Below are positions 1 through 64,000 of a stretch of 64,000 nucleotides of DNA, one piece after another (positions within the stretch are counted from its first letter, which is position 1; every line of letters starts with the position of its first letter). Origin of the DNA: Pseudolabrys sp. (GTDB lineage: Bacteria > Pseudomonadota > Alphaproteobacteria > Rhizobiales > Xanthobacteraceae); the NCBI GenBank assembly GCA_030684935.1, contig JAUXXH010000052.1:1-64000 (forward strand), in the 5' to 3' direction. The position numbers and the translations under genes are program-made. The notes below the pieces were generated by a model. That model saw only the letters and a program-made list of their open reading frames with translations. It was not told the origin of the DNA and searched no databases.

Positions 1-895
1 ACTTGCCCATGGCGCCAACAAACAACAGCAGGCAGATAGTGGTCAGAATATCCGGCTGCCAGCCAAGGAAGTCGAACGTCTTGCCCGCCATTTCCGGCGC
101 CTGCGCAAACACTGCGTCGAAGGACAAAGTGCCGAACACCATGAATATCGCCATGATGCCAAGGGCGAAACCAAAATCGCCAACCCGGTTGACGACAAAG
201 GCCTTGATCGCCGCCGCATTGGCTTCCGGCTTGTGGTACCAGTATCCGATCAGCAGATAGCTGGCGAGACCGACGCCTTCCCAGCCAAAGAACAGCTGCA
301 CCAGATTGTCGGCCGTCACCAGCATCAGCATGGCGAAGGTGAACAGCGACAGGTAGGCGAAGAAGCGCGGGCGGTACGGGTCCTCGTGCATGTAGCCGAT
401 CGAATAGATGTGCACGAGCGCCGAGACGGTGTTGACCACCACCAGCATCACCACGGTCAGCGTGTCGATGCGCAGCGACCAGTCGACCCGCAGATCGCCG
501 GAGACGATCCAGTTCATCAGCGGGATGCGGACATCCGGGCCGTTGAAGCCGACCTGCACGAAGGCGATCCACGACAGGATCGCCGCCGCCACCAGCAGCG
601 TGGTGGTGATCAGCTCGGCGGTGCGCGAACCGGCTGCGGCCGGCTCCACCGCATGGGCGTGGCCGTGGCCGGCGTCATGTCCGCCATCGTGACCGTCGTG
701 TTCGTGATGCGCATGATGAATGACGCCACCGCCGGCCACTGCCGGCGCGCCGAGGTGCGGCCCGTGGTCGGTGGCGGTGTCCTCGACGCCGGGCTCCGGG
801 CTCTGCCCCGGAAAGCGCGCCCGCGCGCCGGCCAGCACGATCAGGCCAGCCAGAATGGCGCCCAGCAGAGGGAGGAAGACGATCGCCTGATACAC
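1..895 (-). CDS. nuoL: NADH-quinone oxidoreductase subunit L (NuoL), N-terminal part
   Basis: Antiporter-like, proton-translocating membrane subunit of respiratory complex I. Only the first ~298 residues are in the window; the gene runs off the left edge. The GTG start (893-895) lies 5 nt after the nuoK stop. The N-terminus is hydrophobic (YQAIVFLPLLG). Residues 60-81 are strikingly His/Asp/Gly-rich. After that come the standard NuoL blocks RIDTLTVVML, YSIGYM and QLFFGWEGVGLASYLLIG. It is the last visible gene of the nuo operon. The identification is secure; the His-rich loop is the only oddity. Confidence 0.96.
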   Translation of the reverse strand, partial: MYQAIVFLPLLGAILAGLIVLAGARARFPGQSPEPGVEDTATDHGPHLGAPAVAGGGVIHHAHHEHDGHDGGHDAGHGHAHAVEPAAAGSRTAELITTTLLVAAAILSWIAFVQVGFNGPDVRIPLMNWIVSGDLRVDWSLRIDTLTVVMLVVVNTVSALVHIYSIGYMHEDPYRPRFFAYLSLFTFAMLMLVTADNLVQLFFGWEGVGLASYLLIGYWYHKPEANAAAIKAFVVNRVGDFGFALGIMAIFMVFGTLSFDAVFAQAPEMAGKTFDFLGWQPDILTTICLLLFVGAMGK

Positions 896-900
896 GTCCC

Positions 901-1209
901 TCAGCCTTTCATCATATTGATGTCTTCAACCGCGATCGAACCGCGGTTGCGGAAATAGACCACCAGAATGGCCAGACCGATGGCGGCCTCAGCGGCGGCG
1001 ACCGTCAGCACGAACAGCGCGAACACCTGCCCGACGATGTCGCCGAGATGGGTCGAGAACGCGACCAGGTTGATGTTGACGGCGAGCAGGATCAGCTCGA
1101 TCGACATCAGGATGACGATGACGTTCTTGCGGTTCAGGAAGATGCCGAAGATCCCGAGCGTGAACAGGATCGCGGCGACCGACAGATAGTGACCGAGACC
1201 GATGGTCAT
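901..1209 (-). CDS. nuoK: NADH-quinone oxidoreductase subunit K (NuoK)
   Basis: Small membrane subunit of complex I (102 aa, normal length), homologous to mitochondrial ND4L. It has three predicted membrane helices. The membrane Glu residues expected for proton transfer are visible in the segments [14 protein letters not shown] and [14 protein letters not shown]. Its ATG overlaps the nuoJ stop (ATGA, 1206-1209), which indicates translational coupling. The stop is followed almost at once by the nuoL GTG start. Confidence 0.97.
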
Positions 1210-1838
1210 GGGTTGCCCCCGACGCTGTTGCTGCCGAGCCCCTGCCCGGTCCGCACCTTGACCACCTCGATCGAGGTCGCCGGCGTGCGCGCCACCTGGG
1301 TGGCGATGTCCTGCCGGCGCACGCGCGCCTTGTGGCGCAGCGTCAGCACGATGGCGCCGATCATGGCGACCAGCAGGATCAGGCCGGAGACCTGGAAGAA
1401 GTAGACGTAGCGCGTGTAGAGCACGAGCCCGAGCGCCTCGGTATTGGTCACCGTCGTCGAGATGGGCGCCGTGATCGCCGCCGGCACGCCGGGCCCGATG
1501 ACCCAGGCGCCGACCACCAGCAGCAGTTCGGCGAGGAAGATGCCGCCGATCAAGAGGCCGACCGGCAGATACTGCAACGCGCCCTGCTTCAGCTCGGCGA
1601 AGTCGACATCGAGCATCATTACCACGAACAGGAACAGCACGGCGACGGCGCCGACATAGACCACGATCAGGATCATCGCCAGGAATTCGGCGCCCATCAT
1701 CACGAACAGGCCCGAGGCGTTGACGAAGGCCAGGATCAGATAAAGCACCGAATGCACGGGATTGCGGCCCGCAACCACCATGAAGGCGCTGGCGACCAGA
1801 ATGCCGGCAAAGAGATAGAAGAAAAGCGCGGCGATCAT
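1206..1838 (-). CDS. nuoJ: NADH-quinone oxidoreductase subunit J (NuoJ)
   Basis: Membrane subunit of complex I (210 aa), homologous to ND6, with about five predicted helices. The conserved central part reads [26 protein letters not shown], quoted here in pieces: [14 protein letters not shown] then [12 protein letters not shown]. The C-terminal ~45 residues are hydrophilic. The gene is separated from nuoI by 147 bp holding a palindromic repeat, the largest gap between nuo genes here. It overlaps nuoK by 4 nt. The ATG at 1836-1838 is the only sensible start. Confidence 0.96.
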
Positions 1839-1862
1839 TTATAAACTCCAGCGCCAACCGAC

Positions 1863-1950
1863 GTCATGGCCGGGCTTGTCCCGGCCATCCACGCCGCCCT
1901 GCGCAAGGAGCAAGCAAGGCGTGGATGCCCGGCACAAGGCCGGGCATGAC
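1863..1950. repeat. Palindromic intergenic repeat (family A)
   Basis: A long imperfect inverted repeat lies between nuoI and nuoJ. The left arm has GTCATGGCCGGGCTTGTCCC and continues into CGGCCATCCACGCC. The right arm mirrors it as GCGTGGATGCCCGGCAC and AAGGCCGGGCATGAC. Each arm is also internally palindromic (GGCCGGG..CCCGGCC). Elements of this kind are common between genes in Bradyrhizobium-like genomes. On RNA it would form a cruciform-like double hairpin inside the nuo transcript. Confidence 0.8.
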
Positions 1951-1985
1951 GCTGAATATGTTGCAGCGGTCGGGTCATCGTCATC

Positions 1986-2474
1986 TCATCGATACGGCGC
2001 GTCGAGCGCGAGGTTCTTGGCGATCTCACGCTCCCAGCGGTCGCCGTTCGCGAGCAGGCGCTCCTTGTCGTAATAGAGTTCTTCCCGCGTTTCGGTGGCG
2101 AATTCGAAGTTCGGGCCCTCGACGATGGCGTCGACCGGGCAGGCTTCCTGGCACAGCCCGCAATAGATGCACTTCACCATGTCGATGTCGTAGCGCGTGG
2201 TGCGGCGGGTGCCGTCATTGCGGCGCGGGCCGGCCTCGATGGTAATGGCCTGCGCCGGGCAGATGGCTTCGCACAGCTTGCAGGCGATGCAGCGTTCCTC
2301 GCCGTTCGGATAGCGGCGCTGCGCATGCTCGCCGCGGAACCGGGGGCTGATCGGGTTCTTCTCGAACGGATAGTTGATGGTCGCCTTCGGCGCAAAGAAG
2401 TAGCGCATGGCCAGCGCGAAGCCGGTCACAAACTCCATCAGAAACAGCGCCTTGGCCGCGCGATCGAGCCTCAT
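1986..2474 (-). CDS. nuoI: NADH-quinone oxidoreductase subunit I (NuoI)
   Basis: Peripheral-arm ferredoxin-like subunit of complex I (162 aa) carrying clusters N6a and N6b. Two complete 4Fe-4S motifs are visible: C62-x2-C65-x2-C68-x3-C72-P and C102-x2-C105-x2-C108-x3-C112-P. The N-terminal ~28 residues form the membrane-associated amphipathic helix typical of NuoI. The gene sits 7 nt after nuoH. Length and motifs match the alphaproteobacterial family. Confidence 0.98.
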
Positions 2475-2481
2475 CCCATCC

Positions 2482-3513
2482 TCACTTCATGGCCGCGGTG
2501 GCCAGGCCGCCGTACTGGATGACGGCGGCCACGATGGCGACCATGGCCAGCGACAGCGGCAGGAACACCTTCCAGCCGAGGCGCATCAGTTGGTCGTAGC
2601 GATAGCGCGGCACAATCGCCTTGGCCATGGCGAACAGGAAAAACATGAACAGCAGCTTCAGCGCAAACCAGACCACGCCGGGTACCCACGTAAACGGCGG
2701 ATACGGCACCGGCGGCAGCCAGCCGCCGAGAAACAGGATCGCGCCCATGGCGCACATCGTGGCGATCGCCACGTATTCGCCGAGCATGAACATCATGTAC
2801 GGCGTCGAGCCGTATTCGACCATGAAGCCGGCCACCAGTTCCGATTCCGCCTCGACCAGATCGAACGGCGGCCGGTTGGTTTCCGCCAGCGCCGAGACGA
2901 AGAAGATCACGAACATCGGAAACAGCGGCAGCCAGTACCAGTTCAGCAGGCCGTAGGGTCCGTTCTGCGCCTCGACGATGGCCGACAGATTGAGGGAGCC
3001 TGCGCACAGCAGCACGGTGATGATGACGAAGCCGATCGAGACCTCATAGGACACCATCTGCGCCGCCGAGCGCACCGCGGCCAGGAAGGCGTATTTCGAG
3101 TTCGAGGCCCAGCCGGCCATGATGATGCCGTAGACCATCAGCGATGAGATGGCGAAGATGTACAGCACGCCGACATTGATATCGGCGATCATCCAGCCGG
3201 CGCTGACCGGGATCACCGCCCAGGCGGCGAGCGCCAGCACGCAGGTCACCAGCGGCGCCAGCAGATAGACGCCCTTGTTGGCGCCGGCCGGGATCACCGG
3301 CTCCTTGACCATGAATTTCAGCAAATCCGCAAAGGACTGGAACAGGCCCCACGGCCCGACCACGTTGGGACCGCGGCGCAGCTGCACCGCCGCCCAGATC
3401 TTGCGGTCGGCCAGAAGGATATAGGCGATGCCGATGAGCAGAATGACCAGCAGCAGCACCGACTGACCGACGATGATCAGCAGAGGCCAGAGATAGGTCC
3501 AGAAGAAGTCCAT
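2482..3513 (-). CDS. nuoH: NADH-quinone oxidoreductase subunit H (NuoH)
   Basis: Quinone-site membrane subunit of complex I (343 aa), homologous to ND1, with about eight or nine helices. Conserved blocks include [14 protein letters not shown] near residue 45, the acidic quinone-channel loop [20 protein letters not shown], and [13 protein letters not shown] near the C-terminus. I chose the ATG at 3511-3513 ([10 protein letters not shown]). An upstream in-frame extension would run back over the nuoG stop. It lies between nuoG and nuoI with 5 and 7 nt gaps. Confidence 0.97.
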
Positions 3514-3518
3514 TGCCC

Positions 3519-5588
3519 CTACTCCGCCGCTGACTTGTGAACGGCATTCGCCAGCGCCGAACATTCGGCCATGACGGCGGAGGCGCGTGCGATCGGATTG
3601 GTGAGATAGAAGTCGGTCACCGGCGAGGCCAGCGGCGACTTGTCGACCGCGGCCCCGGTCGCGCCCAGCTTCCCGATCGCGGCGGCGTCGGCCGGCGCAA
3701 TCTGATCGAGGCGCATGAAATGCGGATGCGCGGCGTAAAGCGCCTGACGCAGCGCCGGCAGCGAGTCATAGCCGAGCCGGCAGCCCAGCACGTCGGACAG
3801 CGCGCGCAGGATCGCCCAGTCCTCGCGAGCGTCGCCGGGCGGGAACGCGGCGCGGCTGGCCATCTGCACGCGGCCTTCGGTATTGACGTAGATCGCCGAT
3901 TTCTCCGGATAGGCCGCGCCCGGCAGGATGACGTCGGCGCGATGCGCACCGCGGTCGCCATGGGTGCCGATGTAGATGACGAAAGGCCCCGGCGCGACCT
4001 CGATCTCGTCGGCGCCGAGCAGGAACAGGGCGTCAACGCTGCCGGCTGCCATCTGCGCCGCGGTCTGGCCGCCCGCCCCCGGCACCATGCCGAGATCGAG
4101 CGCGCCGACGCGCGAGGCTGCGGTGTGCAGCACCGAGAAGCCGTTCCAGCCGTCCTTGATGGCGCCGAGGTCGGATGCCGCCTTGGCCGCCAGCGCCAGC
4201 AGCGCCGCGCCATCCTTGCGCGCCAGCGCACCGGCGCCGATCAGAACCATTGGCCGCGCGGCCGCCTTCAGCGTCTCGGCGAACTTGCTCTTGGCGAGCC
4301 CCGCCAGCGTCTCCGCGCCGGCGCCGAGATAGTCATACGTATACGTGAGATCGGCCTTCTCGCCGATCACGCCAACCGGGAAATTGCCCTGCCGCCAGCG
4401 CTTGCGGATGCGGGCGTTCAGCACTGCCGCCTCCCGGCGCGGATTGGCGCCGATGATCAGCAGCGCATCGGCCTGATCGATGCCGGCGATGGTGGCGTTG
4501 AACAGGTAGGCCGCCCGGCCCGCCGCCGGATCGATCGCCACGCCATCCTGCCGCGCATCGATATTGACGCTGCCGAGCCGGCCCATCAGGTCCTTGAGCG
4601 CAAACATTTCCTCGGCGCCGGCCAGGTCGCCGACTATGGCGCCGACCTTGGCGCTGTCGACCGGGCGCAGCCGGTTGGCGATGGTGGCGAAGGCTTCCTT
4701 CCAGGTCGCCGGGCGCAGCCGGCCGTTCTCGCGCAGATAGGGCTGGTCGAGCCGCTGCGTGCGCAGGCCGTCGACCACGTGCCGGGTCTTGTCGGAAATC
4801 CATTCCTCGTTCACGTCGTCATTGATGCGCGGCAGGATGCGCATCACCTCGCGGCCGCGCGTGTCGATGCGGATGGCCGAACCGAGCGCGTCCATCACGT
4901 CGATCGACTGCGTCTTGGTCAGTTCCCACGGCCGCGCCGCAAAGGCGTAAGGCTTTGAGGTCAGCGCGCCGACCGGGCAGAGGTCGACCACGTTGCTTTG
5001 CAACTCCGAGGTCATCGCCTGTTCGAGATAGGTGGTGATCTCCATGTCCTCGCCGCGGCCGGTGGCGCCGAGTTCGGAGACGCCGGCGACTTCGGTCGAG
5101 AAGCGGATGCAGCGCGTGCACTGGATGCAGCGGTTCATCGAGGTCTTGACCAGCGGGCCGATGTACTTGTCCTCGACCGCGCGCTTGTTTTCCTGGAAGC
5201 GCGTGTGGTCGACGCCATAGGCCATGGCCTGATCCTGCAGATCGCACTCGCCGCCCTGATCGCAGATCGGGCAATCGAGCGGGTGGTTGATCAGCAGGAA
5301 CTCCATCACGCCTTCGCGCGCCTTGCGCACCATCGGCGTCTTGGTGTTGAGGACCTTCGGCGTGCCGTCCTTGTTCGGCGGCAGATCGCGCACGCCCATG
5401 GCGCAGGACGCCATCGGCTTCGGAACACCGACCACCTCGATCAGGCACATGCGGCAGTTGCCGGCGATCGACAGCCGCTCATGGTAGCAGAAGCGCGGAA
5501 TCTCCGCGCCCGCCGCTTCGCACGCCTGGAGCAACGTGTACTCCGGCGGAACGTCGATCTCTGTGCCGTCAACGATGATCTTGGTCAT
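3519..5588 (-). CDS. nuoG: NADH-quinone oxidoreductase subunit G (NuoG)
   Basis: Large iron-sulfur subunit of the complex I peripheral arm (689 aa). The N-terminal 2Fe-2S domain has C34, C45, C48 and C62 ([20 protein letters not shown]). It is followed by the H-x3-C-x2-C-x5-C segment ([14 protein letters not shown]) and the 4Fe-4S segment [18 protein letters not shown]. The rest is the molybdopterin-oxidoreductase-like domain, which in this family binds no molybdenum. In this operon nuoG is separated from nuoF by two extra genes, which is unlike the enterobacterial nuo order. Confidence 0.97.
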
Positions 5589-5598
5589 TCACTTCGGC

Positions 5599-5808
5599 CT
5601 AATGCTCTACTTCCGTCAGCTCCAACCGGCGCTCGATACGATCGACCCGGCTATCTATCCGATCCAGCCTGCGATTAACGCCGGCCAGACCTTCTTCGAT
5701 CGACGTCACACGGCTCTTCAAATCCTGCAACTCGTCCGCCATGCGTCCTGTGCGTTCGTCGATCTTGCGCAATAGAACAAGAACGACATTGTCCGGCTCT
5801 CTGGCCAT
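5599..5808 (-). CDS. Small coiled-coil protein of unknown function inside the nuo operon
   Basis: A 69-residue hydrophilic protein dominated by heptad-like segments (LQDLKSRVTSIEEGL and RRLDRIDSRVDRIERRLE), so it is probably an oligomeric coiled coil. No catalytic motif or signal peptide is visible. The ATG at 5806-5808 has an AGGAGG Shine-Dalgarno 5 nt upstream. A GTG one codon earlier is too close to it. The gene lies 10 nt before nuoG and 12 nt after the DUF3291 gene, so it is almost certainly cotranscribed with complex I. Any role in complex I is inference. Confidence 0.75.
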   Translation of the reverse strand: MAREPDNVVLVLLRKIDERTGRMADELQDLKSRVTSIEEGLAGVNRRLDRIDSRVDRIERRLELTEVEH

Positions 5809-5820
5809 CACGTCCTCCTG

Positions 5821-6303
5821 TCATGCCGCATGCTCGCTTTGCACGCCGCAGCGCGCCGTCTTGTACAATTTCGCCGCCGGCAGCCGGTCCCAGCCGAAGG
5901 CGTGGTCACTCGGGCCATGATTGCGCAGGTATTCCAGGCGATCACGTCCCTCGGTCATCGGCGGCCGATGGCCTTCCGGAATCCACCACATCACGAACTT
6001 GGCCTGCTCGATCAGCGCGAACCACTCCTCGCGGCGCGCATAGAGACCCGAATGCACGGTCTGCCAGACGAAGCGCTCCAGCGACTCGATATCGCGCCAC
6101 ACCGTCAGGTTCGGCAGGATTTCCGGGTCGTCGTAGACGCGGATATTCATGGCGTGGCCGGTCTCGTCATGCAGGCGCCAGATGAAGCCGTCGATCTGGT
6201 CGGCGGCACGGTGCACCCGCTCGACATTGTCGAGAAACCCCTTCATCCGCGGATCGCTCAGCGGATAACGGTTTTTCGAAATGTTGAACTGGGCGAGGTG
6301 CAT
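5821..6303 (-). CDS. DUF3291 domain protein between nuoF and nuoG
   Basis: A 160-residue cytoplasmic protein. It resembles the DUF3291 family, which I relate to the dimeric alpha/beta-barrel (antibiotic-biosynthesis-monooxygenase-like) fold. Visible features are the N-terminal HLAQFNISKNRYPLSD, PRMKGFLDNVERVH, and a Trp-rich core (LTVWRDIESLERFVWQTVH, FVMWWIPEGHRPP). The start MHLAQF at 6301-6303 is 4 nt after the nuoF stop. Its position between nuoF and nuoG implies cotranscription, and a role in complex I assembly or quinone/flavin handling is conceivable but unproven. Confidence 0.82.
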   Translation of the reverse strand: MHLAQFNISKNRYPLSDPRMKGFLDNVERVHRAADQIDGFIWRLHDETGHAMNIRVYDDPEILPNLTVWRDIESLERFVWQTVHSGLYARREEWFALIEQAKFVMWWIPEGHRPPMTEGRDRLEYLRNHGPSDHAFGWDRLPAAKLYKTARCGVQSEHAA

Positions 6304-6307
6304 CGAC

Positions 6308-7630
<1,323 letters not shown>

Positions 7631-7636
7631 GACGGT

Positions 7637-8416
7637 TCAATTCGGTTTCGGTTTTTCGTTGTCGACCACCGGCGGCGTCGCCATCGGCGCTTCGCGGCGG
7701 CTGGCGGCGTCGGTCGGCTTCTTGGCCTCGGCGTCGAGCAAGGCGGTGTCGGTATTGCCGGCGGGCGCCTCTTCGGCGCTTTTGCGCACGGCGCCGGGCT
7801 GATAGATCGCCGCGTCCGTCAACGTCAGCGGGCCGCCGATCGGCGCCGAGAACTGGCGGCCGTTCTGCGGGCCGGGCTTGACCGGCTTGCCGGCGGCAAA
7901 GCTGTCCAGCACCTTCTCGAAGCTCTCCGCCGTCAGGTCCTCGTAGGTGTCGTTCCAGATCAGCACCATCGGCGCATTCACGCAGGCGCCCAGACACTCG
8001 ACCTCTTCCCAGGAGAAATCGCCGTCGGCCGAGATGTGAAACGGCTCGTGGTTGATGCGGCGCTCGCACACCTTGAACAGATCATCGGCGCCGCGCAGCC
8101 GGCAAGGCGTCGTGCCGCAGACCTGGACATGCGCCTTCTTGCCGACCGGTTGCAGCACGAACATCGTGTAGAACGTCGCCACTTCCATGGCGCGGATATG
8201 CGGCATGCTGAGGAAATCCGCGACATAGCGAATGGCGGCTTCCGGCAGCCAGCCCTTGTTCTGCTCCTGCGCGCGCCACAGCAGCGGAATGACCGCCGAC
8301 TGCTGGCGGCCGGCCGGAAACTTCATCAGCTGCTTGTTGGCCCAGTCGAGGTTTTCCTTGGAAAAGGCGAACTCTTTCGGCTGCTGCTCGGGCGGAGCGG
8401 TCCGGCGCACACTCAT
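7637..8416 (-). CDS. nuoE: NADH-quinone oxidoreductase subunit E (NuoE)
   Basis: Thioredoxin-fold 2Fe-2S subunit of complex I (259 aa), carrying cluster N1a. The cluster ligands are in CGTTPC and CLGACVNAP. The ATG at 8414-8416 overlaps the nuoD stop by 4 nt (ATGA). Compared with ~165-residue enterobacterial NuoE, it has a ~75-residue Pro/Ala-rich, probably disordered C-terminal tail ending NEKPKPN. Such tails are familiar in alphaproteobacterial NuoE. Confidence 0.97.
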
Positions 8417-9603
8417 CGATCCACCTCCCCGAACACGATATCGATCGAGCCGAGGATGGCCGACACATCGGCCAGCATGTAGCCGCGGCACAGCCAGTCC
8501 ATCGCCTGCAAATGGGCGAAGCCCGGCGCGCGAATCTTGCACTTGTACGGCTTGTTGGTGCCGTCGGCGACCAGATAGACGCCGAACTCGCCCTTGGGCG
8601 CTTCGACCGCGGCGTACACTTCACCGGCCGGTACGTGATAGCCCTCGGTATAGAGCTTGAAGTGGTGGATCAGCGCTTCCATCGAGCGCTTCATCTCGGC
8701 GCGCTTGGGCGGCACGATCTTGTTGTCGGTGACGCTGACCGGCCCCTGCCCTTCGGCCGAGCGCATCTTGTCGCAGCACTGCTTCATGATTTTGACCGAC
8801 TGCCGCATCTCTTCCATGCGGATCAGATAGCGGTCGTAGCAGTCGCCGTTTTTGCCGACCGGAATGTCGAAGTCGAGTTCGGCGTAGCACTCGTAGGGCT
8901 GCGACTTGCGCAGGTCCCAGGCCGCGCCGGAACCGCGCACCATCACGCCGGAGAAGCCCCAGTTCCAAGCATCCTCCAGCTTGACCACGGCGATGTCGAC
9001 GTTGCGCTGCTTGAAGATGCGGTTGCCGGTCAAGAGCGTATCGAGATCGTCGACCACTTTCAGGAACGGATCGCAGAACGCGTAAATGTCGTCGATCAGC
9101 TTGACCGGCATGTCCTGGTGCACGCCGCCGGGCCGGAAATAGGCAGCATGCATGCGCGAGCCGGAGACGCGCTCGTAGAACACCATCAGCTTCTCGCGCT
9201 CTTCGAAGCCCCACAGCGGCGGGGTCAGCGCGCCGACATCCATGGCCTGCGTCGTGACGTTCAGGAGATGCGACAGCAGCCGGCCGATTTCCGAATAGAG
9301 AACGCGGATCAGTTGCGCGCGCTTCGGCACGGTGATGCCGAGCAGCTTTTCCACCGCCAGGCAAAACGCGTGCTCCTGATTCATCGGCGCGACGTAGTCG
9401 AGCCGGTCGAAATACGGCACCGCCTGCAGGTAGGTCTTGTGCTCGATCAGCTTCTCGGTGCCGCGGTGCAGAAGACCGATGTGGGGGTCAACGCGCTCGA
9501 CGATCTCGCCGTCGAGCTCCAGCACCAAGCGCAGCACGCCGTGCGCGGCCGGATGCTGCGGGCCGAAATTGATGGTGAAATTGCGGAGTGCGGTTTCGGC
9601 CAT
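8413..9603 (-). CDS. nuoD: NADH-quinone oxidoreductase subunit D (NuoD)
   Basis: 49-kDa-type subunit of complex I (396 aa), which with NuoB forms the quinone-binding pocket. It contains the family blocks [22 protein letters not shown] and [20 protein letters not shown] near the N-terminus and the conserved C-terminal DIVFGEVDR. It is separate from NuoC, unlike the fused NuoCD of enterobacteria. The start codon overlaps the nuoC stop by 1 nt (TAATG). Confidence 0.98.
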
Positions 9604-10253
9604 TACGGCGCCTTCTTCTCAGGTTCGCCGGTCAGTTTGTTGCCCTGCCCTTGCGACGTCGCCTTCTCGTCGCCGGGAATGATGTAATCCGTCCCTTCCC
9701 ACGGCGACAGGAAGTCGAAATTCCGGAATTCCTGGTTCAGCCGCACCTTGTCGTAGACGACACGCTTCTCGGCGTCGTCGTAACGCACCTCGACAAAGCC
9801 GGTCAGCGGGAAATCCTTGCGCAGCGGATGGCCATCGAAGCCGTAATCGGTGAGGATGCGCCGCATGTCCGGGTGACCGGTGAACAGCACGCCGTAGAGA
9901 TCATAGGTCTCGCGCTCGAACCAGTCGGCGCCGCGGAACACGCCGATCAGCGACGGCACCGGCGTCACTTCATCGGTGACGGTCTTGATGCGGATGCGCT
10001 GATTCAGCCGCGGCGACATGAGATGATAGACCACGTCGAAGCGCTGTTCGCGCGCCGGCCAGTCGACCGCCGTCACGTCGATGAAGCAGATGAACTGGCA
10101 GGCGGCGTCGTCGCGCAGGAAGGTCGCGACCTTGACGATGTCGGCGGCCGCGGCGGTGACGGTCAGCTCGCCGCGCGTCACGTGATAACCGGTGACCGAC
10201 GCCGGGAGCGCCTTCACGATCGTCTGGCCGAGGCTGTCGAGAATGTCGTGCAT
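9603..10253 (-). CDS. nuoC: NADH-quinone oxidoreductase subunit C (NuoC)
   Basis: 30-kDa-type peripheral subunit of complex I (216 aa). Recognisable blocks are the [25 protein letters not shown] region and [27 protein letters not shown] leading to [18 protein letters not shown], the hallmark of this subunit. It is encoded 9 nt after nuoB and ends with a TAATG overlap into nuoD. The length is typical. Confidence 0.97.
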
Positions 10254-10262
10254 CGGCTCCGC

Positions 10263-10823
10263 CTACCGTTCGATCGTGCCGGTGCGGCGGATCTTCTTCT
10301 GCAGCAGCATCACGCCATAGAGCAGCGCTTCCGCGGTCGGCGGACAGCCGGGCACGTAGATGTCGACCGGCACGATGCGGTCGCAGCCGCGCACTACAGA
10401 ATAGGAATAGTGATAATAGCCGCCGCCATTGGCGCAGGAGCCCATCGAGATCACGTACCGGGGTTCCGGCATCTGGTCGTAGACCTTGCGCAGCGCCGGC
10501 GCCATTTTGTTGGTCAGCGTGCCGGCGACGATCATGACGTCGGACTGGCGCGGGGACGCGCGCGGCGCGAAGCCGAAACGTTCGGCGTCATAGCGCGGCA
10601 TCGACATCTGCATCATCTCGACGGCGCAGCAGGCCAGCCCGAAGGTCATCCACATCAGCGAGCCGGTGCGCGCCCAGGTGATCAGGTCGTCGGCGGCGGC
10701 GACGATGAAACCCTTGTCGGACAGCTCGCTGTTGAGGCCGACAAAATACGGATCGTCGGCGCCGACCGGCTTGCCGGTGCGCGGATCGAGAATGCCGCGG
10801 GGTGCAGTTGCAACCAGGGTCAT
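10263..10823 (-). CDS. nuoB: NADH-quinone oxidoreductase subunit B (NuoB)
   Basis: Complex I subunit holding the terminal 4Fe-4S cluster N2 beside the quinone (186 aa). The cluster ligands are all present: the tandem C65-C66 ([10 protein letters not shown]), C130 (MGSCANGGG) and C160 (VPGCPPTAE). I chose the ATG at 10821-10823 ([10 protein letters not shown]). A longer upstream extension would overlap the end of nuoA and has low-complexity, non-family sequence. The gene begins 22 nt after nuoA. Confidence 0.97.
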
Positions 10824-10845
10824 GATTTGAGAATCCTCAGGCCGC

Positions 10846-11211
10846 TCAGTCCCATTCGAGCGCCCCCTTCTTCCATTCGTAGATGAAGCCGACGGTGAGA
10901 ACACCCAGGAAGATCATCATCGACCAGAAGCCGTAAGGGCCGAGCTCCCGGAACGTCACCGCCCAGGGAAACAGGAAAGCCACTTCGAGATCGAAAATGA
11001 TGAACAGGATGGCGACCAGATAGAATCGCACGTCGAATTTCATGCGGGAATCGTCGAAGGCGTTGAATCCGCATTCGTAGGCGGACATCTTTTCAGGGTC
11101 GGGCTGCTGGTAGGCGACGACAAAAGGCACGATCAGCAGCACCACGCCGATCACCAGCGCGACCGCGATGAAAACCACCAAAGGCAGATAATCCAGCAGC
11201 AATGCGCTCAT
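10846..11211 (-). CDS. nuoA: NADH-quinone oxidoreductase subunit A (NuoA)
   Basis: First gene of the complex I operon: a 121-residue membrane subunit homologous to ND3, with three predicted helices. The loop [44 protein letters not shown] (quoted by its parts [20 protein letters not shown] and AFLFPWA) is diagnostic and includes the redox-sensitive Cys region. The operon promoter should lie in the 333-bp gap shared with the divergent gene at 11545. Confidence 0.97.
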
Positions 11212-11544
11212 CGGCGACCTCAGCGTACAAACCCGCGCCCCGACCCGGATATACGCCCGCCCTGGACCCCTCAGCAGCCGGCGGAACGGCGCCGCAGCCC
11301 CGCGAAAAACGCCCTTGTCTGTTTGGAACAGGTCTCAAGGACGGGAGCGGTTGAGGCTTAGCGCAGCGCACAATGGGTGGCAAGCAGCCATTCTGACGGG
11401 ATACAGGACCTTTGCGAGACCCGATCAGAAAGATTTCTGTACCGGCTGACGGGCAACAACCGGGGACACGATTGACAGGATCATGACCGCCCCTCGATAG
11501 TCACGGCCGAAGTCCGAAAAAATTCAAAAACCTGGGGAAATGCC
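11212..11544. other. Divergent intergenic region nuoA / Bug-type gene
   Basis: A 333-bp stretch with no supported gene, holding the promoters of two divergent transcription units. On the plus strand TTGACA (11472-11477), a 17-nt spacer and CGATAG (11495-11500) give a plausible but weak sigma-70-type promoter ~45 nt before the binding-protein gene. I could not identify a convincing promoter for nuoA by eye. Confidence 0.4.
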
Positions 11545-12525
11545 ATGACGCTTCTGCGACACGTTGCAGCGCTCGCTTTGTTGACCGGCTGTGTGGCCCT
11601 GCCCGTGGCTTCGGCCGCGGCCGACGACTACCCCTCCCGGCCGGTCAAGATCATCGTTCCCTTCGGCGCCGGCGGGCCGGCGGATGTGTTTGCCCGCGCC
11701 ATCGCCACGGAGTTGCAGAAGTCGCTGAAGCAGAACTTTGTCATGGAGAACCGCCCGGGCGCCGGCACCACGATCGGAACCGAGGCGGCCACCAAGGCGC
11801 CACCGGATGGTTACACGCTGCTGATCGTGTCCGGCACCCAGACGGTCAACGAGACGCTCTTCAGCAAGAAGCCATATCAGCTGATGCGCGATCTGGTGCC
11901 CATCGCGCCGCTGGCCGATACCGACCTTGTGATGGTGGTGCATCCCTCGGTGCCGGCCAAAAATCTTGGCGAGCTGGTGGCGCTGGCCAAGGCCAAGCCG
12001 GGCACCCTCAATTATGGCTCTTCCGGCCCCGGCTCGAATTATCACATGGCCGGCGAACTGCTGAAGAACATCACCGGCATCGACATCGTCCACGTGCCCT
12101 ACAAGGGCTCGACCGGGGCCCGCACCGACATTCTGTCGGGTCAGATCCAGATACTGTTCGACGCGGTCCCGACCATGACGTCGACCATTGAGTCCGGGAT
12201 GGTGCGCGCCATTGGCACCAGCGGCCTCAAGCGAGCCGCCAGCCTGCCCAACGTGCCGACACTGGACGAAGGCGGCGCCAAGGATTTCCAGGCGACCCTC
12301 TGGGTCGGCATGATGGCGCCGGCCGGCACGCCGCAGCGTATCATCGACCTCCTGCACCGGGAGATCACCAAAGCGGTGACCAGCCCGGATCTCAAGGCGG
12401 CCTGGCAGAAACAGGGCGCTGTGCCGATGTCGATGACCCAGCCCGAATTCAAGGCTTTCATGCAGAAGGAAGTCGATCGCTGGGCCAAGGTCATCGCAAC
12501 CAACAAGATCAGCCTGTCCAACTAA
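11545..12525 (+). CDS. Bug-family periplasmic binding protein (tripartite tricarboxylate transporter type)
   Basis: Periplasmic solute-binding protein of 326 aa with a clear signal peptide (hydrophobic core ALALLTGCVALPVASAAA, cleavage near residue 26). It shows typical Bug/TctC features: YPSRPVKIIVPFGAGGPADVFAR at the N-terminus, ENRPGAGTTIGTEAATKAPPDGYTLL, and LNYGSSGPGSNYHMAGELL followed by DIVHVPYKGS. The ligand is probably a carboxylate, but Bug ligands cannot be read from sequence. No TctA/TctB membrane genes are nearby, so it is an orphan receptor. It is followed after 27 nt by a hydrolase gene. Confidence 0.92.
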   Translation: MTLLRHVAALALLTGCVALPVASAAADDYPSRPVKIIVPFGAGGPADVFARAIATELQKSLKQNFVMENRPGAGTTIGTEAATKAPPDGYTLLIVSGTQTVNETLFSKKPYQLMRDLVPIAPLADTDLVMVVHPSVPAKNLGELVALAKAKPGTLNYGSSGPGSNYHMAGELLKNITGIDIVHVPYKGSTGARTDILSGQIQILFDAVPTMTSTIESGMVRAIGTSGLKRAASLPNVPTLDEGGAKDFQATLWVGMMAPAGTPQRIIDLLHREITKAVTSPDLKAAWQKQGAVPMSMTQPEFKAFMQKEVDRWAKVIATNKISLSN

Positions 12526-12552
12526 ACGGTCCGAAGCACGCAAGGAAATGCA

Positions 12553-13479
12553 ATGAATCAGATGACCAAGCCGCCCGGCGCCGCCATCAAGGGTGAAGAG
12601 CACTGGACCACCAAAGATGGCGGCGTAAAGCTGTTCCTGTTCGAGAAGGTCGCCGGCGACCCGGCCAAGAGCATCGGCACGATCCTGTTCGTGCACGGCT
12701 CATCGATGGCCGGCCAGCCGACCTTCGACCTGCAGGTGCCGGGGCATCCGTCGGGCATGGATTACTTCGCCGGGCTTGGTTACGATTGCTGGTCGGTCGA
12801 TATGGAGGGCTACGGCCGCTCGACCAAGGACCGCGACAACAACGCGCCGATCTCGCAGGGCGCCGACGATTGCTATGCGGCGGCGCAATACATCCAGAAG
12901 CTCCGCGGCGCCCGGCCCCTGATGGTCTACGGCATTTCATCCGGCGCGCTACGCGCCGCGATGTTTGCCGAACGCCATCCGGAAATGGTGGCGCGGCTGG
13001 CGCTCGATGCCTTCGTCTGGACCGGCGAAGGCTCGCCGACTTTGACCGAGCGGCGCAAGAAACTGCCGGAGTTCCTCACCAAGAACCGCCGGCCGATGAG
13101 CAAGGCCTTCATCCACTCGGTGTTCGACCGCGACCATCCCGACACGGCCGACCGCAAGGTGATCGAAGCCTTCGCCGAGGCGGTGGTGGCGCTGGACGAT
13201 TCGGTACCGACGGGCACCTACGTCGACATGTGCTCGAAGCTGCCGGTGGTCGATCCGGAGAAGATCACGGTGCCCACCATCATCATGCGCGGCCAGCACG
13301 ACGGCATCGCCTCGATGGAGGATCTGCTGGCCTTTTTCGCCAAGCTGCCGAACCCGGACAAGCAGTTCACGGTGATGCCGGGCATTTCGCACGCCAGCTT
13401 CCAGCAGAAGAATTACATGGTCGTGTACCACATCCTGGCCAGCTTCTTCGGCCAGCCAGAGCCGGTTTATAAGGGCTGA
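12553..13479 (+). CDS. Alpha/beta-fold hydrolase
   Basis: A 308-residue cytoplasmic serine hydrolase of the alpha/beta superfamily; no signal peptide is present. The oxyanion segment VHGSSMAG (residues 47-54), the nucleophile elbow G127-I-S129-S-G131, an acid D250 (MRGQHDG) and H280 (GISHASFQ) form a complete triad. The substrate is unknown; esters, lactones or C-C bonds are all possible. It lies 27 nt after the Bug-type binding protein and is probably in the same operon, which suggests it acts on the transported compound. Confidence 0.88.
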   Translation: MNQMTKPPGAAIKGEEHWTTKDGGVKLFLFEKVAGDPAKSIGTILFVHGSSMAGQPTFDLQVPGHPSGMDYFAGLGYDCWSVDMEGYGRSTKDRDNNAPISQGADDCYAAAQYIQKLRGARPLMVYGISSGALRAAMFAERHPEMVARLALDAFVWTGEGSPTLTERRKKLPEFLTKNRRPMSKAFIHSVFDRDHPDTADRKVIEAFAEAVVALDDSVPTGTYVDMCSKLPVVDPEKITVPTIIMRGQHDGIASMEDLLAFFAKLPNPDKQFTVMPGISHASFQQKNYMVVYHILASFFGQPEPVYKG

Positions 13480-13514
13480 GCGGCCGCCTACATAGTGTTC
13501 CAAGGAGATATGGA

Positions 13515-13787
13515 ATGCGCCGATCGGCGAAAGTCAAAGGGCACCCGCTGTCGATGCAACTGCCCAAGGACGAAATCGCCATCATCGAGCGAGCGGCCAA
13601 GGCTTGCGGCCGCTCGCGGACGGATTTTGTTCGCGACGCGGCGGTTCGCGCAGCCGAAGACGTCCTGGTCGAAAATCTGCCCATTCGCATGAGCCAGGCC
13701 GGCTTTTTTGCTTTCAAAGCGGTCTTGTCCAAACCAGCGCGCCCGGTCCCCGAGATGGTTGAGCTCTTCGAGCGCGACCCGTTTTGA
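13515..13787 (+). CDS. DUF1778 (TacA-like) antitoxin, apparently without a partner toxin
   Basis: A 90-residue protein with an N-terminal ribbon-helix-helix-like segment (HPLSMQLPKDEIAIIERAAKACGRSRTDFVRDAAVRAAEDVL in pieces: MQLPKDEIAIIERAAKA, GRSRTDFVRDAAVRAA). It ends with the Pro-rich tail KPARPVPEMVELFERDPF, which in this family wraps the toxin. DUF1778 genes are normally followed by a GNAT acetyltransferase toxin. None is encoded here: the next gene starts on the opposite strand at 13824. The Shine-Dalgarno AAGGAGATAT precedes the start. It is either an orphan regulator or the remnant of a toxin-antitoxin pair. Confidence 0.85.
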   Translation: MRRSAKVKGHPLSMQLPKDEIAIIERAAKACGRSRTDFVRDAAVRAAEDVLVENLPIRMSQAGFFAFKAVLSKPARPVPEMVELFERDPF

Positions 13788-13823
13788 TGGCAACCGCGAA
13801 AGCGGAGACTGAAGCCCGTCGCC

Positions 13824-14579
13824 TTACACCCCGAGCTTGTCCGCCAGATCGCCCAGGTCGGCGGCGGCGATATCGACCGGCACGCTCGGTCCGCGCTCGC
13901 CGGTGCCGGGCCCGTGCTCGTCGGGGCGCGCCACATGGGCGGTGCGCAGGCCGCAGGCGGCCGCCGCGGCCAGATCGCTGGAATGTGCCGCCACCATCAT
14001 GCATTGCCCGGGCGCGAGATCGAAGGCGGCGCAGGCGGCGCGATACACCGCCGGTTTCGGCTTGTAGTCGCCGGCGACTTCGGCACCCAAAATGGCGTCC
14101 CAGCAGATGTCGTTGCGGCGGGCGAGATCGGCCATCAGCGAGATATTGCCGTTCGACACCGGAGCGATGCGGAAGCGGCCGCGCAGCCGCTTCAGCGCCG
14201 CCGTCACCTCCGGCCAGGCGTCCAATCGGTGCCAGGCCAGCACCAGCTCGGTCAGCACATCCTCTGACAGGTCGCGCAGTCCGAAGCGCGGGAGACACCG
14301 CGCCAGATTGTGCCGGTGCAGGACGTCGAGCTTGCTGAACGGAATACGCCCGGACCGGACCTCTTCCATGCCGGGCTGGTATTCGCCGCGCCAGGCCTCG
14401 GCAAAGGCGGTCCAGTCCAGGCTGTGTCCCTGGGCCCCGAGGACTCGTTCCGCCTCCCGGGCGACGCCGGACCGCCAATCGACCAACGTCCCGAACACGT
14501 CGAAGAACAGGGCCTTCGGGACAAGGGCCGTCAAGGCGCGCAGCCGCCTGTGGCGGTCGGCTTCAAGGGCGGCCGGCAT
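13824..14579 (-). CDS. Haloacid dehalogenase type II-like HAD hydrolase
   Basis: A 251-residue cytoplasmic HAD-superfamily enzyme most like L-2-haloacid dehalogenases. The catalytic Asp is in FFDVFGTLVDWR (motif I, ~residue 27), motif II is PVSNGNIS, the motif III lysine is in GDYKPKPAVY, and the motif IV-like region is MMVAAHSSDLAAAAACGLRTAHV. The native substrate may be a haloacid or a phosphate ester. The ATG at 14579 makes it overlap the upstream gene by 49 nt. A TTG at 14532-14534, overlapping that gene's stop, is an alternative start. Confidence 0.87.
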   Translation of the reverse strand: MPAALEADRHRRLRALTALVPKALFFDVFGTLVDWRSGVAREAERVLGAQGHSLDWTAFAEAWRGEYQPGMEEVRSGRIPFSKLDVLHRHNLARCLPRFGLRDLSEDVLTELVLAWHRLDAWPEVTAALKRLRGRFRIAPVSNGNISLMADLARRNDICWDAILGAEVAGDYKPKPAVYRAACAAFDLAPGQCMMVAAHSSDLAAAAACGLRTAHVARPDEHGPGTGERGPSVPVDIAAADLGDLADKLGV

Positions 14580-16261
14580 CTGACGACAGGCTGCGCCGGC
14601 GTCGTCACCGGCCGCACGATCGGCCGCGGCACGACGACGGGCTTCGCCTTGGCGGCTGCAGCGGCGCGATCCGCGGCAGCTTTGTCGGCTGCGGCCTTGC
14701 GCAGGGCTGCCGCGCGATCCCGTTCGGCTTTCAGTTTCGCCGCGCGAAGCGCTGCCGCCTGTTGAGCCGCGGCCTGCCGGTCACGCGCAAGCTGCTCGTT
14801 GCGCAGTCTGATCTGGTCGGCCCGCAATTTCTGCTGGGCTGCCTGGGCGCCGGCGTTGGACAGGTTGTTTACAGGAGGTGCCGCCGGGGCGACGACCGCG
14901 GGGTTCACCGGCCTGATCATCTGCGGCGCTGGCGGACGAACCGGCAGTCGGCCAGGCCCGCCGATCACCGCCGGCTGGCCGCCGACGGCCGGCGCCCCCG
15001 GCAGCGGCCGGGCGAGTGACGAAATGCAGGCCATTCTCGGATAGCGGCCCCAGATTCTCGTGCCCGGCGGACAATCGCAGACCGGATAGCCGCGCGCCGA
15101 CAGCCGCACACGGCCGTTCTTGCAGCTCAGGTCGGAGAGACATGTACCGCCTGCACCCATCTGCCAAGGCGGGCAGCGGCCTTCCCACAGGCACTCGCCG
15201 AATTGCGGGTACCAGGCCCAGCCGCGCGGACAGACCAGTGGCTGCGAGATCACCGGCGACCGGCACGACGAGCCGGTCCAGTAGCCGCCGATGGCGCGGC
15301 AACTGTCGCGTGCGTCCTCGTAGGCCTGGTAGGCGGCGTTGCGCGGCGGCGGAGCGGCAATAGCGGCGGCCCGGCCTGCCGGACTGACCTCCCAGTGGCT
15401 CCCGGTCTCCTGATCCGGCGGATAGTCCTGAAGCAGCGCCGGAGCGCCCTTCACGGCCATCAGGAAGCGATCGGTCGCGCGATTGCGCACCTGCACATAG
15501 GTGGTCCCGTCCACCGGCTCGAAGGTCCAGTGCGACGTGTCGTCATCGGCGGCCGACAAGGTCGCGCGCGGTCTGCCGTCGACGTCGCTCAGGTAGGCGT
15601 TCTTGCCGTCGGACTTGATGCGCACAAACGGCGTGTCTTGCACCGCCACGAAGATCCATCGGCCGCTGCTCGATGGTTGGGCCAGGTTGACGGCGCCGGA
15701 AGCCTGAGGGTTTAGCGACCGCGTACCGGCGCTGCGCGGCGCGATGCGTTGCGGGCCGGACAGTTCGAACTGCTCGACCGGCGAAACCGGCGGCATCTCG
15801 GCGGCCGGTGGCAAAGCCCCGGCAATCGGCTGGGCGACGCCTGGCGCCGGCGGCGCGAGTTGAGCCAGCGTCCCCACTTCAAAGGTTTGCGGCACGGCGC
15901 TGGCCGTCACCGCATAGAGGCATTGTTCAGCCGCGTCGGTGATCACCCAGACATGACCATTGGTGGTGGGCTGGCGCAGCACCTCTCCCGCTGCCACCAG
16001 CGCGACGAATTTGCGTTCGCCGTTCTGGTCGAGCCAATAAAGGCGCCGGCCTTCCGTCGAAGCATTCCGGAATGACAGTTCGACCGCATCGCCGGCCTGG
16101 ATCGATTTCAGGTTGCCGACGCTGCTGCAATCCTGGGCCTGCGCAGGGCCGGCCCAGCCGGCGGCGGCAGCCAGCACAGCGGCGGCCAGCCCACGCCCCA
16201 TGAAGCCCATCGCACGCGGAACTCTCACGCCAGCGGTCAGCGCCGCGCTGTCAGTCGCCAT
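14531..16261 (-). CDS. Exported multi-domain protein with von Hippel-Lindau-like beta domain
   Basis: A 576-residue exported protein with a signal peptide ending near AGPAQAQD (residue ~43). Residues ~52-130 resemble the VHL beta domain: VELSFRNAS, RLYWLDQNGERKF, then T-x2-GHVWVITD. Residues ~200-295 look like a beta-trefoil/fascin-type module (WIFVAVQDTPFVRIKS, AYLSDVDGRPR). Residues 320-412 are Cys-rich (ten Cys). After a Pro-rich linker comes an Ala/Arg/Lys helical stretch (~480-560). The ATG at 16259-16261 is chosen because GGGGGC precedes it; an in-frame ATG exists 36 nt upstream. The function is unknown; extracellular binding is the best guess. Confidence 0.75.
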   Translation of the reverse strand: MATDSAALTAGVRVPRAMGFMGRGLAAAVLAAAAGWAGPAQAQDCSSVGNLKSIQAGDAVELSFRNASTEGRRLYWLDQNGERKFVALVAAGEVLRQPTTNGHVWVITDAAEQCLYAVTASAVPQTFEVGTLAQLAPPAPGVAQPIAGALPPAAEMPPVSPVEQFELSGPQRIAPRSAGTRSLNPQASGAVNLAQPSSSGRWIFVAVQDTPFVRIKSDGKNAYLSDVDGRPRATLSAADDDTSHWTFEPVDGTTYVQVRNRATDRFLMAVKGAPALLQDYPPDQETGSHWEVSPAGRAAAIAAPPPRNAAYQAYEDARDSCRAIGGYWTGSSCRSPVISQPLVCPRGWAWYPQFGECLWEGRCPPWQMGAGGTCLSDLSCKNGRVRLSARGYPVCDCPPGTRIWGRYPRMACISSLARPLPGAPAVGGQPAVIGGPGRLPVRPPAPQMIRPVNPAVVAPAAPPVNNLSNAGAQAAQQKLRADQIRLRNEQLARDRQAAAQQAAALRAAKLKAERDRAAALRKAAADKAAADRAAAAAKAKPVVVPRPIVRPVTTPAQPVVRCRPPLKPTATGGCAP

Positions 16262-16467
16262 CGTCGCCCCCAATTCCCGCCCAAATGGATTTGACACGTG
16301 CGCCGCGCCGCCCGCAAGCGCCGCTTCAGCCGCGGAAAACCGGATCTCAGGCGGTCCGTCGGGGTGGAGGCCACCGATTAGGGGCGGTCTGCTTGTCAGG
16401 GAAAGGGTGTGGCGAGCGCCTGTCCGCGCTCTGCCGGTTGCCCGTAACCGGGCCTAAGTCATTGAAA

Positions 16468-16544
16468 TGGCGGGAGCGACGGGACTCGAACCCGCGGCCT
16501 CTGCCGTGACAGGGCAGCGCTCTAACCAACTGAGCTACGCCCCC
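16468..16544 (-). tRNA. tRNA-Asp(GTC)
   Basis: Full cloverleaf on the minus strand. The acceptor is GGGGGCG paired with CGCTCCC (one G-T), the D arm contains GCTCAGTTGGTTAGAGC, and the anticodon stem CTGCC/GGCAG has loop CTGTCAC with anticodon GTC. The T arm is GCGGGTTCGAGTCCCGT, the discriminator is G, and CCA is encoded. A good promoter precedes it. Confidence 0.97.
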
Positions 16545-16560
16545 GCGGGCGTGCGGACGA

Positions 16561-16588
16561 GTTATAGGGCCCCCCACCCCAAGTCAAG
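16561..16588 (-). promoter_or_regulatory. Putative promoter of tRNA-Asp
   Basis: On the minus strand CTTGAC (16588-16583), a 16-nt spacer and TATAAC (16566-16561) match the alphaproteobacterial housekeeping promoter pattern. The -10 box ends 16 nt before the mature tRNA 5' end. Confidence 0.65.
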
Positions 16589-16731
16589 GCAAACACCACT
16601 TCATAAGCACAAATAGCGAAAAAGCCTTATTTACCGCGAAGAATCGATGGTCCACCCGGTCCGAATCGTCTATTCGGGCAAAGTGTTTGGCGCTTCGCCA
16701 AGCTCTCGGATTCGAAGAGGAGGGTCCCAAG

Positions 16732-17040
16732 ATGGCTACGGCACCTGGAAAGGCACCGACACCGACCACGGTCACGTTGAAGCATCTCGCCGCGGCGCTC
16801 GCGGAATCGCATGAGATGTCCAAGAAGCAGGCGGAAGCCGTGCTCGGCGATTTCGTCGGCAATATCGTCAAGCACTTGAAGAAGGGCGAGCGAATCCGCA
16901 TCGGCGGCCTCGGCATCCTTCAGGTGCGCAAGCGTGCCGCGCGCATGGGCCGTAACCCAGCGACCGGCGAAGCGATCCAGATCAAGGCGAGCAAGAAGGT
17001 CGCTTTCCGCGCTTCCAAGGAACTCAAGGAAGCGGTCTGA
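16732..17040 (+). CDS. HU/IHF-family DNA-binding protein
   Basis: A basic nucleoid-associated protein of 102 aa. The core helices (LKHLAAALAESHEMSKKQAEAVLGDFV) and the HU signature GERIRIGGLGILQVRKRAARMGRNPATGE are visible, ending KVAFRASKELKEAV. The N-terminal ~15 residues (TAPGKAPTPTT) are an Ala/Pro/Thr extension before the fold. I chose the ATG at 16732 because GAGGAGGG lies just upstream. The gene is monocistronic and followed by a strong terminator. Confidence 0.93.
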   Translation: MATAPGKAPTPTTVTLKHLAAALAESHEMSKKQAEAVLGDFVGNIVKHLKKGERIRIGGLGILQVRKRAARMGRNPATGEAIQIKASKKVAFRASKELKEAV

Positions 17041-17072
17041 CGGCAAAACGCCGGATCCTCCGGACAGACAAG

Positions 17073-17109
17073 CGGCAGGCGCTGGGTAATCCCCTCGCCT
17101 GCCGTTTTT
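17073..17109 (+). terminator. Rho-independent terminator after the HU gene
   Basis: A perfect 9-bp stem, CGGCAGGCG (17073-17081) and CGCCTGCCG (17096-17104), closes a 14-nt loop and is followed directly by TTTTT (17105-17109). It lies 33 nt after the HU stop codon. Confidence 0.9.
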
Positions 17110-17219
17110 CGTTTGTCCGGTGTTTCACGTGAAGCAAATCTGAAGCGATGCATTGAGTGTCGCGTCGAAGCCATTGCCGGACTTCGAATGCCGATTGGAT
17201 CAGCTGCCTGCTTGTCCGA

Positions 17220-18611
17220 TCAGCCGCCGAGATACTTCATCGGATCGACCGGGGTCGAGCCCTTGCGGATCTCGAAATGCAGTTGCGGCGAGGTCACGTT
17301 GCCGGTCTGCCCGGCCTTGGCGATGTCCTGGCCGCGCCGGACATTGTCGCCGCGCTTGACTAAAAGTTCGCTGGCATTGGCATAGGCCGACACATAGCCG
17401 TTGGCGTGGCGGATCAGCACCAGGTTGCCATAGCCCTTCAGTTCGTTGCCGGCATAGGCGACGACGCCGTCATCGGCGGCCTTGACCGGCGTGCCTTCCG
17501 GCACCGCCAGATTGATGCCGTCGTTCTGGACGCCGTTCACGCCCGGACCGAAGCCGGCAATGATGCGGCCTTTCACCGGCCAGCGGAACGACGGAAGGTT
17601 GCCAGCCGCTTCTGCGGTCTTGGTGACGGGCTCGGGTTCTGTTTGGGCCTCGGAAGTGGCGACGCGCGCGCTCTGCACCGGCGCGGCATTGGCGACGACG
17701 CGCTCGGCCGGCTGGGTGCGCGGCTGGGCGATGACGGGCGCAGCGGCGCGCGGCACGGCGGCGGTGGTTTGCGGCGCCTGCGGCGCATTCATGGCGATCG
17801 GTCGGACGCCCGGCACGATCAGACGGTCACCGACGGCGACGCGGGTGTTGGGCTCGACATTGTTGGCACGGGCGAGCGCCGGCAGCGACACGCCGTAGCG
17901 GCGGGCGACGCCGATCAGGGTCTCGCCATGGGCGACGGTGTGGACATTTTCACGGGCCGGACGGGCGGCCTGGACCTGCGGCTGAACCGGCTGCGGACGC
18001 GGCGCCGCCTGGGCCACGGGCTGCACGACCGGCTGCGGCGCGGCCACCGGCGGCGGCGTGTATTGCGCGGTGGCGGTGGTGTCGTAACGCGGGATCACCA
18101 CGCGCTGGCCGGGGCGAACCGAGCGCGCATCTGTGATGCCGTTGGTCTGCATGATGACTGACAGCGGCACCGCATGGCGGCGGGCAATGATGTCGAGGGT
18201 ATCACCCTGCCCGACGGTGACCGGCGAGCCGCCGTCCCAGGTCCAGCGGCCGGTGGGGGCAGCGACCGAACCGGTGACGTCGTCGCGCGAGCCCGGCCGG
18301 TAGGCGCCGAGCCCCTGCGCGCCGCCCGAGGATCCGCCGCTGACGGCAACGGTCTGGGGCTGGCTCACCTGCGGCAGCGGCTGCGACACGACCCGTGTGG
18401 TCGGCGCGCGCTGCGCGATCGAGCCGGTGACTTCCTGTTGCTGCTGTTTCGGCGGGTGCGGATTGCCGGCGTAGGGCCCGTTGAAGCGGGCCGAGTCCGA
18501 ACACCCTGCGGCGGTGAGACCGACTGCCGCCATGATGGCCACGCGCGGCCACAAATGCGAGCTTGCACGCGAGCGGGACGACACGTTGGTACGCGGCATT
18601 TGGTTACTCAT
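17220..18611 (-). CDS. nlpD: NlpD-like lipoprotein: two LysM domains and a degenerate LytM domain
   Basis: A 463-residue envelope lipoprotein with lipobox LTAAGC (Cys37). LysM domains span ~131-174 (VTVGQGDTLDIIARRH) and ~223-268 (HTVAHGETLIGVARRYG); the LytM/M23 domain spans ~343-459. In active M23 enzymes the Zn site is HxxxD, YxH and HxH. Here these read N363-DGI-N367, Y-A-N412 and Q443-L-H445, so the site is lost. It should therefore act as an amidase activator in daughter-cell separation, like NlpD/EnvC, rather than as a peptidase. It ends the serS-surE-pcm-nlpD series. Confidence 0.9.
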   Translation of the reverse strand: MSNQMPRTNVSSRSRASSHLWPRVAIMAAVGLTAAGCSDSARFNGPYAGNPHPPKQQQQEVTGSIAQRAPTTRVVSQPLPQVSQPQTVAVSGGSSGGAQGLGAYRPGSRDDVTGSVAAPTGRWTWDGGSPVTVGQGDTLDIIARRHAVPLSVIMQTNGITDARSVRPGQRVVIPRYDTTATAQYTPPPVAAPQPVVQPVAQAAPRPQPVQPQVQAARPARENVHTVAHGETLIGVARRYGVSLPALARANNVEPNTRVAVGDRLIVPGVRPIAMNAPQAPQTTAAVPRAAAPVIAQPRTQPAERVVANAAPVQSARVATSEAQTEPEPVTKTAEAAGNLPSFRWPVKGRIIAGFGPGVNGVQNDGINLAVPEGTPVKAADDGVVAYAGNELKGYGNLVLIRHANGYVSAYANASELLVKRGDNVRRGQDIAKAGQTGNVTSPQLHFEIRKGSTPVDPMKYLGG

Positions 18612-18751
18612 TCATACGCAAAAAAACTAAGTTTGGAATTAAGCAGGCGTGGGTAAATAAGCCTTTAAGAATTCGGTGACGGACTCGAACGGGCGCGCGG
18701 CCCGACAAAAATGTCACGGTCGCCGCGCACCTTGCAGACGGTAATTGCTGG

Positions 18752-19414
18752 TCAGAGCTCCTGCGCCTGCCCGGCCAGCAGCGGCACAAACCGCACCGGG
18801 ATCAGGCTCTCGCGGCGCACGCCCGCGGGCGTCTTGGTCAGCTTGACGATGTGCTGGACCGCACCCTGCGGCCCGAGCGGGATCAGCATCACGCCGTCAT
18901 CGTCGGCCAGTTGATCGAGCAGCGCCGGCGGCACCTCGTCCGCCGCGGCGGTGACGATGATGCGGTCGAACGGCGCCTTGTCCGGCACGCCGGCAAAGCC
19001 GTCGCCGGCGATCACCGTGACATTGGCAAAGCCGAGCGAGGCCAGCCGTTGGCGCGCCTGATCGGCCAGCGTGCGGTAGCGCTCGATGCTGACCACCTCG
19101 CGCGCCAGCCGCGACAGCACGGCCGCCTGGTAGCCGGAGCCGGTGCCGACCTCCAGCACCCGGTGGTGCGAGCGCACGCCGAGCTGCTCGGTCATGTAGG
19201 CGACCACATAAGGCTGGCTGATGGTCTGTCCGCAGGAAATCGGCAGCGCCTGGTCGGCATAGGCGCTGTCGGCGAAGGCGGCCTCGACAAAGCGTTCGCG
19301 CGGCACTTCGTCCATGGCGCGCAGCACGGCCTGGTCGCCGATGCCGCGGCGCTTCAGCGTCAGCAGGAATTCCATCCGGCCCTCGTCCTGGCCGTCCGCC
19401 GACAAATTCGCCAC
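18752..19414 (-). CDS. pcm: Protein-L-isoaspartate O-methyltransferase
   Basis: SAM-dependent repair enzyme (220 aa) that methylates isoaspartyl residues of damaged proteins. Motif [17 protein letters not shown], the upstream [16 protein letters not shown], and [21 protein letters not shown] are all intact. The chosen GTG (19412-19414) has GGGAGG 5 nt upstream; a GTG two codons earlier is nearly on top of that Shine-Dalgarno. The gene belongs to the classical surE-pcm-nlpD set, but a plus-strand receiver gene separates it from surE. Confidence 0.94.
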
Positions 19415-19488
19415 GGTCACCTCCCGTTCATCGGTGTTCTACCACCATCGCCCGAATGGTGTAGAAATGTTCGGGGCAACTGTCGGGT

Positions 19489-19514
19489 GGAACCCGGTGC
19501 CCCATTTTGGAGTT
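19489..19514 (+). promoter_or_regulatory. Possible EcfG-type general stress promoter
   Basis: GGAAC (19489-19493), a 17-nt spacer and AGTT (19511-19514) approximate the alphaproteobacterial EcfG consensus GGAAC-N16/17-CGTT with one mismatch. It lies 18 nt before the receiver-protein start codon, so the leader would be very short. This is a pattern match only. Confidence 0.3.
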
Positions 19515-19532
19515 GTTGAAGGGGAGCGCTGA

Positions 19533-19916
19533 ATGACTAGTTCCACAACACAACCGCCGCGCCTGCTCGTGGTGGAAGACGAATACCTGATCCGCATGTT
19601 GCTCGAGGACATGATCGCCGACCTCGGCTACGAGGTGTCGGCGTCCGTCGGCACGCTGGCGGATGCCACCGAGCAGGCCAGCAGCGGCACCTTCGACGCG
19701 GCCATTCTGGACGTGAATGTCGAGGGGCAGGAAGTATTTCCGGCCGCCGAGATCCTGGCGCAGCGCAACGTGCCTTTCATCTTCGTCACCGGCTATGGCG
19801 AAGGCGGCCTGCCGCCGGCCTATCGCGGCCGGCCGACGCTGCAGAAGCCGTTCCAGGCCGATCAGCTCAGGGACGCCCTCGCCGGCCTGCTCGCCGGCAG
19901 TCCGCAGGCGGCCTAG
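19533..19916 (+). CDS. Single-domain response regulator (receiver only)
   Basis: A 127-residue CheY-like receiver with no output domain. The acidic pocket E15/D16, phosphoacceptor D60 (AILDVNV), T86 (FVTGYGE) and K105 (LQKPF) are all present, so it should be phosphorylatable. It stands alone on the plus strand between pcm and surE, and its stop overlaps the surE stop in the shared tetramer CTAG (19913-19916). No histidine kinase is nearby. It may be a phosphate sink or a partner of a stress-response kinase. Confidence 0.9.
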
Positions 19917-20674
19917 CCGAACACCTCCGCCAGTTTCGTCATGAACGGCTCGTCCGTGAGGTCGAGCCGCAGCGGCGTCACCGAGATTTTCTTCTCGTTG
20001 AGCGCCGCCAGATCGCTGCCCAAGGCCGCGCCGGCATTGCCGCCGCGGCCGAAGGCGATCCAGAAATAGGGATTGCCGCGGCCGTCGTGACGCGGGTCGA
20101 TGCGCAGCAATTCCTGGTCGCGCTTGCCCTGCACCGTCACGGCGATGCCGGCAACATCGTCCGGCGCGCAGTCGGGAAAATTGACGTTGACCAGGACGTC
20201 GCGCGGCATGCCCTGCTTCATGACGCGGCGCACGATGTCGGGCGCGAACTTGACCGCGGTTTCCCAGAACGGCGCGTTCTTGCTGGCGAAGGCATAGGCC
20301 TGCGACAGCGCCAGCGACGGCACGCCCAGAACGGTGCCTTCCATGGCCGCGGCGACGGTGCCGGAATAGGTCACGTCCTCGGCGCAGTTGCGGCCGCGGT
20401 TGACGCCGGACAGCACCAGATCGGGCGGCTCCTTCATGATGTGGCGCACGCCCATGATGACGCAATCGGTCGGCGTGCCGCGCACCGCGAAATGCTTGTC
20501 GCCGACCTCGCGCAGCCGCAGCGGGTCGTTCAGCGACAGCGAATGCGACACGCCGGACTGGTCGGTCTCCGGCGCCACGATCCAGACATCGTCGGACAGC
20601 GCGCGGGCGATCATCTCGCAGGCGGCGAGGCCCGGCGCGTGAATGCCATCGTCATTGGTGACCAGAATGCGCAT
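19913..20674 (-). CDS. surE: 5'/3'-nucleotidase SurE
   Basis: Metal-dependent survival-protein nucleotidase (253 aa) that dephosphorylates nucleoside monophosphates. The N-terminal [15 protein letters not shown] gives the metal-binding Asp pair. [14 protein letters not shown] and [27 protein letters not shown] are the other active-site blocks. It is placed between serS and pcm as in many proteobacteria. It converges with the receiver gene, sharing the CTAG stop overlap. Confidence 0.96.
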
Positions 20675-20685
20675 GTCTCTTCCTT

Positions 20686-20820
20686 ATCCCTCCCCTGCAA
20701 GGGGAGGGTCGATTGCGCGCAGCGCAATCGGGGTGGGGTTATTTCTCCGCAACGAACCAATCCCCCACCCGGCCGCTCGCTTCGCTCGCGTCCACCCACC
20801 CCCTTCGGGGGAGGGATCAG
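20686..20820. repeat. Mosaic palindromic repeat (family B), copy 1
   Basis: The gap between serS and surE is filled by nested inverted repeats: CCCTCCCCTGCAAGGGGAGGG, then CGATTGCGCGCAGCGCAATCG followed by GGGGTGGGG, and a mirror part ending CCCCTTCGGGGGAGGGAT. The same modular arrangement, CCCTCCCCT-hairpin then CGGGGTGGGG, recurs at 22464-22584. Confidence 0.75.
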
Positions 20821-20847
20821 AAAGCAGAGGCCGGACGACGAACCGCA

Positions 20848-22398
20848 TCACGCCGTCTTCTCGATCTTTTTCATCCCGCCCATATACGGCTGCAACACGT
20901 CCGGCACGGCGATCGCGCCGTCGTCCTGCTGATAGGTTTCCATCACCGCGACCAGCGCGCGGCCGACGGCGACGCCGGAGCCGTTGAGGGTGTGGACGAA
21001 GGCCGGCTTGCCGTCCTTGCCGCGATAGCGCGCGTTCATGCGCCGCGCCTGGAAGTCGCCGCACACCGAGCAGCTCGAAATTTCGCGGTACATGTTCTGA
21101 CCCGGCAACCAGACCTCGATGTCGTAGGTTTTCTGCGAGGCGAAGCCCATGTCGCCGGTGCACAGCGTCATGACGCGGTAGTGCAGGTCGAGCTTCTTCA
21201 GGACCTCCTCGGCGCAGGCCAGCATGCGCTCGTGTTCCTCGCGCGCTTTTCCCGGCGTCGTGATCGAGACCAGTTCGACCTTGGTGAACTGGTGCTGGCG
21301 GATCATGCCGCGCGTGTCGCGCCCGGCCGCGCCCGCTTCGGCGCGGAAGCACGGCGTGCAGGCGGTGTATCGGCGGGGCAGCGAGTCTTCGTCGACGATG
21401 GACTCGCGGACGAGGTTGGTGAGGGGCACCTCGGCGGTGGGGATGAGCCAGCGGCTATCTTCGAAAATGGACTCAAGCGCTGCATTCTCAGACAAATATT
21501 TAGCAAGTTCAAATTCGGTGTTAAACGAATTGACGCCAAACGAGTCTAGAAATTCATTGATTTTTTCACTTTTTTCACCAGCAACATTGGATGAGCCCAA
21601 TGTATTCTTAATCAACTCAAACATTTTTGCGCTGGCTTCATGAAACGCAACAACGGACTCAGTCCGACTTTTGAGGCGCGCTTGCTCTTCGGCCTGCTGC
21701 TTCCTTTGAGCCGGCGTCAAAGTCCCGGAGACTGACATAAACTGATCGTGCATAAATTTCGGTAATTGCGCGGTTCCAAACATCGCCTCATCCCGCACCA
21801 ACAACGGCGGATTGACTTCGGTATAGCCGTGCTGGTCGGTATGCAGATCCAGCATGAACTGCCCCAACGCGCGCTCCATCCGCGCCAGGCCCTTCTGCAA
21901 CACCACAAAGCGCGCGCCGGACAGTTTCGCCGCGAGTTCGAAGTCCATCATGCCGAGCCCGGCGCCGAGATCGAAATGCTCCTTCGGCGTGAAGGCGTAG
22001 TCGCGCTTCCGGCCGGACACATGGTGCTCGATATTGCCGTGCTCGTCGGCGCCGTCCGGCACATCGGCGGCCGGCAAGTTCGGTATTTGCGCCAGCTCCT
22101 TGTCGAGCTCATCGCCGAACTCTTTCGCCTCGGCCTCGAGGGCCGGCATGGTCTCCTTGAGCTTGGCTACTTCTGCCATCAGCGCCTGCGCCGTGGCGTC
22201 ATCCTTCTTCGCCTTGGCGGCGCCAATCTCCTTCGACGCCGCGTTGCGGCGCGCCTGCGCCTGCTCGGACGCCAGGATGGCGGCGCGGCGCTTTTCGTCG
22301 AGCGCGATCAGCTTTTCCGCCAGCGGCTCCAGCCCGCGCCGGGCGAGGCCCTTGTCGAAGGCAGCGGCGTTGTCGCGAATCCATTTGATGTCGTGCAT
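20848..22398 (-). CDS. serS: Seryl-tRNA synthetase with a large in-frame insertion
   Basis: Charges tRNA-Ser (516 aa; the bacterial family is usually ~430). The N-terminal coiled-coil arm (~30-105), motif 1 region ([11 protein letters not shown], ~191), serine-binding TAE loop (PTAEVPLTN, ~320), motif 2 (CFRAEAG...RGMIRQHQF, ~350-371) and motif 3 ([10 protein letters not shown], 471-480) are all intact. Between LPKF (~215) and RWLIPT (~316) normal enzymes have only ~10-15 residues; here there are ~100. The DNA of the insert core (21481-21660) has 67 G/C of 180 nt, far below the surroundings. The frame is open, so the product is probably functional. Confidence 0.93.
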
Positions 22399-22463
22399 GG
22401 CGGGTTTCTTAGTCGGAAATGATGACTTGGGAAAGCGAGCGCTCGGCGCCCGCCATCTTCTTC

Positions 22464-22584
22464 ACCCTCCCCTGGAGGGGGAGGGTCGGCGCGTGAAACG
22501 CGCCGGGGTGGGGTGAACCGACACGCTGTCACCCCCTCCCGACGCGCGAAGCGGCGCGTCGACCTCCCCCCTCCAGGGGGAGGT
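22464..22584. repeat. Mosaic palindromic repeat (family B), copy 2
   Basis: Between tatC and serS. It contains CACCCTCCCCTGGAGGGGGA then GGGTCGGCGCGTGAAACGCG and CCGGGGTGGGG. After a spacer, the inverted counterpart includes GACGCGCGAAGCGGCGCGTC and CCTCCAGGGGGAGGT. Its order of modules matches copy 1 at 20686-20820. Confidence 0.75.
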
Positions 22585-22598
22585 AAAGAAAGAGCCCC

Positions 22599-23432
22599 CT
22601 ACTCCGCCGGCTTCGCGGGCGTCTCGGCGGCGTCGGCTTCGGCCGCGGCTTCCGCCGCCTTGGCGGTGACGTCGGCCTGCGCCTTCTTCTCGACCATGCG
22701 CACCGACCAGACCGAGCACTCGTAGAGGATCATCAGCGGAATCGCCAAAGACAGCTGGCTGATCACGTCCGGCGGCGTCAGCACCGCCGCCAGCACGAAG
22801 GCGCCGACGATGAAATAGCGCCGCTTGTCCTTGAGCTGCTGCGAGGTGATGACGCCGATGCGGCCGAGCAGCGTCAGGATCACCGGCAGCTGGAAGGCGA
22901 CGCCGAAGGCGAACACCAGCGTCATCATCAGCGACAGGTATTCGCCGACCTTCGGCAGCAGCGCGATGCTGGCGGCTTCCTCGCCGCCGGTCTGCTGCAT
23001 GCCGAGCGAGAACCGCACCAGCATCGGCATGACCAGGAAATAGACCACCGCCGAGCCGAGCGCGAAGAAGAACGGCGTCGCCACCAGATACGGCAGGAAG
23101 GCGTTGCGCTCGTGCTTGTAGAGGCCCGGCGCGACGAACATGTAGATCTGCCCGGCCACCACCGGGAACGACAGGAAGGCGGCGCCGAACATCGCCAGCT
23201 TCAACTGGGTAATGAAATACTCGAGCAGCGCGGTGTAGATGAATTTCGAGTTCTCCGCCCCGGCGATCCAGACGAAGGGCCAGACCAGGATGTTGTAGAT
23301 GTCCTTGGCGAAGAAGAAGCAGACCGCGAACATCACGCCGAACGCGATCACCGCCTTGATCAGCCGCGACCGCAGCTCGACCAGATGGTCCATCAACGGC
23401 GCCTTGGTGGCTTCGATGTCTTCCGTGCTCAC
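22599..23432 (-). CDS. tatC: Sec-independent translocase subunit TatC
   Basis: Polytopic inner-membrane receptor of the twin-arginine export system (277 aa, six helices). Conserved parts are [16 protein letters not shown] at the N-terminus, [24 protein letters not shown], and [17 protein letters not shown]. The C-terminal ~30 residues are an Ala/Glu-rich tail. The GTG start overlaps the tatB stop (GTGA at 23432-23429), so the two are translationally coupled. Confidence 0.97.
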
Positions 23433-23950
23433 GCGCTGCCCCCGGCCTGTTTCGCGGCCGGCGGTTCAACCGCCGCGGTCTCGGGAGGCGCCGGCTCAGC
23501 CGGCGCGAAGTCGGCATTGGTGACCGGCGGCGGCGCCTCGGGCAGCGGCACGTCGATCATCGGCGCGTGGCCGTCCGGCGTCGGCAGCGCGGAAGGCGCC
23601 GGCGCGGTGTGGATCTCGGGCGGCTCACCGGTGCTGGTCAGCGGCTTGATCTCCGCCGTCGTCGCCAGCGGATCGTGGTTGGTGAAGCGCTCGATATCCT
23701 TCTGGGTATCGGCGAGCGGATCGTAATTGGTGATGGAATTCTTGAAGTCGCTGGCCTGCTTCTGCAGGTCGGACAATTCGGCCTCGCGCAGCGCTTCCTG
23801 GAACTGGCCCTGGAATTCGTTGGCCATGCGCCGGATCTTGCCCATGAACTGGCCGATCGAGCGCAGGACGGTCGGCAGTTCCTTGGGTCCGATGGCAATC
23901 AGCGCGACGATGCCGATAACGACGATCTCGCCCCAGGCAAAATTGAACAT
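23429..23950 (-). CDS. tatB: Sec-independent translocase subunit TatB
   Basis: Single-span receptor partner of TatC (173 aa). It has an N-terminal membrane helix ([23 protein letters not shown]) with the TatB-specific acidic residue and the [10 protein letters not shown] hinge, then a long amphipathic helix ([23 protein letters not shown]) and an acidic, Pro-rich tail. It lies between tatA (74 nt upstream) and tatC (4-nt overlap). Confidence 0.95.
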
Positions 23951-24024
23951 AGCAGGATCAACTCCCGGTCACCCGCGTCGCGAAACCCGCGCGGCGGCCG
24001 TGCGGCGAAGACGCGGACGATGCT

Positions 24025-24264
24025 TTACGAGCGCACGCTCTCGGCGCGCCGTTCGGCTTCCGTCTTGGTCGCGGTGCCCTCGATCGACTTGGCCGGCTCG
24101 GGGTTGGCTTCCGCGGTCTTCTCGTCTTCGGTCATGCCCTTCTTGAAGGCCTTGATGCCCTGGGCGAAGTCGCCCATCAGCCCGGAAATCTTGCCGCGGC
24201 CGCCGAACAGCACCATCACGACCAGAAGAACGATCAACCAGTGCCACAAGCTAAAGGTACCCAT
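24025..24264 (-). CDS. tatA: Sec-independent translocase subunit TatA
   Basis: Pore-forming component of the Tat system (79 aa). The N-terminus [21 protein letters not shown], then the hinge [25 protein letters not shown], is typical, followed by a charged tail. I chose the ATG at 24262-24264: GGAGGG lies 8 nt upstream and the family starts at this Met. A GTG three codons earlier is the alternative. It heads tatA-tatB-tatC. Confidence 0.95.
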
Positions 24265-24445
24265 CGGACTCACCCTCCGCAGCGACGGGCCTGTTCAGCG
24301 CGCGTCCCGCCTATGATTTGACAGAGAAACTAGGCCCCGGAAGCGGCAAAAACAAGGACTACCGGCGGCCCCTTTGCTGCATCAGGGACGGCGCAATGTC
24401 GCGCTAAGGGGCGGAAGTTGCTTAATTTTGGCCGCAGCACGGCCG

Positions 24446-24521
24446 CTCATTCCCGCGCAAGCGGGAATCCAGTTCTTGCTTTTAGCCTAAAGAGCTGGAT
24501 CCCCGCTTCCGCGGGGACGAA
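24446..24521. repeat. REP-like palindromic repeat (family C), copy 1
   Basis: Two hairpins point at each other: CATTCCCGCGCAAGCGGGAA then TCCAG on the left and CTGGATCCCCGCTTCCGCGG then GGACGA on the right. A near-identical element occurs at 54797-54876. It lies in the 294-bp gap between scpB and tatA, where I see no gene; the rest of the gap should carry any tat promoter. Confidence 0.85.
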
Positions 24522-24558
24522 CGGAGGATGCTGCTCCGCAGCGGCCGGCAGCCGGTGC

Positions 24559-25407
24559 CTACTTGTCTTCGTCCGGCTCCGCCGCAGGCGAGGCCTCAGC
24601 CATCGCCTCGGCTACACCCTCCGCCTGCGCGTCCGGCGCAGGCGCCAGCCCAAGGTCGAGATCGCCGGGTTCCAGCGGGTCTTCGTCGTCGCGCAGGGTC
24701 GAATCATCAGAGGGAATCGGCACACCGAAACCGGACGGCAGATTGCCGTCGAGCAGGCCGGCGCCCTTGAGTTCGTCGAGGCCCGGCAGGTCGGCCACCT
24801 CTTCCAGGCCGAAATGCGACAGGAAGCCTTCGGTGGTGCCGTAGGTGATCGGCCGGCCCGGCGCCTTGCGGCGGCCGCGCGGCCGGATCCAGCCGGTCTT
24901 GAGCAGCACGTCGAGCGTGCCGGCCGCCGCCTGCACGCCGCGCACTTCCTCGATCTCGGCGCGGGTGACCGGCTGGTGGTAGGCGATGATCGCCAGCGTC
25001 TCGATCGCCGCGCGCGACAGCTTGCGGGTCTCGACGGTGTTCTTGGTCAACAGCCAGGACAGATCGCCGGCGGTGCGGAAGGTCCACTTGCGGCCGATCT
25101 TCACCAGGTTGACGCCGCGGGTCGCATATTCGGCCTGCAGCGCCGCCAGCGCCTGCTTGAGATTGACGCCGACCGGCAGCGGCCGCGACAGCGTCGCCTC
25201 GTCGAGCGGCTCGCCGGCGGCAAACAGCAACGCTTCGAGCAGCCGCAATTCGTCCGGCCGCGCGGCCGGTTCGCCCGGCGCGTCGTGCGTCACCGCCTCG
25301 ACCACGACTTCGGCTGCGGACACCTCAACCACCTCGATCGCCTCCGGCGTTTCCGTCTCCGGCTGGTCGTTCGGCACAATCACCAGTTTTTTGGCCGCGC
25401 TCGGCAT
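24559..25407 (-). CDS. scpB: Segregation and condensation protein B (ScpB)
   Basis: Winged-helix kleisin-partner subunit of the SMC-ScpAB condensin (282 aa). The core spans ~52-200: RLLEALLFAAGEPLDEATLSRPL, TRKLSRAAIETLAIIAYHQPVTRAEIEEVRGV and GRPITYGTTEGFLSHFGLEEVADLP. Acidic N- and C-terminal extensions flank it, as is common in Rhizobiales. The start MPSAAKK (25405-25407) has AGGAG 9-10 nt upstream. It follows scpA by 13 nt. Confidence 0.95.
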   Translation of the reverse strand: MPSAAKKLVIVPNDQPETETPEAIEVVEVSAAEVVVEAVTHDAPGEPAARPDELRLLEALLFAAGEPLDEATLSRPLPVGVNLKQALAALQAEYATRGVNLVKIGRKWTFRTAGDLSWLLTKNTVETRKLSRAAIETLAIIAYHQPVTRAEIEEVRGVQAAAGTLDVLLKTGWIRPRGRRKAPGRPITYGTTEGFLSHFGLEEVADLPGLDELKGAGLLDGNLPSGFGVPIPSDDSTLRDDEDPLEPGDLDLGLAPAPDAQAEGVAEAMAEASPAAEPDEDK

Positions 25408-25420
25408 GGTCTCGGACTCC

Positions 25421-26254
25421 TTATGCGTTTTCTTGTGCGTCATGCGACGATGCGTTTCCATTCCCGCCGATGCGCTTGCGCATGTAGAGCGGCGAGAACG
25501 CCTCTTTCTGGTGGATTTCGGCCTGCCCGTCGCGCACCAGTTCGAGCGCGGAGGCAAAAGACGACGCGAACACCGTCGCCGCGAAAGCCGGCTCCACCAC
25601 ATAGCTGAGCAGGAACTGGTCGACGCGCGACCAGTCGGACGACTGGCCGATCAGGCGCTCCAGCGCGCCGCGCGCCTCGGCCAGCGACCACACCGTGCGC
25701 TTCTTGAAGCTGACGCGCGACAGCACGGTGCGCTGGCGCTGGCTGGCATAGGCACTGAGCAGGTCGTACAGCGTGGCGGTGTATTCCGGCGTCTTCACCT
25801 CGGCGATCGGCTCCGGCAGGCCGCGCGCGAACACATCGCGGTTGAGCTGCGGCCGCTCCATCAGCTTGGTGGCGAAGTCGCGGAGCGCCTCCAGCCGGCG
25901 CAGCCGGTTGGCCAGCGCCAGGGCCATGTCCTCGGCGCTCGGCCCCTCGCCGGGCGCCGCCTCCGGCAGCAGCAGCCGCGATTTCAGGTAGGCGAGCCAG
26001 GCCGCCATCACCAGATAATCGGCGGCCAGTTCGAGCCGCAGCTTGCGCGCCGCCTCGACGAAAACGAGATACTGGTCGGCCAGCGCCAGTATCGAGATCT
26101 TCGACAGATCGACCTTCTGCTGCCGCGCCAGAGCCAGCAGCAGATCGAGCGGCCCTTCGAAGCCCTCGACATCGACGATCATCGCCGGCTCGTTGTCGGC
26201 GCGATCGGTCGCCAGCGTCGCGGCCAGCTTGGCGTCGAATTCGGCGGCTTTCAT
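25421..26254 (-). CDS. scpA: Segregation and condensation protein A (ScpA)
   Basis: Kleisin subunit of the bacterial condensin (277 aa). The N-terminal domain VEGFEGPLDLLLALARQQKVDLSKISILALADQYL and the helical AADYLVMAAWLAYLKSRLLLP are diagnostic. The C-terminal winged helix (VVEPAFAATVFASSFASALELVRDG, FSPLYMRKR) binds the SMC head. The start overlaps the nagZ stop by 4 nt (ATGA at 26254-26251), so it is coupled to nagZ. Confidence 0.95.
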   Translation of the reverse strand: MKAAEFDAKLAATLATDRADNEPAMIVDVEGFEGPLDLLLALARQQKVDLSKISILALADQYLVFVEAARKLRLELAADYLVMAAWLAYLKSRLLLPEAAPGEGPSAEDMALALANRLRRLEALRDFATKLMERPQLNRDVFARGLPEPIAEVKTPEYTATLYDLLSAYASQRQRTVLSRVSFKKRTVWSLAEARGALERLIGQSSDWSRVDQFLLSYVVEPAFAATVFASSFASALELVRDGQAEIHQKEAFSPLYMRKRIGGNGNASSHDAQENA

Positions 26255-27276
26255 GTGGCTGTCATCCGTTGCGACCCGATCATGCCGGCGAAGGTTTCGC
26301 GCGCGGCGGCGATGTCGAAGTCCTGCGGCGTGCGGCGGGCGGCCAGCGCGGCGGCGGCGCGCTGCGCGGCCAGCCCCGACAGCTCCGGCGCTTCCGCGGC
26401 CACAGCGACCATCTCGTCGAGCTTGCCGTTGCAGTGGAGCACGATGTCGCAACCGGCCTTGAGCGAGGCGCGGCTGCGCTCGGCAATGCTGCCGGACAGC
26501 GCATTCATGGAAACGTCGTCGCTCATCAACAATCCCTGGAAGCCGATAAAGCCGCGAATCACTTGACCTACCATTGTGACCGAAGTGGTGGCCGGCGCGA
26601 TGGGGTCGATGGCGCTAAACACAACATGTGCGGTCATGCCGAGCGGTAAATGCGCCAGCGGCCGGAACGCGGCGAAATCGGTCGCTTCCAGCGTCGCCCT
26701 GTCGGTATCGACCACCGGCAAATTGTGATGGCTGTCGGCGCCGGCGCGGCCATGGCCTGGCAGGTGCTTGAGTACCGGCAGCACGCCCCCGGCCAGCAGG
26801 CCTTCCGCCACGGCGGCGGCGATGGCTGCGACCTTGCCCGGTTCGGTGCCGTAGGCGCGGTCGCCGATGACCGGATCGCCGCCGGGCACCGGTACGTCCG
26901 CAATCGGCAGGCAGTCGACATCGATGCCGATTGCCTTCAGATCGGCGGCAATGAGGTGACCCGCCAGGCGCGCCGTCGACAGGCCCATCGCCGGGTTGCG
27001 GTCGTAGAGGTCGCCATAGCGGGCGCCGGGCGGATAGGCCGGCCAATGCGGCGGCCCGAGGCGCTGCACGCGGCCGCCCTCCTGGTCCACCAGAACGGGC
27101 GCCTCACGGCCGACGATATCGCGGAATGAACGAACGAGATCAGAGACTTGATGCGGATCGCTGATGTTGCGCGCGAACACGATCAGGCCCCACGGCCGGG
27201 ACTCGCGCAAAAAGGCACGCTCCGCGGCGGTAATGGTGAGGCCGGAAAGGCCGGTAATGAATGCGCGTGCCGCCAT
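26251..27276 (-). CDS. nagZ: Beta-N-acetylhexosaminidase NagZ
   Basis: Cytoplasmic GH3 enzyme (341 aa) that removes GlcNAc from anhydromuropeptides during peptidoglycan recycling. Key blocks are VDQEGGRVQRLGPP, VLKHLPGHGRAGADSHHNLP (the mobile His/Asp catalytic loop) and MSDDVSMNAL containing the nucleophile Asp. The start is the ATG at 27274-27276; a GTG two codons upstream is possible. The order nagZ-scpA-scpB is conserved in alphaproteobacteria. Confidence 0.95.
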   Translation of the reverse strand: MAARAFITGLSGLTITAAERAFLRESRPWGLIVFARNISDPHQVSDLVRSFRDIVGREAPVLVDQEGGRVQRLGPPHWPAYPPGARYGDLYDRNPAMGLSTARLAGHLIAADLKAIGIDVDCLPIADVPVPGGDPVIGDRAYGTEPGKVAAIAAAVAEGLLAGGVLPVLKHLPGHGRAGADSHHNLPVVDTDRATLEATDFAAFRPLAHLPLGMTAHVVFSAIDPIAPATTSVTMVGQVIRGFIGFQGLLMSDDVSMNALSGSIAERSRASLKAGCDIVLHCNGKLDEMVAVAAEAPELSGLAAQRAAAALAARRTPQDFDIAAARETFAGMIGSQRMTAT

Positions 27277-27321
27277 CGGCACGGATTAGCCCCTTGGCGC
27301 GCCGAGGGTCAAATCAGCCTG

Positions 27322-28782
27322 TTAATTCTTCTGGACGATGCACTGGCCGCCGGCGGCCTTCAGGCTGGAACACAGGCCTGTTGCGTCCGAGCCATTGGCG
27401 AAGGGCCCGACCATGGCGCGGTAGTAGATGCCCTTGTCGCCCAGATCGACGCGGCGAACCAGCACCTGCTGATTGCCAAGCTGCTCGGGGAAACGGCTCT
27501 GCAGGGCCCGGAACGCCGACTGCGCCTCGGCTTCGCTGCGCTGCGACGACAGCTGCACGGCAAAACCGCCGGTCGCACCGCTGGCGGCCGGCGCAAGCTG
27601 GGTCGGCGCCGAAGCGGTGCGGGCCGGCGGTGCCGGAGCGCGCGGCGCGGCGGCATTCGGTGCGAGAGACAGCGGTGCGTTGCTGGGCGCCGCGGCCTGC
27701 TGCTGCACCGGCGGCGGCGCCGGCTGCGGGGCCTGCTGGCGCGGCGCGGCTTGCGGGCGTGTCATGTCGACATCGGCGGACGGCTGCGAATTGGGCCGGG
27801 CCGGGGTGATATTGACCACCCGTGGCGGCGTCGACGCCGTCGTCGGCGACGGTGCCGGCATCGCATTGGCTGCCGGAGCGCCGACCTGGTCGGGCATAAT
27901 GGAAATCGTGCGAACCCGTTTCGGCTCGGCGCCGACCACACCGCTGCCCAGCACCGGCTGATCCTGCACCGGCGCCTGCGGCGGCGGGAAGCCGTTGCCC
28001 GCGGTGCGGTTGACGTCGACCGGCGTCTCCTGGCGCGACACCAGGCGCTCGCCGGCTCCGCCTTCGTTGACGCGGTCGGTAATCTGCTTGTTCGGGTCCT
28101 TGTTGGCGACAGCCGCCGGCACGATCTTGCTCGGCGCAGTTTCCGCCTTTATGACCGGCGGCGGGCCGCTCGAGCCTGACGAGCCGAAGATCGCCCGATA
28201 ACCGAAAGCGCCGGCGGTGCCGACGACGGCCAAGGCGAAAATGCCGGCAATGACGACGATGCCGGTGCGGCGCCGCGACGGCGGCACGTCGTCATACGGG
28301 TCTTGCTGATGATCGCGCTGATAGGGATCGGTCTCGTAGCCGCCATCGGCGGCATCCTGATAGGCAGGAACCTCCTGATAGGCCGGCAATTCGTTTTCGA
28401 CCTGGTACAGATCGTTGCCGGTGGCAAGCGGTGCGCTGCCGTAGGTCTGCCGGCCGTAACCGGCCGGCGTGTAAGGCGGTACTTCCGGCAGCGGCAATTG
28501 CGGCTCAGCATCCTGCGCGGCATAAAAATCGCGGTCGCTCAGCGCACTCGGCGTTCTTGCCACGGATTCGGCCGGGCGCGGCGCATATTCGATCGGCGCG
28601 GGTTGCTGCGACGCGGTTGATCGCGACGCCGACTGGCGCGCGTTGTGACGGCCGAATTCGGAAAATGGATCGGTCTGTCCAATCAGACGGGCCAGCTCGG
28701 CGAGCGGGTCACTGCCCGGCGCCGACGCGTCCGGGCGCGCCTGGTTGGAACGAAAAGGTCGTTGGCTTTGGTCGTCCGCCAT
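27322..28782 (-). CDS. SPOR-domain inner-membrane protein
   Basis: A bitopic protein of 486 aa. The cytoplasmic N-terminus (~165 residues) is Asp/Tyr/Pro-rich and low-complexity. One membrane helix follows at ~170-195 (TGIVVIAGIFALAVVGTAGAFGYRAIF), then a long Pro/Ala-rich periplasmic linker. The C-terminal SPOR domain (~404-486) runs from GGFAVQLSSQRSEAEAQSAF to AAGGQCIVQKN. SPOR domains bind denuded glycan strands at the septum. It lies between argS and nagZ, a position conserved in this order, which supports a role in division or peptidoglycan turnover. Confidence 0.9.
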   Translation of the reverse strand: MADDQSQRPFRSNQARPDASAPGSDPLAELARLIGQTDPFSEFGRHNARQSASRSTASQQPAPIEYAPRPAESVARTPSALSDRDFYAAQDAEPQLPLPEVPPYTPAGYGRQTYGSAPLATGNDLYQVENELPAYQEVPAYQDAADGGYETDPYQRDHQQDPYDDVPPSRRRTGIVVIAGIFALAVVGTAGAFGYRAIFGSSGSSGPPPVIKAETAPSKIVPAAVANKDPNKQITDRVNEGGAGERLVSRQETPVDVNRTAGNGFPPPQAPVQDQPVLGSGVVGAEPKRVRTISIMPDQVGAPAANAMPAPSPTTASTPPRVVNITPARPNSQPSADVDMTRPQAAPRQQAPQPAPPPVQQQAAAPSNAPLSLAPNAAAPRAPAPPARTASAPTQLAPAASGATGGFAVQLSSQRSEAEAQSAFRALQSRFPEQLGNQQVLVRRVDLGDKGIYYRAMVGPFANGSDATGLCSSLKAAGGQCIVQKN

Positions 28783-28846
28783 TCGGTCCCCGATTTTTGC
28801 CGATCATTGGCTCGTCCGCCGCGGGACGTTTTCCCCCACGAACAGC

Positions 28847-30622
28847 CTATCGCATCTCGTCGGGCGCTTCGACCCCCAGCAGCGCCAGCCCGGATGCGAG
28901 AACGGTGACAATCCCCTGCACCAGCGCGAGCCGAGCCACCGTTAGTTCTCGATCATTCTGGATAATGAAGCGTAAATGAGGCATGTCTTTCCCGCGCGAC
29001 CAGTGCGAATGGAATTCGCTCGCGAGATCATAGAGGTAGAAGGCTACCCGGTGCGGCTCATGGGCGCTGGCGGCGGCCTCTATCAGGCGCGGATACAGTG
29101 CAATCCGCTTCAAAATTGCCAATTCGCCGGCATCGTCGAGACGATCGAGCCGCGCCGTGCCGAACAGCTCCGCCCGGCCGGCGGCGGATTCCGGCAGTTC
29201 CGGCATCTCGGTGCGGGCATTGCGGAACACCGATTGGCCGCGGGCATGGCCGTACTGGACGTAGAATACCGGGTTGTCGCGGCTGGCCTCGATCACCTTG
29301 GCAAGGTCGAAGTCGAGCACCGCATCGTTCTTGCGGTAGAGCATGTCGAAGCGCACCGCCGAGCGGCCGACCTCGTCGACCACCTCGCGCAGCGTGACGA
29401 ACTCGCCGGAGCGTTTTGACATCTTCACCGGCTCGCCGGCGCGCAGCAGCCGCACCAGTTGCACCAGCTTCACGTCCAACTCGGCCTTGCCGCCGCTGAC
29501 CGCCTTCACCGCCGCCTGCATGCGCTTGATGTAGCCGCCGTGATCGGCGCCCCAGACATCGATCATGTTGCGGAAGCCGCGATCGACCTTGGACTTGTGA
29601 TAGGCGATGTCGGACGCGAAATAGGTGTAGCTGCCGTCGGACTTCAGCAGCGGACGGTCGACATCGTCGCCGAACCCGGTCGAGCGAAACAGCGTCTGCT
29701 CGCGATCTTCCCAGTCCTCGAGATTGCCGCCCTTCGGCGGCTCCAGCCGGCCCTCGTAGACCTGGCCGCTGTTGCGCAGCGTCGCGATGGTGGCGCCGAC
29801 CTTGTCGCCATCCTCGATCAGCGAGCGCTCGGAAAAGAACACGTCGTGGCGCACGTCGAGCGCGGCCAGATCGTCGCGGATCATGTCCATCATCATGGCG
29901 ATGGCCTTGGCCCGCACGATCGGCAGCCACTCGCTTTCCGGCATGGTGGTCAGTTTGGTGCCCTGCTCCGCCGCCAGCGCGGCGCCGACCGGTATCAGAT
30001 AGTCGCCGGGATAAAGCCCGTCCGGGATCGCGCCGACATCTTCGCCCAGCGCCTCGCGGTAGCGCAGGAAAGCCGAGCGGGCCAGCACGTCGACCTGGGC
30101 GCCCGCGTCGTTGATGTAATATTCGCGCGTCACGTCGTAGCCGGCGAAAGCCAGCAGGTTGGCCAGCGCATCGCCGAACACCGCGCCGCGGCCGTGGCCG
30201 ACATGCATCGGTCCGGTCGGGTTGGCCGAGACGTATTCGACGTTGACCTTCTCGGCCGCGCCGATCTGGCTGCGGCCGTAATCGCGACCGGCGGCCAAAA
30301 CCGCGCGCAGCGCCTCGCCCCAGACCTGCGGTGCAAGCGTCAGATTGATGAAGCCGGGACCGGCGACGTCGACCTTGGCGATCACCGGGTCGTCGCGCAG
30401 CGCGGCGGCAATGGCCTCGGCGAGGTCACGCGGCTTCTTGCCCGCTTCCTTGGCCAGCACCATCGCGGCATTGGTCGCCATGTCGCCATGGCCGGCATCG
30501 CGCGGCGGCTCGACCACCACGCGCGACAGGTCGGCGGTGGCTCCGATCTGGGTGGCACAGGCGGCGCGCACGCGCGCAAGCACGTCGGCGAACAGATGTT
30601 GCGGCGGGGCTGGGGTCGTCAT
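28847..30622 (-). CDS. argS: Arginyl-tRNA synthetase
   Basis: Class I synthetase charging tRNA-Arg (591 aa, normal size). The N-terminal Add-1 domain contains [18 protein letters not shown]. The HIGH-type signature is [19 protein letters not shown] and the KMSKS-type loop is [16 protein letters not shown]. The C-terminal DALR anticodon-binding domain ends at [16 protein letters not shown]. The ATG at 30620-30622 is preferred over a TTG eleven codons upstream. Unlike serS, it carries no unusual insertion. Confidence 0.97.
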
Positions 30623-30987
30623 GATGGGCTGCGGGTAAGGGATTTTAGGCGCCAAGTCAAAATGCCGTCCGCGGACCGCTCGCCAAAGTCTGCGCGGGTG
30701 GCAAGGTCCCAGGACACTCGTTCCCCAGCATCTATCGGCCGCGTCTGTGCAATTATTGCGTCAAGCGTCGCCGGTACCGCTGCTTCAGCGCTATGGTTAA
30801 ATCGCGGTAAGCTGCCGTGGCCACCAAGGTTCCACCGAGCGCAAAAACACCACGGAAAACAAGGCCCCTGTGTTGGCAGGCCGCCAACATGGTTTAGCCG
30901 CTGCAAAGGGTTTGCGGCCATCCGATAACCCTATCTTTCCAGGTCTCGCCTAACGTTGCGGCCGTAGTCACGACATCAGGAGGCCGT
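30623..30987. other. Divergent gap between argS and the FIST gene
   Basis: 365 bp with no supported gene. It should hold divergent promoters for argS (minus) and the FIST/GGDEF pair (plus). The only clear signal is AGGAGG at 30978-30983, 4 nt before the FIST GTG start. I see no convincing -35/-10 pair or repeat. Confidence 0.5.
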
Positions 30988-32136
30988 GTGCGGTCGGAAC
31001 AAATCTCCTGGAATGAAGGCTCCGGCTGGAGATCCGGTCATGGCGCGGTCGGCTTGGCCAACCTCGTTTTTTATTTCGGCACCCGTCAGGCGCTGGCCTG
31101 CGGCGCACGCTATGACGAATTGCGTTTGAAATTTCCCGGCGCGCACCTGCTCGGTTGCAGCACCGGCGGTCAGATCCGCAATGACGACGTGACGGACGAT
31201 GACATCGCCGGACTGGCGCTCGGCTTCGATCGCACCGCGCTGCGGCTTGCCACAGCGACCGTGGCCGGATCGGCCTCGTCGCGTGCCTGCGGCGAGAGTA
31301 TGGGCCGGGCCCTGGCGCAAACTGACGGGGACAAGCTCAAAGCCATTTTTGTGCTGTCCGACGGGCTCAACATCAATGGCAGCGAACTCGTGGCCGGCAT
31401 CGCCGCGGTGGTCGGCAACGGCGTCGCCCTGACCGGCGGGATGGCCGGCGACGGCGCTTTGTTCGAGGAAACGCTGGTCGGCGGCGACGGCCCGCCGCGC
31501 ACCCATCAGGTGGCGGCAGTCGGATTCTACGGCGACGCCGTGCGCATCGGTCACGGCAGCGCCGGCGGCTGGGACGAATTCGGGCCGCGCCGCCGCATTT
31601 CCCGCGCCGAAGGCAACGTGCTGTACGAACTCGACGGCAAGCCGGCGCTCGATCTGTACAAGCGCTATCTCGGCGACGAAGCCGACGGCCTGCCCGGCAC
31701 CGCACTGCTGTTCCCGCTGCGCATCTGCGATCCAAACGATCCGGACAACGAACTGGTGCGCACGGTTCTCGCGGTCGACCACGACACCCGCTCCATGACC
31801 TTTGCCGGCGACATGCCGGAAGGCTGGGTGGCGCAACTCATGCGCGGCAATCTCGACCGCCTCGCCCTCGGCGCCGCCGACGCCGCCCGCCAGGCCGCCG
31901 CCGATATCGGGGCCCGCAACGGCGTCGCCATCCTGGTGAGTTGCATCGGCCGGCGGCTGCTGATGGGACAGCGCGCCACCGAGGAAGTCGAAGCGGCAGG
32001 TAGCGAACTTGGCCGGGGCATGCCGCGTCTCGGCTTCTATTCGTATGGAGAAATCGCCCCGCACCACGCCATGGGCGAGTGCCAACTGCACAACCAGACC
32101 ATGACGGTCACCGTCATCAGCGAGACAGACGGGTAG
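30988..32136 (+). CDS. FIST-domain sensory protein (FIST_N plus FIST_C)
   Basis: A 382-residue soluble protein with the two-part FIST architecture. The N-terminal part (~20-215) contains LKFPGAHLLGCSTGGQI, FVLSDGLNINGSELVAGI and ALTGGMAGDGALFEETLV. The C-terminal part (~225-370) contains NVLYELDGKPALDLYKRYLG and ends near LGFYSYGEIAPHHAMGECQLHNQT. FIST modules are thought to bind small ligands such as amino acids. A GTG start follows AGGAGG by 4 nt. The stop is 2 nt before a PAS-GGDEF-EAL gene, so the pair probably forms one signalling unit. Confidence 0.92.
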   Translation: MRSEQISWNEGSGWRSGHGAVGLANLVFYFGTRQALACGARYDELRLKFPGAHLLGCSTGGQIRNDDVTDDDIAGLALGFDRTALRLATATVAGSASSRACGESMGRALAQTDGDKLKAIFVLSDGLNINGSELVAGIAAVVGNGVALTGGMAGDGALFEETLVGGDGPPRTHQVAAVGFYGDAVRIGHGSAGGWDEFGPRRRISRAEGNVLYELDGKPALDLYKRYLGDEADGLPGTALLFPLRICDPNDPDNELVRTVLAVDHDTRSMTFAGDMPEGWVAQLMRGNLDRLALGAADAARQAAADIGARNGVAILVSCIGRRLLMGQRATEEVEAAGSELGRGMPRLGFYSYGEIAPHHAMGECQLHNQTMTVTVISETDG

Positions 32137-32138
32137 TC

Positions 32139-34046
32139 ATGGACAAGCTGTTTGCCAAGCAACTGGGGAAAGCGACCCGCCCCGACGGCGAGGTCGATCT
32201 CGCCGTCCTCGAGCAATTGGTGGTGGCCGCCTATACCCAGGCCGAACGCGATCGCCGTCTGATTGACCGGTCGACGGCGCTGATGGCGGAAGAACTCGAA
32301 CAGCTCAACCGCGGCCTCGAACAGGTGGTCGAAGAACGCACCGCGGCCTTGCGCGACCGCGAGGCGCGGCTCGCCGGCCAGAACCTGCTGATCGACACCG
32401 CCATCAACAACATGCCGCAAGGGTTGATCATGTTCGACTCCGATGCGCGCGTTGTCATCTTCAACCAGCGCTATCTTGAAATGTCCGGCCTGCGGCCGGA
32501 TCAGGTCCGGCCGGGCCAGCCGCTGATCGAATTGTTGCATCTGCGCATCGCGATGGGAACGTTCGCGGGCGATCCGGACCAATACATCAGTCAGTTGCTG
32601 GCTGCGGTTGCGCGCGGCGAGACCGGAACGGTGGAATTCGAACTGGCCGGCGACCGTACCATCGCCGTCACCAACCGCCCCCGACCGGACGGCGGCTGGG
32701 TCGCCACCCACGAAGACATCTCCGAGCGCCGCCGCACTGAGAAGAAGATCGCGCACATGGCGCATCATGACGCGCTGACCGATCTGCCCAATCGGTTGCT
32801 GATGCGCGAGCGGCTTGCCGCGACGATCGCCGAAGCCCGCACCGGCAAGCGTGCGGCGGTATTTTGTCTTGACCTCGACAACTTCAAGACCGTCAACGAC
32901 ACCCTCGGACACCAGTTCGGCGACGAGTTGCTCAAATGCGTGGCCGACCGGCTGCGCGCCTGCGTCGACCCCAGCGTGACGGTGGCACGGGTCGGCGGCG
33001 ACGAATTCGCACTGATTCTGCCGAACCTGGTGCATAGCGCCGACGCCGCGGTGCTGGCGCAGCACATTTGCGAAACCGTGCGCGCGCCGGTCGAACTGGC
33101 CGGCCACCCCATTCTTGTGGATACCAGCATCGGCATTGTGATCGTGCCCGACCACGGCACCGAACCGGATGAATTGCTCAAGCATGCCGACATGGCGCTC
33201 TATCGCGCCAAGGCTGACGGCCGCGGCTCCTATCGCTACTTCGAGCCGAGCATGGACGCCCGCCTGAAGGCGCGCCGCGCGCTCGAAAGAGAACTTCGCC
33301 AGGCGCTGGTCGAGGGGCAATTCGTCCTGCACTACCAGCCGATCCTGAATCTCGAAAGCAATGCCATCACCTGCTGCGAGGCGCTGGTGCGCTGGCAGCA
33401 TCCCGCGCGCGGCATGATCCCGCCCGCCGAGTTCATTCCGGTGGCCGAAGAGATCGGGCTGATCGTGGCGTTGGGCGAGTGGGTGCTGCGGAAGGCCTGC
33501 GCGGATGCCGCAAGCTGGCCGGGCAATATCAAAGTCGCGGTCAACCTGTCGCCGATCCAGATGGGCAGCGCCAATTTGGTGCCGACGGTGATCGGGGCTC
33601 TGGCTTCCGCCGGCCTGCCCGCGTGCCGGCTGGAACTGGAGATCACCGAGTCGGTGATGATCCAGAATACCGACGCAACGCTGGCGGCGCTGCACCAATT
33701 GCGTCATCTGGGCGTGAAAATCTCGATGGACGATTTCGGCACCGGTTACTCGGCGCTGAGCTATCTGCGCCTGTTCGCCTTCGACAAGCTCAAGATCGAC
33801 CGCTGCTTCGTCAACGATCTGTCGCACGACGCGTCGCGGGCGATCGTGCGGGCGGTCACCGACATGGCGAGAAGTCTGGGCATGATCACCACCGCGGAGG
33901 GCGTCGAGACCGCCGAACAGCTCGACCACGTCCGGCTGCTCGGCTGCGATGAAGTGCAGGGCTTCTACATCAGCCGGCCGCAGCCGCTGGCGGCAGTGCA
34001 CGGCGTGATCGCAGCCTACGCGCCGCTGCGGGCCAAGTCGGCTTGA
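32139..34046 (+). CDS. PAS-GGDEF-EAL cyclic-di-GMP enzyme
   Basis: A 635-residue cytoplasmic protein: an N-terminal coiled-coil (~45-80), PAS domain (~82-195, NMPQGLIMFDSDARVVIFNQRY), GGDEF domain (~205-365) and EAL domain (~375-625). The diguanylate cyclase motif G286-G-D-E-F290 and the phosphodiesterase motif E414-A-L416 are both intact, as are DDFGTGYSALSYL and KIDRCFV. It could therefore make or break c-di-GMP. It starts 2 nt after the FIST gene, which probably supplies sensory input. It lacks membrane segments. Confidence 0.95.
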   Translation: MDKLFAKQLGKATRPDGEVDLAVLEQLVVAAYTQAERDRRLIDRSTALMAEELEQLNRGLEQVVEERTAALRDREARLAGQNLLIDTAINNMPQGLIMFDSDARVVIFNQRYLEMSGLRPDQVRPGQPLIELLHLRIAMGTFAGDPDQYISQLLAAVARGETGTVEFELAGDRTIAVTNRPRPDGGWVATHEDISERRRTEKKIAHMAHHDALTDLPNRLLMRERLAATIAEARTGKRAAVFCLDLDNFKTVNDTLGHQFGDELLKCVADRLRACVDPSVTVARVGGDEFALILPNLVHSADAAVLAQHICETVRAPVELAGHPILVDTSIGIVIVPDHGTEPDELLKHADMALYRAKADGRGSYRYFEPSMDARLKARRALERELRQALVEGQFVLHYQPILNLESNAITCCEALVRWQHPARGMIPPAEFIPVAEEIGLIVALGEWVLRKACADAASWPGNIKVAVNLSPIQMGSANLVPTVIGALASAGLPACRLELEITESVMIQNTDATLAALHQLRHLGVKISMDDFGTGYSALSYLRLFAFDKLKIDRCFVNDLSHDASRAIVRAVTDMARSLGMITTAEGVETAEQLDHVRLLGCDEVQGFYISRPQPLAAVHGVIAAYAPLRAKSA

Positions 34047-34071
34047 CGGCGAAGCGCAAAGCCCGCGCGCC

Positions 34072-35280
34072 CTATTGAAGTTCCGGCGTCGTCTTGAAGT
34101 AACGCGCGTGCTCGATCAGCGCATAACGGTCGGTCATGCCGGCGATGTAGTCGGCAATGCGGCGGGCACGACCGCTCTCGCCGGCAAAGCCGATGCCTTC
34201 TGCCCATTCCGCCGGCAGATCGGCGGGCGTCGCGATGAAATGCGCGAACAGGTCGCGCACCACGCGTTCGGCATCTTTCATGATCGCATCGACGCGGGCA
34301 TGCCGGTACATGCGCGGATAGAGAAAGCCCTTGATCGCCGCGTCGGCCGCAGCCATCGTTGGCGAGAACGCCGCCAGCGGCGCGGCTGCATGGCGCACAT
34401 CGGCGGCCGATCCGGGCTTGAGTTCGTCGGCGCGCCGTCCGGTCTCGGCGATCACATCCTCGATCATGCGCGTGATCAGGCGGCGGCCGGTCTCATGCAC
34501 GCGCCGCGCGGCGTCGAGACCGGGCCGCGTCCGGTCGATCTCGGCGACGATGTCGCCGATGATCGGCACCGCAGCGATATCCTCGAGCGAGAACAGGTCC
34601 GCGCGCAGACCGTCATCGATGTCATGGGCGTCATAGGCGATGTCGTCGGACACCGCGGCGATCTGCGCTTCGGCGCTCGGCTGCGACCACAGTTCCAGGT
34701 CCTGCACGTGCGAGTAAGCCAGGATCGCCGCCGGCACGCCGCGCGCGGCATAGCGGCCGACAGCCTTGTCATCGCGGCCGGTCAGCGGGCCGTTGTGCTT
34801 GACCAAGCCCTCCAGCGTCTCCCAGGTCAGATTGAGGCCGTCAAAGCCGGCATAGCGCCGCTCCAGATCGGTGACGATCCGCAGCGCCTGGGCATTGTGG
34901 TCGAAGCCCCCGAACCGCCCCAGCGCGGCGTCCAGCGCCCGCTCGCCGGCATGCCCAAACGGCGTGTGGCCGAGATCGTGGGCGAGCGCCAAAGCCTCGG
35001 CCAGATCCTCGTCCAGCCCCAGCGCGCGGGCCAGCGACCGGGCAATCTGGACCACTTCCAGCGTATGGGTCAGCCGCGTCCGGTAGTGGTCGCCTTCGTG
35101 ATAGACGAACACCTGGGTCTTGTGCGCCAGCCGCCGGAACGCGGCCGAATGGATGATGCGGTCGCAGTCGCGGCGGAACGGGTTGCGGGTCGGGCTTTCC
35201 GGCTCAGCGCAGCGCCGGCCCCGGGTCTGGCCCGGATCTGCGGCGTAAACCGCCCGTTCGCGCCCGGTTTCGATCGCCAT
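34072..35280 (-). CDS. dgt: Deoxyguanosinetriphosphate triphosphohydrolase-like protein
   Basis: HD-domain dNTPase (402 aa) that splits dGTP or other dNTPs to the nucleoside and triphosphate. The HD metal site is read from [17 protein letters not shown] and [18 protein letters not shown], with the downstream Asp in [38 protein letters not shown] is the family N-terminal block. It converges with the GGDEF-EAL gene (25-nt gap) and is divergent from erpA. In related genomes dgt is followed by argS; here the FIST/GGDEF pair separates them. Confidence 0.93.
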
Positions 35281-35375
35281 TCAAGTCCCATCTGGCCGCA
35301 TTGACCTTGCCCGCCGGCGCACTTAACTATCGGACAAGCCCGATGCCAAGTGCATTGCGGCCGAGGATGGCCCGA

Positions 35376-35705
35376 ATGACCGAAAGCGTCACTGTCAGCG
35401 ACCGCGCCGTGCGCCGGATCGGCGAGATTCTCAAAGGCGAGCCCGACGGCACCATGCTGCGCGTCAGCGTCGAGGGCGGCGGCTGCTCCGGCTTCCAGTA
35501 CAAATTCGACATGGACAAGGCCAAGGGCTCAGACGACATCGTCATCGCCCGCGACGGCGCCGTGGTGCTGATCGACCCGGTCTCGGTGAACTACATGGCC
35601 GGCTCCGAGATCGACTTCGTCGAGGACCTGATCGGCGCTTCGTTCAAGATCAAGAACCCGAAGGCCACCGCCTCCTGCGGCTGCGGCACCAGTTTCACGC
35701 TGTAA
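35376..35705 (+). CDS. erpA: A-type iron-sulfur carrier ErpA
   Basis: Fe-S insertion protein (109 aa) that delivers clusters to apo-enzymes. The three conserved cysteines are in GGGCSGFQYKF and SCGCGTSF at the C-terminus. The ATG at 35376 gives the family length, although an ATG three codons earlier is possible. It is divergent from dgt, a usual alphaproteobacterial arrangement. The nearby complex I genes are obvious clients, but that link is inference. Confidence 0.93.
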   Translation: MTESVTVSDRAVRRIGEILKGEPDGTMLRVSVEGGGCSGFQYKFDMDKAKGSDDIVIARDGAVVLIDPVSVNYMAGSEIDFVEDLIGASFKIKNPKATASCGCGTSFTL

Positions 35706-35813
35706 CTCCCCGTCGGGCCGGCCGTCGCGTCATGCACAGGGCAAACGCCCGGCGGTGCACATTCGGGCGCGTGTCTGGTAAATACGCCGGCCAAGTCCCC
35801 GGAAACCGCCCGC

Positions 35814-36602
35814 ATGCGCATCGCCACCTGGAACGTCAATTCCGTCCGCCAGCGCATGGACAGCCTGGTCGCCTGGCTCGCCGAGCGGCAGCCCGACATT
35901 GTCTGCCTGCAGGAAATCAAATGCGTCGATGACGCCTTTCCGCGCGAGCCGCTGGAGGCGCTCGGCTACAATGTGGCGGTGCACGGGCAGAAAGGCTTCA
36001 ACGGCGTGGCGCTGCTGTCGAAGCTGCCGTTCGACGAGGTGGCGCCCGGCCTGATCGGCGACGAGAGCGATGTGCAGGCCCGTTTTCTCGAAGCGCTGGT
36101 GTCGACGCCCACAGGCGTGGTCCGCGTGGTCAGCCTCTATTTGCCGAACGGCAACGGCGGTCCGGACAAATATGCCTATAAACTCAAATGGATGGACCGG
36201 CTTATTGCATTCTCACGCGAACGGCTGAAGCTGGAGGAGCCGTTCGTACTGGCCGGCGACTACAATGTTATCCCGACGCCGGCCGATGCCCGGCATCCGG
36301 AGAAATGGGTCAACGACGCGCTGTTCCTGCCGCCGACCCGGGAGCGCTTCCGCACCCTGCTCAATCTCGGCTTCACCGACGCCACCCGCGCCGGCAGTGA
36401 CGCCGCCGACCTCTACACCTTCTGGGACTACCAGGCCGGCTCCTGGCAGAAAAACGACGGCATTCGCATCGACCACCTCCTGCTGTCGCCGCAGGCGGCC
36501 GACCGGCTGACCGGCAGCGGCATCGACAAACACGTCCGCGCCTGGGACAAGCCGTCCGACCATGTCCCGGTGTGGATCGATCTGGCGATCGAGGGACGAT
36601 AG
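35814..36602 (+). CDS. xthA: Exodeoxyribonuclease III
   Basis: AP endonuclease / 3'-5' exonuclease of base-excision repair (262 aa). Mg-site and catalytic motifs are visible: MRIATWNVNSVRQR, IVCLQEIKCVD (Glu), VVSLYLPNGN, the GDYNVIPTPAD Asp/Asn pair, WDYQAGSWQKNDGIRIDHLL and the terminal SDHVPVW His. All are intact. It lies ~108 nt after erpA on the same strand. Confidence 0.96.
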   Translation: MRIATWNVNSVRQRMDSLVAWLAERQPDIVCLQEIKCVDDAFPREPLEALGYNVAVHGQKGFNGVALLSKLPFDEVAPGLIGDESDVQARFLEALVSTPTGVVRVVSLYLPNGNGGPDKYAYKLKWMDRLIAFSRERLKLEEPFVLAGDYNVIPTPADARHPEKWVNDALFLPPTRERFRTLLNLGFTDATRAGSDAADLYTFWDYQAGSWQKNDGIRIDHLLLSPQAADRLTGSGIDKHVRAWDKPSDHVPVWIDLAIEGR

Positions 36603-36771
36603 CCCGCATCGCGCGCCGTGATTAATCATCACCGCACCGCACAGCTCCTGCGACCACGGCCTTGCTGGAATTCTGAAAGGATTCTGATACGTTGGCGGAC
36701 GGGCAGTTAGTGCCGATCCCCATTCGATATTCGCTGCCTCATCACTCGGTTCTGGAAATCGCGGGTGCACG

Positions 36772-38475
36772 GTGTTTCGCTTTGCCGGCTTTGAACTCGA
36801 TCTGCGGCGCGCGGAGTTGCGCGGGCCGGATGGCGGGGTCGTCAAGCTGCGGCCGAAAACCTTCGAGATGCTGCGGCTGTTCGCCGCCAATGCCGGACGG
36901 GTGGTCAGCAAACAGGAACTGATGCAGGCGGTCTGGCCGAATGTCTATGTCGGCGAAGACAGCCTGTTTCAGTGCATCCGCGAGATCCGCACCGCACTGG
37001 GCGATGACAAGCGGCAACTGCTCAAGGTCATCTCCGGCCGCGGCTACCTGTTCGACGCCGAGGTGACCACCGAGCAGGACAGCGCCGCCGCGCCCGTGGA
37101 CGAACCATCCTCCGAGACGGCCGCCCCCACCCCTCCGATCCCGGCGACGTATCGAATGCCGTTCGGTTTGCGCGCGCCGGCGGCGCTCGCCATCGTCGCC
37201 GTCCTCGGCACGATCGTCGGACTGGCGTTCGCCTCGCCCATCTTCGGCCCAGGCCTTGCCGTCAAGCGCGCTCCCACCGTCGTCGTCATGCCATTCACCG
37301 ACGCCAGCGGCGATCAGCACGGCGCCGGCATGGCCGCCGGCGTCACCGATGGCCTGATCGAAGGTCTCGCCAGGATCGCTAACATCAGAGTGGTCACGCG
37401 GCCGCTGTCGGCAAATTCGACACAGACCGCGGCGACACGCCCCGATGGCGCCGACTTCGTCGTCCAGGGCGAACTCGGCAAATCGGGGACGTCGTGGACG
37501 CTGCAGGCGCGGCTGATCCGGCCCGATGGCGAGGTCGCGCAGGCGGTATCGCATACGGTCAATCCGCGGGATATGGACGCGCCGTTGCAGAGGTCGCGGC
37601 TGGTGGCCGGCGTCGGTCATCCGATGGCGGTTCGCCTCAATGCGATCCTCGAGTCCGGTGCGCGTCCGCCCGCGAACGGCACCAATGCGTCGCTGAGCGG
37701 CGCCAAGGCCGCCATCGAGCAGGCGACCGCCTCAATCAACCAGACCACGCGCGAGCGCTTTGCCGCCTCGCAGACGATGCTGGAGCAGGCGCTGGCGGCC
37801 GAGCCCGACAGCATCGATATCGCGGTCGCGCTGGCCGCGCTCAAGCTGCGCGGCATTCAGATGGTCTGGTACAGCCCGGAGGACAGTGCGAAGGCCGAGA
37901 GCACGGCCAAGGCGGCGCTGGAGCGCGCCCTGAAGGCGAGACCCAATCACATCCCGGTGCTGGAGGCCTATTGCCGCTTCCTGAATGCCACCAATCATTT
38001 CATCGAAAGCCTGGTGGCCTGCGCGCGGACGCTAAGCTTCGATCCATGGAACGGGCTGGCGCTCTACCACATCGGCCTGGCCAAAATTCAATTGGGACGC
38101 TTCGAGGAGGCGCTCGAAACCTTCAAGGAAGCCGACCGCTACGACACCCCGCAGGTGTCGCGCTGGACCTGGCTGCTCGGCGCCGGCTGGGCCAACCTGA
38201 TGCTCAAACGCGGCGCGGATGCGGTGCCATGGATCGAGCGCTCGATCGCCATCACGCCGGCCACCGGGCGCAGCCACTATCTGCTGGCCGCGGCCTATCA
38301 ACTGTCCGGCCGGCCCGACGAAGCCAAAGCGGCCATGGCCAAAGGCAACGCGCTGCGTCCCGGCACCAACGCAGTGAACATCCGGACACCGACGAAAAAT
38401 GTCAGTCCGGTGGCTCTTGCCGTCGGTGAGGAAATTGTCCGGACGCTGGTGGCGATCGGGTTGCCGGAACGCTGA
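36772..38475 (+). CDS. Membrane-anchored winged-helix regulator with TPR-like C-terminus (CadC-type)
   Basis: A 567-residue one-component regulator. An OmpR/PhoB-type winged helix occupies ~5-98 (LRPKTFEMLRLFAANAGRVVSKQELMQAVWPNVYVGEDSLFQCIREIRTAL in pieces: VVSKQELMQAVWP, LFQCIREIRTALGDD, ISGRGYLFD). One membrane helix follows at ~135-156, then a large periplasmic part. That part has an adenylate-cyclase-associated FlgO-like segment (VVVMPFTDASGD) and TPR-like repeats (~330-530). GTG start. Proteins of this build sense an envelope signal and bind DNA from the membrane. The target is unknown. Confidence 0.85.
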   Translation: MFRFAGFELDLRRAELRGPDGGVVKLRPKTFEMLRLFAANAGRVVSKQELMQAVWPNVYVGEDSLFQCIREIRTALGDDKRQLLKVISGRGYLFDAEVTTEQDSAAAPVDEPSSETAAPTPPIPATYRMPFGLRAPAALAIVAVLGTIVGLAFASPIFGPGLAVKRAPTVVVMPFTDASGDQHGAGMAAGVTDGLIEGLARIANIRVVTRPLSANSTQTAATRPDGADFVVQGELGKSGTSWTLQARLIRPDGEVAQAVSHTVNPRDMDAPLQRSRLVAGVGHPMAVRLNAILESGARPPANGTNASLSGAKAAIEQATASINQTTRERFAASQTMLEQALAAEPDSIDIAVALAALKLRGIQMVWYSPEDSAKAESTAKAALERALKARPNHIPVLEAYCRFLNATNHFIESLVACARTLSFDPWNGLALYHIGLAKIQLGRFEEALETFKEADRYDTPQVSRWTWLLGAGWANLMLKRGADAVPWIERSIAITPATGRSHYLLAAAYQLSGRPDEAKAAMAKGNALRPGTNAVNIRTPTKNVSPVALAVGEEIVRTLVAIGLPER

Positions 38476-38505
38476 CCGGGTAAACAGGCGTCGGCATTGC
38501 CTGCG

Positions 38506-39321
38506 CTAGTCGCGCCGGGTCTGCAGCCAGCGCTTGAGATAAACCAGCGCCACCGCGCGTTCGTCTTCGGTCGATTGCTGATAGGCGCTGTCATACAGCT
38601 TGTTGATCCAGGCCTGATCGGGCCGCGCGCTGTCCTTGGCCAGCGTCAGCCACATCAGCCCGCGCGCCGCCTGGCGCGGCACGTGCTCGCCGGCAAACAG
38701 CATGGCGCCGAGCATCGCCTGCGCCTGGCTCTGGCCTTTTTGCGCCGACAGGCCGAACCAGCGCGCCGCGGTGCGCGGATCCTGCGGCGCACCGTTGCCG
38801 TCAAGGTAAAGCCGGGCGAGGAAATACTGCGCGTCGGGATCGCGGAAATAGGAGGCCGCATAGGCGAACATCTCGCGGGCGCGGCGCGGATCGGGCCGCA
38901 CGCTGGTCTGCGGGATGCCTTCGAGATAATAGTGACCGAGCGCCACGAAGGCGTTGGCGACAAAGCGCGACTGCGCGGTGTTCGGATTGTCGTCGGCGTG
39001 GCTGTCGGCGATGCGGCGGAAATATTCAAACGCCTTGAGGTCGTCGCGCTTGACGCCCTCGCCTTCCGCATACATGCGGCCCAGTTTCCATTGCGCCAGT
39101 GGATGGCCGGCTTCGGCCGCGTATTCGAGCGAGTTCACCGCCTTGGCGGAGTCGCCGGCCTTGAGCCAGTTGGCGCCGGAGCGAAATGCCTCCATCGCCG
39201 TCATGGGCGGGGCCGCCGCCAGGACGTCGCTGGATTTAGTGCCGTCGAGCGCGAGCGCCGGCGCGGCCATCAGGCCGGCGCCGAACACCACCGCACAGAA
39301 CAGGGACTCAAATGTCCGCAT
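38506..39321 (-). CDS. Periplasmic Sel1-repeat protein, ExoR-like
   Basis: A 271-residue exported protein with a signal peptide ending at APALALDG (~25) and four or more Sel1 repeats ([62 protein letters not shown]). Length and phrases such as GIPxTxVRxD and TEDxRxVA resemble rhizobial ExoR, the periplasmic inhibitor of the ExoS/ChvI system; I compare from memory. The start (39319-39321) overlaps the ilvD stop region by 14 nt, so it is probably cotranscribed with ilvD. No exoS/chvI genes are in the window. Confidence 0.8.
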
Positions 39322-41035
39322 AACACTCTTTCTCGGCCGCCCCGCCGGGATGGGTGACCGCGCCATTGACGGCCGGACCCACCTGCTGGGCGTACTTCCA
39401 TAAATAACCCGAGGTCGCATCGCTCTCGCGCGGCTTCCACGTCTTCTTGCGGGCCGCCAGTTCGGCGTCCGTCAGCTTGACGTTGAGCGTGCCGGCTTCG
39501 GCGTCGATCTCGATGATGTCGCCGTCCTGGATCAGGCCGATCGGGCCGCCGAACGCCGCTTCCGGGCCGACATGGCCGATGCAGAAGCCGCGCGTCGCAC
39601 CGGAGAACCGACCATCGGTGATCAGCGCCACCTTCTCGCCCTGGCCCTGGCCGTACAGCGCCGCGGTGGTCGAGAGCATCTCGCGCATGCCGGGGCCGCC
39701 GCGCGGTCCCTCGTAGCGGATCACCAGCACTTCGCCGGCTTTATAGGTGCGCTTTTTGACGGCCTCGAAGCAGGCTTCCTCGCCGTCGAAGCAGCGCGCC
39801 GGGCCGGTGAACTTCAGCGTGTGCATGCCGGCGACCTTAACAATGGCGCCTTCCGGCGCGAGGTTGCCCTTCAGCCCGACCACACCGCCGGTCGCCAGCA
39901 GCGGCTTGTCGGCCGCCCGCACCACGTCCTGGTCCGGATTCCATTTCACGCTCTTGAGGTTCTCGGCGATCGTGCGCCCGGTCACGGTCATGCAGTCGCC
40001 GTGCAGGTAGCCGTGGTCGAGCAGCGTTTTCATCAGATTTGGCACGCCGCCAGCTTCGAACATGTCCTTGGCGACATAACGGCCGCCCGGTTTCAAATCC
40101 GCGATATACGGTGTCTTTTTGAAGATTTCGGCGACGTCGAACAGCGTGAAGTCGATACCGCATTCATGCGCGATGGCCGGCAGGTGCAGCGCAGCATTGG
40201 TGGAACCGCCGGTAGCGGCGACCACGGCAGCAGCGTTTTCCAGCGCCTTGCGGGTGACGATGTCGCGCGGCCGGATATTCTTGACGATCAGATCCATGAT
40301 CATCTCGCCCGCCAGCGTGCAGAACTTGTCGCGCATTTCATACGGCGCCGGCGCACCGGCCGAATAAGGCAGCGCCAGGCCGATGGCCTCCGACACGGTC
40401 GCCATGGTGTTGGCGGTGAACTGGGCGCCGCAGGCGCCGGCCGACGGACAGGCGTTCTCTTCGAGCGTTTGCAGATCCTCGTCCGACATTTCGCCGACCG
40501 AGTGCTTGCCGACCGCCTCGTAGACGTCCTGGACGGTGACTTCCTTGCCCTTGAAGGTGCCGGGCAGGATCGAGCCGCCGTAGATGAAGATCGACGGCAC
40601 ATTGAGGCGGACCATCGCCATCATCATGCCGGGCTGCGACTTGTCACAGCCCGCGACGCCGACCAGCGCGTCATAAGCGTGGCCGCGCATGGTCAGTTCG
40701 ACCGAATCCGCGATCACTTCGCGCGACGGCAGCGAGGCGCGCATGCCGGCATGGCCCATGGCGATGCCGTCGGTCACGGTGATGGTGCAGAACTCGCGCG
40801 GCGTACCGCCCATCGAGGCGACGCCTTTTTTCACGGCCTGGGCCTGGCGCATCAGCGCGATATTGCAAGGCGCGGCCTCGTTCCAGCAGGAGGCAACGCC
40901 GACGAAGGGGGCGTGAATCTGTTCGGTGGTCAGGCCCATCGCGTAATAGAAGGCGCGATGCGGCGCCCGTTCCGGCCCCTCGGTGGCATGCCGGCTCGGA
41001 AGTTTGGCTTTCAGATTTGATGTTTTCGCGTCCAT
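39308..41035 (-). CDS. ilvD: Dihydroxy-acid dehydratase
   Basis: Iron-sulfur dehydratase of valine, leucine and isoleucine synthesis (575 aa). Cluster-binding cysteines are in [29 protein letters not shown] and [19 protein letters not shown]. The catalytic-serine region is [22 protein letters not shown]. The length is normal. It stands divergent from mpg and runs into the ExoR-like gene with a 14-nt overlap. Confidence 0.97.
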
Positions 41036-41335
41036 AACCTTGGTCTACGCCCCCTGCCCCTGTGACTGCCGCCGGACTGCCCGGACGGCATTTTCCGAAG
41101 GGCTTTCCGGTCAACAACCGGAAGTCCCGCAACGGTTTATCGCCGCCGCCGGACCGCCCTCGATTTCATGGAAGGGTATGGCCAAATCGCGGCGCGGCGG
41201 GGATCATGGCGCGGCAAACTTTAAATGTTCCTAAGGTGTGGCAAGCGGGACACATCTTGCGACCCTGTCAAAAACGGGCTGGCGCCAGCGGCCCCGCTTC
41301 GCCATGCATGATGCAAAGCAACACGAAAGCCGCCG
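41036..41335. other. Divergent gap ilvD / mpg
   Basis: 300 bp without a supported gene. A perfect TTGACA sits on the minus strand (41271-41266), but no acceptable -10 box lies at normal spacing. No leader peptide rich in branched-chain codons was found, so there is no sign of attenuation control of ilvD. Confidence 0.45.
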
Positions 41336-41920
41336 ATGCCGCCTCGCCTGCGCCGCGCCTTCTTCGACCGCTCGGTCCATGAAGTCGCGCCCGACCTGAT
41401 CGGCGCGACGCTGATGGTCGGCGGCGCCGGCGGCATCATCGTCGAGGTCGAGGCCTATCACCACACCGACCCGGCCGCGCACAGCTACCGCGGCCAGACC
41501 GAGCGCAATGCGGTGATGTTCGGCCCGCCCGGCATGGCCTACGTCTACCGTTCCTACGGCATCCACTGGTGCCTGAATTTCGTCTGCGAGGCGGCAGGCT
41601 CGGCCAGCGCCGTGCTGATCCGGGCGCTGGAGCCGGTCGAGGGCCTGGCGGCAATGCGGCGGCGGCGCGGCCTCGATGACCCGCGGGCACTCTGCTCGGG
41701 CCCCGGCAAACTGTGCGCGGCGCTGGGGGTCACGATCCGGCACAACGGCCTGCCGCTCGACCGCGCTCCGTTTGAGCTGCGGGCCCGCGCCGCTGAGCCG
41801 GAGATCGTGGCCGGGCCGCGCATCGGCATCACCAAGGCGGTCGATGAACCGTGGCGCTATGGGCTGAAAGGGTCGCGGTTTTTGAGCAAGTGGTTCCCAG
41901 CGAGTAAACTGACGACTTGA
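41336..41920 (+). CDS. mpg: 3-methyladenine DNA glycosylase (AAG/MPG family)
   Basis: Base-excision glycosylase for alkylated purines (194 aa). It shows [35 protein letters not shown] (parts VEVEAY with the catalytic Glu, DPAAHSYRG), [24 protein letters not shown] and [12 protein letters not shown], all typical of the human-AAG-like family. Divergent from ilvD, and 27 nt before a toxin-antitoxin pair on the same strand. Confidence 0.93.
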
Positions 41921-41926
41921 CCGAAC

Positions 41927-41941
41927 TACTGTTTAACAGTA
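41927..41941. promoter_or_regulatory. Perfect dyad upstream of brnT (candidate autoregulatory operator)
   Basis: The 15-nt sequence TACTGTTTAACAGTA is a perfect inverted repeat (7-bp arms around one base). It ends 6 nt before the brnT start codon. Type II antitoxins usually bind such dyads to repress their own operon, so this is a likely operator for the XRE-type antitoxin encoded downstream. Confidence 0.55.
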
Positions 41942-41947
41942 CATGCC

Positions 41948-42232
41948 ATGTTCGATCAGCAATTCGAGTGGGATCCGGCAAAGGCCGGCGCCAACGAGAC
42001 GTTGCACGGCGTCTCTTTCAAGACGGCGCGTGATGTATTCGGGGACCCGTTTGCGCTCGAATGGCACGACAACAGCGAAAACTACGGCGAGGACCGCTAT
42101 GTTATCATCGGCATGGTGGATGAGCGCCTTCTTCATGTCGCCTACACCATGCGCGGCGACGTCATCCGACTGATCTCAGCCCGCGGGGCCGAACCCAATG
42201 AGCGCCGACACGACCACGAAGCCAACGCGTAA
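41948..42232 (+). CDS. brnT: BrnT-family toxin
   Basis: A 94-residue RelE-fold ribonuclease toxin of the BrnT family. Diagnostic parts are FEWDPAKAGANETLHGVSFKTARDVFGDP, the central EDRYVIIGMVDERLLHVAYTMRGDVIRLISAR and the ending RGAEPNERRHDHE. It should cleave mRNA when free of antitoxin. It overlaps the following antitoxin gene by 35 nt, a tight toxin-first operon. No good Shine-Dalgarno precedes the start. Confidence 0.92.
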   Translation: MFDQQFEWDPAKAGANETLHGVSFKTARDVFGDPFALEWHDNSENYGEDRYVIIGMVDERLLHVAYTMRGDVIRLISARGAEPNERRHDHEANA

Positions 42233-42551
42233 GGCGCCGAAGCACGACTGGCGCAAGTTCGACGCCATGACCGATGAACAACGCCGTGCCGCAGCCCTGC
42301 GCGACCCCGACGCCCAACCTCTGACGCCGGCCGATTTCAAGCGCATGGTGCGCACACCGCAGGTGAAGGTGATCCGTCGCGCACTGGGCCTGACCCAGGA
42401 AGAATTCGCCACGCGCTTTCGCATCCCCCTCGGGACGCTGCGCGACTGGGAGCAAGGCGCGGCCACGCCCGATCAATCCGCGCGCGCCTATCTGACCGTC
42501 ATTGCGCGCGATCCGGACGCCGTGCGCCGGGCGCTCGCGCCAGCAGAGTAG
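42198..42551 (+). CDS. BrnA-position antitoxin with XRE-type helix-turn-helix
   Basis: A 117-residue protein. The N-terminal half looks like BrnA antitoxins (WRKFDAMTDEQRRAAALRDPDAQPLTPADF). The C-terminal half carries an XRE/HigA-like helix-turn-helix (IRRALGLTQEEFATRFRIPLGTLRDWEQG) instead of the ribbon-helix-helix of classical BrnA. It should neutralise BrnT and repress the operon through the dyad at 41927. It is convergent with valS, with only 4 nt between the stops. Confidence 0.88.
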   Translation: MSADTTTKPTRKAPKHDWRKFDAMTDEQRRAAALRDPDAQPLTPADFKRMVRTPQVKVIRRALGLTQEEFATRFRIPLGTLRDWEQGAATPDQSARAYLTVIARDPDAVRRALAPAE

Positions 42552-42555
42552 CCCG

Positions 42556-45402
42556 CTACGCGCCCTTGAGCGCTTCCAGCGCCGCCGCGATCTTGACCTT
42601 GCGGCCTTCGGCCTCGGCGCGCTTTTCCTTCTCGCCCTCGATGATCTCTTCCGGCGCGTTGGCGACGAATTTCTCGTTCTTCAGCTTGGCGTCGACGCGG
42701 GCGATGTCGGCCTCGGCCTTGGTCAGTTCCTTGGCCAGCCGCGACCGCTCGGCGGCGATATCGATGACGCCGACCAGCGGCAGCGCCGCCACCTCGCCGC
42801 GCACCACCAACTGAACCGAACCGGCCGGCGCCGCGTCGGCCGAGGAGATTTCCGACACCCGCGCCAGCCGCTTGATGAATTCGGCCCAGCGCTGCGCCCG
42901 CGCCTGCGTTTCCGGCGACACACCGGCCAGCACCACCGGGATGGCGACGGCGACGTTCATCTCGGAGCGGATCGAGCGCACCGCGGTGATCAGGTCGATA
43001 ACCCAGCCGATCTCGGCTTCGGCGGCATCGTCGGCGAGGCCGTCGAGCACCGGCCAGTCGCTGAGCGCGAGCAGGTTCGACCGCTTCGGCCCCTGCTCGG
43101 CCGTCACCGCCCACAGCTCCTCGGTGATGAAGGGCATGAACGGATGCAGCAGCTTGAGGATTTCATCGAGCGCCCAGGCGGCCATGGCCCGCGTCTCGTC
43201 CTTGGCGGCGCCGTCGGGCCCGGTCAGCAGCGGCTTCGACAGTTCGACATACCAGTCGCAGTAGACGTTCCACACGAAGCGGTAGGCGCTGCCGGCGGCC
43301 TCGCTGAAGGCATAGGTCTCGAGCGCCCGGGTGATCTCGGCCGCGGCCCTGGCGGTTTCGTGCGCGATCCAGCGGTTGAGCGGCTCATTCGCCGACTTCG
43401 GATCGAAGCCCTCGACCCGCGCGGCGCCGTTGAATTCGACGAAGCGCGCCGCGTTCCAGAGCTTGGTGGCGAAGTTGCGGTTGTTCTCGACGTCCTGCGG
43501 CCCGAGCCGGATGTCGTGGCTCGGCGCGACGTTGCGCATCAGCGTGAAGCGCAGCGCATCGGCGCCGAACTCGTCGATGACGCCGAGCGGATCGACCACG
43601 TTGCCCTTGGACTTCGACATCTTGGCGCCGGAGGCATCGCGCACCAGCCGGTGGATGTAGATGTCGTGGAACGGAATCTCCTGCTTGAAGTGCAGGCCCA
43701 TCATCATCATGCGGGCGACCCAGAAGAAGATGATGTCGAAGCCGGTGACCAGCACCGAGGTCGGATAGAAGCGCTTGACCTCGGCCGTTTCCGCCGGCCA
43801 GCCGAGCGTCGAGAAGGGCCACAGTGCCGACGAGAACCAGGTGTCGAGCACGTCCTCGTCACGCCAAATGCCAATAACGCTCTCCTGTTGCCATTTCGTT
43901 AGACCTTCGCCGGCGCTACCGACGACTGCCACTTGCGAATTCGGATACTTCTTTTGCACCTCAGCAATCGCAGCCGCTTCGGATTCAGCAACAACAAAAT
44001 CATGCTGGGACTGATCAAACGTCCCACCCCGATGTGGAGCATTCAAGGCTGTTAGATCGACGACAAGTTGATCTTTCTCCGCGTTTTTTAAGAAATACCA
44101 TGCGGGGATCTGATGACCCCACCACAGCTGGCGCGAGATGCACCACGGCTGGATGTTTTCCATCCAGTTGAAATAGGTCGTTTCCCAGTTCTTCGGCACG
44201 AACTTCGTGCTGCCGTCGCGCACCGCGGCGATCGCCGGCTTCGCCAGTTCGGCAGCGTTGACGTACCACTGCTCGGTCAAATAGGGCTCGATGACGACGT
44301 TGGAGCGGTCGCCATGCGGCACCGCGTTGGTGACGGTCTCGATCTTGTCGAGCAGACCGAGCGCATCGAGATCGGCGACAATGCGCTTGCGCGCCTCGTA
44401 GCGGTCGAGCCCCCGATACTGCGGCGGGCAGTTCTCGTTCATCTTGGCTTCGGGCGTGAACAGATTGATCAAGCCGCCGTTGAGCTGCTTCTTGAAATAG
44501 TCCTTGTCGCGGTGCCGCGACCAGACCTCGAAGTCGTTGAAGTCATGCGCCGCGGTGATCTTGACTGCGCCGGAGCCCTTTTCCGGATCGGGATATTCAT
44601 CGGCGATGATCGGGATCAGGCGCTCGGCCAGTGGCAGCCGCACCAGTTTGCCGACCAGATGCTTGTAGCGTTCGTCATCGGGATGCACGGCGACGGCGCC
44701 GTCGCCCAGCATCGTCTCGGGCCGCGTGGTGGCGACGGAGATGAAGGTCGAGGGATCTTCCGCATTAAAGGCAACGCCATCGAGCGGATAGCGGAAGTGC
44801 CACATCTGCCCTTTGGCCTCGACCTGAAGAACCTCCAGATCGGAAATCGCCGTCAGCAGCTTGGGGTCCCAGTTGACCAGCCGCTTGTCCTTGTAGATCA
44901 GCCCTTCCTTGTAGAGCTGCACGAACACCTTGATGACGGCCTCGGACAGGCCTTCGTCCATGGTGAAGCGTTCGCGCGACCAGTCGCATGACGCGCCCAG
45001 CCGCTTGAGCTGGTTGTAGATGGTGCCGCCACTCTCGGCCTTCCATTCCCAGACTCGCTTGAGGAACGCCTCGCGCCCCATCTCCCGGCGTCCCGGCAGC
45101 TGCTGTTCCATCAACTGCCGCTCGACCACCATCTGGGTGGCGATGCCGGCATGATCGGTGCCCGGCTGCCACAGCACATCCTTGCCGCGCATGCGCTCGA
45201 ACCGGCACAGCACGTCCTGCAGCGTGTTGTTCAGCGCATGGCCCATATGCAGCGAGCCGGTGACGTTGGGCGGCGGAATGACGATAGAATAGGCCTCGGC
45301 CTGCGCGCGCTCGGGCCGGCCGGCCGTAAAGGCGCCCGCCTGTTCCCAGGTCCGGTAGATGCGGCCCTCGACTTCCGCGGGCTGATAGGTCTTGTCGATC
45401 AT
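42556..45402 (-). CDS. valS: Valyl-tRNA synthetase
   Basis: Class I synthetase charging tRNA-Val (948 aa). HIGH signature PPNVTGSLHMGHALNNTLQD, KMSKS loop GAKMSKSKGNVVDP, editing-domain block TTRPETMLGDGAVAVHPDD, and a C-terminal coiled-coil arm (LAKELTKAEADIARVDAKLK) are all present. The start MIDKTYQPAE is the family N-terminus. Residues ~435-514 between GHQIPAWY and RDEDVLDTWFSSALWPFS are poorly conserved and AT-shifted: 119 G/C in the 240 nt from 43861 to 44100. Neighbour popZ is conserved, but here an MFS gene lies between them. Confidence 0.96.
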   Translation of the reverse strand: MIDKTYQPAEVEGRIYRTWEQAGAFTAGRPERAQAEAYSIVIPPPNVTGSLHMGHALNNTLQDVLCRFERMRGKDVLWQPGTDHAGIATQMVVERQLMEQQLPGRREMGREAFLKRVWEWKAESGGTIYNQLKRLGASCDWSRERFTMDEGLSEAVIKVFVQLYKEGLIYKDKRLVNWDPKLLTAISDLEVLQVEAKGQMWHFRYPLDGVAFNAEDPSTFISVATTRPETMLGDGAVAVHPDDERYKHLVGKLVRLPLAERLIPIIADEYPDPEKGSGAVKITAAHDFNDFEVWSRHRDKDYFKKQLNGGLINLFTPEAKMNENCPPQYRGLDRYEARKRIVADLDALGLLDKIETVTNAVPHGDRSNVVIEPYLTEQWYVNAAELAKPAIAAVRDGSTKFVPKNWETTYFNWMENIQPWCISRQLWWGHQIPAWYFLKNAEKDQLVVDLTALNAPHRGGTFDQSQHDFVVAESEAAAIAEVQKKYPNSQVAVVGSAGEGLTKWQQESVIGIWRDEDVLDTWFSSALWPFSTLGWPAETAEVKRFYPTSVLVTGFDIIFFWVARMMMMGLHFKQEIPFHDIYIHRLVRDASGAKMSKSKGNVVDPLGVIDEFGADALRFTLMRNVAPSHDIRLGPQDVENNRNFATKLWNAARFVEFNGAARVEGFDPKSANEPLNRWIAHETARAAAEITRALETYAFSEAAGSAYRFVWNVYCDWYVELSKPLLTGPDGAAKDETRAMAAWALDEILKLLHPFMPFITEELWAVTAEQGPKRSNLLALSDWPVLDGLADDAAEAEIGWVIDLITAVRSIRSEMNVAVAIPVVLAGVSPETQARAQRWAEFIKRLARVSEISSADAAPAGSVQLVVRGEVAALPLVGVIDIAAERSRLAKELTKAEADIARVDAKLKNEKFVANAPEEIIEGEKEKRAEAEGRKVKIAAALEALKGA

Positions 45403-45463
45403 GGTGTTTTGTCTTGTCCGAGTGGCGGGGTAGAAAGCCCACCACGCCACCGAGAGTCAAATC

Positions 45464-46663
45464 TTGCCGACAAATCCCGCCAAACCGACTGGCAGCGCCA
45501 CCAGCGCCATTACGCTGCTGGCGCTCGCCTCCTTCGCCGCCCAGGCGATGGTGCGCTCGACCGATTCCCTGCTGCCGCAGATTGCGGTCGACCTGTCGAC
45601 CACCGTCGGCGCCGCCTCGATCGTGGTCACCGTCTATCTGCTGGCGCACGGCTCGGTGCAACTGTTCATGGGGCCGATCGGCGACCGCTTCGGCAAGTTC
45701 AGCTGCGTCGCCATCGCCACCGGTTTTTCCGCGCTGGCGGTCTTTGCCTGCGGGCTCGCCTGGTCGCTGCCGGTGCTGGTGGCGGCCCGGCTGGCCAGCG
45801 GTCTGGCCACCGGCTGGATCGTGCCCTTCGCGCTGGCCTTTGTCGGCGACGTCATCCCCTATGAGCGGCGCCAGCAGGTGATCGGCAGTTTCCTCTCGGG
45901 GCAGATTCTCGGCCAGTTGTTCGGCCAGGCCGCTGGCGGCGTGCTCGGCGACCTGTTCGGCTGGCGCAATGTGTTCTTCATCCTGGCCGGCCTGCTCGCG
46001 GTCGCCACCATCGGCCTGTTCATCGAGCTGTGGCGCAACCCGCTGACGCACGCCCGCAACGCGCCGCCACGCACCTCGCGCGGCTACGCCGCCGACTATT
46101 CCGCGGTGCTGCGGTCGCGCTGGGCGCGTACCATGATCCTGATGGCCTTCATCGAAAGCGCGGCGATGTTCGGCGCCTTCACCTATGTCGGCGCCGACCT
46201 GCATTTGCGGTTCGGTATCAGCTTCACGCTGGTCGGGCTGTTCGTCGGCACCTTTGCCATCGGCGGGCTGATCTACAGCCTGTCGGTGCGCATGCTGGTG
46301 ACCCGGTTCGGACCGGTCGGGCTGGCCGCCCTGGGCGGCATGATGCTGGCGGTGGCCTATGTGTTGCTGGCGTTTGGGCCGACCGTCTATGTCGCGCCGC
46401 TGGCCATCACCGCGATCGGTCTGGGCTTCTACATGTTGCACAACACGCTGCAGACCAACGCTACGCAGATGACGCCGGAGGCGCGCGGCACCGCGCTCGG
46501 CCTGTTCTCGGCGGCGTTGTATTTCGGTCAGACCATCGGCGTCGCCGTGAACGGTCTGATCTTCGACCGCTTCACCGCGGTGCCGGTGTTTCTCGGCGCG
46601 GCGGCGATCCTGCTGGCGCTGGGTCTGTGGTTTTCGCGCGAATTGAAGGCGCGCGCGGCGTAA
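45464..46663 (+). CDS. MFS transporter, multidrug-efflux-like
   Basis: A 12-helix major facilitator (399 aa). Motif A is GPIGDRFGKF between helices 2 and 3, and motif C-like glycines are in GQILGQLFGQAAGGVLGDLFGWRNVFFI after helix 4, a drug:proton antiporter pattern. The TTG start at 45464 gives a normal N-terminus; no better start is seen. Divergent from valS (61-nt gap) and convergent with popZ (5-nt gap). The substrate is unknown. Confidence 0.88.
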   Translation: MPTNPAKPTGSATSAITLLALASFAAQAMVRSTDSLLPQIAVDLSTTVGAASIVVTVYLLAHGSVQLFMGPIGDRFGKFSCVAIATGFSALAVFACGLAWSLPVLVAARLASGLATGWIVPFALAFVGDVIPYERRQQVIGSFLSGQILGQLFGQAAGGVLGDLFGWRNVFFILAGLLAVATIGLFIELWRNPLTHARNAPPRTSRGYAADYSAVLRSRWARTMILMAFIESAAMFGAFTYVGADLHLRFGISFTLVGLFVGTFAIGGLIYSLSVRMLVTRFGPVGLAALGGMMLAVAYVLLAFGPTVYVAPLAITAIGLGFYMLHNTLQTNATQMTPEARGTALGLFSAALYFGQTIGVAVNGLIFDRFTAVPVFLGAAAILLALGLWFSRELKARAA

Positions 46664-46668
46664 GCCGC

Positions 46669-47412
46669 CTACGGCCGGCCGCGCGACACGCGTTCAATCT
46701 CGGCGCGGACGATGCGCTCGACCAGGCCTGGCAGGTTGTCGTCCAGCCAGGACTTGAGCATCGGCCGCAGCATTTCCTTGACCAGATCCTCAAGCGTGCG
46801 GGCATTGTTGCCAAGCACGGTATGCGCCAGCGAATTGAAGGCGCTGTCGACCGCGGTCATGGTGGCCGACGAAATCAGGCCGTGATCGGGAATGGCGCTG
46901 TGCGCCGGCGGCCGGCGCTGTTCCGGGGCGGCCATGCGCGTTTCCGCCGCCGGCGGCGGCATCTGGTCCATCGACCGGTCGGCGAACACCACGTCCGAGG
47001 CGCCATCGATGGTGCGGAAATCCGGCGACGGCGCCTGAGCGGCCATCGCCTCGGTCAGATCGAGGACGTCCGGCGCGGCCGGCGGCGGCGGCGCCACCGC
47101 TTCAACCGGCTTCGGCGGCGGCACAGGAGCCGGCGCCGGTTTGGCGGCAGCGTTTGGCGCGGAGTCGAAATCGGCCAGCATGGCGTCGACATCCTCCTGC
47201 TTGTTGGCGGCGACCGGCACCGGACGCGGCACAGGTGCCGGCATGGGCGGCGGCGCGGCAACCGGACGGCTGGCGACGGTGGGCGCCGGCGGCTTCGCAG
47301 CGGGCGCCTCGGCCGATTTGCCCTTGCCGGAGTCGTCGTCGGCGATGATACGCCGGATGGAGGCCAGGATTTCCTCCATCGAAGGCTCTTGGGCCTTTGC
47401 GGTCTGGCTCAT
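46669..47412 (-). CDS. popZ: Polar organising protein PopZ (DUF2497)
   Basis: Self-assembling polar scaffold (247 aa) that in Caulobacter anchors the ParB-origin complex. The N-terminal helix EPSMEEILASIRRIIADDD, a long Pro/Ala-rich acidic linker (~30-175), and the C-terminal oligomerisation helices (LEDLVKEMLRPMLKSWLDDNLPGLVERIVRAEIERV) are all present. The start MSQTAKAQ (47410-47412) fits the family. PopZ beside valS and tolC is conserved synteny. Confidence 0.93.
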   Translation of the reverse strand: MSQTAKAQEPSMEEILASIRRIIADDDSGKGKSAEAPAAKPPAPTVASRPVAAPPPMPAPVPRPVPVAANKQEDVDAMLADFDSAPNAAAKPAPAPVPPPKPVEAVAPPPPAAPDVLDLTEAMAAQAPSPDFRTIDGASDVVFADRSMDQMPPPAAETRMAAPEQRRPPAHSAIPDHGLISSATMTAVDSAFNSLAHTVLGNNARTLEDLVKEMLRPMLKSWLDDNLPGLVERIVRAEIERVSRGRP

Positions 47413-47608
47413 GGCACAACTTCCTGACGCATGGGGTCCCGAATCATCTTCGCTGGCGCAAACGTCCTCACATGCCGCACGCCCCCTGGAACCGCGCACG
47501 GGCAAAACGAATCGTCACCGCACTATTTATACGCCAGCGGGATGCACCGATGCAGTCGGAAAATGATGAAACCGCAATGACCTGTGGACACGTTCGGCCG
47601 CGCCGGCG

Positions 47609-49030
47609 TCAGCGTCCGTCGGGCGTGCGCACGCCGGCCCAGCTGTCACGCACCTGCTCGTAGTGCACCGTGGCGTCGTAGAGCTGCACGCGCAACCCGA
47701 GCACCCGCGGCGCCAGCCGGCCGACCGCGGACAGTAGCGAATACGACGCCACCACCCGGTCGCGCTGTGCGGTGACCATCGACACCTGGCCGTTCAGGAG
47801 ATCCTGCTGGGCGTTGAGCACGTCGAGCGTGGTGCGCTGGCCGACGCGGGCTTCCTCGGTAACCCCCTTGAGCGCCAGGTCGGAGGCGCGCACCTGCGCC
47901 TGCGTCGCCTGGATCTGGCCTTTGGCCGCTTCGAGCTGGCCCCATGCCGCCACCACTCCCTGGCGAACGGTTTCACGCGCGGTATCGAGTTCGATGCGGC
48001 GCTGTCCGAGCGTTTCCTTGGCCTGCCGGATCAGGGAATATTCCGCGCCGCCCTGGTAGATGGGCACGCTCAGGGTGCCGAGCACCGAACCGGAATAGCT
48101 CTCCGCCAGATTGAGGTTGGACGGGCTGTTGTAATTCTTCTGGAAGCTTCCCTGCACCGACAGCGTCGGATACAGCGCGCCTTCCGCCACCTTCACCTGC
48201 ATCTGCGCGATGTCGACATTGTACTGCGCGGCCGTGACCTGGGGATGGTTGGCGATGGCGACGGCCACCGCTTCCGCCAGCGTGCGCGGCGAGAAGCGGT
48301 CGACCGGCGTGCCGGAGGTGAGCTGGCCCGGCTCGCTGCCGATGATCTGGCGATAGGTCGCCGCCGACGCCTTGGCCGTGGCTTCGGCGCTCAGCACGGC
48401 CGAACGGCCGGCCGCCAGCCGGGATTCGCCCTGCGACACGTCGGTGACCGTCACCTCGCCGACGTTGAACTTGTCGCGGGTGTAACGCAGCGTCTCTTCA
48501 AGGACCTCGACGTTGCGGCGCTGGACGTTGAGCAGCGCGCGGTCGCGCAGCACATTCATGTAGGCACTGGCGGCGTTGAACAGCGCGGTCTGCTCGCTCT
48601 GGCGCAGCACTTCGCGCGCCGACAAGACCTGCGCCTCGGCCTGGCGGGTGCGGTTGGACGTCTGGAAACCGTTGAACAGCGTCTGCGTCGCGGTAACGCC
48701 GGTCGCAAAACTCGTGTTGTAGCCGCTCTGGGTCAGAGTGTTCGACGGCGCCGTGGTGGTCCGCGTTGTGGTCGACAACGAGGCCTGGCCGCCGGAGGCG
48801 GTAATCGCCACCCGTGGCCGGTAACCCGACAAGGCCTGCGGCACGTTTTCATCGATGGCGCGCACCGCGGCGCGCTGCGCATTGAGCGTCGGGTTGCTTT
48901 GGTAAGCCTGCGCCAGCGCCGATTCCAGCGTTTCGCCGTGCGCCTGAACAACCGCCAGCGGGATCGCCGCGCATGCGATCGCCCCGACTGCAAACCGGCC
49001 GAGCCAACCTCTGCTATCACCACGCGACAT
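47609..49030 (-). CDS. tolC: TolC-family outer-membrane channel
   Basis: Outer-membrane efflux and type I secretion duct (473 aa). A signal peptide ends near VVQAHGE (~34). It has the internal duplication of TolC: ESALAQAYQSNPTLNAQRAAVRA with NFNGF-like LFNGFQT in repeat 1, and EAVAVAIANHPQVTAAQYNVD with IYQGGAEYSLIRQAKETL in repeat 2. The C-terminus is short, without a His-rich tail. It follows the PCMT-family gene by 179 nt. Confidence 0.93.
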   Translation of the reverse strand: MSRGDSRGWLGRFAVGAIACAAIPLAVVQAHGETLESALAQAYQSNPTLNAQRAAVRAIDENVPQALSGYRPRVAITASGGQASLSTTTRTTTAPSNTLTQSGYNTSFATGVTATQTLFNGFQTSNRTRQAEAQVLSAREVLRQSEQTALFNAASAYMNVLRDRALLNVQRRNVEVLEETLRYTRDKFNVGEVTVTDVSQGESRLAAGRSAVLSAEATAKASAATYRQIIGSEPGQLTSGTPVDRFSPRTLAEAVAVAIANHPQVTAAQYNVDIAQMQVKVAEGALYPTLSVQGSFQKNYNSPSNLNLAESYSGSVLGTLSVPIYQGGAEYSLIRQAKETLGQRRIELDTARETVRQGVVAAWGQLEAAKGQIQATQAQVRASDLALKGVTEEARVGQRTTLDVLNAQQDLLNGQVSMVTAQRDRVVASYSLLSAVGRLAPRVLGLRVQLYDATVHYEQVRDSWAGVRTPDGR

Positions 49031-49209
49031 TCTGAACCCTAACGCCACCCACAACATCACCGGACGGCGCAGTCCGGTAACCGCGCCGCAAACAACCGGC
49101 CGGGAACCATAGGCGCACTGCCGGCGTGTTAAAACCCCCTCGCCGTTGCTCGCCCACAGAATGCGAGCCGTTGAGGATTTTGCGCCACGTCCGCGATTAA
49201 AGTGGGATT

Positions 49210-49869
49210 CTAGAAGGCAAAAGCCGGCGGCTTGACGAAACCCGGCAAAACCGCCGCGGCGGCATCGAATATCGGGCGGCCGCCAATGTCGTCGCCGCTG
49301 CGGCGATAGAGCGTCGCCTTGGCGCCGGGTCCCGCGCCGAGCACGCACACCAGCCGTCCGCCGTCGGTAAGCTGGCTGCGGAAGCTGCGTGGTTCCACCT
49401 CGGTGGCGCCCTCGATCAGGATCACGTCATAAGGCCCCAGCGCCGGCCAGCCCGCCGTCAGCGGGCCCGACACCACGCTGACATTCGGCAGCGGCGCCAG
49501 CGCCTCGCGCGCGGCTGCCGCCAGACCCGCCTCCTCCTCGAGCGCCACCACCTCGCCGGCGAGCCCCGCCACCACGGCGGCGGCGTAGCCATAGGCGCAA
49601 CCGATGCAGAGAACCCGGTCAGCCGGGCCGATTTCGGCCGCCTGGAGCAATTTCGCCAGCACCATCGGCTTGAGCAGGCGCCGCGCGCTCCCCGGCCCCT
49701 CACCGGCCGGCAAATCGAGGTCGAGGTAAGCCAGCGGCCTGGAACCCGGCGGCACGTAGCGCTCGCGTGGAACCGCAAGCAGCGCCGCAAGCAGCGCCTG
49801 ATCGGTGACATCGGCGGTGCGGACCTGGCCATCCACCATATTGCGGCGAGCGGCGGCAAAGTCGGTCAT
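49210..49869 (-). CDS. PCMT-family protein (second isoaspartyl methyltransferase paralogue)
   Basis: A 219-residue SAM-methyltransferase-fold protein. The N-terminus FAAARRNMVDGQVRTADVTDQALLAALLAVPRE is characteristic of the tolC-linked PCMT group. Motif I reads RVLCIGCAYGYAAAVVAGLA instead of the canonical [11 protein letters not shown] of the pcm gene at 18752, and the ISxPY loop is replaced by RRLLKPMVLAKLLQ. It may therefore have a different or no repair substrate. The ATG at 49867-49869 is chosen. Confidence 0.85.
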   Translation of the reverse strand: MTDFAAARRNMVDGQVRTADVTDQALLAALLAVPRERYVPPGSRPLAYLDLDLPAGEGPGSARRLLKPMVLAKLLQAAEIGPADRVLCIGCAYGYAAAVVAGLAGEVVALEEEAGLAAAAREALAPLPNVSVVSGPLTAGWPALGPYDVILIEGATEVEPRSFRSQLTDGGRLVCVLGAGPGAKATLYRRSGDDIGGRPIFDAAAAVLPGFVKPPAFAF

Positions 49870-49957
49870 CACGGGCCTCTGAATAAAAGTGGCAAATGGG
49901 TCGGAGGTGCGGCTTTTTGTGCGGCACGGCCGGGCAAAACGCAAGAGAACCAGCGTG

Positions 49958-49986
49958 TTGTCGGCTGGCTTTCCCTCCTATATAGG
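49958..49986 (+). promoter_or_regulatory. Putative promoter of tRNA-Cys
   Basis: TTGTCG (49958-49963), a 17-nt spacer and TATAGG (49981-49986). The -10 and following base (TATAGGC) match the promoter of the next tRNA gene. A hairpin follows at 50001. Confidence 0.5.
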
Positions 49987-50000
49987 CTAGACCTTCGGGC

Positions 50001-50032
50001 GGCGCGCCCGGCCTTCCGCGGCCGGGCGCGCC
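50001..50032 (+). other. Strong hairpin in the tRNA-Cys leader
   Basis: A perfect 13-bp inverted repeat, GGCGCGCCCGGCC (50001-50013) and GGCCGGGCGCGCC (50020-50032), with loop TTCCGC, followed by GTTT. It lies between the predicted promoter and the tRNA 5' end, 7 nt before the tRNA. It may aid 5' processing or act as an attenuator. Confidence 0.7.
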
Positions 50033-50039
50033 GTTTAAC

Positions 50040-50113
50040 GGCCACGTGGCGGAGTGGTTACGCAGAGGACTGCAAATCCTTGCACCCCGGTTCGATTCCG
50101 GGCGTGGCCTCCA
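50040..50113 (+). tRNA. tRNA-Cys(GCA)
   Basis: Acceptor GGCCACG pairs with CGTGGCC; the anticodon stem GGA/TCC region reads GGACTGCAAATCC with anticodon GCA. The T arm is CCCGGTTCGATTCCGGG, the discriminator is T, and CCA is encoded. Confidence 0.97.
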
Positions 50114-50138
50114 CTCACAACTGCCGGTCATTCGCGCT

Positions 50139-50166
50139 TTGCAAAGCAGTTCGGCTTTGTTATAGG
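50139..50166 (+). promoter_or_regulatory. Putative promoter of tRNA-Asn
   Basis: TTGCAA (50139-50144), a 16-nt spacer and TATAGG (50161-50166), followed by C. The -10 matches that of tRNA-Cys. The tRNA begins 24 nt after the -10 box, so the two tRNA genes can be transcribed separately. Confidence 0.5.
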
Positions 50167-50190
50167 CGCGATGCCGGAATACCGGCCTGT

Positions 50191-50265
50191 TCCCTGGTAG
50201 CTCAGCGGTAGAGCGTTCGACTGTTAATCGAAATGTCGCTGGTTCGACCCCAGCCCAGGGAGCCA
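50191..50265 (+). tRNA. tRNA-Asn(GTT)
   Basis: Acceptor TCCCTGG pairs with CCAGGGA; the D arm is GCTCAGCGGTAGAGC; the anticodon stem CGA/TCG has loop CTGTTAA with anticodon GTT. The T arm is GCTGGTTCGACCCCAGC, the discriminator is G, and CCA is encoded. Confidence 0.97.
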
Positions 50266-50326
50266 TTCAATTTCAATGGCTTAAATGAAGCAGCGGGCCG
50301 GGCATGCGCAGCCGCGGCGCGTCCGC

Positions 50327-53146
50327 CTAGCTGGCAATGCCGAGCCCGCGGCGGCGGCCGGCCGCCGGCCCGCCGATCAGTTCGGCGTAGTGGCCGATGC
50401 CGAACGGCCGGCCGGTCAAATAGCCCTGAATTTCATCGCAGCCTTCGCGCACCAGGAGCGCCCGTTGCGCGGCGGTCTCGACGCCTTCCGCAAGAATCGG
50501 AATCTTGAGGCTATGGCCGAGCCCGATCACCGCGCGCACGATCGCCATCGAGTGATGGTTGCGCTCGAGATCGGAAACGAACGCGCGATCGATCTTGATC
50601 CTGTCGAAGGCAAACGAGTGCAAATACGACAGCGAGGAATAACCCTTGCCGAAGTCGTCCAGCGCAATCTGCACGCCAAGCGCCTTGAGCTGACGCAGGA
50701 TCGATACCGCGCGTGAAAAGTCGTTGATCAGCACGCCTTCGGTGATTTCGAGGACCAGACGCCCCGGCGCCAGACCGGTTTCAAGCAGGATCGAGTGCAC
50801 CAGGCTCGGCAGATCGCCGTGATGAAACTGAACGGGTGACACATTGACCGCGATCGTCAGCGGCCGCGACCAGGACGCCGCTTCGCGGCAGGCCTCCCGC
50901 AATGCCCATTCGCCCAACGGAATGATCAAACGGTATTCCTCGGCGATCGGGATAAACGTGCCCGGTGGCACCATGCCGCGTGTCGAACATTGCCATCGGG
51001 CCAGCGCTTCGAAGCCGACCGGCTCCCCCGTTAATCGGAATTGCGGCTGGTAGTGCAGTGTCAGTTCGTTGCGGTCGATCGCCTGCCGCAGATCGCGCTG
51101 CAGATCATGACGCTCTTGCCGCAGCACGGCCATCTCAGGCTGAAAGAACAGCACCGATGCGCCCGGCTCCGCTTTGGCCCGGTACAGCGCGGCATCGGCG
51201 TTGGCCATCAGCGTCTTGGCGTCGGTGCCGTCGTCCGGGTAAACAGCGCCGCCGATGCCCAGCCCAACCTGAATGCGCTTGCCGTCGATCAGGAAGCCAT
51301 CGAAAAAGGCTTCGAGAAGACGATCGGCAATCGTCGCGGCGGCGGCCGGCTGCTCGCCGTCGGTGACGATCAGCACGAATTCGTCGCCGCCGATGCGGGC
51401 AATGAAGGCGCCACCGGCGGCGGCCTGCAGACAGCGCGCGCCTTCCTGCAACAGCGCGTCGCCGGCGGCATGACCGTAGACGTCATTGGCCTCCTTGAAG
51501 CGGTCGAGGTCGATGCTCAGAAGCGTGAACCTGTCGCCCTGCGCTGCGGCCTTCTCGAGCGTGGCGGCAAAACACGCATTGAAGGCCGCCCGGTTCGGCA
51601 GTCCGGTCAGCGCGTCATGGTGGGCCAGATGCGCGATACGGCCTTCGACGCGCCGCATTTCGGTGACGTCTTCCAGCACTGTGAGCAGATATTGCGCCTT
51701 GCCGGTATCGTCGCGAATGGCGACCCGCTTGGAGGATACGACGCGCGCGACATTTTTGACCGACACCCAGGGAAATTCGCGGTTCACAAACGGCTCGACC
51801 GAAGTCAGCGCATCGGCATCGGCGGCGACAATCACGTCGGCGGCTTCGGCCTGAAACAACTCACGCGCCGATCTGCCAATCAATTCGTCGCGCGAAAGTC
51901 CTGCCAGGTTTTCATAGGCCTTGTTGACGAGCATGAGCTGCCAGCCGGACGCGTCATGGGTGAAATCCCGCGGCGCCTTCACCGAGATCGACAGAGGAAT
52001 ATGTTCGATGACGGTATCAAGGAAGACCTTGGTGCGCGCCTCCTCCTGCCGCGACTTCCGGAGCTTCTGGTTAAGGTCGTCGATGGCGGCATGCTGGCGC
52101 TGGAGCGACTCAGCCGCAGCGTTCAGCTCCGTCATCAGTTGCCCCAGTTCACCGCCCGGATGAGGCGGCGCAATGCGGGTGCTCAAATCGCCGGCCGCAA
52201 GCTTCTGGGCCATGTCGGCGATGCGGCCGACCTGGCGCCGGATGGCCAGTTCTCCCAGCGCCAAAACGCCGCCGAAGAGCAGCAGCGCAATCGCCCCGAT
52301 GATCGCCAGTTCTTCGTCCAGGCGCCGGTTGGCGGCGGCCACCAGATTTTCCCTCGATACCCCAACCATGACGTAAAGGCCGGCATCGCGTACCGCGGGT
52401 GTGGCGGCTGTGGCCCAGAACTTTTTACGGCCGTCTATTCCAGCCACCTCAAATGGGCGGCTTCCGATTTGCTCCGCGGCAGATTTGAACATGTCGGAGT
52501 TCGCGATCGAGGCGCCGGCGCGCCATACCGGATCAGGCGGAGCAACCAAAACGGTGCCATCTTTGTCGACCAGCAGAATGGTTATGTCTGACGAAATGCG
52601 CTGTCGATGAAGCTCCGTGAACTTTTTCAAATTGAGCGAGGCAAGCAGAACAAATTTCAGTTCGCCCGACGCCGCGCGCGCGGGATATGCGATCTGCAGA
52701 ACCGATATTCCTGTCAGCCGGCCAAAGGCCGGCTGAAGCGTAACCGCATCCGCGGTCACCAGCGCTTCCTGAAAATATTTGCGATCCGTCAGATCGAGGT
52801 CCCGATTGGTCTGGAGCGAATCGCAGACCAGCCGGCCATCGGGAGAGACGGTCAGTATGCCGGTATACTGCGGATACGCTTGGAGCACCTCGGACAAGAA
52901 CGCAGAGCAACCTGCCCGGTTGAATTTTTCGATATCGCCGGCGCGCGACAGTCCGAAATGCAGTTGGGCCGTTCCCTGGATCTTTTCATCCAGATCCTGG
53001 GCGATATTGCCGGCCTGGACCGCCAGTGCGGTCAGCGCCGCATCAATTTCGGCGGCGCGGTTCTGGGAAAAGCGAACGCCGAGGAGGATCGCGGGCACCA
53101 ATGTCGCCAACGCGACCAGCAACAATAGGCGAGCACGCAAACTCAT
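50327..53146 (-). CDS. Cache-HAMP-PAS-GGDEF-EAL membrane cyclic-di-GMP enzyme
   Basis: A 939-residue inner-membrane signalling protein. Helix 1 (~5-25, LLLLVALATLVPAILLGV) precedes a periplasmic double-Cache-like sensor (~30-265), then helix 2 (IIGAIALLLFGGVLALGEL), HAMP (RRQVGRIADMAQKLAAGDLSTRI), PAS (~375-490), GGDEF (~500-665, ARIGGDEFVLIV) and EAL (~680-925, FEALARW, DDFGKGYSSLSYL). Both catalytic motifs are intact. The start MSLRARLLLL at 53144-53146 gives a clean membrane anchor. It should couple an extracellular ligand to c-di-GMP levels. Confidence 0.94.
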   Translation of the reverse strand: MSLRARLLLLVALATLVPAILLGVRFSQNRAAEIDAALTALAVQAGNIAQDLDEKIQGTAQLHFGLSRAGDIEKFNRAGCSAFLSEVLQAYPQYTGILTVSPDGRLVCDSLQTNRDLDLTDRKYFQEALVTADAVTLQPAFGRLTGISVLQIAYPARAASGELKFVLLASLNLKKFTELHRQRISSDITILLVDKDGTVLVAPPDPVWRAGASIANSDMFKSAAEQIGSRPFEVAGIDGRKKFWATAATPAVRDAGLYVMVGVSRENLVAAANRRLDEELAIIGAIALLLFGGVLALGELAIRRQVGRIADMAQKLAAGDLSTRIAPPHPGGELGQLMTELNAAAESLQRQHAAIDDLNQKLRKSRQEEARTKVFLDTVIEHIPLSISVKAPRDFTHDASGWQLMLVNKAYENLAGLSRDELIGRSARELFQAEAADVIVAADADALTSVEPFVNREFPWVSVKNVARVVSSKRVAIRDDTGKAQYLLTVLEDVTEMRRVEGRIAHLAHHDALTGLPNRAAFNACFAATLEKAAAQGDRFTLLSIDLDRFKEANDVYGHAAGDALLQEGARCLQAAAGGAFIARIGGDEFVLIVTDGEQPAAAATIADRLLEAFFDGFLIDGKRIQVGLGIGGAVYPDDGTDAKTLMANADAALYRAKAEPGASVLFFQPEMAVLRQERHDLQRDLRQAIDRNELTLHYQPQFRLTGEPVGFEALARWQCSTRGMVPPGTFIPIAEEYRLIIPLGEWALREACREAASWSRPLTIAVNVSPVQFHHGDLPSLVHSILLETGLAPGRLVLEITEGVLINDFSRAVSILRQLKALGVQIALDDFGKGYSSLSYLHSFAFDRIKIDRAFVSDLERNHHSMAIVRAVIGLGHSLKIPILAEGVETAAQRALLVREGCDEIQGYLTGRPFGIGHYAELIGGPAAGRRRGLGIAS

Positions 53147-53449
53147 CGAACGGACATCCAAATGTTCCACGTGCTGGCGTTGCTGCCGCCGCCGGCCGGC
53201 GCATGTGGGTGGTTTGGCTCGACACCAAAATCGACAGACCAACATTGTGGATAGAGATTAAGGGCGCCTCTAGGAACGTGGTTTACGATTGTTGTGGTGG
53301 AACATCGAAAATGTCGCCATGGCCCGGCGGCCGTTGTAACGACCCGCGCCGCGGCGCTGGCGGCAGGATGGCGGTTGATGACCGCCGCCGCGGCTGTTAG
53401 TTGGACCCGAGGCGGCGGGCGCGTCCCGCCCGCGCTTCGAGGCGTCAAA
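53147..53449. other. Divergent gap before pncB-like gene
   Basis: 303 bp between the start of the Cache-GGDEF-EAL gene and the nicotinate phosphoribosyltransferase start. Open frames extend into it, but their translation is low-complexity Arg/Ala sequence with no family resemblance. I see no convincing promoter, repeat or RNA element. Confidence 0.45.
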
Positions 53450-54787
53450 ATGCCGTCCACCAGCCCGCTGACCACCGACCTCTACGAACTCAACATGGTC
53501 CAGGCCTATCTGGACCGCGGCGAGGACCGCGATGCTGTGTTCGAGTTTTTCGTCCGCCGCCTGCCGGAGCGGCGCGGTTTCCTGCTGGCGGCGGGATTGG
53601 AGGACGCGCTCGGCTTTCTTGAGACCATGCGCTATTCGGACGCCGACATTGCCTGGCTGCGCGGCACCGGCCGCTTCCGCGACAACCTGATCGACTATCT
53701 GGCCGGCTTCCGCTTCACCGGCGATGTCCACGCCATTCCGGAAGGCAGCGTCTGCTTTCCCAACGAACCGCTGCTCCGCATCACTGCGCCACTGCCGCAG
53801 GCACAACTGGTGGAATCGCGGCTGATCAATATTCTGCATTTCCAGACCATGATCGCGTCCAAGGCGGCGCGCATGGTGCTGGCGGCGCCGGGCAAGATCC
53901 TATCGGACTTTGGCTTGCGCACGGCGCACGGCGCCGAGGCCGGGCTGTATTCGGCGCGCGCCAGCTATATCGCCGGCTTTGGCGGCGCCGCCAATGTGCT
54001 GGCCGGTCAGCGCTATGGCATTCCCATCGTCGGCACCATGGCGCATTCCTTCATCCAGGTGCACGACGACGAGACGACGGCATTCGAGAATTATGCGCGG
54101 GCGCGGCCCGACGGCGTGATCCTGCTGATCGACACCTACGACACCGAAGCGGGCGCGCGCAAAGTGGTGGAACTGGCGCCGCGGCTGAAGGCCGACGGCA
54201 TCGCCATCCGCGGCGTCCGCATCGACTCCGGCGACCTGATCGCCAGCGCGCGCAAGGTGCGGCGCATTTTCGACGACGGCGGGCTGCGCGATGTCATCAT
54301 TCTGGTGAGTGGCGGCATCAACGAGGACACGTTGCAGACCATGATGGCGGCGCAAGCGCCGATCGACGGCTTCGGCATCGGCGTCAATCTCGACGCTTCG
54401 ATCGACGCGCCGTCGCTGGACTGCGCCTACAAGCTGCAAGAGTATGCCGGCACGCCGAAACGCAAACTGTCGGAAGGCAAGACGACCTGGCCGGGCCGCA
54501 AGCAGGTCTGGCGCTCCTATGACGCGGACGGCCGCATGGCCGGCGATATCCTGTCGCTGGAAAACGACAGCCATCCCGGCGAGACCCTGGTGGCGCCTGT
54601 GATGCGCGGCGGCCAGCGTATTTCGCCGCCCCCGACGCTTCAGCAGATCCGCGAGCGCGCCGCGCGCGATCTGGCGCGGCTGCCGGAGCCGCTGCGGCAG
54701 TTGGAGCCGGGTACGGTGTATCCGGTGACGGTGGCGGACAAGTTGCAAACGCTGACGGCGGGGATGGGTACGGCGAGGCTCCGATAA
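53450..54787 (+). CDS. pncB: Nicotinate phosphoribosyltransferase
   Basis: NAD-salvage enzyme (445 aa) joining nicotinate to PRPP to give nicotinate mononucleotide. Typical blocks are TTDLYELNMVQAYL at the N-terminus, FFVRRLPERRGFLLAAGLEDAL, LSDFGLRTAHGAEAGLYSARASYIAGFGGAANV, VGTMAHSFIQVHDDE with the phosphorylatable His, and VRIDSGDLIASARKVR. The ATG at 53450 is chosen because the family begins just before TTDLYELNM. It converges on the cluster at 54882 with a repeat between. Confidence 0.93.
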   Translation: MPSTSPLTTDLYELNMVQAYLDRGEDRDAVFEFFVRRLPERRGFLLAAGLEDALGFLETMRYSDADIAWLRGTGRFRDNLIDYLAGFRFTGDVHAIPEGSVCFPNEPLLRITAPLPQAQLVESRLINILHFQTMIASKAARMVLAAPGKILSDFGLRTAHGAEAGLYSARASYIAGFGGAANVLAGQRYGIPIVGTMAHSFIQVHDDETTAFENYARARPDGVILLIDTYDTEAGARKVVELAPRLKADGIAIRGVRIDSGDLIASARKVRRIFDDGGLRDVIILVSGGINEDTLQTMMAAQAPIDGFGIGVNLDASIDAPSLDCAYKLQEYAGTPKRKLSEGKTTWPGRKQVWRSYDADGRMAGDILSLENDSHPGETLVAPVMRGGQRISPPPTLQQIRERAARDLARLPEPLRQLEPGTVYPVTVADKLQTLTAGMGTARLR

Positions 54788-54796
54788 TATCTCCGC

Positions 54797-54876
54797 TCAT
54801 TCCCGCGCAAGCGGGAATCCAGAGCCGCGGATTCTGAAGTCTATGCTCCCTGGGTCCCCGCTTTCGCGGGGACGAG
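54797..54876. repeat. REP-like palindromic repeat (family C), copy 2
   Basis: CTCATTCCCGCGCAAGCGGG then AATCCAG, and CTGGGTCCCCGCTTTCGCGG then GGACGA, match the element at 24446-24521 arm for arm; only the connecting segment differs. It fills the gap between the convergent pncB and M24 genes, where it could act as a transcription barrier from both sides. Confidence 0.85.
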
Positions 54877-54881
54877 CGGGT

Positions 54882-56075
54882 TTAGACCGCCGTCCCTGCC
54901 CGGTTCCAGCCGCGCGCGCCTTCGCCATAGACCTCGTGGCCGGTGTCGGTGACGATCACGGTGTCCTCCAGCTTGATGAAGCCGCGGCTTGGGTGCAGCA
55001 GCGTGGTCTCGACCGACACCACCATGCCGGCTTCCAGCGGCAGGTCAGCGTAGTCGGCCGGGTACGGCACCGGTCCGTGATTGGTCAGGCGCGGCGCCTC
55101 ATGGCTTACCATGCCCATGCCATGGGCGAGAAAATCGAGATGATTGTGGTGCTTCGATTGGGCGCGCAGCGGCTCGCCGGCGTCGTAGATCACGTGCCCC
55201 GGCGCGCCGGCCTTGATCGCCTTCATCGCCGCGCGCTGGATTGTTTCCAGTTCGGCCAGCAGATCTTCCAGTTCGGCGTCGGGCTCGCCCTGGATCGCCA
55301 TGCGGCAGATGTCGCCGATATAGCCGTGGTTGTTGCCACCGGAGTCGATCGACATGATCTCGCCGGCGCCCCAGACCTGATCCGACGGCGCGCGGTTGAA
55401 GCTGGTGCCGCAGGTGATCAGGCAATATTCGAAGGTGAGCCCGCGGTTGGTCTCCTCGCGGCGCAAGGCTTCGACAATGTCGCTCTTGGTGGCGCCCGGA
55501 CCGTGATTGGCGATCACCGCCTTCATCGATTCCAGCACGGCTTCCGACGCGACCTTCAGCTTGGCCAGTTCCGCGGCGGATTTCTTCGCCCGCTGTCGTT
55601 CCATCACATACAGCGCATCGACCCATTCGGCGTCCGGCAGCGCGGCGCGCAGCACATTGGCGGCGTCAAACGGCAGAAAGCCGAACTCGACCGCGATCTT
55701 CTTCGGCTTGAGGCCGGCCTTGGCGATGTAGTCGACCGCCTTCTGCAGCGCGTCGGCCGAGCCCGCCGTGACGGTCTGCGTCTCCGGCACCCAGAGCGGC
55801 GCGACCTTGGTCTGGAAGCCTTCCAGCCGGTGGCCGATATAGGCGGCCTTCTCGGGCGCGCCTTTCGGATAGATGAACACCGGCAGATAGCGCGAGATGC
55901 CGGTCGCATCCATGTAGTCGAAGAAATTGGCGCGGTGGCCGCCGCTGAGATACTGCGCGTTGTGTTTCGAGGTGGCGATCACCAGATCGATGCCAGCCTC
56001 GTCCATCAGCCGGTCGAGACGGTGATGATCGAACGGTATGGCAAGGCCGCTGGTCGGCTGCGCGCTGACATTCAT
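54882..56075 (-). CDS. M24-family metallohydrolase (creatinase / aminopeptidase P-like)
   Basis: A 397-residue cytoplasmic pita-bread hydrolase. All five expected metal ligands are visible: D244 (MSIDSGG), D255 (YIGDICR), H318 (AHGMG), E356 (SVETT) and E370 (KLEDTV). The N-terminal domain (1-165) is creatinase-like. It may cleave an Xaa-Pro peptide or a C-N bond in a small molecule. The ATG at 56073-56075 has GGAG 8 nt upstream. It is the last gene of the transport/catabolic cluster, 51 nt after the MetE-like gene. Confidence 0.88.
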   Translation of the reverse strand: MNVSAQPTSGLAIPFDHHRLDRLMDEAGIDLVIATSKHNAQYLSGGHRANFFDYMDATGISRYLPVFIYPKGAPEKAAYIGHRLEGFQTKVAPLWVPETQTVTAGSADALQKAVDYIAKAGLKPKKIAVEFGFLPFDAANVLRAALPDAEWVDALYVMERQRAKKSAAELAKLKVASEAVLESMKAVIANHGPGATKSDIVEALRREETNRGLTFEYCLITCGTSFNRAPSDQVWGAGEIMSIDSGGNNHGYIGDICRMAIQGEPDAELEDLLAELETIQRAAMKAIKAGAPGHVIYDAGEPLRAQSKHHNHLDFLAHGMGMVSHEAPRLTNHGPVPYPADYADLPLEAGMVVSVETTLLHPSRGFIKLEDTVIVTDTGHEVYGEGARGWNRAGTAV

Positions 56076-56126
56076 GGATCGCACTCCCGGCTGTCCGGCG
56101 TCGTCGCTGCGCCGGTGATCCGGAGT

Positions 56127-57293
56127 CTAGGACCACAATTCCCGGCTCGCAAGCCGGGCGCCTTCGGCCATCGCCTCCAGTTTCGCCCACATCACGGTGG
56201 GGTGGACACGGCGATAGAACGGGCCCTGCGCGAAGCCGCAATCGGTGCCGGCGATGACGTTCTCGCGGCCGACAAGTTTCGCCAGCCGCACGATCCGCTC
56301 CGCCACCAGTTCCGGATGCTCGACCACATTGGTGGCGTGGCTGATGACGCCGGGGATCAGAACGCGGCCGTCGAGCCTGGCGTCCTTCCAGACCTTCCAC
56401 TCGTGCTCGTGGCGCGGGTTGGCGCCTTCGATGACAAAGGCGCCGACCCTGGCCTTGAGGATCACATCGACAATGTCCTTGAGCGGCACATCGCTGACAT
56501 GCGGCCCCGGCCAGCTGCCCCAGCAGATGTGATAGCGGATGCGGTCGGCCGGCAGGCCGTCGATGGCGTGGTTGAGAATGTCGATCTGCTTTTCCAGCCA
56601 GCGCTTGTAATCGGCGAATGTTGCCGGCGGCACCATGCGGTCGTAGGTCACGGCGCTGCGCGCGTCGTCGAGCTGCACCACGAAGCCGGCATCGACGATC
56701 ATCTTGTATTCGGTGCGCATGGCATCCGCGATCGCCTCCTGCAGCTCCTCGTCGCTCTTGTAGAACTCGTTCTTGCGGTCGGGGATGACGCTGGCCGGCG
56801 CCGCCACCGGCATGAAGGCCTCTTCGATCTTCGTACCCTTCAGCGCCGCCTTGAAATTATCGATGTCGGTTTGAAGTTCCGCCTGCCCGGTATAGGCGAT
56901 CGGTCCGACGCAGATTGCCTCGTTGACGGTGGCGACCGCCTCCTTGGAGTCCAGTTCGGCATAGAACTCGGCGAATTTCGTCCGGTCGGCGCCGCGCTTG
57001 AACGGGTTGGCGCTGTCCTGCTTGATCGGCCGGCGCTCGAAGCCGCTCAACCGTTCCAGCGCATATTGCGCCCAACTGATGGATTTGCCGAATTCGCCGT
57101 CACTTGGGATATCGACGCCGGCCGCTTCCTGCTGGCGCACCACTTCAGCCACCGAGGCGGTCAGGCAGGCCTGATAGGCCTTGACGTCATAGGGCTTGCC
57201 ACCCTGCCTGGCGCGCAGGAATTCCTGCAAAGCCTGCGGCCGGATCAGGCTGCCGACATGGGTGGTGAGAATGCGGTCGGTGCTGCGCTTCAT
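56127..57293 (-). CDS. MetE/cobalamin-independent methionine synthase II-like protein
   Basis: A 388-residue TIM-barrel protein of the MetE C-terminal / UROD-like superfamily. Recognisable parts are ILTTHVGSLIRPQALQEFL, VDIPSDGEFGKSISWAQY, RIRYHICWGSWPGPH and the C-terminal AGTDCGFAQGPFYRR, which carries the expected Zn-site cysteine. It lacks the N-terminal domain of full MetE. Members of this group often sit in catabolic operons and may transfer methyl groups from other donors. Methionine synthesis is not implied. Confidence 0.85.
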   Translation of the reverse strand: MKRSTDRILTTHVGSLIRPQALQEFLRARQGGKPYDVKAYQACLTASVAEVVRQQEAAGVDIPSDGEFGKSISWAQYALERLSGFERRPIKQDSANPFKRGADRTKFAEFYAELDSKEAVATVNEAICVGPIAYTGQAELQTDIDNFKAALKGTKIEEAFMPVAAPASVIPDRKNEFYKSDEELQEAIADAMRTEYKMIVDAGFVVQLDDARSAVTYDRMVPPATFADYKRWLEKQIDILNHAIDGLPADRIRYHICWGSWPGPHVSDVPLKDIVDVILKARVGAFVIEGANPRHEHEWKVWKDARLDGRVLIPGVISHATNVVEHPELVAERIVRLAKLVGRENVIAGTDCGFAQGPFYRRVHPTVMWAKLEAMAEGARLASRELWS

Positions 57294-57412
57294 GGCCAGA
57301 TAACCCCACTTTGTGTCGCGGGTAGCCTATGCGTCGGTCGCCGATGAATTGCAATGGTGGGCAAAGGCCCAATGCCAGACCAGACGCGAACGGCCTCGCG
57401 CCGCCGCAGGCG

Positions 57413-57997
<585 letters not shown>

Positions 57998-58012
57998 CTA
58001 AACTGCCGAAAA

Positions 58013-58990
58013 TCAAGCCGCCGATGAGCGCGCCCGGTCGAGGCGGAGACCGCAGGCGTCGAAGGCCGCCCGCGTCGCCGCCTTTTCCGCCTCGGTGAGT
58101 TGCAGCAGCGGCGAGCGCACCGGCCCGCCGTCCTGACCCAGCAATTCCTGCCAGTATTTCGAATGGGCCTGCGGCTTCTCGGCCGGCCGCGTGCGGCGGA
58201 TCGCCTCGCGGACCGGGTCGAGGCTGTCGCGAATTTTGCGTGCCTTCTCGATCTCGCCGGCAAAAGCCAGATCGGTATACTCGCGCATGCGCCTGTCGAG
58301 CCTGGTTTGCATCAGATAAGGCGGCGTCGAGCAGAGGTAGAGCTGCCAGCCGAGTTCAACGATGTTGTCGAACCATTCTTCTTCCGACGCGGTACTGACC
58401 AGAATCCTGTCGCCTGCCATTTTGGTCAGTCGCGTATACATTTCGCGCGGAACGGAATACTTGATGGCCACGATGTTCGGCAGGTCGGCGATCCGCGTGC
58501 ACAGCTCCGGGCTCATTAGATAGCCGGAGTCGGGGTGGCTCCAGAGCGCGATGCCGATGTCGACGCTTTCGCTGATCCGGCGATAATACTCGTACAGCGT
58601 TTGATCCTGCGCGTGCAGAAAATGCAGCACCGGCGCGTGCACCACCACATAGTCGGCGCCGATCGCCTGCGCATGGCGGGCAAGATCGATGACGACATCC
58701 ATGTTCTGGTCCGAACAGGACATGATGGTGCCGGCGCGGCCGCCGATCTCGTCCACCGCAATGTCGAAGACGCGCTTGCGCTCCGGCACGGACATGGAAA
58801 AGAACTCGCCCTGCTTGCCGGAGACGAAGACGCCGTCGATCGACAGATCGTCGACCCAGTGCCGCAGATTGCGGCGGAACCCGGCTTCATCGATGGCGAG
58901 GTCAGGCGTGAAGGGCTGCAGGGCCGCCGCCCAGATGCCCTTCATATGAAGGCGGGAATAGGCCTTGGCATCGTGTCTGTCGTATTTCAT
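58013..58990 (-). CDS. DapA-family (dihydrodipicolinate synthase-like) lyase/aldolase
   Basis: A 325-residue TIM-barrel class I aldolase. The Schiff-base lysine is K177 (NIVAIKYS) and the substrate-carboxylate loop is SGKQGEF (57-63) rather than GTTGE. The proton-relay Tyr of DapA (YNVPGRT) is replaced by W150 (ALWSHPDSG), so it is not a lysine-pathway enzyme. The ATG at 58988-58990 has GAGG 5 nt upstream. It lies 70 nt after livF and 45 nt before the dioxygenase, so it probably cleaves or hydrates a keto-acid in the same pathway. Confidence 0.88.
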   Translation of the reverse strand: MKYDRHDAKAYSRLHMKGIWAAALQPFTPDLAIDEAGFRRNLRHWVDDLSIDGVFVSGKQGEFFSMSVPERKRVFDIAVDEIGGRAGTIMSCSDQNMDVVIDLARHAQAIGADYVVVHAPVLHFLHAQDQTLYEYYRRISESVDIGIALWSHPDSGYLMSPELCTRIADLPNIVAIKYSVPREMYTRLTKMAGDRILVSTASEEEWFDNIVELGWQLYLCSTPPYLMQTRLDRRMREYTDLAFAGEIEKARKIRDSLDPVREAIRRTRPAEKPQAHSKYWQELLGQDGGPVRSPLLQLTEAEKAATRAAFDACGLRLDRARSSAA

Positions 58991-59060
58991 TGCCACCTCT
59001 GGGATGGATTTTGCCGTATCGCCGCCTGCATTCCAAGCGCAAGATTCCCGATGCGCGGAC

Positions 59061-59763
<703 letters not shown>

Positions 59764-59771
<8 letters not shown>

Positions 59772-60531
59772 GGCCGCCTCCATGGTGCCCGTCCTGGCCG
59801 AGATAGACGGCCTTCACCTGCTCGTTGGCCATGATTTCGGCGGGCGTGCCTTGCGTGAACACGGCACCCTGCACCAGCACCGTGATTGCCTGCGCGAAGC
59901 GGAACACCACGTCCATGTCGTGCTCGATGATCAGCACGGCGATATCGGGATCGAGCCCAGCGACGACGTCGAGGATGAGGTGGCTTTCCGACGACGGCAC
60001 GCCGGCGGCGGGCTCGTCGAGCAGCAGCACGCGCGGCTTCTGCGCCAGCGCGATGGCGATTTCCACCAGCCGCTGCCGGCCATAGGGAAGCTCGCGCACT
60101 TCCTTGAGCGCATCGTCGACCAGCCGCAGCGATTCGAGGTGGTCGAGCGCCTCGTCGATGACGACGCGCCTGGCGCCGGCCGAACGCCACAGATTGTTGC
60201 AGTGGCCATCGCGCTCGCCGATGGTCATGCAGATGTTTTCCAGCACCGTCAGGCCGCGAAACAGCTGGTTGATCTGGAACGTGCGCGCCAGACCGCGCCG
60301 CGCCCGCTCTTCCTGCGACAACTTGGTGATGTCCTCGCCGTTCAGCCGGATGCTGCCCGACGACGGCATGAGCGCGCCGGTGATCAGGTTGACAAGCGTC
60401 GTCTTGCCGGCGCCGTTCGGCCCGATCAGCGCGCGGCGCGCGCCGCGCTCCAGCGTCAGGCTGACGTCATGGGTGACCTGCAGCGCGCCGAAGCTGCGGT
60501 TGAGCCCCTCGACCTCGAGCGCGGCGGTCAT
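59764..60531 (-). CDS. livG: Branched-chain-amino-acid-type ABC transporter ATPase (LivG-like)
   Basis: Second ATPase of the importer (255 aa). Walker A GPNGAGKTT, the LivG-type signature LPYGRQRLVEIA, Walker B VLLLDEPAAGVPSSE, and LIIEHDMDVVFRFA are intact. It ends in a His/Gly tail (DGHHGGGHG). The start overlaps the livM stop by 4 nt (ATGA at 60531-60528), which indicates coupling. Confidence 0.94.
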
Positions 60532-61823
60532 CGCGGCGTGCTCCCGGTCGCCGAACGCTCGGCATAAACCAAATAGCCGATGTTGATCGCGGCAACCAAT
60601 GCCGCGCCGGCGGCGGTCCAGGCCAGCACGCTGAGCGGCTCGGTGACGAACCAGGACCACAGCAGATTGGTACGCCCGACATTGGCGGCAAAGCCCACCG
60701 CCAGGCCGATCAGCGCGCCGTCAAAAGCCGCCATGCCGATCCCCTTCCACTGCACGTTGCTCCACACGATCCGGCCAGGCACCATCCGGATACGGCCCTT
60801 CCAGGAGCGGAAGCGGCCAAGGTCCTCGATCACGCCGAGGATTCCCCGGCGCGCGAACAACACGGTGACCAGCAGCAGGATGCCGATGCCAAATTGCCAG
60901 AAGGTCGGGCTCAGCTTCGACAGGTGATCTTCCAGGATCAGATAGACCGCGGCGCCAATGAAGGCGCCGTACAGCCGCCCGGTGCCGCCGAGGATCAGCA
61001 TCACCAGCACCTTGGCGGAGGTGTCGAAGTCGAACACCGTCAGGGTCACATAGGCATTGGTCTGCGTGAACAGCGCACCCGCCACGCCGGCGATGGCCGC
61101 GGCGATGGTGTAGACCGTCACCAGCCGGCGGTGCACCGGCGAGCCGATGGCGTGCATGCGGCGCACGTTCTCGCGGATGCCGGTCAGCGCCTGTCCGAAC
61201 GGCGAATAGACGATGCGGCGGACAAAGAAGAACACCACCGCCAGCACCGCCAGCGCATAGAGATAATTGGTGCGGCCATAGAGATCGTATTCGAACATGC
61301 CGAGCACCGGCTGGAACACCAGCCCCGGCATGCCGTCATAGCCGCCGGTGATATCCGAGCGGAAATTGCCGGTCTCCAGGATCATGATGGCGGTGGCCAG
61401 CGTCAGCATCAGCAGCGTCAGGCCGCGATAGCGCAACAGGAACCAGCCGGAAATGAAGCCGGCCAGCGCCGCCATGATCGCCGCGGCAAACAGCCCGCTG
61501 ATCGGCTCGGTCCAGCCGAGCCGCGCCGAGGCAAGCCCCACGGTATAAGCGCCGACGCCGAAGAAGGCGGCATGGCCGAGCGTGACAATGCCGGCATAGC
61601 CGAGGATCAGGTCGAGTGAGATCGCAAACAGGATCATCACCAGTACCTGGCTGCCGAAGGTCATGCGATCGGGAAAGACAAAAAAGGCGGCGATGGCGAT
61701 CAGCCACGGCAAGGCTTCCGCCGGCCGGAAGCGATGGCGGCGCAACAGGAATTCGGCCGCCTCGTGCCGCGCCTGCGCGCGACCGGCGTTGCCCGGACCG
61801 CTGCTGATGTCATTGCCGGCCAT
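60528..61823 (-). CDS. livM: ABC transporter permease (LivM-like) with C-terminal extension
   Basis: Inner-membrane permease of the importer (431 aa; LivM proteins are usually ~320-360). The core has SLDLILGYAGIVTLGHAAFFGVGAY, FSRE-like GIRENVRRMHAIGSP and LGGTGRLYGAFIGAAVYLILED. After the usual end (ARRGILGVIEDL), ~85 extra residues contain about two more hydrophobic segments (AFDGALIGLAVGFAANVG, LSVLAWTAAGAALVAAINIGYLV). The ATG at 61821-61823 overlaps livH by 14 nt. Confidence 0.92.
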   Translation of the reverse strand: MAGNDISSGPGNAGRAQARHEAAEFLLRRHRFRPAEALPWLIAIAAFFVFPDRMTFGSQVLVMILFAISLDLILGYAGIVTLGHAAFFGVGAYTVGLASARLGWTEPISGLFAAAIMAALAGFISGWFLLRYRGLTLLMLTLATAIMILETGNFRSDITGGYDGMPGLVFQPVLGMFEYDLYGRTNYLYALAVLAVVFFFVRRIVYSPFGQALTGIRENVRRMHAIGSPVHRRLVTVYTIAAAIAGVAGALFTQTNAYVTLTVFDFDTSAKVLVMLILGGTGRLYGAFIGAAVYLILEDHLSKLSPTFWQFGIGILLLVTVLFARRGILGVIEDLGRFRSWKGRIRMVPGRIVWSNVQWKGIGMAAFDGALIGLAVGFAANVGRTNLLWSWFVTEPLSVLAWTAAGAALVAAINIGYLVYAERSATGSTPR

Positions 61824-62682
61824 AGAACCCCGCAGGCTTGAGCAGCAGCACAATGACGGTGATGACGTAGATGAAGAAACCGCCGGCCTCCGCGATCAGA
61901 TATTTGCCCGCGGTGTCGACGATGCCCAGCAGCAGCGCCGCCATCAGCGTACCCTTGAGACTGCCGAGGCCGCCGACCGCGACCACGATCAGGAACAGCA
62001 CCAGATAGAGGACGGCAAAATACGGCGTCAGGCCGAACAACTGGATCGCCAGACCGCCGCCCAGCGCCGCCAGCCCGGAGCCGATGGCGAACGTCACGGT
62101 GAACAAGAGATCGACATTGATGCCGACCGATTCCGCCATGCGGCGGTTGTCGACGGCGGCGCGGATGCGCGCGCCAATATTGGTGCGCTCGAAGCCGTAC
62201 CAAAGCACCGCCACCAGAAACAGGCCGAGCACGATCAGGAAGGCCCGATAGCGCGGAAAGGCGCGGAAGCCGAGATCCACGTTGCCCTGCAGCCATTGCG
62301 GCAGCGGCACCGATTTCGGGATCGGCCCGTAAAAGAAGGTGAAAGCGGCGATCGCCATGAAGGCGAGGCCGATGGTCAGCAGCACCTGGTCGAGCTCGCC
62401 GGCCTTGTACAACGGGCGGTACAGCCGCCGCTCGAAGCGAATGCTGATCAGGCCGACCAGCACGGATGCGATGATCAGCGAGGATATGAAATCGACGCCG
62501 TAGGACTGCGTCAGCGACACCACGAAATAGCCGCCGGCCATGGCGAAGGCGCCATGCGCCAGGTTGACGAAATTCATCAGCCCCATGGTCACCGACAGCC
62601 CGACGGCGGTGATGAACAGGAACATGGCATAGGCCAGCCCGTCGAACAGAATGCTGACGGCGATGGTGGCGACCTGCGGCAC
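61810..62682 (-). CDS. livH: ABC transporter permease (LivH-like)
   Basis: Inner-membrane permease (290 aa, eight predicted helices). LivH features: GLSVTMGLMNFVNLAHGAFAMAGGY near the N-terminus, GARIRAAVDNRRMAESVGINVDLLF with the EAA-like loop, and VAVGGLGSLKGTLMAALLLGIVD. GTG start at 62680-62682. It is 86 nt downstream of livK, with a hairpin between. Confidence 0.94.
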   Translation of the reverse strand: MPQVATIAVSILFDGLAYAMFLFITAVGLSVTMGLMNFVNLAHGAFAMAGGYFVVSLTQSYGVDFISSLIIASVLVGLISIRFERRLYRPLYKAGELDQVLLTIGLAFMAIAAFTFFYGPIPKSVPLPQWLQGNVDLGFRAFPRYRAFLIVLGLFLVAVLWYGFERTNIGARIRAAVDNRRMAESVGINVDLLFTVTFAIGSGLAALGGGLAIQLFGLTPYFAVLYLVLFLIVVAVGGLGSLKGTLMAALLLGIVDTAGKYLIAEAGGFFIYVITVIVLLLKPAGFYGRQ

Positions 62683-62710
62683 GAGAGCCCTACCCCGGAA
62701 CGAATTGAAA

Positions 62711-62739
62711 CGCCGCCGCGCCGTTTTTGCGCGGCGGCG
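62711..62739 (-). terminator. Intercistronic stem-loop between livK and livH
   Basis: A perfect 11-bp stem, CGCCGCCGCGC and GCGCGGCGGCG, with a 7-nt loop. On the minus strand it is followed by only TTTC, so it is a weak terminator. Placed after a binding-protein gene, it probably stabilises livK mRNA and lowers downstream expression. Confidence 0.6.
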
Positions 62740-62768
62740 CCGATTGCTGTCAGATCACGCCTGACGGA

Positions 62769-63974
62769 TCAGGTGCCGCAGCGGCCGATCTTCTGCGCCT
62801 TGCATTCGTCCTTCACCGCCTTGGTGGTGCCGAGGATCTTGACGCCAAGCTTGCCGTCGGCCTTGCGCACCACTTCCATGGCGTGCTGGTCCTGGATGAT
62901 GTCGCGGGTGTCCGCGTCGATCGTGACCTGTCCGCGCGGTCCGTTTGTGGTCCAGCCCTTCATCGCCTCGATCACCTTGGCGCCGTCCGAGACCTTGCCA
63001 TCGAGTTTCTTGATGGTGTCGAAGATGGCATGCATGGTGTCCCAGCCGGCCGCCGACATGAAGTCCGGATAGGAGTCCTTGCCATAGGCCGCGTGCCATT
63101 CCTTGAGGAAGGCCTTGTTGGCGGCATTGTCGAGATCGACCGAATAATGCCCCATGACGATGGTGCCGATGGCGGCGTCGCCCATGTCCTGCAGCTTGTT
63201 GTCGGGGATCAGATCCATCGGGCCGATCAGCTTGACGCCGGCGGCGCGCATCCCGAGATCGCCGTAGGCCTTCATCACGCCGGTCGCATGCGCGCCGGAC
63301 GGAATGAAGACGTACATGCAATCGGGCTTGGCGTCCTTGATGCGCTGGAAGAACGGCGTGAAGTCCGGCACCTGCACCGGGCTGCCGAGCGGAATCGACA
63401 GTCCGACCTTGCCGCCGGCCTTCTCGAAGCCGGCCTTGAAGGCATCGGTCGAATCCTTGCCCGGCGGAAAGTCGGTATAGGCCAGCGCCGCGGTCTTGCA
63501 GCCTATCTTGTCGAAAGCAAAGGCGCCCATCGGATAGGCCGGGTGCCACATGCTGAACGACAGCCGCGCGATATAGGGCGACAGGTTGGTGATCCAGGCG
63601 GTGCCGGCATTGGCGATGATCAGCGGCGTCTTGGCCTGGGTCAGCACCGGTGCCATGGCGATCGCCGAGGGCGAAAACACGAAGCCGGTGAGGATCTGCA
63701 CCTTGTCATTGGTGATCAGTTCGGTCGCCACCGTCTTGGCCTGCGCACCGGTCGGCGGGCCTTCGTCGCGCTTGACGATCTCGACCTTGTGCGGCGCAAT
63801 ATCCTTGGCGTGAAGCTTGATATAGAGATCGAACGCCTTGTCGATCTGATGTCCAAGATCGGCATTGGCGCCGCTGAACGGCAGCACGACGCCGATCTTG
63901 ACGGTTTCAGCCTGGGCTGCGCCGCCCACCGTGAGCGCCAGGGCCGTCAGCCCGAGCCAACGAAACAGTTTCAT
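62769..63974 (-). CDS. livK: ABC transporter periplasmic binding protein (LivK-like)
   Basis: Periplasmic receptor of the importer (401 aa). A signal peptide ends at VGGAAQAET (~22). The Peripla_BP_6 core starts VKIGVVLPFSGANADLGHQIDKAFDLYI and contains TGFVFSPSAIAMAPVLTQAKTPLIIANAG. The C-terminus has Cys residues (DECKAQKIGRCGT) that may form a disulfide. GGAGG lies 5 nt before the ATG (63972-63974). It heads the visible cluster; any promoter is at or beyond the right edge. Confidence 0.94.
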   Translation of the reverse strand: MKLFRWLGLTALALTVGGAAQAETVKIGVVLPFSGANADLGHQIDKAFDLYIKLHAKDIAPHKVEIVKRDEGPPTGAQAKTVATELITNDKVQILTGFVFSPSAIAMAPVLTQAKTPLIIANAGTAWITNLSPYIARLSFSMWHPAYPMGAFAFDKIGCKTAALAYTDFPPGKDSTDAFKAGFEKAGGKVGLSIPLGSPVQVPDFTPFFQRIKDAKPDCMYVFIPSGAHATGVMKAYGDLGMRAAGVKLIGPMDLIPDNKLQDMGDAAIGTIVMGHYSVDLDNAANKAFLKEWHAAYGKDSYPDFMSAAGWDTMHAIFDTIKKLDGKVSDGAKVIEAMKGWTTNGPRGQVTIDADTRDIIQDQHAMEVVRKADGKLGVKILGTTKAVKDECKAQKIGRCGT

Positions 63975-64000
63975 GATGTCCTCCCTCAAATCCCTGAATT

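What the first reader, a model, noticed from the sequence alone, without database searches (positions are those of the whole stretch)
21440..21750. AT-rich ~90-residue in-frame insertion inside the seryl-tRNA synthetase catalytic domain
SerS is 516 aa, against ~430 for the bacterial family. The extra residues lie between LPKF (~215) and RWLIPT (~316), just before the serine-binding TAE loop, where family members have a short linker. By hand count 21481-21660 contains 67 G/C in 180 nt (37%), while the flanking 60-nt lines are 60% or higher. The frame stays open and every catalytic motif is intact. The block looks foreign or recently gained, yet it sits in an essential single-copy enzyme. It could be a protein-coding mobile palindrome-like element, a domain swap by recombination, or a lineage-specific appendage altering tRNA or partner binding. 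valS shows a milder counterpart.
Basis: partly seen in the sequence, partly recalled or inferred. Interest (0 to 1): 0.75.

Follow-up and report, generated by a model that had tools for sequence, protein, structure and literature searches.

The report
Swappable helical cassette in seryl-tRNA synthetase
An essential, slow-evolving enzyme that loads serine onto tRNA carries, in this bacterium and many relatives, a small extra block at one fixed spot, and that block is unrelated between most of the species that have one, which is unexpected for such an enzyme and hints that something keeps selecting for change.

Summary
SerRS (20848-22398, minus, 516 aa) has a 102-aa linker (21448-21753) where the common form is 12 aa; it is the lowest-GC spot in the window. 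It is not an isolated insert. At the same position, of 29 same-genus SerRS genes read, 16 carry inserts of 42-102 aa, 10 a conserved 28-aa linker and 3 the 12-aa form. Of 27 pairs of long-insert SerRS with at least 85% body identity, 24 have unrelated inserts, including bodies 96-97% identical. Most inserts are AT-rich with the composition of coding sequence; pN is below pS in nine of nine homologous long pairs, but the window's own insert has no homologue. One insert family is predicted as a confident three-helix mini-domain. ValRS has a similar site; valS and serS are the two strongest GC3 outliers among 599 genes sampled from this genome. IleRS and one HisRS show AT-rich tracts too. I read it as a replaceable cassette in a permissive surface loop, perhaps diversified by an antagonist of tRNA synthetases; that driver is inferred, not shown.

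The parts
20848..22398 (-). serS, seryl-tRNA synthetase, 516 aa
   Evidence: TIGR00414 487.1 bits; Pfam Seryl_tRNA_N 1-109 and tRNA-synt_2b 313-489; PDB SerRS matches on both sides of the insert
21448..21753 (-). hypervariable linker, residues 216-317 (102 aa; common form 12 aa), between GTAQLPKF and LIPTAE
   Evidence: GC 0.448, GC3 0.48; comparison with relatives
21454..21735 (-). inserted core, residues 222-315, predicted helical (229-267, 274-286, 294-314) at low confidence
   Evidence: AlphaFold2 model, pLDDT 44-68 per 10-residue block over residues 221-320
43861..44094 (-). second hypervariable site: 78-aa AT-rich stretch in valS (valine--tRNA ligase) at a site of 31 aa in 12 of 19 genomes read
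   Evidence: GC 0.50, GC3 0.46; ValRS identity; strongest internal GC3 dip of 599 genes
19913..20674 (-). surE, downstream neighbour, marks the orthologous locus
   Evidence: similar sequence beside serS in 31 of 34 long-insert named loci; gene name by recall of the family
22599..23432 (-). tatC, upstream neighbour, marks the orthologous locus
   Evidence: similar sequence beside serS in 27 of 34 long-insert named loci; gene name by recall of the family

Best explanation
The segment is one allele of a replaceable, mostly helical mini-domain held at a single permissive surface loop of SerRS, between the motif-1 side and the serine-binding TxE loop. Steps and standing: (1) the loop takes 12 to about 100 residues without breaking the gene: shown by open, syntenic serS genes. 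(2) Inserts are gained, lost and replaced wholesale far faster than the enzyme body diverges: shown by unrelated inserts in bodies 93-97% identical. (3) While resident, an insert is kept as protein: supported for the few insert families with two or more members, untested for the window's own insert. (4) One insert family recurs in several bacterial families, so cassettes, or whole genes with them, move between lineages: inferred. (5) The force favouring novelty is escape from, or decoying of, something that binds tRNA synthetases (a phage protein, an interbacterial toxin or a toxin-antitoxin kinase), which would explain why ValRS, and in places IleRS and a HisRS, show similar tracts while most sampled genes do not: inferred, about 0.35. 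(6) AT-richness comes either from low-GC source DNA or from loss of GC-maintaining gene conversion where no homologous partner exists: open.
For: Linkers read in 29 of 36 same-genus genomes: 3 of 12 aa, 10 of 28 aa, 16 of 42-102 aa. 75 distinct inserts of at least 35 aa; mean GC3 deficit against the gene is 0.20, 0.24 and 0.31 for 32-49, 50-69 and 70-130 aa. Body identity 0.95 or more: 3 of 3 pairs unrelated; 0.90-0.95: 5 of 6; 0.85-0.90: 16 of 18. At least 46 changes between long and not-long on a tree of 201 SerRS bodies. The 51 AT-rich inserts pooled have GC1 .576, GC2 .387, GC3 .490 and Cys 0.1%, a coding pattern. pN .08-.31 against pS .42-.97 in 9 of 9 homologous long-insert pairs, which come from two families and are not independent; four short-linker pairs go the same way. 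Three helices with pLDDT 86, 96 and 93 in the middle blocks of L032's insert. valS and serS are first and second of 599 genes for internal GC3 dips, -0.50 and -0.49, mean -.076, sd .074. IleRS and HisRS tracts. Orthologous locus: tatC or surE beside 32 of 34 long-insert named loci.
Against: No antagonist, partner or donor was identified; phage, plasmid, viral-contig, Pfam, PHROG and PADLOC searches gave nothing convincing. The window's own insert has no homologue, so selection on it is untested, and its fold is predicted at low confidence. Divergence is raised next to the site also in control pairs with conserved linkers, so it is no proof of recombination tracts. Species with 12 aa, and with a stable conserved 28-aa linker, exist in the same genus. 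Presence of a long insert keeps some phylogenetic signal: 46 changes against 62.7 +- 3.1 in 30 label shuffles. In ValRS and IleRS part of the AT-rich tract is recognisable editing-domain sequence, which is not pure insertion.
Confidence: 0.42

Rival explanations
1. Permissive-loop junk: the loop tolerates any in-frame DNA; inserts arrive by accident, persist neutrally, and are lost or overwritten. No function and no antagonist.
For: 12-aa forms are common and intact. A dispersed palindromic repeat has landed in frame in L020's insert. Human SerRS insertion II in the catalytic domain, near the active site, is said to play a negligible role in aminoacylation (PMC10817482, passages read).
Against: pN well below pS in nine of nine homologous long-insert pairs; a confidently folded three-helix mini-domain in L032; near absence of Cys and a coding GC1>GC3>GC2 pattern in the AT-rich inserts; composition below the window's intergenic DNA (0.635); valS and serS lead 599 sampled genes.
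Confidence: 0.28
2. Docking or regulatory module: each insert binds a lineage-specific partner (tRNA-modification enzyme, ribosome factor, regulator) and coevolves with it.
For: Predicted helical appendage; SerRSs of eukaryotes and archaea use the catalytic domain or added segments to bind partners (PMC10817482, passages read).
Against: Unrelated inserts in SerRS bodies 96-97% identical seem too fast for a shared cellular partner; tatC and surE, not a new companion gene, flank serS in most named long-insert loci, though partner genes elsewhere were not sought.
Confidence: 0.15
3. Composition only, compatible with the others: the AT-richness does not mean foreign origin; a segment with no homologous partner in the population cannot undergo GC-biased gene conversion and decays toward the AT-biased mutational equilibrium.
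For: Codon usage in the AT-rich inserts is near uniform; 6 of the 10 members of the shared insert family A3 are at host GC; GC-biased conversion in bacteria is argued by PMC4450053 (abstract and outline read; PMC8153448 says in its abstract that it has not been observed, listing); no donor found.
Against: Four A3 members are AT-rich while six are not; GC3 is lowered for 10-20 codons upstream, as an imported tract would give.
Confidence: 0.4
4. Assembly or binning error.
For: The window's genome is in 59 contigs at 89.6% completeness.
Against: Same-site inserts occur in named isolates such as Ancylobacter moscoviensis 3C, A. defluvii VKM B-2789, Mycoplana azooxidifex DSM 100211 and Aquabacter sp. 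P-9; frames are open and the locus is syntenic.
Confidence: 0.02

Closest known systems
Segmentally variable genes (PMC387263, 2004)
   Same: A conserved gene with a long variable segment; that paper discusses aminoacyl-tRNA synthetases, with the less conserved insert of ProRS as example (passages read).
   Different: There the ProRS segment is a diverging domain similar to YbaK; here unrelated segments replace one another in near-identical enzymes.
Insertion II of higher-eukaryote cytosolic SerRS (G254-N261)
   Same: In the catalytic domain near the active site with little effect on aminoacylation (PMC10817482); that it is the same loop is my placement by recall of the sequence, not aligned here.
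   Different: 8 residues by its coordinates; here up to 102 residues with turnover between close species.
Rickettsia palindromic elements and REP/MITE-like repeats inserted in frame (recalled; only a search listing seen)
   Same: In-frame insertion into protein genes; L020's SerRS carries such a palindrome.
   Different: The window's insert has no inverted repeat and is unique in its genome.
Swapped specificity domains of restriction S-subunits and polymorphic toxin tips (recalled)
   Same: Low-GC variable block between conserved flanks, unrelated alleles at one place.
   Different: Those are conflict genes; this is an essential enzyme (one serS match in the own genome), and no specificity has been shown.

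Membership tests
Bacterial seryl-tRNA synthetase (TIGR00414) | Score over the curated cut-off with both domains present | tested here: met
   487.1 against 301.65 bits; PF02403 and PF00587
Palindromic or REP/MITE-type in-frame element | Inverted repeat arms | tested here: not met
   0 inverted repeat pairs in window 21440-21760 at minimum length 10
Palindromic or REP/MITE-type in-frame element | Several dispersed copies in the genome | tested here: not met
   Protein search of the own genome found only itself at E up to 10; the genome is 89.6% complete
Segmentally variable gene | Conserved gene with a long variable segment | tested here: met
Known protein domain (Pfam, PHROGs, PADLOC) | Insert reaches a family's curated cut-off or a convincing E-value | tested here: not met
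   75 inserts scanned at E up to 0.05: 22 Pfam, 18 PHROG and 2 PADLOC families, best E 1.4e-4 (VbhA, L032, 22.2 bits against a cut-off of 25.9), 0.0036 and 0.0046; RsbRD_N 0.003 for the window insert, below cut-off
Conflict-driven hypervariable target | Diversifying turnover between close relatives | tested here: met
   24 of 27 pairs at body identity 0.85 or more have unrelated inserts
Conflict-driven hypervariable target | An antagonist that binds the variable segment | not testable with these tools
   None identified; needs binding or infection tests
Intein | Splicing-block size and conserved terminal residues | not tested
   No dedicated intein search was run; at 102 aa it is shorter than known mini-inteins by recall

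The most novel reading that the evidence does not exclude
SerRS, ValRS and in places IleRS and HisRS of Hyphomicrobiales carry swappable allelic mini-domains kept diverse by an unknown agent that attacks tRNA synthetases, so that essential translation enzymes act as a hypervariable target layer, like a restriction specificity domain or a phage receptor but in the cytosol.
Probability: 0.28. Interest if true: 0.88.

Novelty: new variant of a known kind. Interest (0 to 1): 0.72.

Why it matters
Essential aminoacyl-tRNA synthetases are taken as slowly changing core genes. A site where the protein block is unrelated between enzymes 96-97% identical means either a hidden conflict over translation enzymes or an unusually permissive place for new protein domains to arise. 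Both can be tested, and the insert pool offers a natural library of small, apparently folded domains. It also warns against reading SerRS or ValRS length and GC alone as signs of a foreign gene, and against using these segments in phylogeny.

Tried and rejected
Rejected: palindromic element for this insert; known domain; RNA element (one sub-threshold Rfam hit, E 0.13, on the edge of the region); source in phages, plasmids or viral contigs (no convincing match; one plasmid row at E 6; only four inserts, the window's, L032, L148 and L112, were searched there singly, and the last two in phages only); Ser-rich autoregulatory insert as a general rule (mean Ser 6.2% over AT-rich inserts, body 4.5%; the window's insert is richer, 13 of 96 residues counted by eye); phage-carried SerRS as the vehicle (13 of the 14 viral-contig loci were read and have linkers of 11-24 aa; the linkers of the 23 phage records were not read). 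My first reading of raised divergence beside the insert as recombination tracts did not survive the control with conserved-linker pairs. BLAST matches running through the insert in G161, G106, G108 and G225 proved, by eye, to be different inserts of similar length. The two weak hits of the window insert in G146 and G228 lie in a 172-aa frame that reads as a single-stranded-DNA-binding protein (identity by recall). Two weak A3 matches in G102 and G261 (E 0.001 and 0.009) were not followed.

Full report
Observation. The window's serS (20848-22398, minus) encodes 516 aa and scores as serS. Residues 216-317 (21448-21753) lie between GTAQLPKF and LIPTAE. Pfam, NCBIfam and PDB matches flank it on both sides.

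Comparison. A readable linker came from 206 of 209 loci, with valS and other loci also in hand, 246 loci gave one, 233 distinct. The common form is 12 aa (such as AEDLFRTTDGRW). In the window's genus, probably Pseudolabrys (inferred because loci titled Pseudolabrys carry linkers identical to genus members), I read 29 of 36 genomes: 3 at 12 aa, 10 at 28 aa with conserved sequence and near-normal GC, 16 at 42-102 aa. The order draw holds no other member of that genus. Outside the order the open frames listed are mostly 423-450 aa by eye, with long inserts read in some (for example L181, L192, L194, L329, and L059 titled Lysobacterales), so long inserts look concentrated in Hyphomicrobiales. Only part of the class and phylum matches was fetched and the lists were cut, so no frequency is claimed.

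Turnover. Among 77 distinct long-insert SerRS, pairs with body identity of at least 0.85 number 27; 24 have unrelated inserts by shuffled alignment score (z below 3) and 3, all among three Microvirga, related ones. The sharpest cases are L114/L115 (97% body; 87 and 79 aa) and L003/L005/L007 (93-96%; 63, 71 and 58 aa). On a FastTree tree of 201 bodies at least 46 changes between long and not-long are needed; 30 label shuffles gave 62.7 +- 3.1, so there is much turnover but also some phylogenetic signal. I first took raised divergence beside the insert as recombination tracts, but conserved-linker control pairs show the same, so the exchange mechanism is open. GC3 is lower in the 20 codons upstream in carriers of AT-rich inserts (-0.10 and -0.06 in the first two bins of ten) and about equal just downstream (-0.01).

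What the inserts are. Of 75 distinct inserts, 51 are at least 0.08 below their gene in GC. Pooled, these have GC1 .576, GC2 .387, GC3 .490, against .671.428 and .848 in the body, near-uniform synonymous codon use and almost no Cys; the other 24 have GC3 .757. Where homologues exist, pN is below pS in 9 of 9 long-insert pairs, with synonymous sites saturated in five, and in four short-linker pairs; the nine come from two families, A3 (two subgroups) and Microvirga, and are not independent. Family A3 (10 members) occurs in the window's genus (L013, L017, L023), in coded families f14, f16, f29 and f49 of the order, and in named records up to a Micropepsaceae MAG (a different order, by recall); a profile search of 249 genomes gave six matches, four strong ones at the coordinates of serS and two weak ones not followed. 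Members L046, L047, L053, L151, L164 and L179 have host-like GC, while L013, L017, L023 and L032 are AT-rich. AlphaFold2 gives L032's insert three helices at pLDDT 86-96 in its central blocks, 65-77 at its edges; the window's insert is helical at 44-68. No Pfam, PHROG or PADLOC family is reached convincingly; the best, VbhA antitoxin at 1.4e-4 for L032, is below its cut-off and I treat it as chance. The window insert has no convincing relative in phages, plasmids (one row at E 6), viral contigs or 248 other genomes of the order.

Other genes. ValRS has a matching site: 31 aa in 12 of 19 genomes read, 47-49 in 2, 68-78 in 5 including the window (30 genomes searched, the rest not matched by my anchors). 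IleRS shows AT-rich, low-identity editing-region tracts in the own genome and G031, and a C-terminal one in G030, of six genomes compared. HisRS was met in one genome, G030, and has one. LeuRS and MetRS (six genomes searched) and the ThrRS-, ProRS- and AspRS-type loci of four genomes show no comparable dip, setting aside L279, L286, L291, L382 and L387, whose dips lie in what I read as 5' extensions of the open frame; ThrRS and ProRS are named by recall, the others by NCBIfam on one member each. In 844 kb of the own genome 599 genes passed the test; valS (-0.50) and serS (-0.49) are first and second against a mean of -.076 and sd .074; the next rows (-0.33 and weaker) are partly gene-calling artefacts by my reading, and one at -0.29 looks like AlaRS by recall. 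In 398 kb of G031, valS ranks first of 274; that sample was not random, since contigs known to hold synthetases were included, and the window itself was given. In ValRS and IleRS parts of the AT-rich tract are still recognisable editing-domain sequence, so there the process looks more like import of divergent segments than pure insertion.

Mechanism. Shown or supported: a permissive loop, extreme turnover, coding nature, purifying selection in the insert families that have homologues, and a second synthetase with a similar site. Inferred: movement between lineages, and an antagonist that makes novelty useful. The antagonist idea rests on the pattern (unrelated alleles, near-identical bodies, a few essential targets), not on any identified partner. 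Rivals are neutral tolerance, partner docking, and, for composition, loss of GC-biased conversion.

Literature. Ten searches (one search returned nothing) showed, in the listings seen, no report of such a site in bacterial SerRS in the open PMC library; subscription papers are not held. I read passages of PMC10817482, PMC387263 and PMC7159879 and the abstract and outline of PMC4450053.

Verdict. Real and general, not an artefact. It is a new variant of the segmentally variable gene, notable because the gene is essential and the swapping occurs between near-identical enzymes. The functional driver is unknown.

Noticed in passing
L020:2146-2227 (SerRS insert of G015); window 24443-24525 and 54791-54879: A dispersed palindromic repeat of about 75 nt, with 57 matches in G015 and 60 in the own genome (many places counted on both strands), sits in frame inside the SerRS insert of G015; two copies lie in the window.
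   Followed up: partly
window 43861-44094 (valS): A second AT-rich hypervariable stretch in ValRS, the strongest GC3 dip among 599 genes sampled.
   Followed up: partly
L277 (own-genome IleRS, contig C50), L272 (G031), L385 (HisRS of G030): AT-rich, low-identity tracts in IleRS editing regions and an AT-rich tract in one HisRS.
   Followed up: partly
phage records ON529850-ON529860 and CAKLQH020000002; L299-L311: Large phages, among them phages of the alphaproteobacterium Brevundimonas, encode their own SerRS; the viral-contig copies read have short linkers.
   Followed up: no
L262:816-3359 (own genome): A GC3 dip of -0.35 near the 3' end of a long gene that looks like DNA ligase LigA before its BRCT domain (identity by recall).
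   Followed up: no
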